A DNA stretch of 64,000 bases from Streptomyces sp. Tu6071 (GTDB taxonomy: Bacteria; Actinomycetota; Actinomycetes; Streptomycetales; Streptomycetaceae): NCBI RefSeq assembly GCF_000213055.1, contig NZ_CM001165.1:3990945-4054944 (forward strand), written 5' to 3'. Below are positions 1 to 64,000 of this stretch, piece by piece. The first letter of the stretch is position 1; every line of letters begins with the position of its first letter. Below the pieces are notes generated by a model. The model saw only the letters and a program-made list of their open reading frames with translations, had not been told where the DNA came from and made no database searches. The position numbers and the translations under genes were made by a program.

Positions 1-454
1 AGGCGACGTTGTAGAAGGCCGCCGGGCCCTTCTCCGAGTCGAGGTGGCCGACGAGGACGGCGGCGCCGTTCTCGCCGGGGCGCGGCCCGTCGCTCCACCA
101 GCCCGCCCGCGCGGGGTCGGTGGGCACGGCGAGGTGCCCGTCCTGCTGGACGCGCAGCCCGGTGAGCCGTTCGTCGAGGTTGATGGAGGGGATGCGGACG
201 CGGACGGGCGCGGCGGGCCGGGCGGTGGCGGAGGCGGGGGCGCGCGTGGCCGGTGCCGCGTCCGTGGGGACGGGGACGGTGCCCGCCTCGCGCACGTGGA
301 CCTCGCGGGGCCGCGGCTCGACGAGGGCCGCGGCCCCGGCGCCTGCGGCGACGGCGGCACCGAGGCACAGTGCGGCTGCTCCCAGCCACCAGCGGGACGG
401 GCGCCCGCCCTCCGCGAGGGAGGGCGGGCGCCGCTCGGGGTGCGGACCGGTCAT
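1..454 (-). CDS. Class F sortase, 3' end outside the window
   Basis: This is the N-terminal 151 residues of a probable membrane-anchored cysteine transpeptidase that would process or anchor an exported protein. A hydrophobic segment at about residues 23-47 follows a basic start, then a Pro/Ala linker, then the sortase barrel beginning near VRVRIPSINL. The GHLDS motif supplies the expected catalytic His (residue 137). The catalytic Cys and Arg lie beyond the left edge and cannot be checked. The ATG overlaps the stop of the DUF4331 gene (ATGA), so the two are translationally coupled and the DUF4331 protein is the obvious candidate substrate. Family assignment is from pattern recognition of class E/F sortases; class F is the better fit because of the GHLDS context. 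Confidence 0.85.
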   Translation of the reverse strand, partial: MTGPHPERRPPSLAEGGRPSRWWLGAAALCLGAAVAAGAGAAALVEPRPREVHVREAGTVPVPTDAAPATRAPASATARPAAPVRVRIPSINLDERLTGLRVQQDGHLAVPTDPARAGWWSDGPRPGENGAAVLVGHLDSEKGPAAFYNVA

Positions 455-2154
455 GCCCGCTCGGCGCGCCTGCGGCGCAGGGCCAGGGCCCCGGCGCACG
501 CGAGGAGCGCGCCGCCGCCCGCGACGGTGACGGGCAGCACGGGGAAGCCGTCGCCGGCGGCCGTACCGCCGAGACCGGCGCCGACGCCGCCCTCGGGGTG
601 CAGCGAGTCGGCCTGGTTGACGGCCGCCGTGTTGGGGAGCGCGACGTACGGGAAGCTCGCGCCCGGCTGGCGGTAGGGGGTGTCCACTGCGTCGCCCGCC
701 GCGAGCGCCGGGACGATCTTCCCGGTCTGGGCGGCGCCTTCGAGGGCCTGGAGCTCGATGTCGACGACGTCGTCGTCGAGACGGCGGCCGTTGGGGAAGC
801 CCGCGAGGTCGTTGCCGAGGACGCCGAGGCGGTTGGGCTTCGCGGTGGGCGGCACCGCCATGTTCAGGCGCAGTTCCTCGGCGGGGACGAACGCCTTCTT
901 GTCGGCGTCGGCGTTGAGGAGCTGCGAGTTGAGGTCGGCCTTGATCGGGCCGCACGCCTTGCAGATGCCGGTGAGGAAGATCTCGACGAGGTCATTGCGC
1001 GGGGTCGCGGGCGCGGGGACGCCGTAGATCTTCTGGATGAGCTTCGGGACGATCGGGTCCTTCACCTTGTCGACGACCGGGGTGACGGTGTGGTCGAGGT
1101 CGGGGGTGAGGGCGTTGAAGGCGTCCTTGTACTTGAGCGGGACGACGACCTCGTTGACGAGCGGGTTGCCGAGGCGCGAGACCTGGCGCCAGCCGGTGTC
1201 GTGGTGGCCCATGCCGTCCTCGCGGCGCTTGCCGTCGTCGGCGGGCACCTCCTTGGCGCGCGGGGCGGGTGTGCCCTCGCTGCCCTTGCCCTGCGCGCCC
1301 GCGACGGCCGTGCCCTGCCGGTCGGTCGTCGACCACACGCCGATCACGGGGTTGCGGCTGTGGTCGCCGTTGAGGGCCACGGACTTCTTCGGCACCTGGA
1401 GGGCGATGGTGTTGACGTTGTACCCGGCGAGCGTGTTGTGACCGGTCTCCTTGAGGTTGCCCCCGTAGAGCAGGTCGAAGATCCGCAGGTCGAGGAAGAA
1501 CGGGTCGGACGCCTGCCCGGCGTAGGTCTGGCCGCCGTCGGGGAGCCCGACGATCGCCTGCTCGCGCAGCGCGGCGTAGTCGGGCATCGACGCCTTGCCG
1601 ACGTTGGAGGGCGCGGCGGGGGCGTCCTCGACGAGCGTCGTCGTGTTGCCGTGCGCGTCCGTCGAGGTCAGCGTGTACGTCTGACGGAAGTTGAGCGTCT
1701 TGTCGTGCACGGAGTTCACGACGCCGGTGTTGTACAGGAACTGGTTGGCCGCGTCCCGTACGTGGTCGGTGAACTTCCACGTGTACGTGGTGTCGGGCTT
1801 GCCGTCGCCGTCCGCGTCGATCTTGATGTTGTAGCGCGCGTCGTTGGCGAAGGGGTAGAAGTTCGGGCCCCCGTTCGGTTCCTCGAAGGGAATCCAGTTC
1901 GCCACCAGGGTGACGGTGTCCGGCTTGTCGGGGCTGGTGAAGGCGTACACGTCGGTGTTGTCGGCCTTCGGGTCGCCCGAGGTGAGCGGGGCCTCGCGGT
2001 GGCTGGACGCCGCACTGTTCGTGGGCGCGAGACCGGTGACCGCCGCGGCGGTCACGAGCGAGAGCGTGCCCGCGCAGGCGAGGACGCGCTCGGCGCGCTT
2101 GGAGAGCGTACGGGCCCGACGGGGACGCGTCGTGGGAGAGGACTGCATGGCCAT
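451..2154 (-). CDS. DUF4331 domain secreted protein with C-terminal anchor-like tail
   Basis: A 567-residue exported protein of unknown function. It has a basic N-terminus with a hydrophobic signal (about residues 20-45) and then the family hallmark SSHREAPL, followed by acidic DADGDGKPD-type segments. The C-terminus resembles a cell-wall sorting signal: LPVTV, then a hydrophobic stretch GGGALLACAGALAL, then RRRR. A canonical motif would be LPxTG; Gly is replaced here by Val-Ala. I chose the first Met of MAM because CCGGAACGG lies just upstream. The gene is co-transcribed with the sortase immediately downstream. Its upstream region has an AT-richer patch (about 2300-2325) that may hold the promoter. 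Confidence 0.88.
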   Translation of the reverse strand: MAMQSSPTTRPRRARTLSKRAERVLACAGTLSLVTAAAVTGLAPTNSAASSHREAPLTSGDPKADNTDVYAFTSPDKPDTVTLVANWIPFEEPNGGPNFYPFANDARYNIKIDADGDGKPDTTYTWKFTDHVRDAANQFLYNTGVVNSVHDKTLNFRQTYTLTSTDAHGNTTTLVEDAPAAPSNVGKASMPDYAALREQAIVGLPDGGQTYAGQASDPFFLDLRIFDLLYGGNLKETGHNTLAGYNVNTIALQVPKKSVALNGDHSRNPVIGVWSTTDRQGTAVAGAQGKGSEGTPAPRAKEVPADDGKRREDGMGHHDTGWRQVSRLGNPLVNEVVVPLKYKDAFNALTPDLDHTVTPVVDKVKDPIVPKLIQKIYGVPAPATPRNDLVEIFLTGICKACGPIKADLNSQLLNADADKKAFVPAEELRLNMAVPPTAKPNRLGVLGNDLAGFPNGRRLDDDVVDIELQALEGAAQTGKIVPALAAGDAVDTPYRQPGASFPYVALPNTAAVNQADSLHPEGGVGAGLGGTAAGDGFPVLPVTVAGGGALLACAGALALRRRRAERA

Positions 2155-2849
2155 CCGTTCCGGGTGGAGCCGCGAGCCGTCCGAGGGGTGAGGGCGAGCG
2201 GACAGAGGTGAACTGTGGTGGCTCGGGCACACCGGACCCGCGCGCAGTCCGTACGACGAACGACTGATGACGGACGACGGGCGACGGGCGGTATAGGGCG
2301 AAACAGATAATCCGGTTATGTGACGCAAAGCCACCCATAGAGCACCACGGGTGCACGGCCGCCGCAACGACGTGGGGCCGAACGGGAGGAGCGCAACCCG
2401 AGCGGCCCTACGGCCGGGAGAGGTGGGGCGGGGGCGTGCGGGGCGGCCGGTGGCGGGGTGGGGCCGGTGGCGCGGGGCGGGGACTGCCGCGGGGTGGGGT
2501 CCGGTCGCGCGGGGCGGGGTCGGTCGCCGGGGAGGTCGGTCCCGGGTGCGGACGATTCGCGGTGCGGACGGTCGCGAGGGCGGAGCGCGGGGGCCGCGCG
2601 CGGAGCGGCCACTGGGCTGTCGCGTGGCAAGTGCTGGTCCGGGTGGGTGGCGGCCCCGGTGGGCCGGGCCGGGCAGGGCCGTCGCGGGTACGGATGTGGC
2701 TCCGTCCGTGACGACGGCCCGGCGGATCGCGTACCGCCGCCCTCGCCCGCCCCGGGACCCCGGCCGCCGATCCGTCCGCGCCAGTGGTGCTGTCCCGGGC
2801 GGTCCCCTACGTCTCAGCCCCAGCCCGTCGATCGCCGGAGCCGCACAGC
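2155..2849. other. Gene-free spacer, G-rich
   Basis: This 695-bp spacer separates the leftward DUF4331 gene from the rightward Ni/Co transporter. It must hold both promoters. The right half is dominated by imperfect GGGGCGGGG/GGTGGCG runs (about 2420-2540). I see no convincing RNA gene or protein gene in it. Confidence 0.5.
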
Positions 2850-4688
2850 ATGTCCCCGCCCCTCAGCCCCGCCGCCCCGCCCCGCCCCTCCTCCCGCGCC
2901 CGCCTCTCCACCCGCGCCGCCCGCACCTCCCGTTTCCGCCGCGCCCGTCGCGTGTTCGCCGTCGTCGCGGGGCTCGGGCTGTGGTGCGGGGCGGCCCCGG
3001 CCGCCGAGGCGCACCCCCTCGGCAACTTCTCGGTCAACGAGTACACGGGCCTCACCCTGCGCCCCGACCGCGTGGACGCCCTCCGCGTCACCGACACCGC
3101 CGAGATCCCCACCCTCCAGGCGGCGCCCTCCCTCGACACGGACGGCGACGGCACGGCGGACGCCGGGGAACGGGCGGCCTGGGCCGCGAACCGCTGCGCC
3201 GACGCCGCGCGCACCCTGGACGTGTCGGCGCCGGACCGGCTCTCCTGGCGCGTGACCTCGGCGCGCTTCGCCTACGCGGCGGGCCAGGGCGGGCTGCGCA
3301 CCGGCCGTCTCGAATGCCGCATGAACGCCCCGCTGACCATCGGCACCGAGCCGGTGCGCCTGAACGTGCGCACGGGCGACGACGCGAAACGCGTGGGCTG
3401 GCACGAGATCACCGCGAAGGGCGAGGGCGTGCGGCTGCGCGACTCCACCGCGCCCCGCACCTCCCCCAGCAAGGAACTGCGCGACTACCCACGGGACTTG
3501 CTCTCCACCCCCCGGGGCGACACGAGCGCGCGGCTCACCGCCGTCGCGGGGGCGGCGACGGACGGCGCGAGCGGCGCGCAGGCCCCCGCCCCCTCCCTGG
3601 GCAACGGCCCCGCCGCGCAGGTCGAGGCCCTGTCCCAGCGCCTCCTCGCCCTCACCGGCACCCAGGACCTGACGCTCACGGTCGGACTCCTCGCCGTCCT
3701 CCTCTCGCTGCTCCTCGGCGCCGGGCACGCGCTCCTGCCCGGCCACGGCAAGACGGTCATGGCCGCCTACCTGGCGGGCCGACGCGGCAGCGCGCGGGAC
3801 GCCGTGGTGGTCGGCGCGACCGTGACGCTCACCCACACCCTGGGGGTGGTGGTCCTCGGACTGGCCCTCACGAGTTTCTCGTGGCTGGCGGGGGACACGG
3901 TCCTCGCCTGGCTCGGGGTGGTGAGCGGCGCGCTGGTGGCGCTGGTCGGCGCGATGCTCGTGGTCGAGGCGGTACGTCGTGCCCGCGCCGCACGGGCGCA
4001 CGCGGTCGCGCACGTACGGGCCGGGCTCCCCGCCCAGCCGCACGAGGCGGCGAGCACCCCCGAGGCGCTGGTCCCGTCCGGCCCCCCGTACGAGCCGACG
4101 CGAACCCCGGCCACCCGCGGTACCGACAGCCCCGACCACGGCCACGCGCACCCGCACGGACATGACCACCCTCACCCTCACGCCCACGATCACCCGCACG
4201 CGCATGGCCACGCACACGACCACGTGCACCCGCACTCCCACGACCACGGCAGCCCCCACACCCCCGAAAAACCGCACCGGCACGGTCTGTTCGGCCACCA
4301 CGACCACACCCACGGCCCGCACAGCCACACGCACGACCTCCCCGCCGCGGGCCAGCCGTTCGGCTTGCGCGGGCTGATCGGCCTGGGGGTCGCCGGTGGC
4401 CTCGTGCCGAGCCCGTCCGCGCTCGTCGTGCTGCTCGGCGCCATCGGCCTGGGCCGCACGCTCTTCGGCGCGAGCCTCGTCCTCGTCTACGGGCTGGGCA
4501 TGGCGGCGACGCTCACCGCGGTGGGCCTGCTCCTCGTCCGCCTCGGCGAGCGCGCGCAGCGGATCGCCGAACGCCCCGCCTTCGCCCTCCTGCGCCGCCT
4601 CGCCCCGTACACCGCCCTGCTCACCGCGACCCTCGTCCTCGTCGTGGGCCTCGGCCTGATCATCCGCAGCCTCCCCCCGGTGCTCTGA
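2850..4688 (+). CDS. NicO-family nickel/cobalt efflux transporter
   Basis: A 612-residue membrane protein probably exporting Ni(II)/Co(II). It has a long basic leader and signal peptide ending near residue 54, then an extracytoplasmic domain starting HPLGNFSVNEYTG. The transport region follows at about residue 275 onward, with the NicO signature GHALLPGHGKT at about 291-301 and several membrane segments. A strongly His/Asp-rich loop covers about residues 427-500 and is presumably the metal-sensing or metal-buffering loop, as in RcnA. The remaining membrane segments occupy 505-612. The ATG at 2850 is preceded by CGGAG; an upstream in-frame ATG at 2784 lacks a ribosome site. No metal regulator is adjacent. 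Confidence 0.88.
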   Translation: MSPPLSPAAPPRPSSRARLSTRAARTSRFRRARRVFAVVAGLGLWCGAAPAAEAHPLGNFSVNEYTGLTLRPDRVDALRVTDTAEIPTLQAAPSLDTDGDGTADAGERAAWAANRCADAARTLDVSAPDRLSWRVTSARFAYAAGQGGLRTGRLECRMNAPLTIGTEPVRLNVRTGDDAKRVGWHEITAKGEGVRLRDSTAPRTSPSKELRDYPRDLLSTPRGDTSARLTAVAGAATDGASGAQAPAPSLGNGPAAQVEALSQRLLALTGTQDLTLTVGLLAVLLSLLLGAGHALLPGHGKTVMAAYLAGRRGSARDAVVVGATVTLTHTLGVVVLGLALTSFSWLAGDTVLAWLGVVSGALVALVGAMLVVEAVRRARAARAHAVAHVRAGLPAQPHEAASTPEALVPSGPPYEPTRTPATRGTDSPDHGHAHPHGHDHPHPHAHDHPHAHGHAHDHVHPHSHDHGSPHTPEKPHRHGLFGHHDHTHGPHSHTHDLPAAGQPFGLRGLIGLGVAGGLVPSPSALVVLLGAIGLGRTLFGASLVLVYGLGMAATLTAVGLLLVRLGERAQRIAERPAFALLRRLAPYTALLTATLVLVVGLGLIIRSLPPVL

Positions 4689-5046
4689 CCCCCGCAGGGG
4701 ATGCGGTCGCGGCTCGGTCGCCCGGTGGCGAGGACGGTGAGGGGCCGGGGCGCCCCCGAGCCGACAGGGCACTGGCGCTGAGGCGCCCGAAAACCGGTGG
4801 AGCGGTGCCGCTTCTCGCAAGTGCCTTGCCGCCGGGACGGGTTGTCCGGCCGCCGACCGATCGCTGAGGGCCGCGACCTCGCGCGGGGCGAGGCCGAGCG
4901 ACTGATCACGAAGGGCGCACTTGTCTCGGCGACCCGGCTGAGCGGCAACCGGTCGTCCAGGGCGGCTTGGGGGCCTCGGGGCCTGCCCGGCAACGTCCAC
5001 GGGGCACCGCGGAGAGATCCGCCCGGCCCGGGGTCCAGCGGGCAAC
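4689..5046. other. Gene-free spacer between transporter and tRNA-Ser
   Basis: About 360 bp between convergent transcription units (transporter rightward, tRNA leftward). Apart from the terminator hairpin at its right end I see no repeat, RNA or coding signal. Confidence 0.4.
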
Positions 5047-5048
5047 GC

Positions 5049-5088
5049 AAAACCGCCCCCGACCTGATTGCCCAGGTCGGGGGCGGTT
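5049..5088 (-). terminator. Intrinsic terminator of tRNA-Ser
   Basis: A perfect 16-bp stem (5051-5066 with 5073-5088) closes a 6-nt loop, and on the minus strand it is followed by TTTTGCG. It lies 9 nt beyond the tRNA 3' end and should end the tRNA transcript; it may also act on rightward readthrough from the transporter. Confidence 0.85.
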
Positions 5089-5096
5089 CTCGCTGG

Positions 5097-5184
5097 CGGT
5101 AGCGGTGGGATTTGAACCCACGGTGACGGGTTACGCCACACTCGCTTTCGAGGCGAGCTCCTTCGGCCGCTCGGACACGCTACC
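5097..5184 (-). tRNA. tRNA-Ser (anticodon CGA)
   Basis: An 88-nt class II tRNA. The acceptor stem GGTAGCG pairs with CGCTACC, with discriminator G. The anticodon arm CTCGC-CTCGAAA-GCGAG gives anticodon CGA, reading UCG. There is a long variable arm and a canonical T-arm (GGGTTCAAATCCC). No CCA is encoded. It sits just downstream of tadA. Confidence 0.96.
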
Positions 5185-5191
5185 GAGAAAG

Positions 5192-5221
5192 ACTCTAGCC
5201 CATGAAAGGCCGTGGTTTGAA
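5192..5221 (-). promoter_or_regulatory. Probable housekeeping promoter of tRNA-Ser
   Basis: On the minus strand TTCAAA and TAGAGT are separated by 18 nt, with TAGAGT ending 7 nt before the mature tRNA 5' end. Spacing and the short leader fit a vegetative sigma promoter. Confidence 0.5.
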
Positions 5222-5249
5222 ATCGGTTGTGCGCCCGCCGGGGAACGGC

Positions 5250-5720
5250 TCAGCGGGTAGCGGTGAAGAAGGCGTCCAGGAGGGCCGTGGACTCGGGGGC
5301 GAGGACGCCCTCGACGACCTCGGCGCGGTGGTTGAGGCGGCGGTCGCGGAGCAGGTCCCACTGCGAGCCCGCCGCGCCCGCCTTCGGATCGCGCGCCCCG
5401 TACACGACCCGTTCGACGCGCGACTGCGTGAGCGCGCCCGCGCACATCGGGCAGGGTTCCAGCGTCACGACGAGCGTGCAGCCGGTCAGCCGCCACTCGC
5501 CGCGCACGGCGGCGGCTCGGCGCAGCGCGAGGACCTCGGCGTGCGCGGTGGGGTCGTGCGTCGCCTCGCGCTCGTTGCGGGCCCGCGCCAGCTCCGTACC
5601 GGACGCGTCGAGCACGACGGCCCCCACCGGGATCTCCCCCGCGTGGGCCGCCTCGGCGGCCTCGGCGAGCGCCGTGCGCATCGCGGGCCGCCAGGGGTCT
5701 CGTACGGGATCGGGGTGCAC
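5250..5720 (-). CDS. tadA: tRNA-specific adenosine deaminase TadA
   Basis: A 156-residue cytosolic zinc enzyme converting A34 to inosine in tRNA-Arg(ACG). The deaminase signatures are intact: HAE (zinc His and catalytic Glu, about residues 58-60) and PCPMC (two zinc Cys, about 88-92). I chose the GTG at 5720 because GAGGT lies 7 nt upstream; an in-frame ATG at 5741 has no ribosome site. The upstream neighbour is the tRNA adenosine deaminase-associated protein, 98 nt away, a conserved pairing in streptomycetes. Confidence 0.93.
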   Translation of the reverse strand: MHPDPVRDPWRPAMRTALAEAAEAAHAGEIPVGAVVLDASGTELARARNEREATHDPTAHAEVLALRRAAAVRGEWRLTGCTLVVTLEPCPMCAGALTQSRVERVVYGARDPKAGAAGSQWDLLRDRRLNHRAEVVEGVLAPESTALLDAFFTATR

Positions 5721-5818
5721 GGCACGTACCTCGGGCTGCATGGCACGTACCGTAGCGCCGCCGTACGAGGGGACCCGTACGGCGGCGCCGGGGCGGTGCG
5801 GTGGTGGTGCCGAGGGGG

Positions 5819-6385
5819 TCAGCGCACGGCGTCCGCCAGTTCGCCGATGCCGAGGGCCTCGCCGATCGCGGCGAGCGGGTCGGACTCGTCGACCGTGAGC
5901 AGGTCGGCGGGGGCCATGCCCAGGTCGGCGAGGATCTCCGCGTCGCCCACGGGGCCCGGGGGTACGGAGTCGGCGGACGCGGAGCCGTAGTCCTCGCGGT
6001 CCGCGTCCTCCTCCTGGTCGGGGTCGCCCTCCTCGGTGCCGTCGAGGTCCAGGGCGTCCAGATCGGTCGAGGGGTCGACGTCGGTCGGTTCGCGGCCGAG
6101 CAGTTCGTCGGTGAGGAGGATCTCCCCGTACGAACTGCGGGCAGCCGCCTGTGCGGCGGAGACGTAGACGCGGGGATCGTCCTCCCCGTCGACCCGGACG
6201 AGGCCGAACCAGGCCCCCTCCTCCTGCTCCACGTAGACGAGCACGGTGTCGTCCTCGGCACCGGTCCTCTCCGCGTACTCCCTGGCCAGATCGGTCAGGT
6301 CGGACAGGGTCTCCACATCGTCCAGCTCCGTGTCGCTCGCTTCCCACCCGTCTTCGGTGCGCGCGAGCAGTGCGGTGAAGTACAC
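5819..6385 (-). CDS. tRNA adenosine deaminase-associated protein
   Basis: A 188-residue acidic protein that in actinobacteria is encoded next to tadA; its biochemical role is not established. The N-terminal half (VYFTALLARTEDGW to about residue 100) is compact and predicted to be globular. A very acidic Asp/Glu-rich linker follows (about 105-140), then a short conserved C-terminal helix region ending GELADAVR. The GTG start is supported by GGGAG 7 nt upstream. It probably shares a transcript with tadA. Confidence 0.8.
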   Translation of the reverse strand: MYFTALLARTEDGWEASDTELDDVETLSDLTDLAREYAERTGAEDDTVLVYVEQEEGAWFGLVRVDGEDDPRVYVSAAQAAARSSYGEILLTDELLGREPTDVDPSTDLDALDLDGTEEGDPDQEEDADREDYGSASADSVPPGPVGDAEILADLGMAPADLLTVDESDPLAAIGEALGIGELADAVR

Positions 6386-7139
6386 CGTGACTCTCCCACT
6401 GGTTCTGAGGGTGCCGGTCGCCCGGCTGAGGCCGGGGGCGGAGGGCGGTGCGAAGTCCCCGTCCCCTTCAGCGGAATCGTGGCAGAAGCGCGGTCGCCGG
6501 GTGAAGTGTTCCCGCCTCTGTGTCCGCACCCCGCTTCGACTCCGCCACCGAGTCTGCGCCGCCCGCCCACCCGAGGAACAGGGGCCGCGCCGAAACGGGG
6601 TCGGCATATGGGTGGTCCGGGGGAGGGGGTGAGGGGTGGAGGGGGGTGAGGGGGCTCGTCACAGGGGGAGGGGCTGGGGGCGGAGGGGATGAGGGGGCGT
6701 GCCTGAGGAGCGGCGGGGGTGGGGTGGCGGTCGGGATCGCGCGGGGGCGGTGGCGGGTTCGCGCGGGGCGGCGTCGGGTTTGCGTGGGGTGGGGCCAGGT
6801 CTGCGTGGGGCGGGGCCGGTCTGCGCGGTGCCGGGTTTGCGCGGGGGCGGTGCCAGGTCTGCGTGGGGCGGGGCCGGTCTGCGCGGTGCCGGGTTTGCGC
6901 GGGGGCGGTGCCAGGTCTGCGTGGGGCGGCGAGGGTGCTGCGGGAGGGGGTGACGCCTGTGGGCCGGTGGGCGCGGCCGGGATCGGGCGGGGCTCGGGTC
7001 CCGCTGGCGGGCTGCGGGCCTGCGGGCCTGCGGGCTGACGGGCTTGCGGGCCAGCGGGTGCGGGCGTCGATGTGGTGCGGGGTGGGGTCTGGGCGCGGGC
7101 GCCCGTGGCGGGTGCGCGTACGGGTCCGCCGCGGCCCTC
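6386..7139. other. Repeat-bearing spacer
   Basis: A 754-bp spacer with strongly G-biased plus strand. It contains a 58-bp tandem repeat (listed separately) and a run of GCGGGCCT/GCGGGCT units near 7010-7050. Open frames here are low-complexity products of the base bias, with no ribosome site or recognisable domain. Confidence 0.5.
6795..6936. repeat. 58-bp tandem repeat, about 2.4 copies
   Basis: The unit starts CCAGGTCTGCGTGGGGCGGG and recurs at 6795, 6853 and 6911, an exact 58-bp period. Copies are nearly identical. A diverged partial copy (GGGTTTGCGTGGGGTGGGG) precedes the first. The near-identity implies recent slippage or recombination. Confidence 0.9.
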
Positions 7140-7409
7140 TCACCACCGGAAGCTGCGCATCCGCAATTGCTGGCGCCGCATCCGTGCCGCGCGGGCCCGG
7201 CGCGGCTGAACCCGTTCGCGCAGTTCCCGGGCCTCCTTCAGGTCGCGCAGGAACTCCGCGCGACGGCGGCGCCGCTCCCGGTCCGGCGGGGGTACGGGGG
7301 CCTCCTCGGCGCGCGGCTCCGGGAGCCCGGCCTCGCCGCCCAGGGTGTCCCGCTCGCGGCGCGGCTCCTCTCCGTCACGTACCGCTGCCTCCGTCATGCC
7401 GTCCGTCAC
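7140..7409 (-). CDS. Small Arg-rich conserved protein
   Basis: An 89-residue (or 85-residue) basic protein with no domain I can name. Its C-terminal half is dominated by Arg/Glu helices (RRRRRAEFLRDLKEARELRERV) ending in MRSFRW. It is divergent from upp with 109 nt between. GGAGG lies 3 nt before the GTG at 7409 and 15 nt before an in-frame ATG at 7397, so neither start is ideal. The charged helical composition could suit nucleic-acid or ribosome binding, but that is inference. Confidence 0.6.
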   Translation of the reverse strand: MTDGMTEAAVRDGEEPRRERDTLGGEAGLPEPRAEEAPVPPPDRERRRRRAEFLRDLKEARELRERVQPRRARAARMRRQQLRMRSFRW

Positions 7410-7518
7410 CGTCCTCCGCCGCGGTGGGCACCCCGCGCCCTTGTGTCCCTTCGGTTCCCCGGGCAGGGGGCTTTGATGCCGGTCGGGTGCCCCGGGGGCG
7501 TCCGGTTACTGTGGTGAG

Positions 7519-8154
7519 ATGCGGATTCACGTCGTCGACCACCCCCTGGTGGCGCACAAGCTCACCACGCTGCGCGACAAGCGCACCGATTCGGCCACCT
7601 TCCGGCGCCTCGCCGACGAACTGGTCACCCTGCTCGCCTACGAGGCCACGCGGGACGTGCGCACGGACCAGGTCGACCTGGACACCCCCGTGGCCCGGAC
7701 CACCGGCGTGAAGCTCTCGTACCCGCGCCCGATGGTCGTCCCGATCCTGCGCGCGGGGCTCGGCATGCTCGACGGCATGGTCCGCCTGCTGCCCACCGCC
7801 GAGGTCGGCTTCCTCGGCATGGTCCGCAACGAGGAGACCCTCCAGGCGTCGACGTACGCGACCCGCATGCCCGAGGACCTCTCGGGCCGCCAGGTCTACG
7901 TACTCGACCCGATGCTCGCCACCGGCGGCACCCTCGTCGCCGCGATCAAGGAACTCATCGCGCGCGGCGCCGACGACGTGACGGCCGTCGTCCTCCTCGC
8001 CGCCCCCGAGGGCGTCGAGATCATGGAACGCGAACTCGCGGGCACGCCCGTCACCGTCGTCACCGCCTCGGTCGACCAGCACCTCAACGAGAACGGCTAC
8101 ATCGTCCCCGGCCTCGGCGACGCGGGCGACCGCATGTACGGCGCTGCGGAGTAG
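7519..8154 (+). CDS. upp: Uracil phosphoribosyltransferase
   Basis: A 211-residue cytosolic salvage enzyme making UMP from uracil and PRPP. The PRPP-binding signature [11 protein letters not shown] lies at about residues 127-137, and the uracil-binding C-terminal motif [13 protein letters not shown] at about 193-205. Length equals the family norm. The strongly conserved start [16 protein letters not shown] fixes the initiation codon. Confidence 0.97.
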
Positions 8155-8709
8155 ATAGGCAACACCCGTCGGTCCGGGCTCCGTCTCCGAGCCCTTCCGG
8201 CGGCTCAGGGTGAGCGGGGTCCGGGCCTGGGTCCCTTTGGGGCCGCGCCCGGACGGGCACTCGGTCGGGCCCGGGAGCGCGGCGTTCTCAGTCGGCTGGA
8301 CCGGAGGTTGCGACGCTTTCAGCGGTCAGGCCCGGGGGCCGGGCTCGGAGGCCGTGGGGCCCTCGGGTGGCCCGGCGTGGAGAGCGCGACGCTCTCAGCG
8401 GTCCTGCCCGGAGGCCGAGGGCGGCCCTCAGGTCGCCCGGCCCTTCGGCCATGACGGCCGTGACGGCTCTCAGGTCGCCCGGCCCTTCGGCCACGGCGGC
8501 CGTGACGGCCCTCAGGTCGCCCGGCCCTTCAGCCATGACGGCCCTCAGTCGGCCCGGTCCTGACGTCGTGGCGGCCCCCCAGCGGTCCGGCCCTGAGGTT
8601 GTGGTTCCTCAGCGGCCCGGTCCGGTCGACCCGAAAGGCCGCCCGGCCGGGGCCAGGGGGCGCCGAGGTCCCGAGGGGCCGGTCGGCCCGCCCCGGTAAA
8701 CCCCGCCCG
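8155..8709. other. Repeat-bearing spacer after upp
   Basis: A 555-bp spacer between convergent upp and the LytR_C gene. It contains a 42-bp tandem repeat and many CGGCCC/GGGCCG elements able to form hairpins, which may serve as terminators. No gene is recognisable. Confidence 0.5.
8427..8545. repeat. 42-bp tandem repeat, about 3 copies
   Basis: The unit begins CTCAGGTCGCCCGGCCCTTC and recurs at 8427, 8469 and 8511, an exact 42-bp period. The third copy is truncated. Each unit contains the inverted repeat GGCC(AT/AC)...GGCC, so stacked hairpins are possible. Confidence 0.88.
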
Positions 8710-9336
8710 TCAACACTTCGGCTTCGCCGACTCGGCGGGCCCCCGCTGCAGGGCGGCAAGCGCCTTCTCGGCCGTGCCGGGAGCGGTCAGCTTCGTGAAG
8801 CCGTCCCCGATCACGAGATCCAGCGCCGCCCCCTTCCGCGCGTCGGTCCGCGTCCCGGCCCCGGCGAACTGCGTCCCGAGGACCTTCAGCGAACTGTCCG
8901 CCGCGCTCTTCGGCCCGATCAGCAGCCCCGCCGTCTTCACCTTCTTGTCGTACGCGGCCGGCGCGTTGCCGACCTCGCCGATCGTGAAGCCCCGCTTCTT
9001 CAACTCGTCCGCCGTCTCCTTCGCGAGCCCCGAGCGGGTCGTCGCGTTGAGGACGTTGACCTTGACCGCTTTCGGCGCGGGCAGCTTCGACACCCGCGCG
9101 GGTTCGGCCGAGGGGCGGGCACAGTGCTTGGGCCCGGCTGCCGCCGTCGCCGTACCGCCGCCGGAGAACACGTCGAAGAGCTGGAGCGAACCCCAGCCGA
9201 GCAGACCGAGGACAGCGGCCGAGGCGACGATCACCGCCACGAGCCTGCCGCGTTTGCGGGGGCGCCGCATATGGGGGTACTTGTCCCCCGTGATGCGGTA
9301 CTTGCCGCCCATGCCGGGAGGTGTGAGCATGCTCAT
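8710..9336 (-). CDS. LytR C-terminal (LytR_C) domain membrane protein
   Basis: A 208-residue protein with a cytoplasmic basic tail, one membrane anchor at about residues 31-55 and an exported LytR_C domain (KVNVLNATTRSGLA to the C-terminus), a domain found attached to cell-envelope LCP enzymes. No LCP catalytic domain is present, so it is probably an accessory envelope protein. The start MSMLTPPGMGGKYRITG is the conserved one in streptomycetes although no clear ribosome site precedes it. The final residue is Cys. Confidence 0.82.
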   Translation of the reverse strand: MSMLTPPGMGGKYRITGDKYPHMRRPRKRGRLVAVIVASAAVLGLLGWGSLQLFDVFSGGGTATAAAGPKHCARPSAEPARVSKLPAPKAVKVNVLNATTRSGLAKETADELKKRGFTIGEVGNAPAAYDKKVKTAGLLIGPKSAADSSLKVLGTQFAGAGTRTDARKGAALDLVIGDGFTKLTAPGTAEKALAALQRGPAESAKPKC

Positions 9337-9420
9337 ACACGCAGCGTAGTGCGGCCCGCGAGCCATGCCTACTTAATGATCATCCACTTGGGTGCAGATC
9401 ACCCGGAGCAACCCGAACGG

Positions 9421-9546
9421 CGGAACGAGCCCGGCGGAACGAGCCCGGCGGAACGAGCCCGGCGGAACGAGCCCGGCGGAACGAGCCCGGCCGAACGAGC
9501 CCGGCGGAACGAGCCCGGCCGGAAGGCCCCGGCGGGAAGGCCCCGG
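9421..9546. repeat. 14-bp tandem array
   Basis: Seven consecutive 14-bp units CGGAACGAGCCCGG run from 9421 to 9518, one with a single change, followed by two diverged units containing GGAAGGCCCCGG. Confidence 0.92.
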
Positions 9547-9772
9547 CTGGAGACCGGCGGCCCGGCCGCTGGCGGGAAACGCCGGATGTCTGCCGGTGCA
9601 CGTCCGGAGCCGCCCGGCCGGCGCCGGGTGCCGCTGTCAGGAGAGCTGGCTCGCGCACGCGCGTCGCCGGTTGGCGGGCGTCCAGAGTCAGCCGGTAGGC
9701 ACGTCCAGTGCCGGAGGCGGACGCCTCGACGCCGACTCGGGACATACCGCAGTACCTGCCCAGCGCTCATAC

Positions 9773-9866
9773 TGCCGTGTGCCGTGTGCCGTGTGCCGTG
9801 TGCCGTGTGCCGTGTGCCGTGTGCCGTGTGCCGTGTGCCGTGTGCCGTGTGCCGTGTGCCGTGTGC
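9773..9866. repeat. 7-bp tandem array (TGCCGTG), about 13 copies
   Basis: The heptamer TGCCGTG repeats without interruption for about 94 bp. As 7 is not a multiple of 3, copy-number change would shift any reading frame. Its perfection points to active slippage. Confidence 0.93.
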
Positions 9867-10017
9867 GCCCCTGTTCAGCGCCGCCCAGCGCAAAGTGCAG
9901 CCTGCTGCCCGCCGGGAAGCCGGTGCGTGCGCCGTGTCCGCCGCCTCCCGGAAGCCTCCCGCGCCCACCAGCGCGACGCTCGGCCCACCGCCGCCTTGTG
10001 GGAGCCAGCCCACCGCC

Positions 10018-10100
10018 CTGCGGAAGCCAGCTTGCCCGCCCTGCGGAAGCCAGCTTGCCCGCCCTGCGGAAGCCAGCTTGCCCGCCTTGCGGAAGCCGGT
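10018..10100. repeat. 23-bp tandem array, about 3.6 copies
   Basis: The unit CTGCGGAAGCCAGCTTGCCC(GCC) begins at 10018, 10041, 10064 and, diverged, 10087, a constant 23-bp period with no spacers. It is therefore not a CRISPR array. Confidence 0.9.
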
Positions 10101-10298
10101 TGCCCGCCGGGAAGTCCAGCCCGCAGCCTGCCGGAAAGCCGCACGTGCCATCTCCCGGGGAAGCGGCGCGTCCTACCCGCCCGACGCTCAGCAGCCCACC
10201 GAAAAGCCCCACGCCCCGCGCCGGGAAGCCCCGCCCGAGCACTCCGCCGTGGGTACCCCCAACCGAGGTACCGCCTCCGACGCGCGCCGCGAGACCCC

Positions 10299-10595
10299 TC
10301 AGTCCATCTCCAGCACGCGCGCGTGCAGCACCTGCCGCTGCTGGAGCGCCGCGCGGACCGCGCGGTGGAGTCCGTCCTCCAGGTACAGATCGCCGCGCCA
10401 CTTCACGACGTGCGCGAAGAGGTCGCCGTAGAAGGTGGAGTCCTCGGCGAGCAGGGTCTCCAGGTCCAGCTGTCCCTTAGTGGTGACGAGCTGGTCGAGG
10501 CGGACCGGACGCGGTGCGACGTCCGCCCACTGCCGGGTGCTTTCCCGGCCGTGATCGGGGTACGGCCGGCCGTTTCCGATGCGCTTGAAGATCAC
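10299..10595 (-). CDS. Small conserved actinobacterial protein (VapB-like annotation in relatives)
   Basis: A 98-residue cytosolic protein beginning MIFKRIGNGRPYPDHGR, almost invariant among actinobacteria. Relatives are sometimes labelled VapB-family antitoxin, but I see no partner PIN-domain toxin beside it, and its conservation is that of a core gene. It contains a short central helix-rich part (LDQLVTTKGQLDLETLLAED) and a second (LHRAVRAALQQRQVLHARVLE). The start is GTG at 10595 with only a weak ribosome site. Function unknown. Confidence 0.8.
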   Translation of the reverse strand: MIFKRIGNGRPYPDHGRESTRQWADVAPRPVRLDQLVTTKGQLDLETLLAEDSTFYGDLFAHVVKWRGDLYLEDGLHRAVRAALQQRQVLHARVLEMD

Positions 10596-10730
10596 ACGGA
10601 AAGCCTACCGGGCCGCGTCCCCGAGGCGCAGCCGAGCGGGCGGTTTACGGCCCGCCGCGACCGATTCCCCTACGTTTCGTGCACGTATCCCGTACGGGCC
10701 GAGTTGTCACCCCGTGTATTCACATCGCCT

Positions 10731-11597
10731 TCACAGGCTCTCCGTCAGAAAACCGTGCAGGTCGAGCGGTTCACGGCCGAGCAGCTCACCGAGCGTCGGC
10801 CCCGTCTCGGCGAACTCCTTCGCCCGGCTCGCCCGGAAGAGGCCGAGCAGCAGGTCTGCCTGTGGCTCCGGCACCCCATGCTCGATGAGCTGTTCCCGCC
10901 ACTGGTCGTCGGGCACGACGATCCGCTCGACCGGGCGCCCGGTGACCTCCCCCGCGATGCGTGCCACGTCGGAGAGATCGAGGGCCCGGGGCCCGGTGAG
11001 GGCGGGGGTCGGGCCGTCGAACGGCGCCTCGCCACGTTCCCCGTCGGCCAGGATCACGGCCGCCGCCTCGGCGAGATCGGCATGTGTGGTCCAGGAGACC
11101 GGGCCGTCCTCCGGCGCGTACAGCTTTCCGCTGTCCAGCGCGTCACCGAGGAGCTGGAGAGTCGTGGACGCGTAGAAGCCGTTGCGCAGCGAGGTGTAGG
11201 CGATGCCGCTCTCGGCGAGCAGCTTCTCGGTCACCGCGTGATCGGGCATGGGCGGGAAGGGGGAGGTGGGCGAGACGCCCTGGTGGCTCGTGTACAGCAC
11301 GCGCCCGACGCCGGCCGCGCGCGCCGCGTCGATCGCCGCCGCGTGCCGCGCGACGGCCTCGGGGCCCGTCGCGTCCACCGACACGAGCAGAAGCTGACTG
11401 GCTCCCTCGAAGGCGTGCGCCAGGCTCTCGGGCTCGGCGAAGTCGCCGCGCCGCACTCGTACGCCTCGCGCCGCGAGGTCCGCGAGCTTCTCGGGGCTGC
11501 GCACGCTGACCCCGACGCGCTCGGCGGGAACGCGCCGCAGCAACTGTTCGACGAGCGGGCGGCCGAGCTGCCCAGTGGCTCCGGTCACGATGATCAT
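10731..11597 (-). CDS. NmrA-like / NAD(P)H quinone oxidoreductase type 2-like SDR
   Basis: A 288-residue cytosolic atypical short-chain dehydrogenase. The NAD(P) motif TGATGQLG sits at residues 5-12. The middle part ([26 protein letters not shown]) matches QorB-like enzymes that lack the usual SDR Tyr-Lys pair spacing. It is divergent from a TetR-type regulator 138 nt away, which probably represses it in response to a small electrophile or quinone (inference). The C-terminus is a helical substrate lid. Confidence 0.87.
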
Positions 11598-11638
11598 GAG
11601 TGTCCTCCTGAGGCGATATCGTCGCTAACATGCACACT

Positions 11639-11687
11639 GTAACACCGATAATTCCCGTGTTACCAATTCAGCGATAACGGTGATACT
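11639..11687. promoter_or_regulatory. Probable TetR operator and divergent promoters
   Basis: This AT-rich intergenic patch has an inverted repeat GTAACAC (11639-11645) / GTGTTAC (11657-11663). TTACCA (11660) and GATACT (11682), 16 nt apart, could serve as -35/-10 for the regulator gene, overlapping one operator arm. That arrangement fits autorepression. Confidence 0.5.
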
Positions 11688-11735
11688 CTGTGCTCACGAG
11701 CACGCGCCGCGTGCATGCGGACGGAGGAGGGACCG

Positions 11736-12422
11736 GTGGCGGCTGTGGAAGGACTGCGGGAGCGGATCGTGGCGGCTGCCACGGAACTCCTGGAGGAGAG
11801 CGGCAGGGAAGCGGTGACGACGCGGGCCGTCGCGGCACGCGCGGGCGTCCAGGCCCCGGCGATCTACCGGCTCTTCGGCGACAAGGAAGGTCTGCTGCAC
11901 GCCGTCGCGGACGAAGGACTCGGCGCCTACTTGAGCGAGAAAGAGGCGCAAGAGCATGTGGAGGACCCGGTCGACGACCTGCGGGCCGGCTGGGACCTGC
12001 ACGTCGACTTCGGCCTCGCGCACCCGGCGCTCTACTCCCTCATGTACGCGGACCCGGGCACCGCTCCACCCGCGTCGCCCGCCCTCACGGCCGCCGAGGA
12101 ACACCTCACGCGCCGCATACGCAGGCTCGCGGCAGCGGGCCGGCTGCGCGTCGGCGAGCGCCTCGCCACCGACCTCGTCCACGCCTCCGGACGGGGTACG
12201 GTCCTCACGGTGCTCGCGGAGGGGCGCCGCGACGACGAGCTGCTGACCGCTTCGCGCGAGGCACTCGTCGCCGCGGTCACGACCGGAGCCCCCGCCTTCG
12301 AGAGCCCAGCGGGCCCGGCCGGGGCGGCGCGCGCGCTCCGTGCCGGGCTCGACGGGGTCACTGGGCTGTCGACGGCGGAGCGTCAGCTCATGGGGGAGTG
12401 GCTGGAACGGATCTCCGACTGA
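11736..12422 (+). CDS. TetR/AcrR-family regulator
   Basis: A 228-residue DNA-binding repressor. The N-terminal helix-turn-helix (about residues 5-50) contains the typical VTTRAVAARAGVQAPAIYRLFGDKEGLL. The C-terminal part is a helical ligand-binding domain. I chose the GTG at 11736 because GGAGGAGGG lies 5-8 nt upstream; an in-frame ATG at 11715 has no ribosome site. The divergent SDR gene is the likely target. Its last 40 bp overlap the convergent small gene at 12383. Confidence 0.88.
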   Translation: MAAVEGLRERIVAAATELLEESGREAVTTRAVAARAGVQAPAIYRLFGDKEGLLHAVADEGLGAYLSEKEAQEHVEDPVDDLRAGWDLHVDFGLAHPALYSLMYADPGTAPPASPALTAAEEHLTRRIRRLAAAGRLRVGERLATDLVHASGRGTVLTVLAEGRRDDELLTASREALVAAVTTGAPAFESPAGPAGAARALRAGLDGVTGLSTAERQLMGEWLERISD

Positions 12423-12634
12423 GCGGCCGGACGGGGGGAGGGGGTGGCGGCCGGGGTATCCGGTGCGGCCTCGGGCGAGGGTGAGGCTGCGGCCTCGGGT
12501 GAGGGTGAGGGCGCGGCCTCGGGCTCGCGCTCGGGCCGGTGGTCCTTAACGGGGCCGTCGTCGTGGTGCTCGGTACGGCGGCGCGCCTCGGCGCGGAGCA
12601 GGGCGTACAGGGCTGCGTCACGGTCGAAAGGCAT
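12383..12634 (-). CDS. Small hypothetical protein
   Basis: An 83-residue protein with no domain I recognise. The first 25 residues (MPFDRDAALYALLRAEARRRTE) form a plausible helix; the rest is an acidic Pro/Ser/Glu-rich low-complexity tail with a repeated EAAPSPSP-type unit. GGGAG lies 7 nt upstream of the ATG, the main reason to accept it. It overlaps the 3' end of the convergent TetR gene by 40 bp and may share a transcript with the gene at 12699-13232. Confidence 0.5.
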   Translation of the reverse strand: MPFDRDAALYALLRAEARRRTEHHDDGPVKDHRPEREPEAAPSPSPEAAASPSPEAAPDTPAATPSPRPAAQSEIRSSHSPMS

Positions 12635-12698
12635 GGGGGTGCTCCCTGGTGGTGCTGGTGGGTCGTACGGGGCGTGCTGAGCGGGTGGAGCGGGACTC

Positions 12699-13232
12699 TC
12701 AGCAGCGCAGGACGACGTGCGGGGGAGCGGGGTGAGTGCTGGGGGCGGGAGGAGCCTGCGCGGGTGCGGGCACCCCCGGTACAAGGGCGAGCCGGCGTCC
12801 GGCGCGGGGCGCGGGCGCGCGGGGTGGAGCGGCGGAGGTCGCCTCGGCAACGGCCTCCTCGACGGGCGCGCCCGCCTCCACCTCGGCGACAGAGGTGCCT
12901 GTGCCACCGGGGGTGCCCGTACCGCCGGGGATGCCCGTGCCACTGGGGGCGCCCACGCCGCCGGGGGCACCCGTACCACTGAAGGTGCCTGAACCACCGG
13001 GGTTGGCCGCGCCACCGGAGTAGCCCGTACTGGCGGGGTGATCCGTACTGCCGGGGTGACCCGTACTGCCGAGGAAGCCCGTGCCGCCGGAAAGTCCCGC
13101 ACCGGTGAAAGACACCGCCCCCTCGGGGGCAGCCCCCACTGCCCCCGCCGAGCCGACGAGCACGCAGCAGAGCCCGAGCAGCGCGGCGGCCAGCGCCACC
13201 AGCCACCGCCCCGACACGTCCAAGCTCCGCAT
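12699..13232 (-). CDS. Secreted Gly-rich low-complexity protein
   Basis: A 177-residue protein with an N-terminal signal (LVALAAALLGLCCVLVGSAGAVGA, about residues 11-34) and a long segment of Gly/Ser/Thr/Pro repeats of the type GGTGTPGGTG, which resembles collagen-like or cell-wall linker sequence. The tail ends VVLRC. No catalytic domain is visible. Only a weak ribosome site (GGTGGGAAG) precedes the ATG. Function unknown. Confidence 0.5.
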   Translation of the reverse strand: MRSLDVSGRWLVALAAALLGLCCVLVGSAGAVGAAPEGAVSFTGAGLSGGTGFLGSTGHPGSTDHPASTGYSGGAANPGGSGTFSGTGAPGGVGAPSGTGIPGGTGTPGGTGTSVAEVEAGAPVEEAVAEATSAAPPRAPAPRAGRRLALVPGVPAPAQAPPAPSTHPAPPHVVLRC

Positions 13233-13437
13233 GGGGCGGTTCTTCCCACCGATCCCGCGACCCGTGCGCGAAGGCCCCGCTTAGCACCCGTACGGGGGAC
13301 CCGCGCAGCTTCCGTCCCGTACACCCATACCCTCGGGCCCCCTAGCGCCCAGCCCCTGCCCCTTCACCCCAGCCCCCTCACCCCAACCCCCGCACCCCCC
13401 ACCAACCTCGTCTCCCCTCCCCATCCCCCCCAGGAGC

Positions 13438-14130
13438 TCACCCCGGCAAGTGCCCCACCCCGCCCCACTCCGTCAGCCCCAACCGTCCCGCCTCCGCCAC
13501 CCAGCGCGACACCGAGGCGTTGGGTACGGGTGGGAGTCGGTCCGGGGTGGGGTAGCCGATGCCGCCGAAGTACTGCCGTGCCGCCACCACGACCGCGTCG
13601 TGGGCGACGAGGAGCACGCGGCGGCCCGTCGCGGCGCGTGACAGTTCGGTGAGGAACTGGCCGACCCGGACCGTCACGTCGGTGAGCGCCTCGCCGCCCG
13701 GTGGCCGGTAGTACCAGGCGCCGACCCGCTTGCGCCGCTCCGCCTCGCGCGGATCGCGGGCCACGAAGGCGGCGGGCGGGTGGAGGGTGAAGATCCCCTG
13801 CTCGCGGTCGCGCAGGCGGTCGTCGACGAGGGCGTCGTCGGCGGAGAGACCGGCCGTCTCGGCCATGAGCCGCCAGGTCTCGCGGGCGCGCAGGTACGGG
13901 GAGCAGACGACGAGGAGGCCGGGGTCACGCTCGGCGAGCCAGCCGCCGAGCGCGGTGGCCTGGGCGACCCCCCGTTCCGAGAGGGGCACGTCCCGGTCGA
14001 GTCCCGGCAGCGGCTCGGTGCGGTCCGCCGTCGCGGGGTCGGCGTAGACGGCGTTCGCGGTGCTCTCCCCGTGGCGTACGGCCCACAGTTCGACGAGCGC
14101 GCAGGGCGGGGTGAGGGCGGGAACCGACAC
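13438..14130 (-). CDS. Histidine phosphatase superfamily protein
   Basis: A 230-residue phosphoglycerate-mutase-like phosphatase. The catalytic RHGES motif is at residues 19-23 (phospho-acceptor His20), and the second catalytic His lies in VAHDAVV in the last quarter. An Arg-rich middle (REQGIFTLHPP) fits the family. The GTG start is chosen because GGGAGGT lies 6 nt upstream. Substrate cannot be told from sequence. It stops 38 nt after the next gene's start region and may be co-transcribed with the oxidoreductase upstream. Confidence 0.85.
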   Translation of the reverse strand: MSVPALTPPCALVELWAVRHGESTANAVYADPATADRTEPLPGLDRDVPLSERGVAQATALGGWLAERDPGLLVVCSPYLRARETWRLMAETAGLSADDALVDDRLRDREQGIFTLHPPAAFVARDPREAERRKRVGAWYYRPPGGEALTDVTVRVGQFLTELSRAATGRRVLLVAHDAVVVAARQYFGGIGYPTPDRLPPVPNASVSRWVAEAGRLGLTEWGGVGHLPG

Positions 14131-14168
14131 GAGTACCTCCCGGGGCTGGGGATCGTCCTCGCACAGCT

Positions 14169-15128
14169 CTACCCCTCCGCGTCCACCCGCACTACGTACT
14201 TGCCCCGAACGCCTCCCGCCTCCAGTGCCCGGTGGGCCTCCCCGGTCTCCTCCAGCGGGAAGACCTTGTCCACCTCGGGGTGGAGGGCCCCGGTGGAGAC
14301 GAGCCGTGCGACCTCGTCGAAGAGGGCGCGTTTCGGGTTCCCGCTGAAGAAGCGGACGCGGCTGCGCCCGTGCACGGCGCTCGCGGCGATGCCGCCGAGC
14401 GAGGCGAAGGGGTGGGCGAGGTCGAAGGCGATCGTGACCATGCGGCCCCCGGGAGCCAACAGGCGCCGATAGGATAGGAGTTCGGTGCCGGCCGTGTCGA
14501 GTATGACGTCGTACGGGCCGAGATCGCCGGGGGAGACGGCGCGGTGGTCGTAGGCGTGGCTCGCGCCGAGGCTCCGTACGAAGTCCAGGTTCGTGGCGCG
14601 GGCGAGGGCCGTCACCTCGGCGCCGAGGGCGGCTCCGAGCTGGACGGCGACGTTGCCGACGCCGCCCGCGGCGCCCCGTACGAGGAGACGTTCGCCGGGC
14701 TTCAGCCGGGCCTTGTCGCGCAGCGCGGTCACGGCGGTCGTGCCGACGGGGAGCGCGGCGGCGGTGACGAGGTCGAGCCCGTCGGGGACCTTGCCGAGCC
14801 GGGCGGGCGTCGTCTTCACGTACTCCGCCGCGCTGCCGAAACCGGAGGCGCGCCCCACGATGCCCCACACGCGGTCGCCGGGCGCGAAGCCGCTCGCACC
14901 GGGACCGAGCGCGGCGACCTCCCCGGCGAAATCGAGCCCGACGCGCTGCGGGAACTTCCGCCCCGTGACGAGCCGCACCCGTCCGGCGCGCCCCGCCAGC
15001 TCCCCGCCGTTGACGCTGAATGCCCGTACGCGCACGAGTACTTCACCGGCCTTGGGCTCGGGGCGGGGCACGTCGCCGACGTACAGCACCTCGGGGCCGC
15101 CGTACCGGTCGTAGAGCACAGCCTTCAT
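14169..15128 (-). CDS. NAD(P)-dependent quinone-oxidoreductase-type alcohol dehydrogenase family enzyme
   Basis: A 319-residue medium-chain reductase. The GroES-like N-terminal domain is followed by the NADPH-binding motif RGAAGGVGNVAVQ at about residues 145-157. The catalytic and structural zinc ligands of true alcohol dehydrogenases are absent, so it should be a zinc-independent quinone or enone reductase. The ATG at 15128 has AAAGG 11 nt upstream; an in-frame GTG at 15134 is an alternative. It is divergent from a TetR regulator with a palindromic operator between them. Confidence 0.9.
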   Translation of the reverse strand: MKAVLYDRYGGPEVLYVGDVPRPEPKAGEVLVRVRAFSVNGGELAGRAGRVRLVTGRKFPQRVGLDFAGEVAALGPGASGFAPGDRVWGIVGRASGFGSAAEYVKTTPARLGKVPDGLDLVTAAALPVGTTAVTALRDKARLKPGERLLVRGAAGGVGNVAVQLGAALGAEVTALARATNLDFVRSLGASHAYDHRAVSPGDLGPYDVILDTAGTELLSYRRLLAPGGRMVTIAFDLAHPFASLGGIAASAVHGRSRVRFFSGNPKRALFDEVARLVSTGALHPEVDKVFPLEETGEAHRALEAGGVRGKYVVRVDAEG

Positions 15129-15185
15129 GGTCACGCACACCTTTCCTCGTCGGGCCCCCGCCGGGCCGAGCGTAGGCTGGCAAAC

Positions 15186-15207
15186 GGACGGAACCGTCCA
15201 CTTGGAC
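15186..15207. promoter_or_regulatory. Operator between oxidoreductase and TetR genes
   Basis: Two overlapping perfect inverted repeats are present: GGACGG-AA-CCGTCC (15186-15199) and GTCCA-CT-TGGAC (15196-15207). They give three alternating half-sites within 22 bp, immediately upstream of the regulator's ribosome site. This is the likely binding site of the adjacent TetR protein. Confidence 0.65.
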
Positions 15208-15222
15208 CGGAGGTGAGAGACA

Positions 15223-15939
15223 GTGCCGGCCGATTCCTCTCGGATGCGTCCCGGGACGGCGCGCGAGGCGTTCGCCGCGCCTCCCGCCCCGCCTCTGCGC
15301 GCCGATGCCCTCCGCAACCGCGCCCGCCTCCTCGCCGCCGCCCGCGAGGTCTTCGCCGAGCGCGGGCTCGACGCGCCGATGGCGACCGTCGCGCGGCGCG
15401 CCGGGGTCGGCGTGGCCACGCTCTACCGGCGGTTCCCGACGCGCGACGACCTCGTACGGGCCGCCTTCGCGGAGCAGATGGACACGTGCGCGCGGGTGCT
15501 CGACGAGGCGGTGGCCGATCCCGACCCCTGGCGCGGTTTCCAGCGTCTCGTCGAGACGGTGTGCGCGCTCCAGGCCGAGGAGCGCGGCTTCCCGGAGGCG
15601 TTCGTACGGGCGTTCCCGGCCGCCGCCCGCGCGCACACCGACGCGGCGCGCGCGCAGGCCGCTGAGGACTTCGCGCGCCTCGTCGCTCGCGCGCAGGCGG
15701 CTGGGGCCCTTCGCCCCGACTTCCACCCGGCCGACTTCTCGATGCTGCTCCTCGCCCACGGCGGCCTCGTCGCCGCCGCCCCGGCCGACCGCGCGTCCTC
15801 GCGCCGCCTCGTCGCCTACCTCCTGGAGTCCTTCCGCGCCCGCCCCTCAAGAACAGCCCTCCCCCCACCGGGCACCCTGGACCTCATCGCCTGGCCGCAG
15901 CCGAACACCGCTGCTCAGCCCGCCAGTCCGGGCGCGTGA
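15223..15939 (+). CDS. TetR-family regulator
   Basis: A 238-residue repressor. The helix-turn-helix is at about residues 30-75 (RARLLAAAREVFAERG ... VARRAGVGVATLYRRFPTRDDLV), preceded by a 25-residue Pro/Ala extension. The remainder is the ligand-binding domain. The GTG start has GGAGGTGAG 6-9 nt upstream. It most likely controls the divergent quinone oxidoreductase gene through the operator at 15186-15207. Confidence 0.9.
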   Translation: MPADSSRMRPGTAREAFAAPPAPPLRADALRNRARLLAAAREVFAERGLDAPMATVARRAGVGVATLYRRFPTRDDLVRAAFAEQMDTCARVLDEAVADPDPWRGFQRLVETVCALQAEERGFPEAFVRAFPAAARAHTDAARAQAAEDFARLVARAQAAGALRPDFHPADFSMLLLAHGGLVAAAPADRASSRRLVAYLLESFRARPSRTALPPPGTLDLIAWPQPNTAAQPASPGA

Positions 15940-16792
15940 GGCGGGAAGGGGCGCGGCACTTCCCACCGGATGCTCTGCCCCAACAGCCTGTGAAGTCACA
16001 GACGCCTGGCTAGAGTTGTGCGGTGCGGTCCGCTGTGCCGGGACCGATGGGGCGGGGCTCGTGACGGGGTGGCGAGTGGTGCGCGAGGGCGACGACGGGG
16101 CGCTGAAGAACGAACGGCGCAGGTTCTTCATCGGTTTCGGCAGCGGGCTGTACCGCCACCTGCCGGAGCCGGGCCGTCGCCCGAGTCCTCCCTCGGCCGT
16201 TACCGGGTCGGAGTTCGCGCGGGTTGCGGCGGTCCCAGTACTGCTGGATGCGTCGCGCGAAGCCGCGCAACCCAGCACTTCGGGTCGACCCGGAGCCCCA
16301 CGAGGAGCTGGTCGACGGTGCCGCTCGTGTTCGCGGTCGCGTTCCTGCGGCCGTCGTCAAGGTCCATGGAGAGGGGCAGGGGGCCTTCGGGGATGCGCGC
16401 GCGGCGAGTGCGTGCGCCGCGTGCTGTGCGAGGGGCGTTTTGCCGATGCCGTCCATGCCGTCCATGCCGGTCGGGCCGCTTCGGCAGGTCAGGACGAGCA
16501 CGGGCGGGCCCGCGCCACCATCCACGCCAGCCTCCGCCGGTCTCCGCCGCCGTGACGAGGCGGGTCGGCCCCTCGCGGCTGTCCTCTCCGTATCCGGCGG
16601 CGGCGGCGAACTGGTGGGGCCCTCGGGGGCTTGGTGTGTGCTCGCGTCGTACTCGTCCAGGAAACCGATGTCCCGTGCCCGTACCGCCGGCTCGGTCTGT
16701 CCGGTCCGGCTGTTGTGCGGCTCGTCGCCCAGCGGGTCATGCCGTGGGTCGGTGCGGACGGGCGGGGGCGTTCCGCGACAGCGTGTCGCTCC
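15940..16792. other. Gene-free interval holding a decayed gene
   Basis: An 853-bp interval between the TetR gene and rskA. No intact gene fits, but leftward-facing fragments of a P-loop protein are visible in at least two frames (see the pseudogene entry). Confidence 0.5.
16150..16690 (-). pseudogene. Relic of a STAND/NB-ARC-type P-loop gene
   Basis: Read leftward, one frame near 16690-16560 gives a plausible globular stretch (DIGFLDEYDAS ... AAAAGYGEDS). A second frame near 16525-16420 gives PPVLVLTCRSGPTGMDGMDGIGKTPLAQHAAHAL. In that stretch DGIGKTPLA matches the Walker A loop of AfsR-like ATPases, duplicated at MDGMDG. The frames do not join, there is no ribosome site, and the downstream sequence degenerates. 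Frameshifts rather than sequencing error are likely, since no full-length frame can be assembled. Boundaries are approximate. Confidence 0.4.
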
Positions 16793-17530
16793 TCACCCCG
16801 GGAGGGCCATGAGCGCCACCGGCTTCGATGTCGGCGCCCGCGAACCGCCCTCCGGCTCGACCGTCACGCCCATCGCCGTGGCCGTGCGCGGGGAGCCCTT
16901 CATGAGGACCGTGCCCGAGGAGTCGGGCAGGAGCCCGGCGGGGCGCATCGTGCCGTCCACGTCGAACCAGAGCTGGTAGACCTTGCCCGCGGGGGGCGTG
17001 GGCAGGCCGGCCGCCGCGAAGACCGCGCCGTCGCGGGCGCGCGAGACGACGACCGTGGCACGCCCTCCCGCGTCGACCGGCGCGCTCAGGACCTTGACGT
17101 CCGGGGCCGAGAGGACGGCGTCCAGGCGCGCGGCGCGGTCCTGGGCCGCGCGGGCCTCCGTGCGGGCCTCGTCCGCGCGCTGGCCCTGCCACACCGCCGT
17201 GCCGCCGAGCGCCGCGGCGAGCGCGACGCAGGCCGCGAGCGTCCAGTGCACGGCGCGCGGGCGGCGGCGGGGCGGCGTGGCACGTACTGCCCGCGGCGGC
17301 TCCTGCCGTACGTCAGCGATACGGGCCATGACCGCGTCCTTGAAGCCGGGCGGCGGGCTCACGGAGGCGGCCAGGCCCAGCTTCGAGGCGGTCTCGGTGA
17401 ACTCGCGCACCTCCTCGGCGCACGCGGCGCAGTGGGCCATGTGCCGCTCGAAGGCGGCCTCCTCGGCCGGTTCGAGGGCGTGGAGCGCGTACGCCCCGGT
17501 GAGGAGGTGGCTGTCGGCCGTCGTGCTCAT
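16793..17530 (-). CDS. rskA: Anti-sigma-K factor RskA
   Basis: A 245-residue single-pass membrane anti-sigma factor. The cytoplasmic zinc-type motif HxxxCxxC is complete (His30, Cys34, Cys37). A Pro/Arg-rich linker precedes the membrane helix at about 92-112, and the exported C-terminal RskA domain runs to the end (PAGKVYQLWFDVDG). Its ATG overlaps the sigK stop (ATGA), so it is coupled to sigK. By analogy with mycobacteria it would hold SigK until released by regulated proteolysis; that mechanism is inferred. Confidence 0.93.
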   Translation of the reverse strand: MSTTADSHLLTGAYALHALEPAEEAAFERHMAHCAACAEEVREFTETASKLGLAASVSPPPGFKDAVMARIADVRQEPPRAVRATPPRRRPRAVHWTLAACVALAAALGGTAVWQGQRADEARTEARAAQDRAARLDAVLSAPDVKVLSAPVDAGGRATVVVSRARDGAVFAAAGLPTPPAGKVYQLWFDVDGTMRPAGLLPDSSGTVLMKGSPRTATAMGVTVEPEGGSRAPTSKPVALMALPG

Positions 17531-18114
17531 GTGCCCACTCCCAGGCAGTCGCGAAGCCGGATGAGTCCGTCACGCAGACGGGTCTTGACGGTGCCGAGGG
17601 GCAGCGCGAGGAGTTCCGCGACCTCGCGGTAGGTGAGGCCGCGGTAGTAGGCGAGGGTCACCGATTCGCGCTGGCGCTCGGTGAGGCTGCCCAGACAGCG
17701 CCGCACCTGCTCCTGTTCGAGCCGGGTCTCGACCTGCTCGGAGACCTCGTCGTACGCGGGCGTGTTCTGTTCGAGCAGGCCCGCGCGGCGCTCGCGCGCG
17801 GCGGACGCCTCGACGGACCGCACGCGGTCGACGGCGCGGCGGTGCGCGAGCGTGAGCACCCAGTTCGTGACCGAGCCGAGGTCCGGGCGGTAGCGGCCCG
17901 CCGTGCGCCACACCTCGACGAGGACCTCCTGCGCGACCTCCTCGGACTGCGCGCGATCGCGCAGCACGCGGCGTACGACGCCGAGCAGCGGCCCCGCGAC
18001 GGCGTCGTGCACCGCCGAGAAGGCGTCGCGGTCGCCGCGCGCGACCCTGGCCACCAGCTCTTCCAGCGGGGGCGCGGCGGCCGGGTTCCCCACGATGTAG
18101 ACGGGCTCTTTCAC
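17527..18114 (-). CDS. sigK: ECF RNA polymerase sigma factor SigK
   Basis: A 195-residue ECF sigma factor with region 2 (about 17-100, including AQEVLVEVWRTAGRY) and region 4 (about 140-190, YRGLTYREVAELLALPLGTVKTRL). Cys140 and Cys190 are 50 residues apart, the same spacing as the redox-active Cys pair of M. tuberculosis SigK. I chose the GTG at 18114 because GAGGTACGC precedes it; a GTG at 18135 has no usable ribosome site. The upstream promoter matches the SigK type, implying autoregulation. Confidence 0.92.
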   Translation of the reverse strand: MKEPVYIVGNPAAAPPLEELVARVARGDRDAFSAVHDAVAGPLLGVVRRVLRDRAQSEEVAQEVLVEVWRTAGRYRPDLGSVTNWVLTLAHRRAVDRVRSVEASAARERRAGLLEQNTPAYDEVSEQVETRLEQEQVRRCLGSLTERQRESVTLAYYRGLTYREVAELLALPLGTVKTRLRDGLIRLRDCLGVGT

Positions 18115-18226
18115 GCGTACCTCGCTCGCTCCCACTGCCTCGGCCCCGGTGCCGGCGCGATGTCGCCCCGGCGGCCCTTGCCCCGTATGCCCCGAACGAG
18201 GGGCGAGGCGTCGGCGTTACGGGGGT

Positions 18227-18254
18227 GATTCGGAGCGGGGGGCGGGGTGGATGG
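18227..18254 (-). promoter_or_regulatory. SigK-type promoter of sigK-rskA
   Basis: On the minus strand CCATCC (18254-18249), a 15-nt spacer and CCGAATC (18233-18227) occur about 110 nt before sigK. These elements agree with the SigK consensus known from mycobacteria, and the same layout is found before the FAD oxidoreductase operon at 36.1 kb. Confidence 0.7.
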
Positions 18255-18364
18255 GTGCGGGATTCCGCGGGGCGGGGGAAGGGGGCGGGGGCGGCCTCGT
18301 ACGGGACGGGCTTCGCCCCGATCGTCCCGGGTCGGTCTCGCCTCCTCCGGAGTGCGCGCATACG

Positions 18365-18394
18365 AAAAAGGGCGCCCGGTGCGCGTCGCCCTTT
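18365..18394 (-). terminator. Terminator-like hairpin
   Basis: AAAGGGCG (18367-18374) pairs with CGCCCTTT (18387-18394). On the minus strand the stem ends in TTTTT, so it would terminate leftward transcription arising between it and the XRE gene. No annotated gene feeds it. Confidence 0.45.
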
Positions 18395-18573
18395 CCGCAG
18401 GTGGTCCGCCTGCGGTCCGGGCGCGCGCCCCGTACGCCACGGCGCGATCCACCGCCGGAAGTGCCCCTTCCACTGTGGGAAACCCCACGAAACGGACACA
18501 AGCGGCTGGCGGACGCGCGTAGTCACATCGTCAGGGGACTCCCCTCGCGGCCCCCTGGCGTATGTTTTTTCGA

Positions 18574-18598
18574 GTTAACAGTGACGTAGAGTGTTTAC
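18574..18598. promoter_or_regulatory. Operator-like inverted repeat before the XRE gene
   Basis: GTTAACA (18574-18580) and TGTTTAC (18592-18598) form a near-perfect inverted repeat flanking GTGACGTAGAG, in an otherwise AT-poor region. TAGAGT inside could be a -10 element. It is a candidate autoregulatory site of the downstream XRE protein. Confidence 0.45.
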
Positions 18599-18665
18599 GC
18601 AAGTCTGATTTCGCGTTCGGGGCCACGGAATCTCGCGTTCCGGGCGAGCGGAGGGGGGAACGGGG

Positions 18666-19127
18666 GTGGCCGTGGAGGAGTCCGCGCCGCAGCTCAGCGG
18701 CTTGCGCGCCAAGGTCGAATACATGATCGAAAAGACGTTTCCGGGCCAGCGGGTCTCGGGCCGTTTCTTCGCCGAGCACGTCCGCCGCAAGGGCGGCGCG
18801 CTGTCCCACAGCTACTTCTCCAACATCCTCGCGGGGAAGGTCACGCACCCCTCCGAGGACATCCTCAAGGCGCTCGGGCTCGGCTTCGGGGTCGACTGGC
18901 GGTTCTTCAAGGACGAGTCCGAGGTCGTCGAGGACGTGCTCTCGGGGCTGCGCTTCCTCGCCCGGCACCGCACGGGCGAGGTGAGCGGGGTCGCCGCGCG
19001 CGGGCCCGTACGGGACGGGCTGCCGCCGGAGCTGCTGGACTTCGCGCTGAGCCTGCTCGCCGAGGAGGACGGGGCGGCGCTGGGCAGCGGGACCGCCGCC
19101 GGGACGTCCGCCGAGCCGGAGGGCTGA
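18666..19127 (+). CDS. XRE-type helix-turn-helix regulator
   Basis: A 153-residue DNA-binding protein. The helix-turn-helix is at about residues 25-65 (GRFFAEHVRRKGGALSHSYFSNILAGK), a divergent XRE fold with an inserted 'KGGALS' loop. The C-terminal part is Ala/Gly-rich. GTG start with GGAGGGGGG upstream. It is followed after 3 nt by an ImmA/IrrE peptidase gene; such pairs act as repressor and protease that relieves repression. In streptomycetes this pair usually precedes a MAB_1171c gene, as it does here after an insertion. Confidence 0.88.
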   Translation: MAVEESAPQLSGLRAKVEYMIEKTFPGQRVSGRFFAEHVRRKGGALSHSYFSNILAGKVTHPSEDILKALGLGFGVDWRFFKDESEVVEDVLSGLRFLARHRTGEVSGVAARGPVRDGLPPELLDFALSLLAEEDGAALGSGTAAGTSAEPEG

Positions 19128-19130
19128 GCC

Positions 19131-19691
19131 GTGTCCCTGCGCGCGCTGCGCAAGGAGTGCGAGGAGCGCCTCGCGGGGCTGCCGGTGCCGAGCCCGTTCA
19201 CGATCGAGGGGCTCGTCGCCGCGATGGAGGCCGCGCGCGGGCGCCGCATCGTGCTGCGCGAACTCCCCGAGCACCTGGCCCGCCCCGGAGGTGCCTGCGG
19301 CCTCCGGCTCGCCACGCCCCGCGTGAGCCTCGTCCTGTACCGGCGCCGCCCGACCCCGTACCAGACCCAGCACGTCGTGCTCCACGAGCTGTGTCACGAG
19401 TGGTTCGACCACGGCGCCTCGCCGGACGCGGACCAACTCGCCCGCCTGCTCCCGGTCTTCGACTCCGACCTGGTCCGCAGGGTGCTCGGCGAGGGCGGCT
19501 CGGTGCAGGCGCGGGCCGGCTACGGGACCCACGACGAGCGCATGGCGGAGCTGGGCGCCTCGCTCATCCCCCGCATGGCCCGCGACGCGGTGAGCGACGA
19601 CATGGTGGGCCGCCTCACCAGCTCCCTCTCCCGCCCGGTCGCCCACCGCAGACGGGGACTCTTCGGAAGACGGGACCAGGAGGACCGCTGA
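19131..19691 (+). CDS. ImmA/IrrE-family metallo-endopeptidase
   Basis: A 186-residue cytosolic zinc peptidase. The zinc motif HELCHEWFDH starts at about residue 84 and supplies the HExxH pair. GTG start 3 nt after the XRE stop shows co-translation. It may cleave the partner XRE regulator under stress; that is known of the family but untested here. The C-terminus (SRPVAHRRRGLFGRR) is basic. Confidence 0.9.
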   Translation: MSLRALRKECEERLAGLPVPSPFTIEGLVAAMEAARGRRIVLRELPEHLARPGGACGLRLATPRVSLVLYRRRPTPYQTQHVVLHELCHEWFDHGASPDADQLARLLPVFDSDLVRRVLGEGGSVQARAGYGTHDERMAELGASLIPRMARDAVSDDMVGRLTSSLSRPVAHRRRGLFGRRDQEDR

Positions 19692-19723
19692 GGAGCCCGC
19701 GGCGGACGCGCGGACGCGGCGGC

Positions 19724-20047
19724 TCAGGCCGCGTGCGGGGTGAAGGTGACGTGGGAGTCGTTCTCGTCGATGGCGAGGTTCAGGGCCCCGTCCAACGCCC
19801 TGGCCAGGCGTCGGAGCAGTGGCAGCGTCGGTACGGTGTCTCCGCCCTCCATGCGGGAGACCTGGGGCTGCGTCATCCCGGCGCGCTCCGCCAGCTCGCT
19901 CTGGGACAGTCCGAGCTCGACCCGGCGATCGTGGACCGCCTGCCCGAGGTCTCCGGCCAGCCGCGCGTCGATGTACTCCTGGTCGTGCTCCACCGCCTCG
20001 CCCGCGAGTTCCCGCGTCCGCCGCGTTCTCCACGTGTTGTGCTGCAT
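19724..20047 (-). CDS. HigA-type XRE antitoxin
   Basis: A 107-residue DNA-binding antitoxin. The helix-turn-helix is at about residues 42-80 (LGLSQSELAERAGMTQPQVSRMEGGDTVPTLPLLRRLARAL). Its ATG overlaps the toxin stop by one base (TGATG), so it is the second gene of the pair, the gene order typical of higBA. It is convergent with the ImmA gene, 32 bp apart. Expected to neutralise the RelE-like protein and repress the operon. Confidence 0.88.
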   Translation of the reverse strand: MQHNTWRTRRTRELAGEAVEHDQEYIDARLAGDLGQAVHDRRVELGLSQSELAERAGMTQPQVSRMEGGDTVPTLPLLRRLARALDGALNLAIDENDSHVTFTPHAA

Positions 20048-20409
20048 CAGCTCTCCCTGTGCCGCTCGTACCGGTGCCGGGCATGACCGTGCTCGGCCTC
20101 GCAGATCTTCTGCGCCTGAAACGCGCGCTCGATCTCCGCCGCTTCGCGCATCCTGGTCTTGCGGAAGACCGTCAGCAGCACGATGCGCTGCTGCGGCGCC
20201 AGCCAGTACGGCATGCGCACGGCGTCGCCGTCGAGCACGAAGCGGAGTTCCCGCAGCTTGCCCCCCAGGTGCCGGGAGTAGGGCTCGCCGAGGGTCGTCG
20301 GCGCGTCCAGCAGGCGGTCCGTCTTGTCCTCGACCCGACGGTAGAGGCGGAACGGGAGCAGCTCCAGCCAGCCCCGGACCTCGGGCTCGATCTCCCACCG
20401 CGCCGTCAT
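20047..20409 (-). CDS. RelE/HigB-type toxin
   Basis: A 120-residue probable mRNA interferase. The core shows the ParE/RelE features FRLYRRVEDKTDRLLDAP, SRHLGGKLRELRFVLDGDAVRMPYWL and ILLTVFRKTRMREAAEIERA. No Shine-Dalgarno precedes the ATG; the upstream DNA is TATATATCGTCAATTGC, so the message may be leaderless. The low GC of the promoter and opposite orientation within a conserved locus suggest acquisition as a module. Confidence 0.88.
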   Translation of the reverse strand: MTARWEIEPEVRGWLELLPFRLYRRVEDKTDRLLDAPTTLGEPYSRHLGGKLRELRFVLDGDAVRMPYWLAPQQRIVLLTVFRKTRMREAAEIERAFQAQKICEAEHGHARHRYERHRES

Positions 20410-20410
20410 G

Positions 20411-20450
20411 CAATTGACGATATATACCGCGGATTGTATGACGCAAGTCA
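20411..20450 (-). promoter_or_regulatory. Promoter/operator of the toxin-antitoxin pair
   Basis: AT-rich DNA unusual for this genome. On the minus strand TACAAT (20438-20433) and TATATA (20426-20421) are both good -10 candidates. CCGCGG at the centre with ATACAAT and TATATAT arms forms an imperfect palindrome that the antitoxin could bind. Confidence 0.5.
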
Positions 20451-20535
20451 GTCGGGCCGTCGCCCCGGTCCGGCCGCGTTCGCACCCCGGAACCCCCGTA
20501 CACCTGTTCGTGGTTTCCGCCTAGGATTTCGGTCC

Positions 20536-21762
20536 GTGTCCCCCACCCCGCTCGATCTCGCCGGGTACGCCGTCGCGTGCCTCATGACCGCCGTCGCCCT
20601 GTGGCGCATGCCCGCCGCTCTGTGGGGGGACGAGGAGGACCGAAGACGGCGGGCCCTGTGGGGGTGTTACGCGGGGTTCGCCGCCGCTCTGTGGACGAAG
20701 ACGCAGTACGTGCGCGTGCGGCTCAACGACAGTCCCGTGATCGATCTCGCCGTGCTCGTGAAGCACTACACGGCGACCATCGCGATCCTCGCCATCCTCA
20801 GCTACATCGTGGCGATCTACGGGCGCTACGAGAGCGACGTCGACGTCCCGCGCCACGTCCGCTTCGCCCGCACCGTCCAACGCGTCGCCGCCCGCGCCGC
20901 GTTGGCCACCCTCGTCCTCCTGACCGTCCTCTTCTTCACCGTCGTCGACCGCTCGCACCCCTCGGACCGCTTCGTCGCCGACCACGCGGGCGAGTGGGGC
21001 GCGACGCTCTACTACACCGTGTTCTACGTGTACTTGGGCGCCGCCTCCGCCGTGTGCGCGGTGCAGTGGTGGCTCGCCGTGCGCTCCGCCCCGCGCCGCC
21101 ACCTGCGGATCGGGCTCGGGATGATGGCCGTCGCGATGGTCATCGGCGTCGCGTACACGGTGAGCCGCGGCCTCTTCCTGTGGATCAGCGTCGCCGACCG
21201 CCCGAGCGAGAGCTTCGCGCTCTCCTTCGACAAGTGGACCGAGGCCGGGCAGGTCGTGCTCTTCACGCTCTTCGCCGTCGGCGCCTCGATCCCCGCCTTC
21301 GCCACCGGGGCCCGGCGGCTGCGCCTGTGGCGCGCGCAGGCCGCGCTCCACCCGCTGTGGCGCGACCTCATGACCGCCTTCCCCGAGCAGCCCTTCGCGC
21401 CCCCCGCGCCCCTCGCCCGCGAACTCCTGCGCCTCGGCACCCCGGCGGACGTGCGGATCGACCGGTGGGCGGCCGACATCGCGGACGCCGTCGAGCAGTT
21501 GAGGCACTGGGCGCCCGAGGGCCCTGCGGCGGGACGCGGGCCCGAGGAGTCCGCGCGCTGGATCAGGGCGGCCCTCGCCGCACACGCGACGGGCGCCCCC
21601 GCGGGCCCGGCGGGCCCCGCTCTCGTCCCCCCGCAGGCGGCCGACCAAGACGGCGAGATCGCGTGGCTGCTGCGCGTCTCGGCCGCGTACCGCGACGCCG
21701 TGCGGAAGCCCGCGACGCCGCGCCCCGCCCCCGTACCGACCCCGAAAGGCACCCCTTCGTGA
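20536..21762 (+). CDS. MAB_1171c-family putative transporter
   Basis: A 408-residue membrane protein of unknown substrate. About seven hydrophobic segments lie in the first 260 residues (for example AVLVKHYTATIAILAILSYIVAIY), followed by a soluble Arg/Ala-rich C-terminal domain. In streptomycetes this family is found with an XRE/ImmA pair, as here. GTG start with AGGA 9 nt upstream. The stop overlaps the next gene's start (GTGA). Confidence 0.85.
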   Translation: MSPTPLDLAGYAVACLMTAVALWRMPAALWGDEEDRRRRALWGCYAGFAAALWTKTQYVRVRLNDSPVIDLAVLVKHYTATIAILAILSYIVAIYGRYESDVDVPRHVRFARTVQRVAARAALATLVLLTVLFFTVVDRSHPSDRFVADHAGEWGATLYYTVFYVYLGAASAVCAVQWWLAVRSAPRRHLRIGLGMMAVAMVIGVAYTVSRGLFLWISVADRPSESFALSFDKWTEAGQVVLFTLFAVGASIPAFATGARRLRLWRAQAALHPLWRDLMTAFPEQPFAPPAPLARELLRLGTPADVRIDRWAADIADAVEQLRHWAPEGPAAGRGPEESARWIRAALAAHATGAPAGPAGPALVPPQAADQDGEIAWLLRVSAAYRDAVRKPATPRPAPVPTPKGTPS

Positions 21763-22346
21763 GCACCACGACCGCTCAGGACCACCGCCTGGCCCGTACC
21801 GTCACCGACGTCTTCCAGCCGCGCAACCTCCTCCTCGGCGGCATGGCGGCGGTCGGGCTCGCGGCGGCCGGCGACTGGACGGGCCTGCTGTGGGGGCTGC
21901 TCGGCGCGCTGTGCGCGGGCATCATCCCGGCCGCGTACATCGAGTGGGAACGCGGGCGCGGCACGTGGGGCGACCGGCACGTCGTCGACCGCCGGCAGCG
22001 CGCGCCGATCTTCTTCGTCATCCTCGCCTCGATCGGCACCGGTGCCGTGATCATGCTCCTGGGGCACGCCCCGAACGGCATCCTGCGCGCGATGCTCGCG
22101 CTGTGGCTCATGACGATCATCCTGCTCACGGTCAACACCGCCTGGAAGATCAGCGTCGACGCCTCCGTGGCCTCGGCGGTCGTCGCCCTCCTCGCCTGCG
22201 TCCACTCCCCGTGGTGGCTGTGCGCGTACGCCCTGACGGCGGCCGTGTGCTGGTCGCGCGTGGCGCTCGGCTACCACACGGTGGCCCAGGTCTGCGCGGG
22301 CGCGGCGCTGGGCGCGGCGACGGCGGTGGCGTACGTGGGGGCGTGA
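21759..22346 (+). CDS. Small PAP2-like membrane protein
   Basis: A 195-residue protein with about five membrane segments. The C-terminal motif WSRVALGYHTVAQVCAGAALGA matches the last conserved block of PAP2 phosphatases (SRxxLGxHxxxQV). The KxxxxxxRP block is not recognisable, though the EWERGRGTWGDRHVVDRRQRAP loop may be a remnant of it, so activity is uncertain. Translationally coupled to the MAB_1171c gene. Confidence 0.75.
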   Translation: MSTTTAQDHRLARTVTDVFQPRNLLLGGMAAVGLAAAGDWTGLLWGLLGALCAGIIPAAYIEWERGRGTWGDRHVVDRRQRAPIFFVILASIGTGAVIMLLGHAPNGILRAMLALWLMTIILLTVNTAWKISVDASVASAVVALLACVHSPWWLCAYALTAAVCWSRVALGYHTVAQVCAGAALGAATAVAYVGA

Positions 22347-22651
22347 GGGCGTGGCCTACCGGATGGCGCGCGCGGGAGGCGTGACGTGGCGCTCCTCGTC
22401 CACCTGACCTCGGCGGGCCACGCGTCCGGAGGTGTGGGAGGCGGCGGAGGAGGACTGCGGGGGCGTCGGGAAGGGACCGAAACGGCCCGAAAAGACCCCC
22501 GTGCGGCAGAAGAGGGAGCGTCGCCGCTCCCTGCCACTCACAAGCTATAGCGCAAGGGGGGTCTTGCCGCAAGGCCCCCCTTTTCGCGCAGAATCTCCCG
22601 CTCGGGGCCGGTCGCGGTCCCCGGATGTGCGAACCGAGGGAGATCAGGTAG
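22347..22651. other. Leader/spacer before the FAD monooxygenase
   Basis: A 305-bp spacer. It includes a small hairpin (GGGAGCG-TC-GCCGCTCCC, near 22514-22531) and a strong terminator-like hairpin at 22556-22584. TATAGC near 22547 could be a -10 element. No gene is seen. Confidence 0.45.
22556..22584 (+). terminator. Terminator-like hairpin before the monooxygenase
   Basis: GGGGGGTCTTG (22556-22566) pairs over 11 bp, with one G-U, with CAAGGCCCCCC (22570-22580), leaving a 3-nt loop, and TTTT follows. It ends the upstream operon or attenuates the monooxygenase mRNA, depending on where the promoter lies. Confidence 0.7.
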
Positions 22652-26290
<3,639 letters not shown>

Positions 26291-26459
26291 CGCGTTCTCG
26301 CCTCTCCGGTGGGTGATACCGCCGCGCACCGTCCGTTCATGGTGCTGTCCCCCAGCCTCGCCCGCATGTCGCGGGGGTGGCAGGGCGGGCTCTTCGGGGG
26401 TAACGACAGGGCCCCCCACTTCCGTGCGGACCGGCCCCGCGCCGCGCGAGACTGGGGGT

Positions 26460-27359
26460 ATGGCAACCGAGAGCGCGCACAGCGAGGGCGCGGAGCTGGG
26501 CCGCTACCTGCGCGCCCGCCGCACCCAGACCAGCCCCGCCCACGTCGGCCTCACGGTCGGCGCGGGACTGCGCCGTACCCCGGGGCTGCGCCGGGAGGAG
26601 CTGGCGACCCTCGCGGGCATCAGCATCGACTACTACGTACGGCTGGAACGCGGCAAGGAGACCCGCCCGAGCCCCGCCGTGCTCGACTCCCTCGCGCGCG
26701 CCCTGCGCATGGACGAGCGCGAGCACCAGCACCTGCGCGAACTCGCCGCCCGCGCCGCGCGCTACGCCCCCGAGCCGCCGCCCGCGCCGAGCCGCACCGT
26801 GCACCCGCACCTGAAGCTGCTGCTCGCCTCGCTGCGCCCGCACCCGGCGTACGTCATCAGCCGCAGCATGGACCTGCTCGCCTGGAACCCCGGAGGGCTC
26901 GCCCTGTACGCGGGGCTGGACGACTGGCCCGCCAAGCACCGCAACCTCGCCCGCTACCTCTTCCTGCACCCGGCGGCCCGCGAACTGTTCACCGACTGGG
27001 AGCGGCAGGTCACGGGCTGCGCCGCGCGGCTGCGGGCCGTCGCCGGGACCGCGCCCGACGCCCCCGACCTCACCCAGCTCGTGGGCGAACTCCTCATGAA
27101 GAGCCCCGACTTCGCACGGCTGTGGGAGCGCTACGAGGTGGCGGGGCGCAAACCGGCCCACAAGACCTTCCAGCACCCCCGGGTCGGCACCGTCACGCTC
27201 ACCTCGCAGTCGCTCCAGATCGAGGGCACCCCCGGCCAGCGCATCGGCGTCTACACGGCCGAGCCCGGGAGCCCCGACCACGACGCGCTGCTCCTCCTCG
27301 ACAACACGGAGCCCCGGCCGGGGACCGCGCGGACGGAGGAGGCGGGACGGCGCTTCTAG
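26460..27359 (+). CDS. XRE regulator with MmyB-like ligand domain
   Basis: A 299-residue transcription factor. The helix-turn-helix is at about residues 12-85 (LRRTPGLRREELATLAGISIDYYVRLERGKETRPSPAVLDSLARAL), the hallmark of the MmyB-type group. The C-terminal PAS-like domain contains NRSMDLLAWNP-like SRSMDLLAWNPGGLALY and ends with the DNTEPRPG-type tail. Such regulators often sit divergently from an oxidoreductase they control, as here. Confidence 0.92.
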   Translation: MATESAHSEGAELGRYLRARRTQTSPAHVGLTVGAGLRRTPGLRREELATLAGISIDYYVRLERGKETRPSPAVLDSLARALRMDEREHQHLRELAARAARYAPEPPPAPSRTVHPHLKLLLASLRPHPAYVISRSMDLLAWNPGGLALYAGLDDWPAKHRNLARYLFLHPAARELFTDWERQVTGCAARLRAVAGTAPDAPDLTQLVGELLMKSPDFARLWERYEVAGRKPAHKTFQHPRVGTVTLTSQSLQIEGTPGQRIGVYTAEPGSPDHDALLLLDNTEPRPGTARTEEAGRRF

Positions 27360-27414
27360 GCGCCGTCCGGCGGCGCCCTTCCGGAGCCGGGCGCGGGGTG
27401 GTGGGATCGACCAC

Positions 27415-28182
27415 ATGAACACGTCTGCCTCGGCGAGCCCCGCCCCGTCCGCCGTCTACGACCGCATCGGTGTCGGCTACCGGCGGGTGCGCCGCCCCGA
27501 TCCCCGGCTCGCCGCGCTGATCGGCGAGGGCCTCGGCGGGGCCCGTACGGTCGTCAACGTCGGCGCGGGCACCGGCTCCTACGAGCCGGCCGATGCCGAG
27601 GTCGTCGCCGTCGACCCCTCGCAGGTCATGCTCGACCAGCACCCGGGGGCGCGGAAGGTGCTGGCCGGTGCGGAGGCGCTGCCCTTCGGGGACGGCGCGT
27701 TCGACGCGGCCATGGCGGTGATGACCGTGCACCACTGGCCCGGCCTGCGGCAGGGGCTCGCCGAGTTGCGGCGCGTGGCGCGCAGGCAGCTCGTCTTCAC
27801 GTGGGACCCGGTCCACCGGCCCGAACTGTGGGTCGTCGGCGAGTACTTCCCGGAGATCCGCGCGATGGAGCGGGCGCGGTTCACGCCCGTGTCCGAGGTG
27901 GCCGAGTCCATGGGGGCGCACACCGTCGTGCCGTTCCCCATCCCGCACGACTTCACGGACGGCTTTCAGACGGCGTACTGGCGGCGGCCCGAGATGTTCC
28001 TCGATCCCGTGGTGAGGGCGGCGAGTTCGACGTTCGCGCAGCTTCCCGGCTCCGTCGTCGGGCCCGCCGTCGCGCGGCTGCGCGCCGACCTGGAGTCGGG
28101 GGAGTGGCACCGCCGCCATGCCGAGCTGCTGACGCGCGATGCCGTGGACTACGGGTACCGGCTGCTCGTCGCGGGGGAGTGA
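27415..28182 (+). CDS. Class I SAM-dependent methyltransferase
   Basis: A 255-residue cytosolic methyltransferase. The SAM-binding motif I is VNVGAGTGSYEP at about residues 47-58, the acidic loop is VVAVDPSQVML, and motif IV is FDAAMAVMTVHHWP. Substrate unknown; the family (methyltransferase type 11) includes small-molecule enzymes. It is 55 nt downstream of the regulator and may be co-transcribed with it. It is convergent with the DUF3626 gene. Confidence 0.9.
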   Translation: MNTSASASPAPSAVYDRIGVGYRRVRRPDPRLAALIGEGLGGARTVVNVGAGTGSYEPADAEVVAVDPSQVMLDQHPGARKVLAGAEALPFGDGAFDAAMAVMTVHHWPGLRQGLAELRRVARRQLVFTWDPVHRPELWVVGEYFPEIRAMERARFTPVSEVAESMGAHTVVPFPIPHDFTDGFQTAYWRRPEMFLDPVVRAASSTFAQLPGSVVGPAVARLRADLESGEWHRRHAELLTRDAVDYGYRLLVAGE

Positions 28183-28203
28183 ACGGGGGAGTGAGCGGGG
28201 CGC

Positions 28204-29067
28204 TCAGGGGGACCCGTACCGCGCGAGGCAGTGCCAGATCTTCTTGAGGTCCTGGGGGTGGGCCCGTCCGGCCCGTACCGCGTCGCCGATCACCCTCGGA
28301 TCGAGCCGACCGTCCTCGGCCACCTCCAGGGCCAGCGCCACGATCTCAGGGCCCCTGAACTCCGGGTACACGCGCAGGAGTTCCGCCTCGATCGTGAAGC
28401 CGGGGTGCCACTCCACCGCGCACGGCAGCCGCCGCGCCGCCGCCTCCACGGGCGTGCCCCGGTAGGCGGCGTCCAGGACGACGGCCTCGACGTCGTCCGC
28501 GAGGCGGACGCCGCCGTGGACGTGGGTCTCGACGTACGCGTCCAGCGGGTCCCGGCCCCCGGCGCGGCACAGGCCGAGCAGTGCGCAGCGCTCCCGCACC
28601 CCGAAGTCCTCGGGCTCGGCCGCGCTGTCCGGGTAGCAGAGGGTGGCCCGGCGCAGGGCCTCGGGACGCAGCCGGAAGTACGAGGACCCGAAGCGCGGCG
28701 CGGCGCCGACCGGGCCGCGCGTGCCGTCGTCGAGCGCGCCGTACACGGGGCGCGCGGAGGGGGGCGCGGAGTCGTAGGCGCCGCCGAAGATGCGGCTCTC
28801 CCAGCGGTGGCGGTCGCCGCCCGGGTACGCGGTGAGACCGCCGTTGCTCGTGCCCGTCACGTACTGCGAGTAGTACGAGCCGTCGGCGGCCAGGCGCTCC
28901 AGGACGGGGGTGCCGTCGCGGGTGAGGCGGTCGGGGTGGAACTGGAGCGTGACGCGTACGTGCGCGGGGAGCGCGGGGCCCGTGGCGAGGGTGGCGACGT
29001 GGGCGAGCGCGGTACGGGCGTGGGCGGCGAGCGGCGCGGCCGCGGGGGGCGGGGAGGCGCGGTTCAC
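28204..29067 (-). CDS. DUF3626 domain protein
   Basis: A 287-residue protein of unknown function. The family core VRVTLQFHPDR is followed by SQYVTGTSNGGLTAYPGGDRHRWESRIFGGAYD and SSYFRLRP. The conserved HPD, Arg and Glu residues and the distant resemblance to ADP-ribosylating folds are suggestive but not diagnostic. GTG start with GGGAG upstream, overlapping the DUF2809 stop (GTGA). Confidence 0.87.
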   Translation of the reverse strand: MNRASPPPAAAPLAAHARTALAHVATLATGPALPAHVRVTLQFHPDRLTRDGTPVLERLAADGSYYSQYVTGTSNGGLTAYPGGDRHRWESRIFGGAYDSAPPSARPVYGALDDGTRGPVGAAPRFGSSYFRLRPEALRRATLCYPDSAAEPEDFGVRERCALLGLCRAGGRDPLDAYVETHVHGGVRLADDVEAVVLDAAYRGTPVEAAARRLPCAVEWHPGFTIEAELLRVYPEFRGPEIVALALEVAEDGRLDPRVIGDAVRAGRAHPQDLKKIWHCLARYGSP

Positions 29068-29615
29068 CGGGGCTCCCGGGCCGGGGCCCGGCCGGTCAGG
29101 GGCGCGAGGACGGCCGCCGAGAGGGCCGCGCCGACCGCGTACCAGAGGAGGTCGGGGGCGTTGAAGGTGCTGCCGATCGCGTAGCGGGCGAGGGTGTGGC
29201 GGGCGGACAGCCCGGCCACGTACGGCCACAGCTGCACCAGCTCGACCGCCCAGCTCAGCGCCAGGGCGACGACGGCGGCGCGGCGGGCCGCGAGGGCGGG
29301 GACGAGCAGGAGGCACAGGCAGGCGAGGAGGACGGTGTAGAGAGCGTCCCCCGCGTACTTCGCGAAGTCCGTGGCGGGCCACAGCGCCCGTACGGAGAGG
29401 GCGAGGGCGATGGTGGCGAGCGCGGCCGGGGCCGCGAGGAGTCGCGTGCGGGCCCCGCCCCGTAGCGGAACGGCCGCCGTGCCGCGCGCCGTCGGGCCCG
29501 CCGCGTCCCGTACCGCCGCCGAGTCCCGTTCTCCCGGGCGCGCCGGGGCCCGTACCGCCGTGACGCCCCGCTCCGGCGCCGCCCCGTCCCCCGCGCTGAC
29601 CGGCTCTTCCACCAC
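29064..29615 (-). CDS. DUF2809 membrane protein
   Basis: A 183-residue inner-membrane protein with about four membrane segments in its last 130 residues. The family signatures KYAGDALYTVLLA, LALSWAVELVQLW and LGSTFNAPDLLWY-like IGSTFNAPDLLWY are present. The first 50 residues are a disordered Ala/Pro/Arg tail. I chose the GTG at 29615 because AGGAG precedes it; a GTG at 29657 would add 14 residues. Translationally coupled to DUF3626. Confidence 0.82.
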   Translation of the reverse strand: MVEEPVSAGDGAAPERGVTAVRAPARPGERDSAAVRDAAGPTARGTAAVPLRGGARTRLLAAPAALATIALALSVRALWPATDFAKYAGDALYTVLLACLCLLLVPALAARRAAVVALALSWAVELVQLWPYVAGLSARHTLARYAIGSTFNAPDLLWYAVGAALSAAVLAPLTGRAPAREPR

Positions 29616-29673
29616 CGTCGCGAACTCCTGTCCCCCACAACCGAATTGTCCTGACACCCTATCCGCCTCCGCC

Positions 29674-29695
29674 GCTCACCCGCCGTTCACCCGGG
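29674..29695 (+). promoter_or_regulatory. PHO box (PhoP-binding direct repeats)
   Basis: Two adjacent 11-nt direct repeats, GCTCACCCGCC and GTTCACCCGGG, match the GTTCACC-type PhoP unit of Streptomyces. They lie about 120 nt upstream of the alkaline phosphatase gene, the expected target under phosphate starvation. Confidence 0.75.
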
Positions 29696-29813
29696 CGCCC
29701 GCTGCCGTCCTTAGCGTCCTCGGCGCGACGGTCCTCACCGGCCGGAGCCCGCACCGTCCGCGCGCGGCCCCCTCGGCCCGCGCGGTCCACCACGAGCACC
29801 GGGGAGCAGACCC

Positions 29814-31142
29814 GTGGACAGCAACACCCGCAAGCCCCGCCGCCTCGGCACCACCCTCGCGGCCGTCGCGGCCACGGCGGTCGTCACGATGGTGGTCAGC
29901 CCCACCCTCGGCGCCTCGGCGCAGGCACCGCAGGGCGCGAAGTCCCCGCAGGCCACCGCGAAGAAGGCGCCCGAGGCCAAGAACGTCATCTTCATCAACG
30001 GCGACGGCATGGGCCCGGCCGCCCGCGAGGCCGCCCGGCTCTACCTCGCCGGTCTCGACGGCGAGCTGACCATGGACAAGCTCCCCGTCGCCGGGCAGCT
30101 CACCACGAGCCCGCACGACCCGAAGGCCGTCGTCACCGACTCGGCCGCCGCAGCCTCCGCGTGGGCGACCGGCGAGAAGACCTACAACGGCGCGATCAGC
30201 GTCGACGTCGACGGCAACAAGCTCGCCACACTCGGCCAGCAGGCGAAGGCCGCCGGGAAGCGGACCGGCCTCGTCACGACCGCGCAGGTCACCGACGCCT
30301 CCCCGGCCGCGTTCTTCTCCAACACCGCCGACCGGGGCCAGCAGGACGAGATCGCCCGCCAGTACCTCGACGTCTCCGAGCCCGACGTGATCCTCGGCGG
30401 CGGCGAGGACTGGTGGCTGCCGAAGGGCACCGCCGGAGCCTTCCCCGACAAGCCCGCCGAGGACCCGAGCGAGGCGAGCAAGGGCACGAAGGGCAACCTC
30501 GTCGCGAAGGCGAGGAAGAAGGGGTACGAGTACGTCTCCTCCGCCAAGCAGCTCGGCAAGGCGAAGGCGAAGGACGGCAAGCTGCTCGGCCTCTTCGCCA
30601 ACGAGGAGATGTTCCAGCAGAAGCCCGAGGGCCAGGGCGACGTCTACAAGCCGGTCGTCGACCTCGCGACGATGACGACGAAGGCGCTCGGCACACTCGA
30701 CGGCAAGGGGAAGAACAAGAACAGGAACGGCTTCTTCCTCATGGTCGAGGAGGAGGGCGTCGACGAGTTCGCGCACGCCAACAACGCCGAGAAGACCCTG
30801 GAGTCGATGCGGCAGCTGGAGCGCACGGTGGCGGTCGCGCGGCAGTACGTGGCCACGCACCCCGACACCCTCCTCGTCGTGACCGCCGACCACGAGACGG
30901 GCGGCCTCGCGGTCGAGGAGAACGACCCGGCGGACGAGACGGGCTCGGGCCAGTCCACCGAGGACGGCCCCTTCCCGATCCGCGACTCGGACAAGTCCTT
31001 CACGATCGACTGGACGACGGGCCAGCACACCTCCGTCGCCGTCCCGGTCACGGCCGAAGGCCCCACCGCCGACCGCTTCAACGGCAAGCACGCGAACACG
31101 TACGTGCACACGGTGCTGAGCGACATCCTGACGCGGCGCTGA
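29814..31142 (+). CDS. Secreted alkaline phosphatase
   Basis: A 442-residue exported phosphomonoesterase of the PhoA superfamily. The N-terminus KPRRLGTTLAAVAATAVVTMVV is a signal peptide. The metal-binding NGDGMG and the nucleophile region TDSAAAASAWATG (Ser of DSA) are present, followed by VEEEGVDEFAHANN and TADHETGG with metal ligands. The GTG start has GGGGAG 7 nt upstream. The PHO box upstream indicates induction by PhoP at low phosphate. Confidence 0.94.
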   Translation: MDSNTRKPRRLGTTLAAVAATAVVTMVVSPTLGASAQAPQGAKSPQATAKKAPEAKNVIFINGDGMGPAAREAARLYLAGLDGELTMDKLPVAGQLTTSPHDPKAVVTDSAAAASAWATGEKTYNGAISVDVDGNKLATLGQQAKAAGKRTGLVTTAQVTDASPAAFFSNTADRGQQDEIARQYLDVSEPDVILGGGEDWWLPKGTAGAFPDKPAEDPSEASKGTKGNLVAKARKKGYEYVSSAKQLGKAKAKDGKLLGLFANEEMFQQKPEGQGDVYKPVVDLATMTTKALGTLDGKGKNKNRNGFFLMVEEEGVDEFAHANNAEKTLESMRQLERTVAVARQYVATHPDTLLVVTADHETGGLAVEENDPADETGSGQSTEDGPFPIRDSDKSFTIDWTTGQHTSVAVPVTAEGPTADRFNGKHANTYVHTVLSDILTRR

Positions 31143-31336
31143 GGCGGGGGGCTGAGGCGGCGCTGAGACGGGGGGGCGGGCACGACCCGGGCACGTCGGG
31201 TGCGGCGGCGCGGGACGGGCACGGCGGTACGGGCGGGGCGGGCGTTCGCTGAGGGGAGCCCCGTACCGCCGTGGGGCACCGCCCCGCCCGGCCGTCCGCC
31301 CGCCTCCTGTCGGTGGGCCCCGGTACGGTCGCCGTC

Positions 31337-31693
31337 ATGACGACGCACACGGGACCTGTCGGCCGGCTCATGAAGTTCACCGCGCGACCGGGGCGGGGCG
31401 CGGACCTCGCGGGGCTGCTGCTCCGCGTCGCGGACGCGCTCGACGGCTTCCCGGGCTGCCTGCTCTACGCGATCGGCCGGGACGAGCGGAGCCCGGACGT
31501 CGTGCACGTGACGGAGCTGTGGCGCGCGGCGGCCGACGCGGACGCCGCGCTCGCCTCGTCCGCCGAGGCGACGGGCTCCCCGGCGCCGTCCGAGGTCCTG
31601 GCCCTGGTGGCGGGCCCCCCGGAGCGGACGGACCTCGCGGTACTGGGCGGCCTGCTGCCGGGGACGGGGACGGGGCCGCGTACGGAGGGCTGA
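31337..31693 (+). CDS. Antibiotic biosynthesis monooxygenase (ABM) domain protein
   Basis: A 118-residue protein with a ferredoxin-like ABM fold: MKFTARPGRGADLAGLLLRVADAL, then CLLYAIGRDERSPDVVHVTELW. Members act as small cofactor-free oxygenases or heme-degrading proteins; which applies cannot be told. No ribosome site is strong. It stands alone between the phosphatase and the convergent DUF1295 gene. Confidence 0.82.
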   Translation: MTTHTGPVGRLMKFTARPGRGADLAGLLLRVADALDGFPGCLLYAIGRDERSPDVVHVTELWRAAADADAALASSAEATGSPAPSEVLALVAGPPERTDLAVLGGLLPGTGTGPRTEG

Positions 31694-31779
31694 GCGGGCT
31701 TCCGCAACCCCCGTCCGGCCCGCCCCACCCGGCCCCCACCCGGCCCTCGCCCGGCCCGTGAGCCCCCTCAGCCCCCAGG

Positions 31780-32652
31780 TCAGTCCCCCCGCCCCTTCGG
31801 CCACACCCCCGGCGGCCACGGCAGGAAGCCACTCGTCCGCGCCGCGTACCGCTCCCAGCCCTCGCGCTCCGCCATGCCCCGCTCCGTGAGCCGCTTGCCG
31901 CTGCCGAAGACGAGCAGGTACGTCATGAGCAGGGGTGAGACGAGGGTCGCCGCGGCGGGTCCCCAGGCGGCGGCCGGGGCTCCGGCGGCCGGGAGGGTGA
32001 GCAGCCACAGGCCCCACCACACCGCGAAGTCGCCGAAGTAGTTGGGGTGCCGGGTCCAGCGCCACAGGCCGACGTCGATGAGCTTGCCCTTGTGGGCCGG
32101 GTCGGACTTGAAGCGGGCCATCTGCGCGTCGCCGACCGCCTCGAAGAACAGGCCGAGCGCCCACAGGGCCACGCCGGCCCACGTGACCCACCACGTCCCG
32201 TACGGCAGGAGCACCGCGGCCTGCACCGGGACGGAGACGAGCCACACGAGAGCGGCCTGCGGGAGCGTGACGACGCGGAGCGCGTAGCGCGGGCGCGGGG
32301 TGCCCTCCGGGGCCTTGGAGAGCATCCGGTCGTAGCGCGGGTCCTCGCCCTTGCCCCGGCCCCGGCGGGCGATGTGGACGCCCAGGCGCAGCCCCCACAC
32401 CACGGTGAGGGCGGCGGCGAGGCCCGCCCGTACGGGGTCGCCGAGCCCCCGCGAGCCGTCCGTGCCCTGCGAGCCGTACGCGAAGAGCCACGAGACCACG
32501 GCGAGGAAGGCGAAGGCGAAGCCCCAGGCGCTGTCCACGTACCGGTAGATCCCGCGCCGCCGCGAGAGCAGCCACGTGGCCCCGAGGACGAGCGCGGAGG
32601 CTCCGGCGGCGGGCGCGAGACCGAGCGCGAAGGCGCCCCAGGGGAAGTTCAC
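31780..32652 (-). CDS. DUF1295 (steroid 5-alpha-reductase-like) membrane protein
   Basis: A 290-residue polytopic membrane protein related to isoprenylcysteine methyltransferases and steroid reductases. The C-terminal family block GLWRWTRHPNYFGDFAVWWGLW and ERYAARTSGFLPWPP is clear, preceded by about six membrane segments. It is the last gene of a four-gene operon, coupled to the methyltransferase by a GTGA overlap. The same gene (Rv0446c) lies beside sigK in M. tuberculosis. Probable role in fatty-acid or lipid modification. Confidence 0.92.
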   Translation of the reverse strand: MNFPWGAFALGLAPAAGASALVLGATWLLSRRRGIYRYVDSAWGFAFAFLAVVSWLFAYGSQGTDGSRGLGDPVRAGLAAALTVVWGLRLGVHIARRGRGKGEDPRYDRMLSKAPEGTPRPRYALRVVTLPQAALVWLVSVPVQAAVLLPYGTWWVTWAGVALWALGLFFEAVGDAQMARFKSDPAHKGKLIDVGLWRWTRHPNYFGDFAVWWGLWLLTLPAAGAPAAAWGPAAATLVSPLLMTYLLVFGSGKRLTERGMAEREGWERYAARTSGFLPWPPGVWPKGRGD

Positions 32653-33950
32653 GCCGTGCCCCGGGCCCGTGCGTCCTTCGTGAACTGGTACTGCCGCACG
32701 TCCAGGTAGCCGGACCTGAACCCCGCCTCGGAGTAGGCGAGGTAGAAGGTCCACAGCCGGCGGAAGACCGCGTCGAAGCCGAGCGCGTCGACCTCGTCCG
32801 CGCGCGCGGTGAAGCGCTCGCGCCACAGCCGCAACGTTTCCGCGTAGTGCGCGCCGAAGGAGTCGGCGCGGGTCGTGCGCAGCGCGGTGCGGCCCGCGGT
32901 GACGGCCTCGATCGACTCGGCGGAGGGGATGAGGCCGCCGGGGAAGACGTACTTGCCTATCCAGGTGTGGGTGTCGCGGCTCGCGCGCATCCGGTCGTCG
33001 GGCATCGTGATCGCCTGGAGCGCGGCCCGCCCGCCGGGGCGCAGGCGCGCGTCGATCGTCTCGAAGTAGACGGGCAGGAACTCGTGCCCCACCGCCTCGA
33101 TCATCTCGACGCTGACGACGGCGTCGTAACTCCCCTCCGCCTCGCGGTAGTCGCACAGCTCGACGCGCACGCGGTCGGCGAGCCCGGCCGCGGCGACGCG
33201 CTCCAGGGCGAGGGCGCGCTGCTCGGCGGAGAGGGTGAGCGAGGTGACGTGAGCGCCGCGCGCGGCGGCCCGCAGCGCCAGCTCGCCCCACCCGGTGCCG
33301 ATCTCCAGCAGTCGTGTGCCGGAGCGGACTTCGGCGAGGTCGAGGAGCCGGTCGATCTTGTGGCGCTGGGCTCCCGCGAGGTTCTCCCAGCGGGCCGGGA
33401 GGGCGCGGAAGACGGCGGAGGAGTAGGTGAGGGTGTCGTCGAGGAAGATGCCGAAGAGGTCGTTGGAGAGGTCGTAGTGCGCGCCGATGTTGTCGCGCGC
33501 GTTCTTCGGCGTGCCCCGGTGGGCCTCGGGGCGGCGCGGGGCCCACAGGCCGCGCAGGCGCTGGAGCGGCCGGGGGATCAGCTCGGCCGCGTTCCCGGCG
33601 AGTACGGTCAGCGCGGCGACCGGGTCGGGGGCGTCCCACTCGCCCGCCATGTACGACTCGCCGAAGCCCATGAGGCCGAAGCGTCCGATGCGCGCGTGGA
33701 AGGCGTCGGCGTCGCGGATGTCGAGGAGCGGGCCGCCGAGGCCGAGCCTGCTGCCGTCCGGGAAACGGACGAGCAGCGGGAGCCGACGCAGCGCGTGGCG
33801 CACGATGCGGCGCGTGATCGCGGTGCGCGCCGCCGAACTCGCGGGCACCGAGGCGATGTCGGGCCAGCGCCCGGGGTCGATCGTGAGCGGCGCGACGGCG
33901 TTCGCGCGCGCGGGGGTCGTGGCCGGGGTCCTGGTGGTCGGGGCGGTCAC
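32649..33950 (-). CDS. Cyclopropane-fatty-acyl-phospholipid synthase-like methyltransferase
   Basis: A 433-residue SAM-dependent lipid methyltransferase equivalent to UfaA1 of the mycobacterial sigK locus. The CFA signatures are NIGAHYDLSNDLFGIFLDDTLTYSSAVF, the SAM loop LLEIGTGWGELALRAA, and SVEMIEAVGHEFLPVYF. The N-terminal 120 residues form the usual lipid-binding cap. GGAGGGAATGCG precedes the GTG, and the start overlaps the DUF1365 stop. The product may be a cyclopropane, methyl-branched or other modified membrane fatty acid. Confidence 0.93.
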   Translation of the reverse strand: MTAPTTRTPATTPARANAVAPLTIDPGRWPDIASVPASSAARTAITRRIVRHALRRLPLLVRFPDGSRLGLGGPLLDIRDADAFHARIGRFGLMGFGESYMAGEWDAPDPVAALTVLAGNAAELIPRPLQRLRGLWAPRRPEAHRGTPKNARDNIGAHYDLSNDLFGIFLDDTLTYSSAVFRALPARWENLAGAQRHKIDRLLDLAEVRSGTRLLEIGTGWGELALRAAARGAHVTSLTLSAEQRALALERVAAAGLADRVRVELCDYREAEGSYDAVVSVEMIEAVGHEFLPVYFETIDARLRPGGRAALQAITMPDDRMRASRDTHTWIGKYVFPGGLIPSAESIEAVTAGRTALRTTRADSFGAHYAETLRLWRERFTARADEVDALGFDAVFRRLWTFYLAYSEAGFRSGYLDVRQYQFTKDARARGTA

Positions 33951-34753
33951 CGCATTCCCTCCTGGAGCGGGTGGCGCGGTCGCCGTACGACGGGCAGACC
34001 GCGCAGGTAGAGACGGATGCCGTGGGCGCGGATCGCGGCCGACACGACGAGGGTCGAGAGCGGGTGCCGCAGCGAGGCGCGCAGCACGGTCGCGGGACGG
34101 GCGGGGACGCGGTGCCCGCGCACGGTCGCGGTGAAGGGGCGGGCGCCCTCGCGCTCCAGGTGCACGGCGAGCGAGAGCCGCGCGCCGGGCTCGGGGAGCC
34201 GCATGCGGTAGGAGCCGTCGACGGGGAAGAACGGCGAGACGTAGAACTCCTTCGGGACGCTGAACTCGTCCTCGCCGCCGCTCATCTGCTCGGGGCCGAG
34301 CAGGTAGGCGTGCCGTTCCCCGTACGTGTTGTGCACCTCCGCGACGACGCACACGAGCGCGCCCTCCGGGTCGTGGCACCACCACAGGCTGAGCGGATTG
34401 AACACGTACCCGAGGACGCGGGCGTTCGCGAGGAGCCGCACCGGGCCGCCGCGCAGGTCGATGCCGTGCGCGGCGAGGAAGCGGTCGAGCCCGGCGCGGA
34501 GCGTGGGCGCGGTGCCGCCGAAGTGGTCGCGCGGGTCGAAGCGGGCCAAGGGGCCCAGCGGGCGCGGGAGCCGGGGCGGGCGGTCGGCGTCCACGTACCA
34601 CAGGTAGGTGCGGTGGCGGACGCGCTGCCGGACCGGGCGGTTGCGGAGGTGGAAGACCTCGCAGGGGTAAAGAGCCGCCTGGGCAGGGGAGTTCGCGGAC
34701 CGGGACGACGATGCCCCGGTCCGTGCGCGGGTGTTCCTGGTCCGTGCCGTCAC
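33947..34753 (-). CDS. DUF1365 protein
   Basis: A 268-residue protein found with CFA-type methyltransferases and FAD oxidoreductases in lipid-modification operons; its activity is unknown. Conserved blocks include RTYLWYVD, LLANARVLGYVFNPLSLWWCHD, VVAEVHNTYGERHAYLL and KEFYVSPFFPVDGSYRMRL. The GTG start has GGGAGG 6 nt upstream. It is linked to both neighbours by 4-nt overlaps. Confidence 0.92.
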   Translation of the reverse strand: MTARTRNTRARTGASSSRSANSPAQAALYPCEVFHLRNRPVRQRVRHRTYLWYVDADRPPRLPRPLGPLARFDPRDHFGGTAPTLRAGLDRFLAAHGIDLRGGPVRLLANARVLGYVFNPLSLWWCHDPEGALVCVVAEVHNTYGERHAYLLGPEQMSGGEDEFSVPKEFYVSPFFPVDGSYRMRLPEPGARLSLAVHLEREGARPFTATVRGHRVPARPATVLRASLRHPLSTLVVSAAIRAHGIRLYLRGLPVVRRPRHPLQEGMR

Positions 34754-36057
34754 CAGCGGCCTCCCAGCGACGCGGCGGCGCGGGCGCCCGCGAGCGCGCC
34801 GTCCTCGTGGAAGCCCCAGCCGAAGTAGGCGCCCGCGAAGGCGGTGCGGCCCTGGTTGAGCGCGGGCAGGAGCCGCTGCGCGGTCACCGACTCCGGGGTG
34901 TAGACGGGGTGTTCGTACACCATGCGGGCGAGCACCGAGCCGGGGTCGACGCGGTCCTCGCCGTTCAGCGTCACGACGTAGCGGTCCGGCGTCCTGAGCC
35001 CTTGCAGCCGGTTCATGTCGTACGAGATCCGCACGTGGTCGGCGGGCGCCGCGCAGTCGGGCAGGAGGTAGTTCCAGGAGGCGCGGGCGCGTGGGGCGCG
35101 GGGGAGGACGGAGGTGTCGGTGTGCAGGAGCGTCGGGTTGCGCGAGTAGCGGAAGGCGCCGAGCGCGGCGCTCTCGGCCTCGCTCGGGTCGGCGAGGAGG
35201 GCGAGCGCCTGGTCGGGGTGGGTCGCGATGACGACGGACTCGTACGTCCGGGTCGTGCCCCCGCCGTCCGTGACGTCCACGCCGTCCGCGTGCCGCCGCA
35301 CCGCGCGCACGGGCGTGCCGGTACGGACGCGGTGCAGGCGCTTGGCGAGGAGTTCCACGTACGTGCGCGAACCGCCGGACACCGTGCGCCAGGCGGGCGA
35401 GCCCGTCACCGAGAGCAGGCCGTGGTGGTCGAGGAAGCGGAAGAGGTAGCGCGCCGGGTAGCGCAGCGCCGTGTGCGCGTCGCAGGACCAGACGGCGGCG
35501 ACGAGCGGGGTCATGAAGTGCGTGACGAAGTAGCGCGAGAAGCGGTGCGCGGTGAGGAAGCGGGAGAGCGTCTCGGGCGCCGCCTCGTCGGGCTCGGGCG
35601 TGGCGAGCGTCGCGCGCGCGGCGCGGTGGAAGCGGGGGACCTCGCGCAGCAGCCGCCGGTACGGGGCGCTGAGCACGTTGCGCGGGGAGGCGAGCAGCCC
35701 GCCGGGGCCGCGCGCGCCCGCGTATTCGAGGCCGCAGCCCTCGCAGCGCACCGACATGCTCATCTCCGACTCGCGTGTCTCGACGCCGAGTTCCTCGAAG
35801 AGGCGCAGGAGCGTCGGGTACGTGCGCCGGTTGTGGACGATGAAACCCGAGTCGACGTGCACGGGCAAGCCGCGGCTGTCGAGCACTTCGTGCGTGTGCG
35901 CGTGCCCGCCGAGCCGTTCGTCCGCCTCGTAGAGATCGACCGGCCGCGAGCCGGTGAGGACGTGCGCGGCGGTGAGCCCCGCGACACCCGCGCCGATGAC
36001 GGCCGTGTGCGGGGCCGCGCCCGGCTGGGCCGGGTCGCCGTGGTCGTGCGTGCGCAT
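34750..36057 (-). CDS. FAD-dependent amine-oxidase-like oxidoreductase
   Basis: A 435-residue flavoprotein and first gene of the lipid operon. The FAD motif VIGAGVAGLTAAHVL is at residues 20-34, followed by YEADERLGGHAHTH and the FIVHNRRTYP block. The C-terminus AGAYFGWGFHEDGALAG completes the FAD site. GGGAGG lies 8 nt before the ATG, and a SigK-type promoter lies about 45 nt further upstream. The family occurs with CFA-like methyltransferases and probably acts on the lipid acyl chain (inference). Confidence 0.92.
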   Translation of the reverse strand: MRTHDHGDPAQPGAAPHTAVIGAGVAGLTAAHVLTGSRPVDLYEADERLGGHAHTHEVLDSRGLPVHVDSGFIVHNRRTYPTLLRLFEELGVETRESEMSMSVRCEGCGLEYAGARGPGGLLASPRNVLSAPYRRLLREVPRFHRAARATLATPEPDEAAPETLSRFLTAHRFSRYFVTHFMTPLVAAVWSCDAHTALRYPARYLFRFLDHHGLLSVTGSPAWRTVSGGSRTYVELLAKRLHRVRTGTPVRAVRRHADGVDVTDGGGTTRTYESVVIATHPDQALALLADPSEAESAALGAFRYSRNPTLLHTDTSVLPRAPRARASWNYLLPDCAAPADHVRISYDMNRLQGLRTPDRYVVTLNGEDRVDPGSVLARMVYEHPVYTPESVTAQRLLPALNQGRTAFAGAYFGWGFHEDGALAGARAAASLGGRW

Positions 36058-36101
36058 CTCTGGTTCCTCCCGCCGTGCCTGTCATGGCAACTGTCGTGGG
36101 G

Positions 36102-36129
36102 GATACGGAGCCGCGCGGGTCGGGGATGG
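36102..36129 (-). promoter_or_regulatory. SigK-type promoter of the lipid-modification operon
   Basis: On the minus strand CCATCC (36129-36124), N15 and CCGTATC (36108-36102) occur 45-72 nt before the FAD oxidoreductase start. Layout, spacer length and even the last three spacer bases (GCT) equal those of the sigK promoter. Confidence 0.65.
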
Positions 36130-36225
36130 GTCCCAGATGCCCACTTCTTCCTCTCTCCCCCCAGAATTCCCACGAACGGGTGAACCGGCAACTCGGCACC
36201 CATCCGGAGGGGCGGGTGGCTCCGG

Positions 36226-38169
36226 ATGCCTCATGTGACCCGAGAAACCGCACGGCGCCGAGCGCCCCGCCCCCTCGCCCGCTGGGCGGCCGGCGGGTTC
36301 GCCGGCCTGCTCGCGGGCTACGCGGCCCTCGCGGCCGGACAGCTCGTGGCCGGTCTCGGACGGGCCGAGGCGGGCCCGATCGCCGTCGTCGGGGGCGCGG
36401 CCGTCGACCTCGTGCCGACCCCGCTCAAGACGTGGGCGATCCGCGAGTTCGGCAGCAACGACAAGCGCGTGCTCGAACTCGGCATCCTCGCCGTCCTCGC
36501 CCTTCTCGCCCTCGCGCTCGGCGCGCTCGCCACCCGGTGGCGGCTGAGCGGTGCGACCGGGGTCCTCGCGATCGGCGTCGTCGGCGCCGTCGCGGCCCTG
36601 AGCCGCCCCGACAGCGCGGGCATCACGGACACGCTGCCCTCTCTGGTGGGAGCGGCAGCGGGTGCGGTCCTGCTGTACCTGCTGGTGGGACCGGTGTACG
36701 CCGGTGCGTACCTGCCGCCGTGGGTGTGGCCCGGATCGCTCGGGCGGTGGCGCATTCGGGGCGCCACCGCGCCCGACGGCCCCCGGGGGACCGAGGGGAA
36801 CCCTGGGGGCCGTTTGAACGAGGAGCCGGAGGAGGCGGAGGAGCCCGCGAGGCTCCGGGAGCCCGCGGGACGTGCGGGACGCGCCGAGAGGCGTGGACAG
36901 GCCGGGGAGCCCGCGCGGTTCGCGGGTGAAGGCGGTGCGGGGTCCGCCCGGCTCGTGGGTGAGCGCGGTGCGCGCCCCGCGGGGGACGGTGCCACCGAGC
37001 CCGCGGAGTTCGTGGGCGAGGGCGGTACGGGGCCCGGCGGCGAAGCCGGGGCAACGGCATCGGCCACCCCCTCCGTGCCGTGGGACCGCCGCCGTTTCGT
37101 CCTGGCCGCCGCCGCGACCGCCGTCGGGGCGACCGGGGCAGGGGCGGCCGGACGGGCGCTCGCGGGCGGGGACATCGCGAACGCGGTGGCCTCGCGGGAC
37201 GCGATCACGCTCCCGCGCCCGGCCTCGCCGGCCCGCGCCGTACCGGCCGGAGCGCGGCTCCACGTCCCCGGCCTCTCGCCCTTCACGACCCCGAACAAGG
37301 ACTTCTACCGCGTCGACACCGCCCTCGTGGTGCCGCACGTCGACGCGGGCTCGTGGCGGCTCCGCATCCACGGCGAGGGCGTGCGCGAGGACGTCGAGCT
37401 GAGCTTCGCCGCTCTCCTGCGGCGCGAGGCGGTCGAGCGCGACATCACCCTGACGTGCGTGTCGAACGAGGTCGGCGGCCCGTACGTGGGCAACGCGCGC
37501 TGGCTCGGCGTCCCGCTCGCGCCACTGCTCCGGGAGGCGGGCGTACGGCCCCCCTCGCGCGGCGGGAAGGCCGATCAGCTCGTGGCCCGCTCGGTCGACG
37601 GCATGACGCTCGGGACGCCCGTCGAGGACGTCATGGACGGGCGCGACGCGCTCCTCGCCTTCGGCATGAACGGCGAACCGCTCCCGTTCACGCACGGTTT
37701 CCCGGTGCGGATGGTCGTGCCGGGGCTGTACGGGTACGTGTCGGCGTGCAAGTGGATCGAGAGCATCGAGCTGACGACCTTCGACGCGTACGACCCGTAC
37801 TGGGTGAAGCGGGACTGGGCCCGCCAGGCACCGATCAAGACGTCCGCGCGCATCGACACCCCGAAGCCGCTCGCGCGCCCGGACTCGGGCACGGTGACGA
37901 TCGCCGGCGTCGCGTGGGCGCAGCACCGTGGCGTCGAGAAGGTCGAGGTCCGGGTCGACGACGGGCGCTGGCGCCCCGCGGACCTCGCGGCGCAGGACAC
38001 CCGTGACACGTGGCGGCAGTGGTCCATCCCCTGGCGGGCGACCCCCGGCACGCACACCCTGACCGTCCGCGCGACGGACGGCGAGGGCCACCGCCAGACG
38101 GCGAAGCGGGCCGGGACGGTGCCGGACGGGTCCAGCGGCTGGCACTCGGTGGTGGTCACCGTGGACTGA
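36226..38169 (+). CDS. Membrane-anchored molybdopterin-dependent oxidoreductase
   Basis: A 647-residue protein of the sulfite-oxidase fold fused to an N-terminal membrane domain. About five membrane segments occupy residues 20-165. A Gly/Glu/Ala-rich low-complexity stretch follows (about 185-283), then a twin-arginine-like segment RRRFVLAAAATA at about 288. The Mo-cofactor domain spans about 345-540, with the Mo-ligating Cys in LTCVSNEVGG (about residue 410). A C-terminal dimerisation domain includes GVAWAQHRGVEKVEVRVDDGRW. A GTG at 36235 is an alternative start. Substrate unknown. Confidence 0.92.
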   Translation: MPHVTRETARRRAPRPLARWAAGGFAGLLAGYAALAAGQLVAGLGRAEAGPIAVVGGAAVDLVPTPLKTWAIREFGSNDKRVLELGILAVLALLALALGALATRWRLSGATGVLAIGVVGAVAALSRPDSAGITDTLPSLVGAAAGAVLLYLLVGPVYAGAYLPPWVWPGSLGRWRIRGATAPDGPRGTEGNPGGRLNEEPEEAEEPARLREPAGRAGRAERRGQAGEPARFAGEGGAGSARLVGERGARPAGDGATEPAEFVGEGGTGPGGEAGATASATPSVPWDRRRFVLAAAATAVGATGAGAAGRALAGGDIANAVASRDAITLPRPASPARAVPAGARLHVPGLSPFTTPNKDFYRVDTALVVPHVDAGSWRLRIHGEGVREDVELSFAALLRREAVERDITLTCVSNEVGGPYVGNARWLGVPLAPLLREAGVRPPSRGGKADQLVARSVDGMTLGTPVEDVMDGRDALLAFGMNGEPLPFTHGFPVRMVVPGLYGYVSACKWIESIELTTFDAYDPYWVKRDWARQAPIKTSARIDTPKPLARPDSGTVTIAGVAWAQHRGVEKVEVRVDDGRWRPADLAAQDTRDTWRQWSIPWRATPGTHTLTVRATDGEGHRQTAKRAGTVPDGSSGWHSVVVTVD

Positions 38170-38333
38170 CGGCCGCCACGTACGGCGGCGGCAGCCGATG
38201 CCGTCGTACGTGGGCAAGTGACGCGTACATGCCAGACCTGGGGACCCGATCCCCGGTGACCCGCGCTTTCACGAACGCGCGATCCCTGTTCCCTCACTCA
38301 CTCCTTCACGCACCCCCTCACCTGGAGAACACC

Positions 38334-38999
38334 ATGAACACCGCCCTCCGTCGCACCGCCCTCGCGCTCGCCGTCGCCGTCCTCCCGGTGGCGCTCACCG
38401 CCTGCTCGGGCGACAGCGACAACAACGCCTCGGACAGCTCCTCGAAGGCGTCCTCGGCGTCCAAGGAAGCGTCGGACGAGGCGAGTTCGCCGGCGGCCGG
38501 GCAGGACCAGTCGATGGACGCCGCGGGTCCCTTCGGCGCGGGCTGTGCGGGCGTGCCGAAGAGCGGCGCCGGTTCGTTCGACGGCATGGCGCAGGACCCG
38601 GTGGCGACGGCCGCCTCGAACAACCCGGCGCTCTCGACGCTCGTCACGGCGGTCAAGAAGGCCGGACTCGTCGACACGCTCAACAACGCCAAGGACATCA
38701 CGGTGTTCGCGCCGACGAACGACGCCTTCGCGAAGATCCCGAAGGCCGACCTCGACAAGGTCCTCGCGGACAAGGCGCAGCTGACGAAGATCCTGACGTA
38801 CCACGTCGTCGGCAAGAAGCTGACGCCGAAGAACCTGGAGAAGGGCACCTTCGAGACGCTGGAGAAGAGCACCCTCATGACGTCCGGCTCGGGCACCTCG
38901 TACAAGGTCAACGACAGCGCGAAGGTCGTGTGCGGGAACGTCCGGACGGCGAACGCGAACGTCTACATCATCGACTCGGTGCTGATGCCGAAGATGTGA
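38334..38999 (+). CDS. Fasciclin-domain lipoprotein (MPT70/MPT83-like)
   Basis: A 221-residue lipoprotein with the lipobox LTAC, a Ser/Lys/Ala linker and one fasciclin domain (about 80-221). The domain contains GMAQDPVATAASNNPALSTL, ITVFAPTNDAF, LTYHVVGKKL and VYIIDSVLMP. The wording is very close to mycobacterial MPT70/MPT83, which are SigK-controlled. GGAG precedes the ATG by 7 nt. I could not find a complete SigK element upstream. It is followed by a perfect 12-bp terminator. Confidence 0.94.
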   Translation: MNTALRRTALALAVAVLPVALTACSGDSDNNASDSSSKASSASKEASDEASSPAAGQDQSMDAAGPFGAGCAGVPKSGAGSFDGMAQDPVATAASNNPALSTLVTAVKKAGLVDTLNNAKDITVFAPTNDAFAKIPKADLDKVLADKAQLTKILTYHVVGKKLTPKNLEKGTFETLEKSTLMTSGSGTSYKVNDSAKVVCGNVRTANANVYIIDSVLMPKM

Positions 39000-39047
39000 T
39001 CGCCGACGCGTCGGGGGCGGTCGCGCCCTCGGCGGGTGAGTGGTGAC

Positions 39048-39080
39048 GGGGCCCGGGAGCATGTCCAACTCCCGGGCCCC
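39048..39080. terminator. Hairpin terminator, usable in both directions
   Basis: GGGGCCCGGGAG (39048-39059) pairs perfectly over 12 bp with CTCCCGGGCCCC (39069-39080) around a 9-nt loop. No T-run follows on either strand. It closes the fasciclin gene from the left and could define the 3' end of the minus-strand tRNA-like transcript from the right. Confidence 0.75.
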
Positions 39081-39119
39081 TCGCGTGCCACCGTGTGGTC
39101 CCCCCGGCCCTTGGGAGGC

Positions 39120-39240
39120 CGCCGGATCAGTCTCTCCCCGCGCGCTCTGCCTTTGAGCTACCGAGCCAAGTGCCCTCTGTGACAGAGGGGTTCGGAGGCT
39201 CGGAGAGGAGTTGAACCTCCATCTCGCGGAAGTGTCCGGT
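39120..39240 (-). ncRNA. Circularly permuted tRNA-like RNA
   Basis: Read on the minus strand, the 3' half of a tRNA comes first: CCGCG (39229-39225), variable AGAT, T-stem GGAGG, loop TTCAACT, stem CCTCT, acceptor CCGAGCC (39203-39197), discriminator T. A 29-nt linker with a 7-bp hairpin (CCCTCTG/CAGAGGG) follows. Then the 5' half: acceptor GGCTCGG (39167-39161), T8-A9, D-arm GCTC-AAAGGCA-GAGC, G26, anticodon stem CGCGG (39142-39138). Acceptor pairs 7/7, anticodon stem 5/5, D-stem 4/4, T-stem 5/5 (one G-U). U8-A14, A15-U48, G18G19-U55C56 and U54-A58 are all possible. The 5' and 3' flanks pair as CCGGA/TCCGG. No normal anticodon loop with U33 exists. Expression and function are unknown. Confidence 0.75.
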
Positions 39241-39496
39241 GCCGGTCGGGCGGGGTGGGGCGGCCGATGCTGAGCTTGGAGCGAGAGTCTGAGCTTGAGG
39301 GCGCACCGCGTGCCGGGTGGGCCCGTTCAGTTTCACGGTCTGAGCTTCAGCGTGCGCGCACCGTGCGGTGCGCGCGCCCTCCGCGCTCGTCGGAGGGCGA
39401 TGGTGGGGTGGGCGCCGGGGTGGCGCTCCCGGTGGCCGCTCGGGTGGCTGCCGCAGCGGTGGCGGCTGATGGGCCCCCCGGGGCCCGTGCGCTGTT

Positions 39497-40231
39497 TCAG
39501 CCGCCGAAGAGGTAGCCGAGGAGGGCGGCGCCCGCGCGCCGGTCCTCGATCTCGGCGGCATTGGCCTCCTCGCGGGCGAACCGGACGGCCTGGAGCGGGC
39601 GTTCGGCGCGGTCGAGGAGTTCGTTGACGCGGCGGGCGGGGAGGGCGCCGGAGAACTTCACGGTGGTCCAGTAACCGACCGGGATGTCCTCGTAGTACAC
39701 CTCGACCTGCGCCGGGTGGTGCTCGGTCGCCTCGGCCTTGACGTGGTTGCGCGGGACCTTGCGGGTCCGCACGGTGCGTACCGGATCGGTGCGCCACGTG
39801 TCGGTGGACGGGTCCTGCGACCAGGTCTCTGCGGCGTCGAGCACGGGCAGCCTGCGCAAGAAGCCGTCGAGCGCGGTGAGTTGCTTCTCCAGGAAGAGCA
39901 GGTACGGGACCGGGGCGGCGGCGAGCAGCGTCCTGCCGTCCACGACGACGTCGGCGCGCGCGTCGAGATTCGCCCAGTCCTTCGTGGCGGTCACGTCGAA
40001 GAGCCTGGTCAGCGCCTCGGAGGCGGCCTTGAGGAGTTCCTCGGCCTTGACCTGGACACGGGTCGACTCGGGCGGCAGCTGCTCGCCCTCCTCGTCCTTC
40101 GGCTGGTAGCTGCGGGAGAGCCCGGCCAGGAGGGCGGGCTTCTGGAGTTCCTGGTGCGCGCGGGCAAGCTCCTGGGCGGACCTGGCCTTGACGCCCTTCT
40201 CCACTGCGATGATCTGATTGAGCTTGGGCAC
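39497..40231 (-). CDS. Conserved hypothetical protein (DUF7873-like)
   Basis: A 244-residue cytosolic protein, highly conserved across distant bacteria from MPKLNQIIAVEKGVKARS to the final LLGYLFGG. Blocks such as LFDVTATKDWANLDARADVVVDG, VPYLLFLEKQL, KVPRNHVKAEATEHHPAQVEVYYEDIPVGYWTTVKFSGALP stand out. I recall this as the DUF7873 family, not a certain name. Function unknown; wide conservation with sporadic distribution suggests an accessory core process. It is monocistronic. Confidence 0.87.
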   Translation of the reverse strand: MPKLNQIIAVEKGVKARSAQELARAHQELQKPALLAGLSRSYQPKDEEGEQLPPESTRVQVKAEELLKAASEALTRLFDVTATKDWANLDARADVVVDGRTLLAAAPVPYLLFLEKQLTALDGFLRRLPVLDAAETWSQDPSTDTWRTDPVRTVRTRKVPRNHVKAEATEHHPAQVEVYYEDIPVGYWTTVKFSGALPARRVNELLDRAERPLQAVRFAREEANAAEIEDRRAGAALLGYLFGG

Positions 40232-40912
40232 GCGCCGAAGCTAACAGCGGGACGTGCGGTGGGGCACGTGAATTTGCGGCAACGGGGCCCGCGGCGGGAC
40301 ATGCGAATGCGCCGCGGCGGGGCGTGCGGTGGGGCACGTGCATGTGCGGCGGGGGCGGGGCGGCGGGCGGTTCGTGGGGGTGCCTGTGGGGGTGGACGGC
40401 CGCCTCGGTGCGCGGGCGTGAGCGGCTTCGCGCTCGGCCCCGCACCGCAGGCGGCATCCCCCGTATCCCCCGTGGTCCCGAAGGCTCCCCCGAGTCCTTC
40501 GACCCCTCCCCCGTGTCCCCCGTGGGTCCCCCCCCAAGGGGTTCTCGTACCGGCCCCGGCGGCCTCCGGGCTCCCCCGAGTCCCCCGTGAGGAGGCCGTC
40601 CCCCGTGGGGCCGGTGCGATGGATTGATGATGCACGGTTCCGGGGGCGGGGCGCATTGCCGGATTCCGGCAGCGTTCGCGGGCGTGTGAGTGCCGGGTGG
40701 TGCGGTGCGGCGGCGGGGGAGCGCCTGAGGGGGAGCCGGGGAGGCGGGCGCCGGGAGGTGCGGGCGGTCGTCGGCGGCCGGTGTCGCGCGAAGGAGTGAA
40801 GGCGAAGGTCTGTACGTATGTCGCGGAGTCTGTTAGGAAAGCTTCCTAACAGGCCGGGCCCCGGTCTGCGGCACGTCCCAGCACCTCTCGACTCTGCGAT
40901 GGAGGAAGGGCG
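40232..40912. other. Spacer before the chitosanase gene
   Basis: A 681-bp spacer. A 28-bp imperfect direct repeat (CGTGCGGTGGGGCACGTG...) occurs at about 40253 and 40323. The right end holds the chitosanase operator. The rest is G-rich and non-coding. Confidence 0.45.
40831..40851. promoter_or_regulatory. Chitosanase operator (CsnR-box-like palindrome)
   Basis: TGTTAGGAA-AGC-TTCCTAACA has perfect 9-bp arms. It resembles the palindrome recognised by the ROK-family repressor CsnR before Streptomyces chitosanase genes (recalled). It lies 61 nt upstream of the chitosanase start. No csnR gene is in the window. Confidence 0.75.
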
Positions 40913-41830
40913 TTGAACCTCAAAACCCCCCACACCCCGAGCACCGCTCCCCACCACTCCCGCTCCGCCCGCGCCCGTCGGCTGCGGCGGCTGGCGCCGT
41001 TCGTCGTGGCGCTCGCGCTCGCGGTCCCGGGCGCCTCGTACGCCCTCGCCTCGCCCGCCCCCGCGCCCGCGCCCGCCGCGAGCGCCGGAGCGCGGGCGGA
41101 GCAGGCCCGTACGAAGGCGGCGACGGGCCTGGACGACCCGGCGAAGAAGGAGATCGCGATGCAGCTCGTCTCCAGCGCCGAGAACTCCTCGCTCGACTGG
41201 AAGGACCAGTACCGCTACATCGAGGACATCGGCGACGGACGCGGGTACACCGCCGGGATCATCGGCTTCTGCTCCGGCACCGGCGACATGCTCGACCTGG
41301 TCGAGCGGTACGCGAGGACGACGCCGGGCAACGTACTCGCCCCCTACCTCCCCGCCCTGCGCGAGGTGAACGGCACCGACTCGCACGACGGCCTCGGCTC
41401 CGCCTTCGAGGACGCCTGGCGCACGGCGGCCGGGGACCCGGCCTTCCAGCAGGCGCAGAACGACGAGCGCGACCGCGTGTACTTCGACCCGGCCGTGGCG
41501 CAGGGCAAGGAGGACGGGGTCGGCACGCTCGGCCAGTTCATCTACTACGACGCGATCGTGATGCACGGACCCGGGGACGACGGCACGAGCTTCGGCGGCA
41601 TCCGCGCCCGCGCCCTGCGCGAGGCGCGGCCGCCGGCCGAGGGCGGCGACGAGACGGCGTGGCTCAACGCCTTCCTCGACGCGCGGGTCTGGGCGATGAA
41701 GCAGGAGGAGGCGCACTCCGACACGAGCCGCGTCGACACGGCGCAGCGGGTGTTCCTGGACGCGGGGAACCTCGGGCTGGAGCCGCCGCTGGAGTGGAAG
41801 GTGTACGGGGACAGCTACCGGATCGGGTGA
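40913..41830 (+). CDS. Secreted chitosanase, GH46
   Basis: A 305-residue extracellular endo-chitosanase that hydrolyses chitosan. The signal region RRLRRLAPFVVALALAVPGASYALA ends near residue 46 and may be Tat-type. The catalytic acid Glu90 (SSAENSS) and base Asp108 (EDIGDGRGYTAG) have the 18-residue spacing of the family (E22/D40 in the N174 enzyme). The start is TTG: GGAGG lies 7 nt upstream, and no in-frame ATG or GTG fits. A five-codon ATG frame (MEEGR) begins 15 nt upstream and its stop overlaps the TTG. Likely repressed via the palindrome at 40831. Confidence 0.93.
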   Translation: MNLKTPHTPSTAPHHSRSARARRLRRLAPFVVALALAVPGASYALASPAPAPAPAASAGARAEQARTKAATGLDDPAKKEIAMQLVSSAENSSLDWKDQYRYIEDIGDGRGYTAGIIGFCSGTGDMLDLVERYARTTPGNVLAPYLPALREVNGTDSHDGLGSAFEDAWRTAAGDPAFQQAQNDERDRVYFDPAVAQGKEDGVGTLGQFIYYDAIVMHGPGDDGTSFGGIRARALREARPPAEGGDETAWLNAFLDARVWAMKQEEAHSDTSRVDTAQRVFLDAGNLGLEPPLEWKVYGDSYRIG

Positions 41831-41933
41831 GGCGGGCGGGGGCGGGGTGCGTCAGCCCCCGCCTCCGCGTCACGCTTCCCCCGGTGCCGATCACCGCGTC
41901 ACGCCTTGCTCTCCCGTGCCGCCCCCGTCCGCC

Positions 41934-42299
41934 TCACCGCGTCACGAACTGCGTGAGGATCGCTTGGACTTCGTAGATGTCGACCCCCTTCGTGAAGGTC
42001 TTCGTGATCGGCACCTCCGTCCCGGAGAGCCAGATCTTCAGCTCCGCGTCGAGATCCAAGTGCCCGGCCGTCTCGACCGCGAAGTGCGTGATGCTGCGGT
42101 ACGGGACCGAGTGGTACTCGATCTTCTTGCCGGTCAGTCCCTGCTTGTCGACGAGCAGCAGCCGCCGGTCGGTGAGCAGGATCGTGTCGCGGATGAGCAG
42201 GTACGCGGCGTGCACCTGCTCGCCGGGGCCGAGCAGTCGCGCGTAGTCGTGCGCGGCCTTGGCCGGGTCGATGGTGTGGGCGTTCCCGAACAGTGCCAT
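41934..42299 (-). CDS. Bacterial PH-domain protein
   Basis: A 121-residue protein made of one bacterial pleckstrin-homology-like domain: EQVHAAYLLIRDTILLTDRRLLLVDKQGLTGKKIEYHSVPYRSITHFAVETAG. These small proteins form ring oligomers; function unknown. GAGGAG lies 8-10 nt before the ATG. It stands alone and is divergent from the PPOX gene. Confidence 0.9.
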   Translation of the reverse strand: MALFGNAHTIDPAKAAHDYARLLGPGEQVHAAYLLIRDTILLTDRRLLLVDKQGLTGKKIEYHSVPYRSITHFAVETAGHLDLDAELKIWLSGTEVPITKTFTKGVDIYEVQAILTQFVTR

Positions 42300-42472
42300 G
42301 GGCAGGGCTCCTCGCCGTCGCGGCTCGCGCACGGCCCCCGTGCCGCACGCCGCGTGCGCCCCGCGTGGCTCCCGCGTGCGATCCGCCTGCGTGCGCGCCG
42401 CGTTCGTCGTGCGCTCGTACCGTCGAGGGTACGGGCGCCGAGCCGGGTATCGGGCATACGTACGGAAGAAAG

Positions 42473-42486
42473 TAAGGTACGCCTAA
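42473..42486. promoter_or_regulatory. Iron-box-like inverted repeat over the PPOX ribosome site
   Basis: TAAGGTACGCCTAA is reminiscent of the DtxR/DmdR1 core (TTAGGTTAGGCTAACCTAA) but incomplete. It covers the ribosome site and touches the ATG at 42486. The low GC of this element is unusual here. Confidence 0.35.
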
Positions 42487-43079
42487 TGTCCACGCTCACC
42501 GGCCACGAAGGCCCCACCGCCCCCACGGCGCCCCCGGCCCCCGCCCCCGGCGCCGAGGCCCGTCCCGCCGTCACGGTCCCCGCCACCGAGATCCGCGACC
42601 CCCAAGAGCTGTCCGCGCTCCTCGGCGAGCCCTGGCCCGTCGTGATCGAGAAGGTCCACGACCGCCTCGCTCCCGAGGACCTCGACATCCTCGCCCGTGC
42701 CCCCTTCTGCGTCCTGTCCACCTCGGACGAGGACGGCAACTGCGACGCCTCGCCGCGCGGCGACCTCCCCGGCTTCACGCACGTCGTCGACTCCTCGACG
42801 ATCGCCCTCCCCGAACGCCCCGGGAACCGCAGGGGCGACAGCCTCCACAACATCCTGCGCAACCCGCACGTCGGGCTCCTCTACCTCATCCCGGGCGGCA
42901 AGGAGGTCCTCCGCGTCAACGGCCGCGCCCGCGTCCTGAGCGAGGCCCCCTACTTCGACGCGATGACGGCGACGGCGGCCGGAAAGGCGCTGCGCCCCGC
43001 CCTCGCCATCGAGATAGCGATCGACGAGATCTTCCTGCACTGCCCCCAGTCGCTGCGCCGCGCGGCCCTGTGGAAGTAG
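42486..43079 (+). CDS. PPOX-type FMN-dependent flavoprotein
   Basis: A 197-residue protein of the pyridoxamine-phosphate-oxidase-like split-barrel family (MSMEG_1061-type). After a 30-residue Pro/Ala/Thr tail, the fold runs through VVIEKVHDRLAPEDLDILARAPFCVLSTSDEDGNCDASPRGD, then IALPERPGNRRGDSLHNILRNPHVGLLYLIPG. The family binds FMN or F420; the reaction here is unknown. AAGG serves as ribosome site, inside a possible iron box. Confidence 0.88.
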   Translation: MSTLTGHEGPTAPTAPPAPAPGAEARPAVTVPATEIRDPQELSALLGEPWPVVIEKVHDRLAPEDLDILARAPFCVLSTSDEDGNCDASPRGDLPGFTHVVDSSTIALPERPGNRRGDSLHNILRNPHVGLLYLIPGGKEVLRVNGRARVLSEAPYFDAMTATAAGKALRPALAIEIAIDEIFLHCPQSLRRAALWK

Positions 43080-43137
43080 GTGGCGTCCGCCTATAGTCTT
43101 GCGGCGCAAGGGAGTTGAGGCGACGGGGGCGGCGCGC

Positions 43138-43557
43138 ATGCTGGTCGAGCCGGAGCATCCTGCTGAGAGCGAACAGCGCTTCCGTGCGAGCGTCGAGAAA
43201 CGACGCCTCTGGGGGATCGTCCTGCTGATCGCCGCCGGGCTGTGCTGGGCCTGGTCCGCCTGGCACACCTTCACGCCGTACACGACCGACAACAAGGTCG
43301 AGTGCGCCGCGCCCTTCCACCGCGACGGGGACGACGTCTACCGGCCAGATGGCTACGAGGGCGCCCGGGGCGCGGACTGTGCCGCCGCACGCGACTGGCA
43401 GAGTTCCACGGTCCCGCTCGTCATCGGCTTCCCCCTCGCCGTCACCGGCGTCGGCCTCTTCGCGAGCGCCCGCGCGACCGTCCGGCTGCGCACCCACCTT
43501 CTGTACATCGAGCGCGCCGAACGCGCGTGGGCACGACGGAAGGACGGCCGTCCGTAA
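43138..43557 (+). CDS. Small membrane protein
   Basis: A 139-residue hypothetical with two membrane helices (about 25-43 and 93-113) enclosing an exported loop that has two Cys (VECAAPF and GADCAAA), possibly a disulfide. The cytoplasmic tail is basic and helical. No strong ribosome site. TATAGT near 43092 may be its -10 element. Function unknown. Confidence 0.7.
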   Translation: MLVEPEHPAESEQRFRASVEKRRLWGIVLLIAAGLCWAWSAWHTFTPYTTDNKVECAAPFHRDGDDVYRPDGYEGARGADCAAARDWQSSTVPLVIGFPLAVTGVGLFASARATVRLRTHLLYIERAERAWARRKDGRP

Positions 43558-43689
43558 CGGCGGCTTTTCCAGCACCGCCGGCTTAGGGCGTCCGCTCCGG
43601 GACGGGCGCGACGGGCGAGCGCCGCCCCATTGCGTACCGCCGCCCGGCTGCGTACTCCCGCTCCGTGCCGCCGCCCGCTGCCGCCGTCC

Positions 43690-44916
43690 TCAGTCCCGTG
43701 CCTCCGCCGTCTCGACGGCCGTCACCGCCACCGGCGCCCCGCTCGCCACCACCTTCGTACGGCCGCGCAGCGACACGCCGCCGTCCATCCGGCCCGCGAC
43801 GAGCGCGAGCGCGAGGCCGCCGACCGCGAGGGCCGTGCCGACGAGCGCGGGCGCGGTCCAGCCCCAGCCCGCCGAGATCACCAGGCCGCCGAGCCAGGCG
43901 CCGCCCGCGTTGGCGAGGTTGAAGGCGGAGTGGTTCGACGCGGCTGCCATCGTCGGCGCCTCGTCGGCCTTCGCCATGAGGAGCATCTGCACGGGCGTCG
44001 TGATGAGCGAGCCCACCGCGCCGATCAGCAGGACGCACAGGAGCGCCGTCGCGAGCACGTGGATCGCGAAGTAGAAGGCCGCGAGCGTCATCGCGAGGAT
44101 GATCAGTCCGCCGTACAGGGTCGGGCGCGGGGCGCGGTCGGTGAGCGGCCCGGCGACGAGCGTGCCGAGCGTCATGCCGACCCCGTACAGCGCGAGGACG
44201 AACGTCGTGGACGACTCGGCCATGCCCGTGACCTCGGTGAGCATCGGCACGAGGTAGCTGTAGACGGCGAAGCAGCCGCCGAAGCCGACGACCGCCGTGG
44301 CGAGCATGATCGCGACGTGGCGGTTGCCCATCGCGCGCAGTTCGCGGCCGATGCCCGCGCCCTCGCCGCGCGGCTGGTGCGGTACGAGCTTGACGAGCGC
44401 GGCGAGCGCGACGAGGCCGATCCCGGCGACGGCGAGGTACGCGGCGCGCCAGCCGAGCGCCTGCCCGAGCGCCGTACCGGCGGGGACGCCGACGATGTTC
44501 GCGACGGTCAGGCCGAGGAACATCATCGACACCGCGCGGGCGGCGCGTTCGGGCGCGACGAGGCGTGAGGCGACGACCGCGCCGACGCCGAAGAGCGCGC
44601 CGTGCGGCAGGCCCGCGAGGACGCGCGCGGCGAAGAGCGTGCCGAAGCCGGGCGCGAAGGCGGAGGCGGTGTTGCCGATGACGAAGAGGCCGGTGAGCCA
44701 GAGCAGCAGCTTCTTGTGCGGGACGCGGGCGCCGAGCCCGGTGAGGAGCGGCGCGCCGAGGACGACGCCGAGCGCGTACGCCGAGACGATGTTGCCCGCC
44801 TGCGGCACGGAGACGCCGACGCCGTCGGCTATCTGCGGCAGCAGGCCCATCGAGACGAACTCCGTCGTGCCGATGCCGAAGGCGACGACGGCGAGCGCGA
44901 GCAGGGCCAGGGGCAT
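43690..44916 (-). CDS. MFS transporter, probable drug exporter
   Basis: A 408-residue, 12-helix major facilitator of the DHA1 group, resembling Cmx/CmlR-type exporters. The N-terminal signature LAVVAFGIGTTEFVSMGLLPQIADGVGVS and the loop GARVPHKKLLLW are present. GGAGGTACC precedes the ATG. It may export chloramphenicol-like or arabinose-type compounds; the substrate is not determinable. No regulator is adjacent. Confidence 0.92.
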   Translation of the reverse strand: MPLALLALAVVAFGIGTTEFVSMGLLPQIADGVGVSVPQAGNIVSAYALGVVLGAPLLTGLGARVPHKKLLLWLTGLFVIGNTASAFAPGFGTLFAARVLAGLPHGALFGVGAVVASRLVAPERAARAVSMMFLGLTVANIVGVPAGTALGQALGWRAAYLAVAGIGLVALAALVKLVPHQPRGEGAGIGRELRAMGNRHVAIMLATAVVGFGGCFAVYSYLVPMLTEVTGMAESSTTFVLALYGVGMTLGTLVAGPLTDRAPRPTLYGGLIILAMTLAAFYFAIHVLATALLCVLLIGAVGSLITTPVQMLLMAKADEAPTMAAASNHSAFNLANAGGAWLGGLVISAGWGWTAPALVGTALAVGGLALALVAGRMDGGVSLRGRTKVVASGAPVAVTAVETAEARD

Positions 44917-45295
44917 GGCGGGGGTACCTCCGGAAGGGGGCTGGGGACGGCCACGTGGAGAAGGGGGACGGGTGTGGCCGCGCCGGGCGTCCTTGCCCGC
45001 GCGCACGCCGAAGCGAGGACCGGTGCGCGGTCCCCGCCACAGGTGCCAGCGACGCGGAGCCTGTCCGGCATTCCGCCCGGACCGGCCGAAGTGGCGTGAG
45101 ACGTGTCACAGGGGGCGAGGTGGGGGGTGGGGCGGCCGATGGCACACGGGGGGCGGGGCGCCGATTCGCCCGCTACGTCCCCGCGCGTGGCAGGCTTTCC
45201 GGGGACGCGTCATGAGGCGCACCCCGTGCGCGTCACGCCACGACGGCGCCCCCGCGCGTCATGCCCGAGCCCCACGCCAGAAGGGATCACCCGCT
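44917..45295. other. Divergent spacer
   Basis: A 379-bp spacer between the MFS gene and the radical SAM gene. GTGAGACGTGTCAC (45096-45109) is a small palindrome. No gene is seen. Confidence 0.4.
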
Positions 45296-46465
45296 GTGTC
45301 CGCCCTCCCCCCGGCCGAGGGGCAGGAGCCGCTCTTCGCCTGGGCCGAGGCGACGGAGGGGCACCCGGCCCCCGCGGCGCCGCACCCGTTCCGGTCGAGC
45401 GCCCGCGCCCGGCGGATGGTCCGCATCCGCCACGTGTACGCCGAGCCCGCCGCCCGCGAGGCGCCGCGGGGGCGGCGGATTCTGGCCGCGCTGCCCGGCG
45501 TGCCCGTGACCGAGGTGGCGAGCCACTGGCGCATCCCCGCCCTGCACGGCGAGGAGACGAACGTGGCCCGCTGGACCCGGGTCAAGACGGAGGTGCTCGT
45601 CCTCGGCGTGCGGCAGAGCCTCACCGTCCGCCCCAACGGCCGCTCCGCCGACTGGATCGCGCCAGGCGCGTCGAACGGCTGCGCCATGGCCTGCGCCTAC
45701 TGCTACGTGCCGCGCCGCAAGGGGTACGCGAACCCCGTCACGCTCTTCACGAACACCGACGCGATCGTGGGGGCCGTCGGCCGCCACGTCCGCCGCCTCG
45801 GGCCCAAGCGCGAGCCGAACCAGTGCGACCCGCGCGCGTGGGTCTACGACATCGGCGAGAACGGCGATTGCTCGGTGGACGCGCTGCTGAGCGACAGCAC
45901 GGCCGAACTCGTCGCCGCCTTCCGCGAACTGCCCCACGCCAAAGCCTCCTTCGCCACGAAGTTCGTCAACCCGGATCTGCTCGGGTACGAGCCGCGTGGC
46001 CGCACCCGCATCCGCTTCTCGCTCATGCCCGCCGCCGACTCACGCCTCCTCGACCTGCGCACGAGCACCGTCGCCGAGCGCATCGCGGCGGCGGGCGACT
46101 TCCTCGACGCCGGGTACGAGGTGCACTTCAACCTCTCCCCGGTCGTGCTGCGGCCCGGCTGGCAGCGCGACTGGGGCGAGCTGCTGACGCACCTGGACGA
46201 CGTGCTGCCGCGCGCGGTGAAGGAGCAGGCGGCGGCCGAGGTCATCATGCTCACGCACAACAAGGCGCTCCACGAGGTGAACCTCGGCTGGCACCCGCGC
46301 GCCGAGGACGTCCTGTGGCAGCCGGAGGCGCAGGAGGCGAAGCGCTCGCAGAACGGCGCGGAGAACGTGCGGTACGCGTACGGGATCAAGGCGCGCGCCC
46401 TGGAACGGCTGACGGGCCTGATCGCCGAGCACGCCCCCTGGCTCCGCGTCCGCTACGCGTTCTAG
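45296..46465 (+). CDS. Radical SAM protein related to spore photoproduct lyase (Rv2578c type)
   Basis: A 389-residue [4Fe-4S] radical SAM enzyme. The cluster motif is CAMACAYC (Cys129, Cys133, Cys136; CX3CX2C), followed by YVPRRKGYANPVTLFTN, a segment shared with spore photoproduct lyase. The end EVILLTHN-like EVIMLTHNKALHEVNL is also lyase-like. As streptomycetes do not make dipicolinate endospores, the true substrate may be another DNA or RNA lesion. GTG start. It is convergent with an FeS photolyase. Confidence 0.88.
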   Translation: MSALPPAEGQEPLFAWAEATEGHPAPAAPHPFRSSARARRMVRIRHVYAEPAAREAPRGRRILAALPGVPVTEVASHWRIPALHGEETNVARWTRVKTEVLVLGVRQSLTVRPNGRSADWIAPGASNGCAMACAYCYVPRRKGYANPVTLFTNTDAIVGAVGRHVRRLGPKREPNQCDPRAWVYDIGENGDCSVDALLSDSTAELVAAFRELPHAKASFATKFVNPDLLGYEPRGRTRIRFSLMPAADSRLLDLRTSTVAERIAAAGDFLDAGYEVHFNLSPVVLRPGWQRDWGELLTHLDDVLPRAVKEQAAAEVIMLTHNKALHEVNLGWHPRAEDVLWQPEAQEAKRSQNGAENVRYAYGIKARALERLTGLIAEHAPWLRVRYAF

Positions 46466-46820
46466 TCACGCCTCCGGCCTGGGGCATGCCTCCGGCTTGC
46501 GGCGCCCTTCCCATCTGCGGCATGCCTCCGGCTTGCGGTGCCCTTGCCGCCTGCGGCACCCCGCCCCGCGACCGACCTGGCATCCCGCCCAGTGACGCCC
46601 CGGTATCGCCCTCGTACGACCCGCCGCCTTCGCGCACGCGCGCGACCGACCGCCGGGGCCGGGGCGCCGGGGCGGCGGACCCCGAGGTCGCCGCCCCCGC
46701 GCACGCACGCGACTCGCCTTCGCGCACGCGCGCGCAACTCGCCTCCGCCCGCGCCCGTGCGACCCGCCTACACCCGCGCCCGCGCGACCCGCCTCCGCAA
46801 GCCGTCCCCCGCGACACCCC
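46466..46820. other. Repeat-bearing convergent spacer
   Basis: A 355-bp spacer. A 36-bp unit beginning GGCATGCCTCCGGCTTGCGG occurs twice (46483 and 46519). CGCGCACGCGCGCG runs (alternating purine-pyrimidine, potential Z-DNA) occur near 46630 and 46720. No gene. Confidence 0.5.
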
Positions 46821-48335
46821 TCACGGCGCCCCGTCCCCCCGCTCCGCCACCACCTCCCGTACCTCCGCCAGGTCCCCCAGCCGGTCCAGCCCCTTCACCG
46901 CCCGTGCCGTGCGGTGGTTGTGCTCCAGGCGGGCCCGGTGGCGGTCGAGGAAGGCCCAGTACCCGGCGGTGTACGGGCAGGCGTGCGGGCCGGTGCGCTC
47001 GGTGGGCCGGTAGGCGCAGGGGCCGCACAGGTCGCTCATGCGGTGCACGTAGGCGCCGCCCGAGGTGTACGGCTTCGTCGTCATGCGGCCCCCGTCCGCG
47101 TACTGCGACATGCCGAGGACGTTCGGCAGCATGACCCAGTCGTAGCCGTCGACGAAGCAGCGGTGGAACCAGTCGGTGACGGCCGCCGGGTCCCAGCCGT
47201 CCTGGAGGGCGCGGCTGCCGAGGATCATGAGGCGCGGGATGTGGTGCGTCCAGCCCGTGTCACGGACCTGCGCGAGGACGGTGGACAGGCAGTTCGCCGT
47301 CACGGCGCCCGCGTCGAGCGAGAGGAACCACTCGGGGAGCGGGGCGGTGTGCCGCAGGGCGTTGAGCTCCCGGTACTCCTCGCCGAAGTGCCAGTAGAGC
47401 TGCCACACGTACTCGCGCCAGCCCGCGACCTGCCGCACGAACCCCTCGACGGAGTTGAGCGGGGCCTCGCCCTCGCGGTAGGCGCGCTCCGCCAGTTCGG
47501 CGCACTCCGCGGGGTCGAGGAGGCCGAGGTTGAGGGGCGCGGAGAGCAGGCTGTGGCTGAGGACCGGGTCGGCGGCGAGCATCGCGTCCTCGTACGGGCC
47601 GAAGCCGGCGAGGCGGTGCGCGACGAAGCGGCGCAGCGCCGAGCGGGCCTCGCGGCGGGTCGCGGGGAAGAGCCGCGGTCCGTCGCGGCCGACGAAGGAG
47701 ACCTCGCCCGCGCGCTCCCAGCGGTCCAGATCGTGCCGCACCTCCTCGTCGATGTCGTCCTCGCGCGGGCGCCAGGGACCCGGCACGTCGAGCCGTTCGG
47801 CGTCGCGCGGCGGGGGCTCGCGGTTGTCGTGGTCGAGGTTCCAGCGGCCACCGGCGGGCCGCTCGCCGTCCATGAGCAGGTCATGCCGCTGACGTACCCA
47901 GCGATAGAAATCCTCAAGCCGCAGATGCGGCCGTTCCCCCGCCCATTGGGCGAAATCCGTCCGAGGTACGAGAAAGCCCCTCGCGGGGAGGACCTCCACG
48001 TCCCCCAGGCGATGGACGAGGTCGAGCGCGCGCCGCGAGGTGGGATGGCAGACCGTGAGCGGGGGCCGCCGTTTGCCGAAGACCTGCCGCAGCCCCTCGC
48101 CGTACGTCTCCGCGCGGACGTACGTGACGCGGTCGCCCAGTTCGCGGGCGCGGTGGCGCATCGCCGAGAGCACGAGGTGCGCCTTCGCGCGGTGGAAGAC
48201 GCGGCGCCGCAGCACGGAGCGCGCCTCGATCATGACGACGGGCGCCCGCGCGTCGGGCCCGTCGTGGCCGGGGCTGAGGAAGTGGGGCCCGAGCTGGTCG
48301 CCGAAGAGCCAGTGCGGGCGGGGGCCGTCAGGCAT
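46821..48335 (-). CDS. Cryptochrome/photolyase, iron-sulfur bacterial type (FeS-BCP)
   Basis: A 504-residue flavoprotein that repairs UV photoproducts or senses light. The N-terminal antenna domain starts RPHWLFGDQLGPHFL. The C-terminal FAD and [4Fe-4S] domain has four Cys in TANCLST, SDLCGPCAYRP and GPHACPYT. The CX2C and then 13-residue spacing equal those of A. tumefaciens PhrB. WxxMLPNVLGMSQYADGG is the FAD-site block typical of the class. Length matches. It may repair (6-4) lesions, as PhrB does. Confidence 0.92.
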   Translation of the reverse strand: MPDGPRPHWLFGDQLGPHFLSPGHDGPDARAPVVMIEARSVLRRRVFHRAKAHLVLSAMRHRARELGDRVTYVRAETYGEGLRQVFGKRRPPLTVCHPTSRRALDLVHRLGDVEVLPARGFLVPRTDFAQWAGERPHLRLEDFYRWVRQRHDLLMDGERPAGGRWNLDHDNREPPPRDAERLDVPGPWRPREDDIDEEVRHDLDRWERAGEVSFVGRDGPRLFPATRREARSALRRFVAHRLAGFGPYEDAMLAADPVLSHSLLSAPLNLGLLDPAECAELAERAYREGEAPLNSVEGFVRQVAGWREYVWQLYWHFGEEYRELNALRHTAPLPEWFLSLDAGAVTANCLSTVLAQVRDTGWTHHIPRLMILGSRALQDGWDPAAVTDWFHRCFVDGYDWVMLPNVLGMSQYADGGRMTTKPYTSGGAYVHRMSDLCGPCAYRPTERTGPHACPYTAGYWAFLDRHRARLEHNHRTARAVKGLDRLGDLAEVREVVAERGDGAP

Positions 48336-48496
48336 GGGTTCTGCCTCTCCGCAGGGGCTTCGGATGCTGTCAGGAAGCGGTCGCCCGGCCGTCCCGACAC
48401 CCCGTGACCCGCCCGGACGCCCTCCGCTTGCAATCCGGAACGGTGCTCCGTATCGTCGAACTGAACGTTGTTCCGTTTTCTGTCAGGAGCTTCACC

Positions 48497-49537
48497 ATGC
48501 ACTACCGACCCCTTGGCCGGACAGGAATGAAGGTCAGCCCCTACGCCCTCGGCACGATGATGTTCGGGGCGCACGGGAACACGGACCACGAGGACTCCGT
48601 GCGGATCATCCACCAGGCGCTGGACGCCGGGATCAACTTCGTCGACACCGCCGACTTCTACGCGGGCGGCGAGACGGAGGAGATCGTCGGCAAGGCGCTC
48701 AAGGGCCGCAGGGACGGGGTCGTGCTCGCCACGAAGGCGCACCTGCCGATGGGCGAGGACCCGAACATGCGGGGCAACTCGCGGCGCTGGCTGACGCGCG
48801 CCCTGGAGGACTCGCTGCGGCGCCTCGGCACGGACCACGTGGACCTCCTCCAGATCCACCGCCCGGACCCGGACACCGACATCGAGGAGACGCTCTCCGC
48901 GCTCACCGACCTCGTGCGCGCGGGCAAGGTGCGCGCGATCGGCACCTCGTCGTTCCCGGCCTCGTACCTCGTCGAGGCGCAGTGGGTCGCCGAGCGGCGC
49001 GGACTCCAGCGCTTCCGCACCGAGCAGCCGAACTACTCGATCCTCGATCGGGGCATCGAGAGCGAGATCCTGCCGGTCGTCGAGAAGTACGGCATGGGGG
49101 CGCTCGTCTTCAGCCCCCTCGCGGGCGGCCAGCTCACGGGCCGCTACCGCAAGGGCCGGGCTTCGGACGGGCGGCGCGAGGGGATGTTCTCGTACCTGGG
49201 CGACGAGCGGCGCCTCGACGCCGTCGAACAGCTCCTCGCGCTGGCGGAGAAGAGCGGCATCTCGCTCACGCACATGGCGACGGCGTTCGTCCTCGCCCAC
49301 CCGGGCGTGACCTCGGCGATCATCGGCCCGCGCACGAAGGCCCACCTGGACGACCTCCTCGCGGGCGCCGACATCGCGCTGAGCGACGACGTGCTCGACG
49401 CCATCGACGCGATCGTCCCGCCGGGCACGGACATCGGCCGCATGGACATGGTCTTCCAGCCCCCGGCCCTCACGGACCCGGGACTCCGCAGGCGCCCGGC
49501 CGCCCAGCGCGCGGCGGCGGACGCACCGGCGGCCTGA
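48497..49537 (+). CDS. Aldo/keto reductase
   Basis: A 346-residue NADPH-dependent reductase of the YghZ/Tas-like group. The catalytic set appears in DTADFYAGGETEEIVG, ATKAH and LLQIHRPD. The coenzyme segment is IIGPRTKAHLDDLL. AGGAG lies 7 nt before the ATG. A GGAAC...GTTCC inverted arrangement (48440-48478) upstream may be an operator. Substrate unknown. Confidence 0.92.
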   Translation: MHYRPLGRTGMKVSPYALGTMMFGAHGNTDHEDSVRIIHQALDAGINFVDTADFYAGGETEEIVGKALKGRRDGVVLATKAHLPMGEDPNMRGNSRRWLTRALEDSLRRLGTDHVDLLQIHRPDPDTDIEETLSALTDLVRAGKVRAIGTSSFPASYLVEAQWVAERRGLQRFRTEQPNYSILDRGIESEILPVVEKYGMGALVFSPLAGGQLTGRYRKGRASDGRREGMFSYLGDERRLDAVEQLLALAEKSGISLTHMATAFVLAHPGVTSAIIGPRTKAHLDDLLAGADIALSDDVLDAIDAIVPPGTDIGRMDMVFQPPALTDPGLRRRPAAQRAAADAPAA

Positions 49538-49700
49538 GGGGGCGTGCGGGGGCGCGGTGGACGGGTGCGGGGCGGCCTCGCGGGAAGGGCGGCCCCGCAC
49601 CCGTACCACCCGTGCCGGCGGCCGACCCACCCCGCCGCGAACGCGCCTCCCCCCGCCGCGAACGACCATCAGCCCCGTCGCCCGCACCCCCCCGCACCCC

Positions 49701-51920
49701 TCACCCCCCGCCCAGCGGCTGCTCCGCCCAGATCGCCTTGCCACCCCCCACCCGCCGCGTCCCCCATTTGTCCGTCAGCTGGGACACGATGAACAGCCCG
49801 CGCCCGCCCTCGTCGGTGACGCGCGCGTGGCGCAGGCTCGGTGAGGTGGCGCAGGAGTCGCCGACCTCGACGGTCAGCGAGCGGTTGAGGATGAGGCGCA
49901 GGGTGAGCGGCGGGGTGCCGTAGCGCACGGCGTTGGTGACGAGTTCGCTCACGAGGAGGTCCGCCGAGTCGAGGTCGTCGGCGCCGATCGCGTCGGGGTG
50001 CGCGGCCAGCCAGCCGCGGGCCAGGCGGCGGGCCTCGGCGGCCGATTCCTCGTGCGCCGGCAGCTCCCAGCAGGCCGTACGGTCGCCGCCGAGCCCGTAC
50101 GTACGGGCGAGCAGCGCCGTCCCCGTGCTGTCGCTGTGCGGGGCGAGGCGTGTGAAGAGGCTGTCGGCGAGGTCCTGCGCGGTGGCGTCGCCCGCGAGCA
50201 GCCCGGCGAGCGACTCGGGGCGCAGCGAGGCGCCGAGGTCGCCGCTGGGCAGGACGAGCGTCGATCCGTCCGCGAGTTCGCGCGTCGCCATCGCGAAGGG
50301 CGCGGGATCGTCGGCGCCGAGCGCGGGGCCGCTCGCCTCGTCGAGGTGCGTGACGGTCGTGTCGGGGCCGATGACGAGGGGCGGCGGGTGGCCCGCGCAG
50401 GCGACGCGCACGGTGCGGGCGACGGGGTCGTAGAGGGCGTAGGTGCAGCGCGCGGTACGGGGCGCGCCGCCGCCGGGCAGTTCCTCGGCGAGGTGCGTGA
50501 CCGTGTCGCTGAGCCGCGCGAGGAGTTCGTCCGGCTGGAGTTCGAGGTCGGCGAGCGCGCGCAGCGCGGTGCGCAACTGGCCTTGCAGGACGAGTGCGTC
50601 GGTGCTGTCGCGCGGGATCTCGCCGAGCACGAGCGCGCAGCGGGCGCCCGAGAGCGGGAGGACGTCGAACCAGGAGCCGCTCTGCGGCAGCGGCGAGAGG
50701 GCGACGAAGGCGGCGTCGACGCCGAGTTGCGCGTTGGGGACCTTGTCGAGGAAACGGCGCTGGACGGTGGAGGCGAGGGCGCGGTCGTGGGCGGCGCGGC
50801 GGGCGTTGTCGAGGCACAGGGTCGCGTGCAGGGCAACCGTCTCGGTGGTGCGGACATCGGCGTGGGAGTACGGGTCCGCGTCGCCCCGGCGGACGAGGGC
50901 GAGCATCCCGAGGAGGCGCCCGCGCACGGCGAGCGAGGCGACGATCATGCTGTGCGCCCCGGCGGCGCGCAGCGCGCGCTCCCGCACGGGATCGGCCGAG
51001 AGCCCGCCGCCCGAGGCGTCGCGCCGTACGAGGACGGGGCGCCTGGAGTGCAGGGCGCGGACGAGCACGGGCTCGTCGCCGAGCGTCACGCGGTCGCCGG
51101 CGCGGATGCCCGGCGGGACACCGGCCGGGGCGCGGACCGCGAGGGGGCGCAGCGGCAGGCGGGCGGCGTCGAAGGGCTCGGCGGGAGCGAAATCGCCGCC
51201 TGCGGCCTCCTCGGTGAGGGCCACGACGACGAGGTCGGCGAAATCGTGGCAGAGGGCGTCGGCGAGGGCCTCGCACGTGGCGACGAGGCGCAGGGAGCGG
51301 CCGACCCGCTCGTGGACGCGAGCGATGGTCAGCTCGCGGGCGCGGTCCCGCTCGCGGCGCGTGACGTCGAGGAGCGTCATCGCGAGGCCGAGGACCTCCC
51401 CGTCCTCGCCGTGCAGGCGGAAGGCGGAGACGGAGAAGTGCCCGCGCCGGACGCGGTCGGCGGGCAGCGTCGTCACGAGCCGCGAGAGGACGGGCTCGCC
51501 GGTACGGAGCAGGCGGTGCGCGGCGGCGAGTTCGCGGCGCGGGTCCTGGAGCGGGAACGCCTCGTCGAGCCGGAGGCCCACGAGGGCGGGCGAGGAAGCC
51601 CCGGCCATCTCCCGCGCGGCGGCGCTGATCCGTACGACGCGCAGCCGCCGGTCGAGCACGACGAGCCCGAGCTGCGACTCCGAGAGCAGGGCGTCGAGCA
51701 GGGCCCGCTCCAGCGCGGAGCGGGGGGCCCGGGGGTCGACGAGGGCGGGGCGGATCTCCCACGGCGAGGCATCGCCACCGGCGGTGGCGCGCAGCGCGAT
51801 GCCGCTTCCGGCCGCGTCGCCGCCGTCCCCGCGGCCGAGCAGCCGCCCGGCCGCGGGGCTCCACGAGAGGACGTGCCCCGCGCCGTCGATCGTGAACAGC
51901 GGCTCCTCCTCCTGCGCCAT
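49701..51920 (-). CDS. PAS-GAF-SpoIIE/HATPase multidomain signalling protein
   Basis: A 739-residue cytosolic sensor. An N-terminal PAS region (about 1-165) is followed by a GAF domain (about 190-380), a SpoIIE-type PP2C domain (about 400-600) and an RsbW-like HATPase domain (about 610-739; SELVTNAVRYG, DEGGRGLFIVSQL). The PP2C metal motifs are altered: SGSWFDVLPL where GGDWYD is usual, GEIPRDS where GDVxGHG is usual, and LPSGDLGASLR where YTDGLVE is usual. Phosphatase activity is therefore doubtful while the kinase-like domain looks intact. It probably acts on an anti-anti-sigma factor. Confidence 0.9.
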   Translation of the reverse strand: MAQEEEPLFTIDGAGHVLSWSPAAGRLLGRGDGGDAAGSGIALRATAGGDASPWEIRPALVDPRAPRSALERALLDALLSESQLGLVVLDRRLRVVRISAAAREMAGASSPALVGLRLDEAFPLQDPRRELAAAHRLLRTGEPVLSRLVTTLPADRVRRGHFSVSAFRLHGEDGEVLGLAMTLLDVTRRERDRARELTIARVHERVGRSLRLVATCEALADALCHDFADLVVVALTEEAAGGDFAPAEPFDAARLPLRPLAVRAPAGVPPGIRAGDRVTLGDEPVLVRALHSRRPVLVRRDASGGGLSADPVRERALRAAGAHSMIVASLAVRGRLLGMLALVRRGDADPYSHADVRTTETVALHATLCLDNARRAAHDRALASTVQRRFLDKVPNAQLGVDAAFVALSPLPQSGSWFDVLPLSGARCALVLGEIPRDSTDALVLQGQLRTALRALADLELQPDELLARLSDTVTHLAEELPGGGAPRTARCTYALYDPVARTVRVACAGHPPPLVIGPDTTVTHLDEASGPALGADDPAPFAMATRELADGSTLVLPSGDLGASLRPESLAGLLAGDATAQDLADSLFTRLAPHSDSTGTALLARTYGLGGDRTACWELPAHEESAAEARRLARGWLAAHPDAIGADDLDSADLLVSELVTNAVRYGTPPLTLRLILNRSLTVEVGDSCATSPSLRHARVTDEGGRGLFIVSQLTDKWGTRRVGGGKAIWAEQPLGGG

Positions 51921-52099
51921 CGCTCCACCACGCCTTCCGCCTCGACCCTCCCCCCATCGTCTCCGCGCCCACCCGATCCGGCGCGCTGTCGGGGTCCGGG
52001 GGTGGGACGGACGGAGCGGGGGCGCGGCGGTACGGAGGCGGAGCGACGTCTCCCGTACGGATACGGGCCCGCCACCCGCCCCCGTCGGCCGTACCGCCC

Positions 52100-53380
52100 C
52101 TACCCCTCCCGCCCCCGCGCCGGACCGTACGGCAGCTCGGGCCGTGCCTTCGCGATCTCCAGGAGGCGGTTGTACTTGGCGACGCGCTCCCCGCGCGCCG
52201 GGGCGCCGGATTTCATCTGGCCGCAGCCCGTCGCGACCGCGAGGTCGGCGATGAAGGGGTCGGGAGTCTCCCCGGAGCGGTGCGAGATCTGCGCCCCGTA
52301 CCCGTTCTCGCGGCACAGCCGCATCGCCTCCAGCGTCTCGGTCACCGTCCCGATCTGGTTGACCTTGATGAGCGCGGCGTTGGCGATGCCGTCCGTGATC
52401 GCCTCCCGGATGAGCGCGGGACGGGTGACGAGGTTGTCGTCACCGACGAGCTGGACGCGGGCGCCGAGACGGCGGGTCAGCTCCTGCCAGCCCTCCGTGT
52501 CGTCCTCGCCGAGACCGTCCTCCAGGGACCAGACGGGGAAGTCCGCGACGATCGCCTCGTACCGCGTGATCATGTCGGAGCCGCTGAGCGACTCCCCGGC
52601 CACGCGGTACGTGCCGTCCTCCTGCCGGAACTCGCTCGACGCCGGGTCGAGCGCGAGCGCGACGCCCTCGCGCCCCGCCGTGTACCCGGCGTCGCCGATC
52701 GCCTGGACGAGCAGTCGCAGCGCGTCCTCGGGCTGGACGAGGTCGGGCGCGAAACCGCCCTCGTCACCGAGTCCGGTGTCGTACCCCCGCTCGCGGAGCA
52801 GCCGCTTGAGTGCCCCGTAGACCTCCGAGCCCGCGCGCACCGCCTCGGCGAGCGAGGGCGCGCCGAGCGGCGCGATCATGAACTCCTGGAAGTCGAGCGG
52901 ATTGGGCGCGTGGACACCGCCGTTGAGCACGTTGAAGTGCGGCACGGGCAGGCGCGGCGTGACGCCCTCGGGAGCGAGGTACGTGTACGGCTCCACGCCC
53001 GCCGAGGCGGCGAGCGCGCGTGCCAGCGCGAGCGAGACGCCGACGATCGCGTTGGCGCCGAGCCGCGCCTTGGTGCCCGTGCCGTCGAGCGCGTCCATCG
53101 CCAGGTCGGCCTCGGCGAGCGAGTCCCAGGCACGCGAGCCGAGCAGCGCGGCGAGGTCCTCGCGGACGTGGGCGGCGGCCCGGAGCACGCCCTGCCCGGC
53201 ATAGCGGTCCGGATCGCCGTCGCGCAGTTCGACGGCCTCCCGCGAGCCCGTCGACGCCCCGGCGGGCACGCCCGCGACGGCGCGCGTGCCGTCGCCGAGC
53301 GCGAGGGCGACCTGGAGCGTGGGACGGCTGCGGGAGTCGAGGATCTCGACGGCGTCGAGGGAGGCAACGGTGAAACTCAT
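52100..53380 (-). CDS. eno: Enolase (phosphopyruvate hydratase)
   Basis: A 426-residue glycolytic enzyme converting 2-phosphoglycerate to phosphoenolpyruvate. Catalytic Glu and Lys blocks are intact (GDEGGFAPDL, LIKVNQIGTVTE, SHRSGETPDPFIADLAV), as are the Mg ligands in LALDPASSEF, SLEDGLGEDD and LVGDDNL. The N-terminal loop reads DSRSRPT where enolases usually have DSRGNPT. That divergence suggests the secondary enolase paralogue known in streptomycetes rather than the main housekeeping copy. Confidence 0.93.
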   Translation of the reverse strand: MSFTVASLDAVEILDSRSRPTLQVALALGDGTRAVAGVPAGASTGSREAVELRDGDPDRYAGQGVLRAAAHVREDLAALLGSRAWDSLAEADLAMDALDGTGTKARLGANAIVGVSLALARALAASAGVEPYTYLAPEGVTPRLPVPHFNVLNGGVHAPNPLDFQEFMIAPLGAPSLAEAVRAGSEVYGALKRLLRERGYDTGLGDEGGFAPDLVQPEDALRLLVQAIGDAGYTAGREGVALALDPASSEFRQEDGTYRVAGESLSGSDMITRYEAIVADFPVWSLEDGLGEDDTEGWQELTRRLGARVQLVGDDNLVTRPALIREAITDGIANAALIKVNQIGTVTETLEAMRLCRENGYGAQISHRSGETPDPFIADLAVATGCGQMKSGAPARGERVAKYNRLLEIAKARPELPYGPARGREG

Positions 53381-53526
53381 GCGCGTTCCTTGCGTAGAGG
53401 GAGGCGCCCCAGCCCACCGCGCGGGCGCGGCCACGGCGAGCGGGGAGGGGCCGGGCGGGTGGGGGCCCGCGGTGGGGGCGCGGAGCGGTGGGGGTGAGCG
53501 GGTCCGGCGGTCGGCTGCCCCGCGGT

Positions 53527-53733
53527 TCAGGAGTTCTCCGCCGCCCGGCAGGTGTCGCAGGTGATCCGGCGGGCCGTCACCGCCCGTACGACGCCACCGG
53601 TTCCGCCCGCCCGCCGCAGCAGCGTCGTACCGGTCCGGGCATGAGCGGAGCACAACGCGGCCCCGCATCGTCGGCACACGGCGACGGCGGGGGTCGTGTC
53701 GTGGCCGACGGCATCGCATTCGTAACAGTGCAT
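53527..53733 (-). CDS. DUF2180 small zinc-ribbon protein
   Basis: A 68-residue protein with three Cys pairs: CYEC at residues 3-6, CRRC plus CSAH in the middle (VCRRCGAALCSAH), and CDTC near the end. It fits a treble-clef or ribbon zinc fold. Function unknown. GAAGGGGA lies upstream of the ATG. It is 146 nt upstream of the enolase and possibly on the same transcript. Confidence 0.85.
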   Translation of the reverse strand: MHCYECDAVGHDTTPAVAVCRRCGAALCSAHARTGTTLLRRAGGTGGVVRAVTARRITCDTCRAAENS

Positions 53734-54013
53734 GGGAGGTCCCCTTCGGAGGTCACGCGTGGACGGAGGCGGAAGCGGCGCGCTCCGGGGGACCTCGGGA
53801 GGGGGTGGCGTTGCTCCGCATACGGCGCTCCTCGGGCACGGCAATCCGACAACTGGGTGTCAGAAGCCATCAGCCCGGGAGGGCGGTTCGGGCCGTAAGG
53901 GGCCCCGGCGGGATTCATCGCCTGTGGCGAGCAGTCAACTCCTGCCGTGGGCGGCGGTCAAGCAGCGCGCCGCGCGGGAGCCGTGCTTCCGGGCACTCAT
54001 CGCGCCCGGGGGA

Positions 54014-54029
54014 TGTTTCACGTGAAACA
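54014..54029. promoter_or_regulatory. parS: parS site 1
   Basis: TGTTTCACGTGAAACA, the perfect 16-bp palindromic ParB-binding sequence used in chromosome segregation and sporulation in Streptomyces. Confidence 0.96.
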
Positions 54030-54050
54030 TCGCTCCTCTCCCGTACCGGA

Positions 54051-54066
54051 TGTTTCACGTGAAACA
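54051..54066. promoter_or_regulatory. parS: parS site 2
   Basis: A second perfect TGTTTCACGTGAAACA, 37 bp from the first, so both lie within about 3.5 helical turns. Paired sites should nucleate ParB spreading strongly. Confidence 0.96.
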
Positions 54067-54198
54067 TGCGCCCGCCCCACCTCCACCCCGGCACCGACCT
54101 CCCGTCGAACATTGCCGGAACCGGGCAGTGCGCCGGGAGCGTGGAGGAGTGCAGGATCGGGGGAGCGGCCCGGCGCCAGGGCCGTGGAACGGGGGTGG

Positions 54199-54501
54199 GT
54201 GACCGTGGGGGGTCGGAAGCCGTGGGCGCGGTTCGCGGGGGACGAGGGGCCCTCGCTGCGAGAGTTCGTCGGCGCGCTGTGCGTCATCCGTACGGGCTGG
54301 GTCGATGTCCGCTTCGGGCAGGCCGAGGTCCGCGCGGCGGACGGGTCCACCGCGCTGGTGCAGGTACGGCAGTACGAGGGTGAGGAGTTGGCGCTCGGGA
54401 GCACCGGGCTGCTCTACGCCTACGAGGAGGACCAGGGGTTCTTCTGGGTCACGCCCTTCGACCCCGGCCTCGACCCCGCCCCTCCTGAACCGGGCCGCTG
54501 A
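54199..54501 (+). CDS. Small OB-fold/NfeD-like protein
   Basis: A 100-residue protein. The strand-rich middle (VDVRFGQAEVRAADGSTALVQVRQYEGEELALGSTGLLYAYEEDQGFFWV) resembles the soluble NfeD OB-fold that partners flotillins, though without a membrane segment. Several in-frame GTGs exist (54184, 54199, 54205); GGGGGTGG favours 54199. It precedes the flotillin gene by 251 nt. Function inferred only from context. Confidence 0.7.
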   Translation: MTVGGRKPWARFAGDEGPSLREFVGALCVIRTGWVDVRFGQAEVRAADGSTALVQVRQYEGEELALGSTGLLYAYEEDQGFFWVTPFDPGLDPAPPEPGR

Positions 54502-54752
54502 CACACGCCCCCACCGTCCGAGGCGACGCGGGGCCCGCCCGAGCGCGTACGCGCACAAGACCGCCGACGCGGCCCGGCCGCGTACCGCCGGGCACGCACC
54601 ACCGTCCGCGCACCACCCCGCCAAGCACCACCCCGCCACGTCCCGCCCAGCATTCCGCGCCCCACCGCGCGCCCGCCACGCCACCCCACACCCCATTCCT
54701 CCGCATACCCGCGCATTGGCGCACTGATTCGTTCCCGACCGGGGGGTCACTC

Positions 54753-56978
54753 GTGAATCTGCTTCTGGGGGTCGGAATTCCGGCCGTCGTCCTGCTTCTC
54801 CTGCTCGCCGTGGGCCTGTTGCTCGTGAGCAAGCTCTTCCGGAAGGTCGAGCAGGGGCGGGCGCTCATCGTCTCCAAGTACCGCAAGGTCAGCGTCACGT
54901 TCACCGGGCAGGTCGTGCTGCCGGTGTTCCACAAGGCCGAGGTCATGGACATCTCGGTGAAGACGATCGAGATCTCCCGCACCGGCGCGGACGGCCTGAT
55001 CTGTCGTGACAACATCCGTGCGGACATCCGCATCTCGTTCTTCGTGCGGGTCAACAAGACCGTCGAGGACGTCATCAAGGTCGCGCAGGCGATCGGCACG
55101 GCGCGCGCCAGCGACCGGGGCACGCTCCAGGAGCTGTTCAACGCCAAGTTCTCCGAGGCGCTCAAGACGGTCGGCAAGCAGCTCGACTTCACCGACCTCT
55201 ACACGATGCGCGAGGAGCTGCGGGACCGCATCATCCAGGTCATCGGCACCGACCTCAACGGCTACAGCCTGGAGGACGCGGCGATCGACTACCTGGAGCA
55301 GACCCCGCTCGCCCAGCTCGACCCCGCGAACGTCCTCGACGCGCAGGGCATCCGCAAGATCACCGAGCTGACGGCCGTCGAGCACGTGCGCACCAACGAG
55401 TTCCAGCGCACGGAGGAGAAGGAGATCACGCGCCAGAACGTCGACGCGCGCGAGGCGATCCTGGAGCTGGAGCGCCGCCAGTCGGAGGCGGAGAGCAAGC
55501 AGAAGCGCGAGATCGAGACGGTGCGGGCGCGCGAGGACGCCGAGACGGCCCGGGTCGTCGAGGAGGAACGGCTGCGCGCGCAGGCCGCGTTCCTGCGGAC
55601 GGAGGAGCAGCTCGGCGTCCAGCGCGAGAACCAGGCGCGGGAGATCGCGGTGGCGCAGAAGAACCGCGAGCGAGTCATCGCGATCGAGAACGAGCGCATC
55701 GAGAAGGACCGCCTCCTGGAGGTCATCGGCCGCGACCGCGAGACCGAGCTGACCCGGATCGCCGCCGAGAAGGAGGTCGAGGGCGAGCGTCGCGCGATCG
55801 CCGAGGTCATCCGCGAGCGTGTCGCCGTGGACCGCACCGTCGCCGAGCAGGAGGAGGCGATCAAGCGCCTCCGCGCGGTCGAGGAGGCCGAGCGGCTGCG
55901 GCAGTCGGCGGTCATCGCGGCGGAGGCGGAGGCGCAGGAGCGACTGGTCAAGGACATCAAGGCCGCCGAGGCGGCGGAGCAGGCCGCCGTGCACCGCGCG
56001 GCCGAGCAGCTCACGCTCGCGGAGGCGCGCGACAAGGCGGCCTCGCTCGACGCGCAGGCGAAGGTGCGGCTCGCGGAGGGCGTGCAGGCCGAGGCGGCGG
56101 CCGAGGGGCTCGCGGCGGTGAGGGTACGGGAGCAGGAGGCGGCCGTCACCGAGAAGGCCGGGCTCGCCGAGGCCCGCGCGACGGAGGCACGGCTGCGCGC
56201 CGAGGCGGCGGGCGCCCGCGAACTCGCCCTCGCCGAGGCCGAGGGCACGCGCGAGAAGGCCCTCGCCGAGGCGGCGGGCGCGCAGGAGAAGGCGAGCGCG
56301 GAGGCCGCGGCCGTCGAGAAGAAGCTCAAGGCCGAGGCGGCGGGCCTCACCGACAAGGCGGCGGCGATGGCGGCGCTCGACGAGGCTTCGCGCGGCCACG
56401 AGGAGTACCGGCTCCGCCTGGAGGCCGAGAAGGACATCCGCCTCGCGGGCCTGGAGGCACAGCGCCACGTCGCCGAGTCGCAGGCCACCGTCCTCGCGAC
56501 GGGACTGGAGCACGCGAACGTCAGCATCGTCGGCGGCGAGGACGTGTTCTTCGACCGCCTCGTGCGCTCGGTCTCGCTCGGCAAGGGTCTCGACGGCTTC
56601 GTGCAGGGCTCGGAGACGGCCCAGGCGCTCGCGGGCCCGTGGCTCGACGGCACGGCCTCCTTCACCGACGACCTGACCCGCGTCCTCGGCGCGGTCTCGA
56701 CGGGCGACATCAAGAACCTGACGGTCTCGGCGCTGCTCGCCCGGCTCATGGCGGGCGGCGGCGACCCGCGACTCGCCGAACTGGCCGCGACCGTCCAGCG
56801 CCTGGGCCTGGGCGACCTGCCGCTCGCGGGCCTGCTCGGCGGAGCCGACGGCGGTACGGGGACGCTCGGCGGCGGTACGGGCCCGCTCGGCGGCGGTACG
56901 GGGACGCCCGCGCCGCCCGCCCAAGGTGCCCCCGCCTCCGCCCTCAACGGCGCCCCCGCCCCCGGGAGCCCCGCGTGA
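54753..56978 (+). CDS. Flotillin-family SPFH protein
   Basis: A 741-residue membrane-scaffold protein. A single N-terminal helix (about 3-27) is followed by the SPFH domain (about 30-200). A very long Ala/Glu-rich coiled coil (about 205-560) follows, with repeated EAAGARELALAEAEG-type heptads. A globular C-terminal region (about 570-690) and a Gly/Pro/Thr tail (GGGTG repeats) complete it. It is much longer than B. subtilis FloT (about 509 residues). Its stop overlaps the ATPase start (GTGA), which binds the two genes into one unit. Confidence 0.92.
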   Translation: MNLLLGVGIPAVVLLLLLAVGLLLVSKLFRKVEQGRALIVSKYRKVSVTFTGQVVLPVFHKAEVMDISVKTIEISRTGADGLICRDNIRADIRISFFVRVNKTVEDVIKVAQAIGTARASDRGTLQELFNAKFSEALKTVGKQLDFTDLYTMREELRDRIIQVIGTDLNGYSLEDAAIDYLEQTPLAQLDPANVLDAQGIRKITELTAVEHVRTNEFQRTEEKEITRQNVDAREAILELERRQSEAESKQKREIETVRAREDAETARVVEEERLRAQAAFLRTEEQLGVQRENQAREIAVAQKNRERVIAIENERIEKDRLLEVIGRDRETELTRIAAEKEVEGERRAIAEVIRERVAVDRTVAEQEEAIKRLRAVEEAERLRQSAVIAAEAEAQERLVKDIKAAEAAEQAAVHRAAEQLTLAEARDKAASLDAQAKVRLAEGVQAEAAAEGLAAVRVREQEAAVTEKAGLAEARATEARLRAEAAGARELALAEAEGTREKALAEAAGAQEKASAEAAAVEKKLKAEAAGLTDKAAAMAALDEASRGHEEYRLRLEAEKDIRLAGLEAQRHVAESQATVLATGLEHANVSIVGGEDVFFDRLVRSVSLGKGLDGFVQGSETAQALAGPWLDGTASFTDDLTRVLGAVSTGDIKNLTVSALLARLMAGGGDPRLAELAATVQRLGLGDLPLAGLLGGADGGTGTLGGGTGPLGGGTGTPAPPAQGAPASALNGAPAPGSPA

Positions 56979-59900
56979 CCTCCGCCCCCGGAGCGGCCCT
57001 CGTCGCCGACCACTCCCGCCTCCGCGCGCGCACCGATGTCCTCGCCACCCGGCTCGCCGCGCTCGACGCGGCCCGCCGCGAGGCGTTCGGCGGGACCGAC
57101 GTCGTCCCGGACCGGCACGGCGAGATCGGCGTGCCGCGCCCCGCGCACCCCGGCGACCTGCTCGCCGTCGCCCCCGGCACGCTGCTCCTCGGGCAGGTGC
57201 CCGGCCCCGGGACCGTACGCGGGGAGCCCGAGGTCGGCGACGTCCTGCGCCTGTACGACGGCAAGCTGCGCCCGCTCGCCGAGGACGCCGTGCCCGGTCT
57301 GCTCGGCGACCCCGCGTTCCGGCGGGAGTTCGCCGCGCTGCACCGCTACTTCCGGCGCGCCGCGCTCGTCCGCCTGCGCCGGGTCCCCGGCAGGCTCCTG
57401 GCCGTGTTCCGCACGGGCGAGCGCGAGGGCGACCTCAAGGTCCTGCGCTGGGAGGACACCGGCGACGGCACGTACCGGTTCCTCGACGCGGCGGGCGAGC
57501 GTGAGCACGCGGCGGCCGGGCGGTACGACGTCGACTGGCACGAGGCGGACCGCGCGGACCACGTCCCCGGCCGGAACCCGCACGTGCGCCTCGCGGGCGG
57601 CGCGCTCTACGTCTCGACCGTGGGCGGACGCCTCACCGTCAAGACGGAGAACGACACCGAGACCAAGGACGTCCTGCACGAGGAGCCCGTCGACGAGCCG
57701 TTCCAGTCCCTCGGCGACGCGGAGTTCGCGCACGCGGAGGCCGGGGCGCTCCTCCTGCTCCGCGTGCGCCCGTACAAGGAGGAGCCCCGCTACTTCGTCT
57801 TCCACCCGCTGACCCGCCGCGTCACGAGGCTCGACGCGCTGGGCCGCTCGTTCCGGCGGCTCCCGGGCGGTGAGGGCCTCGTCTACCCCGGCGGATACGT
57901 GCTCGCGACCGGCGAGGTCCGCCGCTTCGACCTCACCGGGCGCGAGGAGGACGGGCCCCGCTTCGAGCAGGAGGTCGCCTCCCCGGACGGCGAGCAGGTC
58001 CTCTACGTCTTCCGGGCGACGGAGGGCGGCCCGGCCCTCCTCCTGCCGTACCACCGGGTCCGCAAGGAGGTCGCGACACCGCTCACGACCCACGGCCACG
58101 CGCTGCTCGACGACGGCACGCTGTACGCGCTCGAAGCGCCGGGCACCGAGGCCACGACCGCGCACGCGGTCCGCGCCTGGCGCACCCCGTTCGAGGCCCG
58201 CGCGCGCGAGGCGGAGGCGGCGGGGCCCCTGGCCCGCATCGGCGCGGCGGCGCTCGTCCGCGGCATCGCGGACTGCCTGGACGCGGTACGCCTCGCGCGG
58301 GCGGCGACGGGGGACGCGGGGGCGGGGGACGCGGCGGCCGGGGACGCGGCGAGGGGAGGCGCGGGGACGGGGGACGCGGCGACGGGGAACGCCCGGACCG
58401 GGGCCGGAGGCGCCACCGAAGCCGGAGCCTCCACCCCCGACAGCCCCACCGGAGCCGGAGCCGAAGCCGAAGCCGGAGCCGAAGCCGGGACCCCAGCCCC
58501 CGACAGCCCCACCGAAGCCCCCACCCCCTTCGCCGACGCCACCACCGAGCCCGCCCACCAGGCCCTCCTCACCGCCTGCGACCGCGCGCTCGACCGTCAC
58601 CCCTGGCTCGCCGCCGACGACCTGCCCGTCGATCTGCGGACCCCGCTGCGCGAGGTGGGCGACGCGGCGCGGCGGACGCTGGAGTCGTACGCGACCGTGC
58701 GGGCGCTCGCCGCCGAGTCGGCCGCCGAGGTCGCGCGCGCCGCCGAGGAGGTGCGGGGCCTGCTGCGCCGCGTCGCGGGCGAGCCGGCGTCCGGCGTCTT
58801 CACCTGGGTCGAGCGCCTCACGGAACTGCGCCGCGCGCAGGGCGCGGTCCTCGCGCTCGCCGGGCTGCGCCACGTCGACACGGCGGCCGTCGACGCGCTC
58901 GCCGCCGAGACCGGGCAGGGCCTCGACACGACGGCCCGCCGCGCTCTCGCCGCCCTGGAGGACACGGCCGCCTTCACGGCCCAGGAGGAACAGCTCGCGG
59001 CCTACGAGGCCGAGGCCCAAGCCCTCGAACAAGCTTCGGCCGCGACGGAGTTGACGGCACGCGTCGACGACCTCGCCGCCGGGCTCCGTACCCTCACCGA
59101 GACCCTGACCTCGCTCGACGGCACCGAGGCCACCGCCCGTACCCGCGTCCTGCACCGCGTGACCGGCCTCCTCGGCGGCCTCAACCGCGCCCGCGCGCTC
59201 GCCGCCGGACGCGCCGAAGAGCTCGGCGAGGCGGAGCAACAGGACGCTTTCGCCGCCGAGTTCGCTCTCTTCGGGCAGGCCGTGACGGGCGCGCTCGCCG
59301 CCGCGCACACCCCCGAGGACTGCGAGAGCGGGCTCACCGCGCTGCTCGCGCGCCTCGAAGGGCTGGAGGCCAGGTTCGCCGGGCAGGACGCCTTCCTCGC
59401 CACGCTCACCGAGAAGCGCGCCGAGGTGAGCGACGCCTTCGCCGGGCGCGGCCAGAGCCTGCGCGACGCCCGCGCCCGCCGCGCCGAACGCCTCGCCGAC
59501 TCGGCCCGCTCCCTCCTCGCCACGGTCGCGCGGCGTGCCGCCGACGCGCGCGAACCGGCGGCGCTCGCCGCGTACTTCGCCTCGGACCCGATGCCGCTCA
59601 AGGTGCGGGACGTCGTGCGGAACCTGCGCGCACTCGGCGACTCCGTACGGGCCGACGAACTGGAGGCCCGGCTCGCCGCCGTCCAGGAGGAGGCGCGCCG
59701 CGCCCTGCGCGACCGCGGCGACCTGTACGAGGACGACGGCGCGACCGTCCGCCTCGGCCGCCACCGCTTCGCCGTCACCCGCGAGACCCCCGTCCTCACC
59801 CTCGTCCCCGCCCCGGAAGGCGACGGCCTCGTCCTCGCCCTCACCGGAACCGACCACCGCACCCCTGTCACGGACCCCGTCCTCACCTCCCAACCGGACT

Positions 59901-62056
59901 TCTGGTCACAGGAGTTGCCGAGCGAGAACGCCGACGTCTACCGCGCCGAGCACCTCGCCGCACGCCTCTTCGCCGCACACGGCCCGGCGTCCCTCGCCGC
60001 ACGGACCACCGAGGAGCGCGCCGCACTCGTGCGCGAGGAGGCCGCCGCCGCGTACGACGAGGGTCACGAGCCGGGCGTGCACGACCACGACGCCGCCCTC
60101 CTCCTCGAAGCCCTCCTCGAACTCGCCCTGTCCGCAGGGCTCTTGTGCCACTCGGCCGCCGATCGCGCCGCCGCGCGCCTGTACTGGACCCACGGCCCCG
60201 AGGATCGCGACGCGCTCGCCCGCGCCTGCGTGTCCCTGACCCGCGCCCGCGACACCTTCGGCGTCGAGCCCGGCGCCCTCACCGCACTCCGCGCCCGCCT
60301 CGCCGCGCACGCGGGAAGCGGCGTGTGGGGAGACGGCCTGAGCGAGGAGGCCGCCGCGTACCTGATCGAACAACTCGCGTCAGATAGTGAGGACTTCGTG
60401 GTGGGCCCGGGGGCGCGCTCCCTCCTCGCGGGCTTCCGCGCGCACGTTGGCACGCCCCCGTACGCCGAGGAGGCGCGCGAGCGCCTGGCGGCGGACGACC
60501 CCGAGGGCGCGGCTGCCCTCGTCCGCGGGTGGCTGGAGGCGTACGTACGGGGCGCGACGGCTCGCGAGGCGGGCCCGGAGACGGACGGGGACCTCGCCGA
60601 GGCGGTCGCGCTGGAGCTGTGCGCGGGGCGGGCGCACGACGTCAGCGCCCCCGACGCGCTCCAGTCCGTCAAGGTCACCGGCCTCCTCGGCACCCACCCG
60701 CGCCTGACCCCCGCCCCCGCCGGAGGCCGCGAACTCACCCTCCGCATCGACGAGTTCCTTCCGCGCACCCACGCCTTCCGCACCACGACGGCACCCGCCT
60801 TCCGCGCCTACCAGCGCCACCGCACCCGCTACCTCGCCGAGGCCCGCGCGGCACTCGGCCTCGACGGCTACGTGCCGCGCGTGGCGGGCTCGTTCGTACG
60901 GGGGCGGCTCGTCGACGAGGTGTACCTGCCGCTCGTCGGCGACAACCTCGCCAAGCAGCTCGGCACCGCGGGCGCGGGCCGCCGCACCGACCGCGGCGGC
61001 CTCCTCCTGCTCCTCTCGCCGCCCGGCTACGGCAAGACGACCCTCACCGGCTGGGTCGCCGCCCGCCTCGGCCTGCTCCACGTCCGCGTCGACGGCCCCG
61101 CGCTCGGCGGCGCCACCACGTCGCTCGACCCGGACCGCGCCCCCGACGAGGGCGCCCGCCGCGAACTGGAGAAGCTGCGCTTCGCGCTCACGGCGGGCAA
61201 CAACGTGCTGCTCCACATCGACGACATCCAGCACCTCTCGCCGCGCCTGCTCCAGCAGTTCATCCCGCTGTGCGACACGAGCCGCACGCTCGACGGGCAC
61301 GACCTGCGCGGCAAGCGCTTCGCGGTCGTCATGACCGGCAACCCGTACACGGAGTCCGGCGAGTCCTTCCACGTCCCCGACATGCTCGCGAGCCGCGCGG
61401 ACGTGTGGAACCTCGGCGACGTCCTGCGGGGCAAGGAGGACGCCTTCGCGCTCAGCTTCCTGGAGAACGCCCTCACCGCCCACCCCTCCCTCGCCCCGCT
61501 CGCCTCGCGCGCGCCCGCGGACATCCCCGCGCTGCTCGCGGACACGGCGACGGAACACGCCTACGGACCGGCCGAACGCGCCGAGATCCGGGCCGTGCTG
61601 GGCCACCTCGCCCATGCCCGCACGACACTCCTGCGGGTCAACGCCGCGTACATCGCCTCGGCGGCCCGCACCGGAGCGGCCCGCACCGAGCCGCGTTTCC
61701 AGCTCCAGGGCTCCTACCGCGACATGAACAAGATCGCCGCCCGCGTCACCTCCGGCACGACCCCCGAGGAGCTGGAATCCCTCCTCACCGACCACTACCG
61801 CGCGGAGGCCCAGACCCTCGGCCCGCACGCGGAGGCGTCCCTCCTCAAACTGGCCCACCTGCGCGGGGACCCGACCCCGGAGGAACGCGCGCGCTGGCAG
61901 GCCCTGTGCGAGGCGGAGCGCAGGACGAGCGCGCTCGCGGGGACGGGCGACGACCCGGTGGGACGAGCGGTGGCGCTCCTCGCCGACCGCCTCGCGGACC
62001 GGCTCGCGGGCGTCGAGCGGGCGATCGCGGCGGTGCGGGAGGAGAACCGTGCGTGA
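56975..62056 (+). CDS. Giant AAA-type ATPase ('DNA repair ATPase' family)
   Basis: A 1,693-residue protein. The first 420 residues are strand-rich and could form a beta-propeller-like domain (RYFVFHPLTRRVTRLDALG...VYPGGYVLATGEVRRFDLTG). An Ala/Gly/Pro low-complexity linker lies at about 442-525. Helical, coiled-coil-rich sequence follows (about 530-870). The ATPase domain is C-terminal: Walker A SPPGYGKTTL at about 1348-1357, Walker B VLLHIDDIQHL at about 1410-1420, and a sensor MTGNPYTESGE. Databases call relatives 'DNA repair ATPase', but nothing in the sequence proves a DNA role. It is coupled to flotillin by a 4-nt overlap. Confidence 0.9.
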   Translation: MTSAPGAALVADHSRLRARTDVLATRLAALDAARREAFGGTDVVPDRHGEIGVPRPAHPGDLLAVAPGTLLLGQVPGPGTVRGEPEVGDVLRLYDGKLRPLAEDAVPGLLGDPAFRREFAALHRYFRRAALVRLRRVPGRLLAVFRTGEREGDLKVLRWEDTGDGTYRFLDAAGEREHAAAGRYDVDWHEADRADHVPGRNPHVRLAGGALYVSTVGGRLTVKTENDTETKDVLHEEPVDEPFQSLGDAEFAHAEAGALLLLRVRPYKEEPRYFVFHPLTRRVTRLDALGRSFRRLPGGEGLVYPGGYVLATGEVRRFDLTGREEDGPRFEQEVASPDGEQVLYVFRATEGGPALLLPYHRVRKEVATPLTTHGHALLDDGTLYALEAPGTEATTAHAVRAWRTPFEARAREAEAAGPLARIGAAALVRGIADCLDAVRLARAATGDAGAGDAAAGDAARGGAGTGDAATGNARTGAGGATEAGASTPDSPTGAGAEAEAGAEAGTPAPDSPTEAPTPFADATTEPAHQALLTACDRALDRHPWLAADDLPVDLRTPLREVGDAARRTLESYATVRALAAESAAEVARAAEEVRGLLRRVAGEPASGVFTWVERLTELRRAQGAVLALAGLRHVDTAAVDALAAETGQGLDTTARRALAALEDTAAFTAQEEQLAAYEAEAQALEQASAATELTARVDDLAAGLRTLTETLTSLDGTEATARTRVLHRVTGLLGGLNRARALAAGRAEELGEAEQQDAFAAEFALFGQAVTGALAAAHTPEDCESGLTALLARLEGLEARFAGQDAFLATLTEKRAEVSDAFAGRGQSLRDARARRAERLADSARSLLATVARRAADAREPAALAAYFASDPMPLKVRDVVRNLRALGDSVRADELEARLAAVQEEARRALRDRGDLYEDDGATVRLGRHRFAVTRETPVLTLVPAPEGDGLVLALTGTDHRTPVTDPVLTSQPDFWSQELPSENADVYRAEHLAARLFAAHGPASLAARTTEERAALVREEAAAAYDEGHEPGVHDHDAALLLEALLELALSAGLLCHSAADRAAARLYWTHGPEDRDALARACVSLTRARDTFGVEPGALTALRARLAAHAGSGVWGDGLSEEAAAYLIEQLASDSEDFVVGPGARSLLAGFRAHVGTPPYAEEARERLAADDPEGAAALVRGWLEAYVRGATAREAGPETDGDLAEAVALELCAGRAHDVSAPDALQSVKVTGLLGTHPRLTPAPAGGRELTLRIDEFLPRTHAFRTTTAPAFRAYQRHRTRYLAEARAALGLDGYVPRVAGSFVRGRLVDEVYLPLVGDNLAKQLGTAGAGRRTDRGGLLLLLSPPGYGKTTLTGWVAARLGLLHVRVDGPALGGATTSLDPDRAPDEGARRELEKLRFALTAGNNVLLHIDDIQHLSPRLLQQFIPLCDTSRTLDGHDLRGKRFAVVMTGNPYTESGESFHVPDMLASRADVWNLGDVLRGKEDAFALSFLENALTAHPSLAPLASRAPADIPALLADTATEHAYGPAERAEIRAVLGHLAHARTTLLRVNAAYIASAARTGAARTEPRFQLQGSYRDMNKIAARVTSGTTPEELESLLTDHYRAEAQTLGPHAEASLLKLAHLRGDPTPEERARWQALCEAERRTSALAGTGDDPVGRAVALLADRLADRLAGVERAIAAVREENRA

Positions 62057-62203
62057 GTGGGCCCGCGTCCCCGTCCCCTCCCGTATGTCGCCACCCCCTC
62101 GCAGCTTTGTCCGCGATCGGTAACCGGGGTATCTCCGCAGGCCAGACGTATGACTAGATGGAGGCACGGCAACGGCGGCGACACCGAGGGGCGGGCAGCG
62201 GAG

Positions 62204-62974
62204 ATGGCACGGCACAGGGAAAAGGGCGGGCGCGGCAAGTACGTCGCGGCGGCACTCGGCGTCTCGGCGCTCGTCGCGGTGACCTCGCTGTGGACCGCGC
62301 AGGCCGACACCCTCGCGGGCCCGGCACCGCGCCCGAGCGCGTCCGCGACCCACGCCGCCAAGCCCGAGAAGGTCGCGATCGGCATCGCGCACGCCTCGGA
62401 CAAGGGCGCCCGCGGCGTCAACATCACGATCGACGACGGCCCCGACCCCACCTGGACCCCGCAGGTCCTCGCGGTGCTCAAGCAGTACGGGGTCAAGGCG
62501 ACGTTCTGCATGGTCGGCACCCAGGCCCGGATGTACCCGGACCTCGTCAAGCAGGTCGTGGCGGACGGCCACCGCCTCTGCGACCACACGATCTCGCACG
62601 ACACCGCCATGGACCACAAGTCCGAGGCATACCAGGCCAAGGAGATCCTCGACGCCGAACGGATGATCACCGAGGCGTCCGGCGGCGTCCGCCCCCAGTA
62701 CTACCGGGCCCCGGGCGGCGCCTTCACCCCGTACAGCCGCAACCTCGCCGCGTCCCACGGCATGCGCCCCCTGGGCTGGAACGTCGACACGAAGGACTTC
62801 GAGCACCCCGGCGTCGCGGCCATCGTCTCGACGGTCAGGAACGAACTCCCCAACGGCCCGACGATCCTCTTCCACGACGCGGGCGGCGACCGCGCCGAGA
62901 CCCTGGCAGCGCTCCGCCAGGTCCTCCCCTGGCTGAAGCAGCAGGGGTACGCCTTCGGCTTCCCGGTCCGGTGA
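62204..62974 (+). CDS. Secreted polysaccharide deacetylase
   Basis: A 256-residue exported NodB-type deacetylase acting on N-acetylated polysaccharide. The signal or anchor helix YVAAALGVSALVAVTSLWTAQA ends at about residue 35. The metal/catalytic motifs are intact: TIDDGPD, HTISHDTAMDH (HxxxH) and RAPGGAFTPYSR. The ATG at 62204 is preceded by GGAG directly, which is too close; an in-frame ATG at 62150 would add 18 residues. CTAGAT near 62153 may be a -10 element, which favours 62204. Confidence 0.9.
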   Translation: MARHREKGGRGKYVAAALGVSALVAVTSLWTAQADTLAGPAPRPSASATHAAKPEKVAIGIAHASDKGARGVNITIDDGPDPTWTPQVLAVLKQYGVKATFCMVGTQARMYPDLVKQVVADGHRLCDHTISHDTAMDHKSEAYQAKEILDAERMITEASGGVRPQYYRAPGGAFTPYSRNLAASHGMRPLGWNVDTKDFEHPGVAAIVSTVRNELPNGPTILFHDAGGDRAETLAALRQVLPWLKQQGYAFGFPVR

Positions 62975-62981
62975 GACACGC

Positions 62982-63491
62982 GTGACCACGGAGATCTGGG
63001 CCTCGGCGCTGTCCCTGACGGGCGTCGCGCTCGGCGCCGGCCTGACGGCGCTCTCCCAGCGCGCCACGCAGCGCTCCGCGGAGCGGACCGAGGAACGCCG
63101 CCTGCGCGCGGCCACGAGCGAGTCCCGCCGGGCCGAACGCCTCCAGTCCGTCAAGGACTTCCTCGCCCGCGCCCAGGAAGCCGAACGCGCCGCCTACAGC
63201 CGCCCGGACTCCTGGGGCGAGGACGCGGACTGGCGGCAGCGGGCCGGGGACACCATGACGGCCCTGTGGATCGCCGAACGCCACATGACCCTCCTGTGCC
63301 CCCCGGCCCTGGACGCCTCCGCCCGCACCTACGCCCGCGCCCTCAACCAGGCCGTGTGGCGCGAGATCGGCGACACCGAGGTCAACGAGCACCTGGAGGC
63401 CGCCAAGACGGCCTTCATGGCGACGGCCCGCGCGATCCTCTCGCCGCCCGCGGACCCCGAACGCGACCGGCGGGACCCCGGGGAGCGGTGA
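62982..63491 (+). CDS. Single-pass membrane hypothetical protein
   Basis: A 169-residue protein with one N-terminal helix (ASALSLTGVALGAGLTALSQ) and a highly charged helical cytoplasmic part (RSAERTEERRLRAATSESRRAERLQSVKDFLARAQEAERAAYSR). No domain is recognised. GTG start 7 nt after the deacetylase stop, so probably co-transcribed with it. Confidence 0.72.
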   Translation: MTTEIWASALSLTGVALGAGLTALSQRATQRSAERTEERRLRAATSESRRAERLQSVKDFLARAQEAERAAYSRPDSWGEDADWRQRAGDTMTALWIAERHMTLLCPPALDASARTYARALNQAVWREIGDTEVNEHLEAAKTAFMATARAILSPPADPERDRRDPGER

Positions 63492-63530
63492 GAGCGGCGA
63501 GGGACGGTCACCTCCGCGCGTACGGGCCGG

Positions 63531-64000
63531 TCAGCGCAGCCCCGCGAAGAGGTCGTCCTCAGGGAGGTCCGCGCCCGTGGCGTCCTGGACCCGTACGAAC
63601 GTCTCCGTGCCCATCAGCTCCCGGAACCGGTCCTTGCCCATCCGGAGGAAGAAGATGTTCTCGCCCTGGCTCGCGTGCGCGGCGAGGGCGTCGAACTTCT
63701 GGTCACTGAAGGCGGCGGTGTCCACCCACGTGGTGATCTCCTCGTCCGGGAGGCCGATCTCGGCCATCGCGGCCAGCTCCTCGGGGTCCGGCTCCGGCAT
63801 GTCGGGCTGGAACTCGCGCATGGTCTCGCCGAACTGCCGCATCGCGGACCGGGGCGTCGTCGTCCAGTACACCTTCGGCGCCAGGCCGCTCAGCTCCACC
63901 GCCGCCATGGTGATGCGGTGGGCCTGGATGTGGTCGGGGTGCCCGTAGAAGCCGTTCTCGTCGTAGGTGACGACGACATCGGGCTCGTACCGCCGCATGA
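63531..64000 (-). CDS. PIG-L family deacetylase, 5' end outside the window
   Basis: The C-terminal 156 residues of a zinc N-acetylglucosaminyl deacetylase of the MshB/Mca group. The zinc-binding block VVVTYDENGFYGHPDHIQAHRIT is visible; the N-terminal zinc motif lies beyond the right edge. The tail MGTETFVRVQDATGADLPEDDLFAGLR is typical of the streptomycete PIG-L branch. It could be mycothiol-related, but the substrate cannot be decided from this part. Confidence 0.85.
   Translation of the reverse strand, partial: MRRYEPDVVVTYDENGFYGHPDHIQAHRITMAAVELSGLAPKVYWTTTPRSAMRQFGETMREFQPDMPEPDPEELAAMAEIGLPDEEITTWVDTAAFSDQKFDALAAHASQGENIFFLRMGKDRFRELMGTETFVRVQDATGADLPEDDLFAGLR

What the first reader, a model, noticed from the sequence alone, without database searches (positions are those of the whole stretch)
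39120..39240. Circularly permuted tRNA-like gene on the minus strand
The 3' half of a tRNA precedes its 5' half, joined through a 29-nt hairpin linker between the two acceptor strands. Acceptor (7/7), anticodon (5/5), D (4/4) and T (5/5) stems pair across the permutation. Tertiary-contact bases (U8, A14, A15-U48, G18, G19, U54, U55, C56, A58, G26-A44) are all in place. The discriminator is U followed by CCG rather than CCA. Both halves end exactly at the anticodon stem, and their flanks pair as CCGGA/TCCGG, so the structure looks selected. No ordinary 7-nt anticodon loop with U33 can be made without joining the ends. It may be a permuted tRNA, a tRNA-like decoy, or a small aminoacylatable RNA. 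I do not know of such a locus as an established Streptomyces feature.
Basis: seen in the sequence. Interest (0 to 1): 0.92.

Follow-up and report, generated by a model that had tools for sequence, protein, structure and literature searches.

The report
tRNA-mimic RNA paired with DUF7873
The back-to-front tRNA shape is real: it is one cap of a larger, apparently undescribed non-coding RNA that travels with one uncharacterised protein gene in about half of the Streptomyces genomes sampled and in many phages, which points to a new RNA-protein partnership that imitates tRNA.

Summary
Window 39138-39229 (-) folds as a tRNA with its 3' half before its 5' half (T 5/5, acceptor 7/7, D 4/4, anticodon stem 5/5). 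It is the only such site in the window, and 5.12 Mb of shuffled window gave none as good.

It is probably not a tRNA gene. It caps one arm of a ~350-nt RNA that begins ~100 nt past the stop codon of a DUF7873 gene (39497-40231, -). In 150 Streptomyces genomes the RNA (R1 >= 68 bits) occurs in all 70 with DUF7873 and none of the 80 without, same strand, 164-366 nt downstream. The pair recurs in most viral loci examined and in phages of Arthrobacter, Gordonia, Rhizobium, Klebsiella, Vibrio and Pseudanabaena, often with two permuted tRNA caps. Acceptor, T and D stems covary strongly.

Nearest kin is YrlA, the Ro60-bound bacterial Y RNA (29 bits; threshold 69), but no Ro60 was found in this genome, and Ro60 and DUF7873 occur independently (p = 0.25). 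No other Rfam family matched, and ten searches found no paper on it.

Best reading: a trans-acting tRNA-mimic RNA working with DUF7873 as YrlA works with Ro60. Linkage and structure are shown; binding, processing and function are inferred.

The parts
39497..40231 (-). DUF7873 (PF25283) gene, 244 aa, the presumed protein partner
   Evidence: Pfam E 1.3e-111; same 70 of 150 genomes as the RNA
39048..39398 (-). approximate extent of the non-coding RNA (ends not mapped)
   Evidence: consensus architecture of relatives and window coordinates
39376..39398 (-). 5' hairpin a
   Evidence: counterparts of other sequence in relatives, no covariation test
39354..39375 (-). 5' hairpin b
   Evidence: no covariation test
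39267..39353 (-). arm 1; base pairs 39347-39351 with 39269-39273; capped here by a plain hairpin where many relatives carry a second permuted tRNA
   Evidence: arm 1 pairs are nearly invariant, so covariation is silent
39269..39292 (-). sequence-conserved core TCAGACTCTCGCTCCAAGCTCAGC
   Evidence: consensus over Streptomyces, viral and phage loci; alignment A5
39087..39264 (-). arm 2; base helix 39259-39264 with 39087-39092
   Evidence: no broken cell in 18 sequences for these six pairs
39122..39239 (-). permuted tRNA-like cap with outer helix CCGGA 39235-39239 / TCCGG 39122-39126
39138..39229 (-). permuted tRNA-like domain, anticodon stem to anticodon stem
   Evidence: R1 69.8 bits in own genome
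39204..39220 (-). T arm
   Evidence: 99.7% of cells paired in A4
39197..39203 (-). acceptor 3' strand
   Evidence: acceptor 99.6% of cells paired
39168..39196 (-). linker between the acceptor strands, hairpin; 6-9 nt in most Streptomyces relatives
39161..39167 (-). acceptor 5' strand
39144..39158 (-). D arm
   Evidence: 99.3% of cells paired
39048..39080 (-). strong terminal hairpin, presumed terminator, between convergent genes; no T tract, so the terminator scan does not list it

Best explanation
Shown: the element is a tRNA-mimic cap of a ~350-nt non-coding RNA with two arms, inseparable from DUF7873 in 150 sampled Streptomyces genomes and paired with it in many phages. Inferred: RNA and DUF7873 form a ribonucleoprotein that acts in trans. 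DUF7873 holds the conserved core of arm 1; the caps offer a tRNA elbow and acceptor, without an anticodon, to an enzyme that reads them (PNPase-type nuclease, RNase P or a tRNA-end enzyme), as YrlA tethers PNPase to Ro60. In phages it would steer host RNA decay or tRNA handling; in Streptomyces the pair sits in ordinary chromosome. My odds: identity and pairing about 0.9; trans-acting ribonucleoprotein about 0.75; tether or scaffold as the specific role about 0.4. The confidence given is for the first two together.
For: R1 >= 68 bits in 70 of 70 genomes with DUF7873 and 0 of 80 without, same strand, 164-366 nt apart; G091 and Nonomuraea L140, not in the training set, are found. Detector: 69 of 69 Streptomyces loci downstream against 0 of 69 upstream and 0 of 69 reverse; 65 of 80 viral against 1 and 2; 5 of 5 phages; 7 of 9 more phages. 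Covariation. RNA upstream of DUF7873 with its own end hairpin in L291 and on the opposite strand in L288. YrlA permuted topology, and the YrlA-PNPase tether as told in PMC8394870 (passages).
Against: No expression, binding or phenotype data. DUF7873 shows no recognised RNA-binding fold. L251/L252 (identical stretch) and L285 show no such RNA in the DNA held. Arm 1 pairs hardly vary, so arm 1 rests on folding alone. Most copies lie directly 3' of DUF7873, which a cis element would also give. R1 was trained on 68 of the Streptomyces sequences it then finds.
Confidence: 0.72

Rival explanations
1. Decoy: the caps soak up a host or competitor enzyme that attacks or uses tRNA through its elbow or acceptor end, an anti-defence device in phages.
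For: 43 of 80 viral loci also hold ordinary tRNAs (no baseline measured); several named phage copies lie in tRNA clusters. PMC7790460 suggests a competitor role for YrlA (passages).
Against: No anticodon loop, so not bait for anticodon nucleases; does not explain the invariant arm 1 core or DUF7873; kept in 47% of sampled Streptomyces genomes.
Confidence: 0.25
2. Split tRNA mimic: RNase P and tRNA 3'-end enzymes cut the acceptor linker, leaving a CCA-ended domain that is charged or bound, as in two-piece permuted tmRNA.
Against: Streptomyces caps have CCA in only 4 of 14 and 2 of 31, and linkers of 6 nt; the window reads UCCG; no tag reading frame noticed (not systematically sought).
Confidence: 0.2
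3. Cis element in the 3' region of the DUF7873 messenger that controls its stability or expression.
For: In 70 of 70 genomes it lies just 3' on the same strand.
Against: L291 has it upstream and L288 on the opposite strand; PA-SR01 has it ~760 nt away behind an annotated small frame.
Confidence: 0.08
4. Divergent YrlA working with Ro60.
For: Same permuted order; YrlA 29 bits, E 0.00046.
Against: No TROVE hit in the genome; no association with TROVE in 150 genomes. Caveat: TROVE hits in the genus cover only ~62 of 442 profile positions, so a very divergent Ro60 could be missed.
Confidence: 0.04
5. Chance or relic of tandem tRNA genes.
For: Tandem tRNAs do mimic permuted models (L027, L028, L030).
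Against: No tRNA there by ARAGORN; no site this good in 5.12 Mb of shuffles; covariation; scores of 68 bits and over separate cleanly from the next listed hit at 51.7.
Confidence: 0.01

Closest known systems
YrlA, bacterial Y RNA (Rfam RF02553), partner of Ro60/Rsr and PNPase
   Same: Permuted tRNA-like domain capping a stem, acceptor strands joined by a loop
   Different: Scores 29 bits against a threshold of 69; tied to DUF7873 and not to Ro60; module of a ~350-nt RNA, often with two caps, where YrlA is 90-150 nt (PMC8394870, passages)
Circularly permuted tRNA genes of algae and archaea
   Same: 3' half before 5' half, joined between acceptor strands
   Different: Those are cut at a BHB motif and joined into tRNA (PMC3978253, passages); here the anticodon-stem strands continue into a conserved arm
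Two-piece permuted tmRNA
   Same: Permuted tRNA-like domain whose acceptor loop is removed
   Different: No match to tmRNA families at the window locus; this genome has an ordinary tmRNA hit elsewhere (176 bits)
GOLLD and ROOL large RNAs
   Same: Large structured RNAs of phages and bacteria (recalled; PMC12286853 seen in a listing only)
   Different: No hit to either in the loci scanned; the present RNA has a partner gene and tRNA caps

Membership tests
YrlA / bacterial Y RNA | Permuted tRNA-like domain on a stem | tested here: met
YrlA / bacterial Y RNA | Rfam RF02553 gathering score (69 bits) | tested here: not met
   29.0 bits
YrlA / bacterial Y RNA | Ro60/Rsr (TROVE) in the same genome | tested here: not met
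   no PF05731 hit in own genome; independent in 150 genomes; a very divergent TROVE could be missed
YrlA / bacterial Y RNA | Binding to Ro60 and PNPase | not testable with these tools
   needs biochemistry
Permuted tRNA gene | Full cloverleaf stems across the permutation | tested here: met
Permuted tRNA gene | Junction processed to give an anticodon loop | tested here: inconclusive
   strands continue into a covarying arm instead; BHB motif not searched for; no RNA data
Permuted tmRNA | Rfam tmRNA-type match at the locus | tested here: not met
   none at E <= 5 in window 38900-39700
Permuted tmRNA | Tag-peptide reading frame | not tested
   not systematically sought
GOLLD / ROOL | Rfam family match | tested here: not met
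   none in the window region, ten Streptomyces loci or six further loci

The most novel reading that the evidence does not exclude
A new class of ribonucleoprotein, shared by phages of several bacterial phyla and by Streptomyces, in which DUF7873 holds a two-armed RNA whose arms end in circularly permuted tRNA mimics; in many phage versions tRNA-maturation enzymes open the acceptor loops, so that one RNA presents two CCA ends: a natural two-headed tRNA mimic.
Probability: 0.35. Interest if true: 0.95.

Novelty: new variant of a known kind. Interest (0 to 1): 0.86.

Why it matters
Bacterial Y RNAs are described as partners of Ro60. Here a related permuted tRNA mimic is tied to an uncharacterised protein instead, in about half of sampled Streptomyces and in phages of distant hosts, with up to two mimics per RNA. 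It gives a first handle on DUF7873 and makes a question directly testable: why phages carry tRNA mimics without anticodons, often among their tRNA genes. It also suggests that permuted tRNA-like RNAs are commoner than the Rfam YrlA threshold shows: no Streptomyces hit passed it in 150 genomes.

Tried and rejected
Plain YrlA with Ro60: disfavoured. Rfam YrlA hits as a census: unusable, since tandem tRNA pairs match (L027, L028, L030) and 11 of 14 control genomes ring. R1 below ~52 bits has the same weakness; only >= 68 bits was counted. blastn for relatives: 4 of 150 genomes only. Conserved neighbour genes: among 80 named loci the largest stop-to-stop frame cluster spans 22 loci and starts inside the RNA region; I saw no convincing neighbour, but this is a weak test. 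DUF7873: no informative structure match; no PHROGs, NCBIfam or PADLOC family. Phylum sample: 7 of 396 genomes, all of the window's genus, although Kitasatospora, Actinacidiphila and Nonomuraea have the gene. tRNA isotype of the caps: undecided. Anticodon stem and outer helix on A4 give only 72% and 21% paired cells, partly because the alignment shifts register; per sequence the anticodon stem is 5/5 in 68 and 4/5 in 1 of 69, but the detector demanded at least 4; around the outer helix a Watson-Crick run of 5 or more occurs in 85% against 52% for mismatched pairs. Promoter scan: none. Literature: ten searches showed no paper on this RNA or on DUF7873; two YrlA papers are not held.

Rows dropped: L132 (G091) failed the protein-motif step, so 69 loci, not 70, entered the detector and 68 distinct sequences entered A4; A5 took 18 of the 21 loci without a second T-loop motif (L126, L130, L131 left out).

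Full report
What is there. On the minus strand the window holds a tRNA-like fold in permuted order at 39138-39229: anticodon-stem 3' strand, variable loop, T arm, acceptor 3' strand, 29-nt linker hairpin, acceptor 5' strand, D arm, anticodon-stem 5' strand. Every stem pairs fully. A detector demanding this order finds one site in the window, this one; 40 shuffles of the window (5.12 Mb, both strands) give 13 sites and none with the full score. ARAGORN does not report it.

First lead. A permissive Rfam scan gives YrlA, the bacterial Y RNA, full length at 29.0 bits, E 0.00046, far below its 69-bit threshold. YrlA partners Ro60 (TROVE), and its tRNA-like domain binds PNPase (PMC8394870, passages). 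But this genome, rated 100% complete, has no TROVE match. TROVE hits elsewhere in the genus cover only ~62 of 442 profile positions, so a very divergent Ro60 could escape.

The neighbour that matters. The gene just upstream, 39497-40231 (-), is DUF7873. All four genomes that blastn finds with the RNA (4 of 150) have DUF7873 directly upstream on the same strand. Of 150 Streptomyces genomes, 70 carry DUF7873. I read what follows it in 69 of them (one locus failed a motif step). A permuted tRNA-like domain follows in 69 of 69, against 0 of 69 upstream and 0 of 69 on the reverse strand; 29 show two domains, and by a looser T-loop motif 48 of 69 have a second one (counted by hand).

Association test. 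A covariance model, R1, from 68 distinct domains scores 68.3-110.7 bits once in each of 70 genomes; the next listed hit in the 150 genomes has 51.7 bits. The stronger of those lesser hits lie near TROVE genes; others coincide hits that I take for tandem tRNAs, of which I checked three. The 70 genomes are the same 70 that carry DUF7873; every hit is on the same strand, 164-366 nt downstream. The positives are partly circular, since R1 was trained on them; the 80 negatives, G091 (not in training, 87.9 bits) and Nonomuraea L140 (81.6 bits) are not. TROVE is independent of DUF7873: 41 both, 29 DUF7873 only, 39 TROVE only, 41 neither, Fisher p 0.25.

Selection on structure. In A4 the T, acceptor and D stems form standard pairs in 99.7, 99.6 and 99.3% of cells; 13 of 16 consensus pairs have changes on both sides; over all six helices given, the covariation score is 0.318 against 0.137 in shuffles and at most 0.119 when slid. 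The cut-outs were made by a detector that demands pairing, but none of the 69 loci failed it.

The whole RNA. RNAalifold on groups of 29, 20 and 2 loci and on A5, 18 loci with the window among them, gives 5' hairpins, arm 1 with a conserved core (roughly TCAGAYTMTYGCTCYAG), arm 2 with long-range helices ending in the permuted tRNA, and a terminal hairpin. In A5, 23 of 58 pairs have both-sided changes, arm 2's outer helix included; arm 1 pairs hardly vary, so covariation is silent there. In the window arm 1 ends in a plain hairpin. The anticodon-stem strands continue into arm 2, so no anticodon loop is waiting to be made.

Phages. DUF7873 relatives occur in 71 or, with a Rhizobium phage query, 73 of 50,697 phage records, from hosts as far apart as Gordonia, Rhizobium, Klebsiella, Vibrio and Pseudanabaena, and in 276 viral contigs. 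Detector, ordinary tRNAs masked: 65 of 80 viral loci downstream, 1 upstream, 2 reverse; 5 of 5 phages; 7 of 9 further phages, 0 upstream, 0 reverse. Of the two misses, PA-SR01 has the domain ~760 nt on, just outside the 750-nt scan, and the Microcoleus phage has only an imperfect 43-bit hit ~2 kb on. With R1 at E <= 1e-3, counted by hand and without tRNA masking: 70 of 80 viral loci downstream on the same strand; L291 upstream; L288 on the opposite strand; L297 and L300 by the detector only; L281 by eye; L275 doubtful; L269 ends too soon; L251/L252 (identical stretch) and L285 none. L288 and L291 argue that the RNA works in trans. ARAGORN tRNAs lie in 43 of 80 viral loci; I measured no baseline, and a few may be misread mimics.

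CCA. Among distinct viral domains classed by the core motif (30 of 80 viral loci without it left out), CCA follows position 73 in 19 of 35 for cap 1 and 11 of 30 for cap 2; in Streptomyces in 4 of 14 and 2 of 31. For ordinary tRNAs in the same viral loci a looser test gave 44 of 213. Joined acceptor strands cannot receive CCA from an enzyme unless cut, so encoding it hints at tRNA-like maturation in phages. This is inference, and the tight Streptomyces loops speak against it there.

Mechanism. I commit to a trans-acting ribonucleoprotein in which DUF7873 grips the arm 1 core and the caps recruit an enzyme that reads a tRNA elbow or acceptor. Shown: structure, covariation, linkage, independence from Ro60, phage spread, two unlinked arrangements. 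Inferred: binding, recruitment, benefit. Lacking an anticodon, the caps cannot decode or bait anticodon nucleases, which leaves elbow and acceptor readers.

Novelty. Only YrlA comes near in Rfam, and two defining YrlA features tested (threshold, Ro60) are not met. I call it a new variant of the Y RNA kind; a class of its own is not excluded. Papers seen as passages only: PMC8394870, PMC12282133, PMC7790460, PMC7824862, PMC3978253; as a listing only: PMC12286853. PMC7824862 mentions TROVE proteins in jumbo phages and PMC12282133 proposes Rsr and Y RNAs in a Listeria phage; the passages shown do not describe this pair.

Noticed in passing
L006-L021, L023-L026, L029, L031, L032, L034 (Streptomyces genomes): A second, Ro60-type family: YrlA-like RNAs of ~100 nt, many about 1 kb 5' of a TROVE hit; TROVE in 80 of 150 genomes, yet no YrlA hit passes the Rfam threshold.
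   Followed up: partly
L027, L028, L030: Tandem tRNA genes imitate permuted tRNA models (3' half of one plus 5' half of the next), a trap for any census of permuted tRNAs.
   Followed up: partly
L310 3518-3597 (Klebsiella phage vB_KpM_FBKp24): An annotated suppressor tRNA (tRNA-Sup-TTA) overlaps the 5' part of the second permuted cap and is probably a misreading of it.
   Followed up: partly
L267 4838-5086: Two further R1 hits (31.1 and 41.3 bits) beyond the first pair, perhaps a second copy of the RNA; not checked against tandem tRNAs.
   Followed up: no
window 53854-53931 (-): Fluoride riboswitch, 35.6 bits against a threshold of 34.
   Followed up: no
window 5094-5184 (-): tRNA-Ser(CGA), the only ordinary tRNA in the window.
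   Followed up: no
window 36226-38999 (+) and 40913-41830 (+): Neighbouring genes: molybdopterin oxidoreductase, fasciclin-domain protein, family 46 glycosyl hydrolase; none looks phage-derived.
   Followed up: no
L130 2259-2439: A cobalamin riboswitch lies downstream of the DUF7873 RNA in one genome, 86.4 bits.
   Followed up: no
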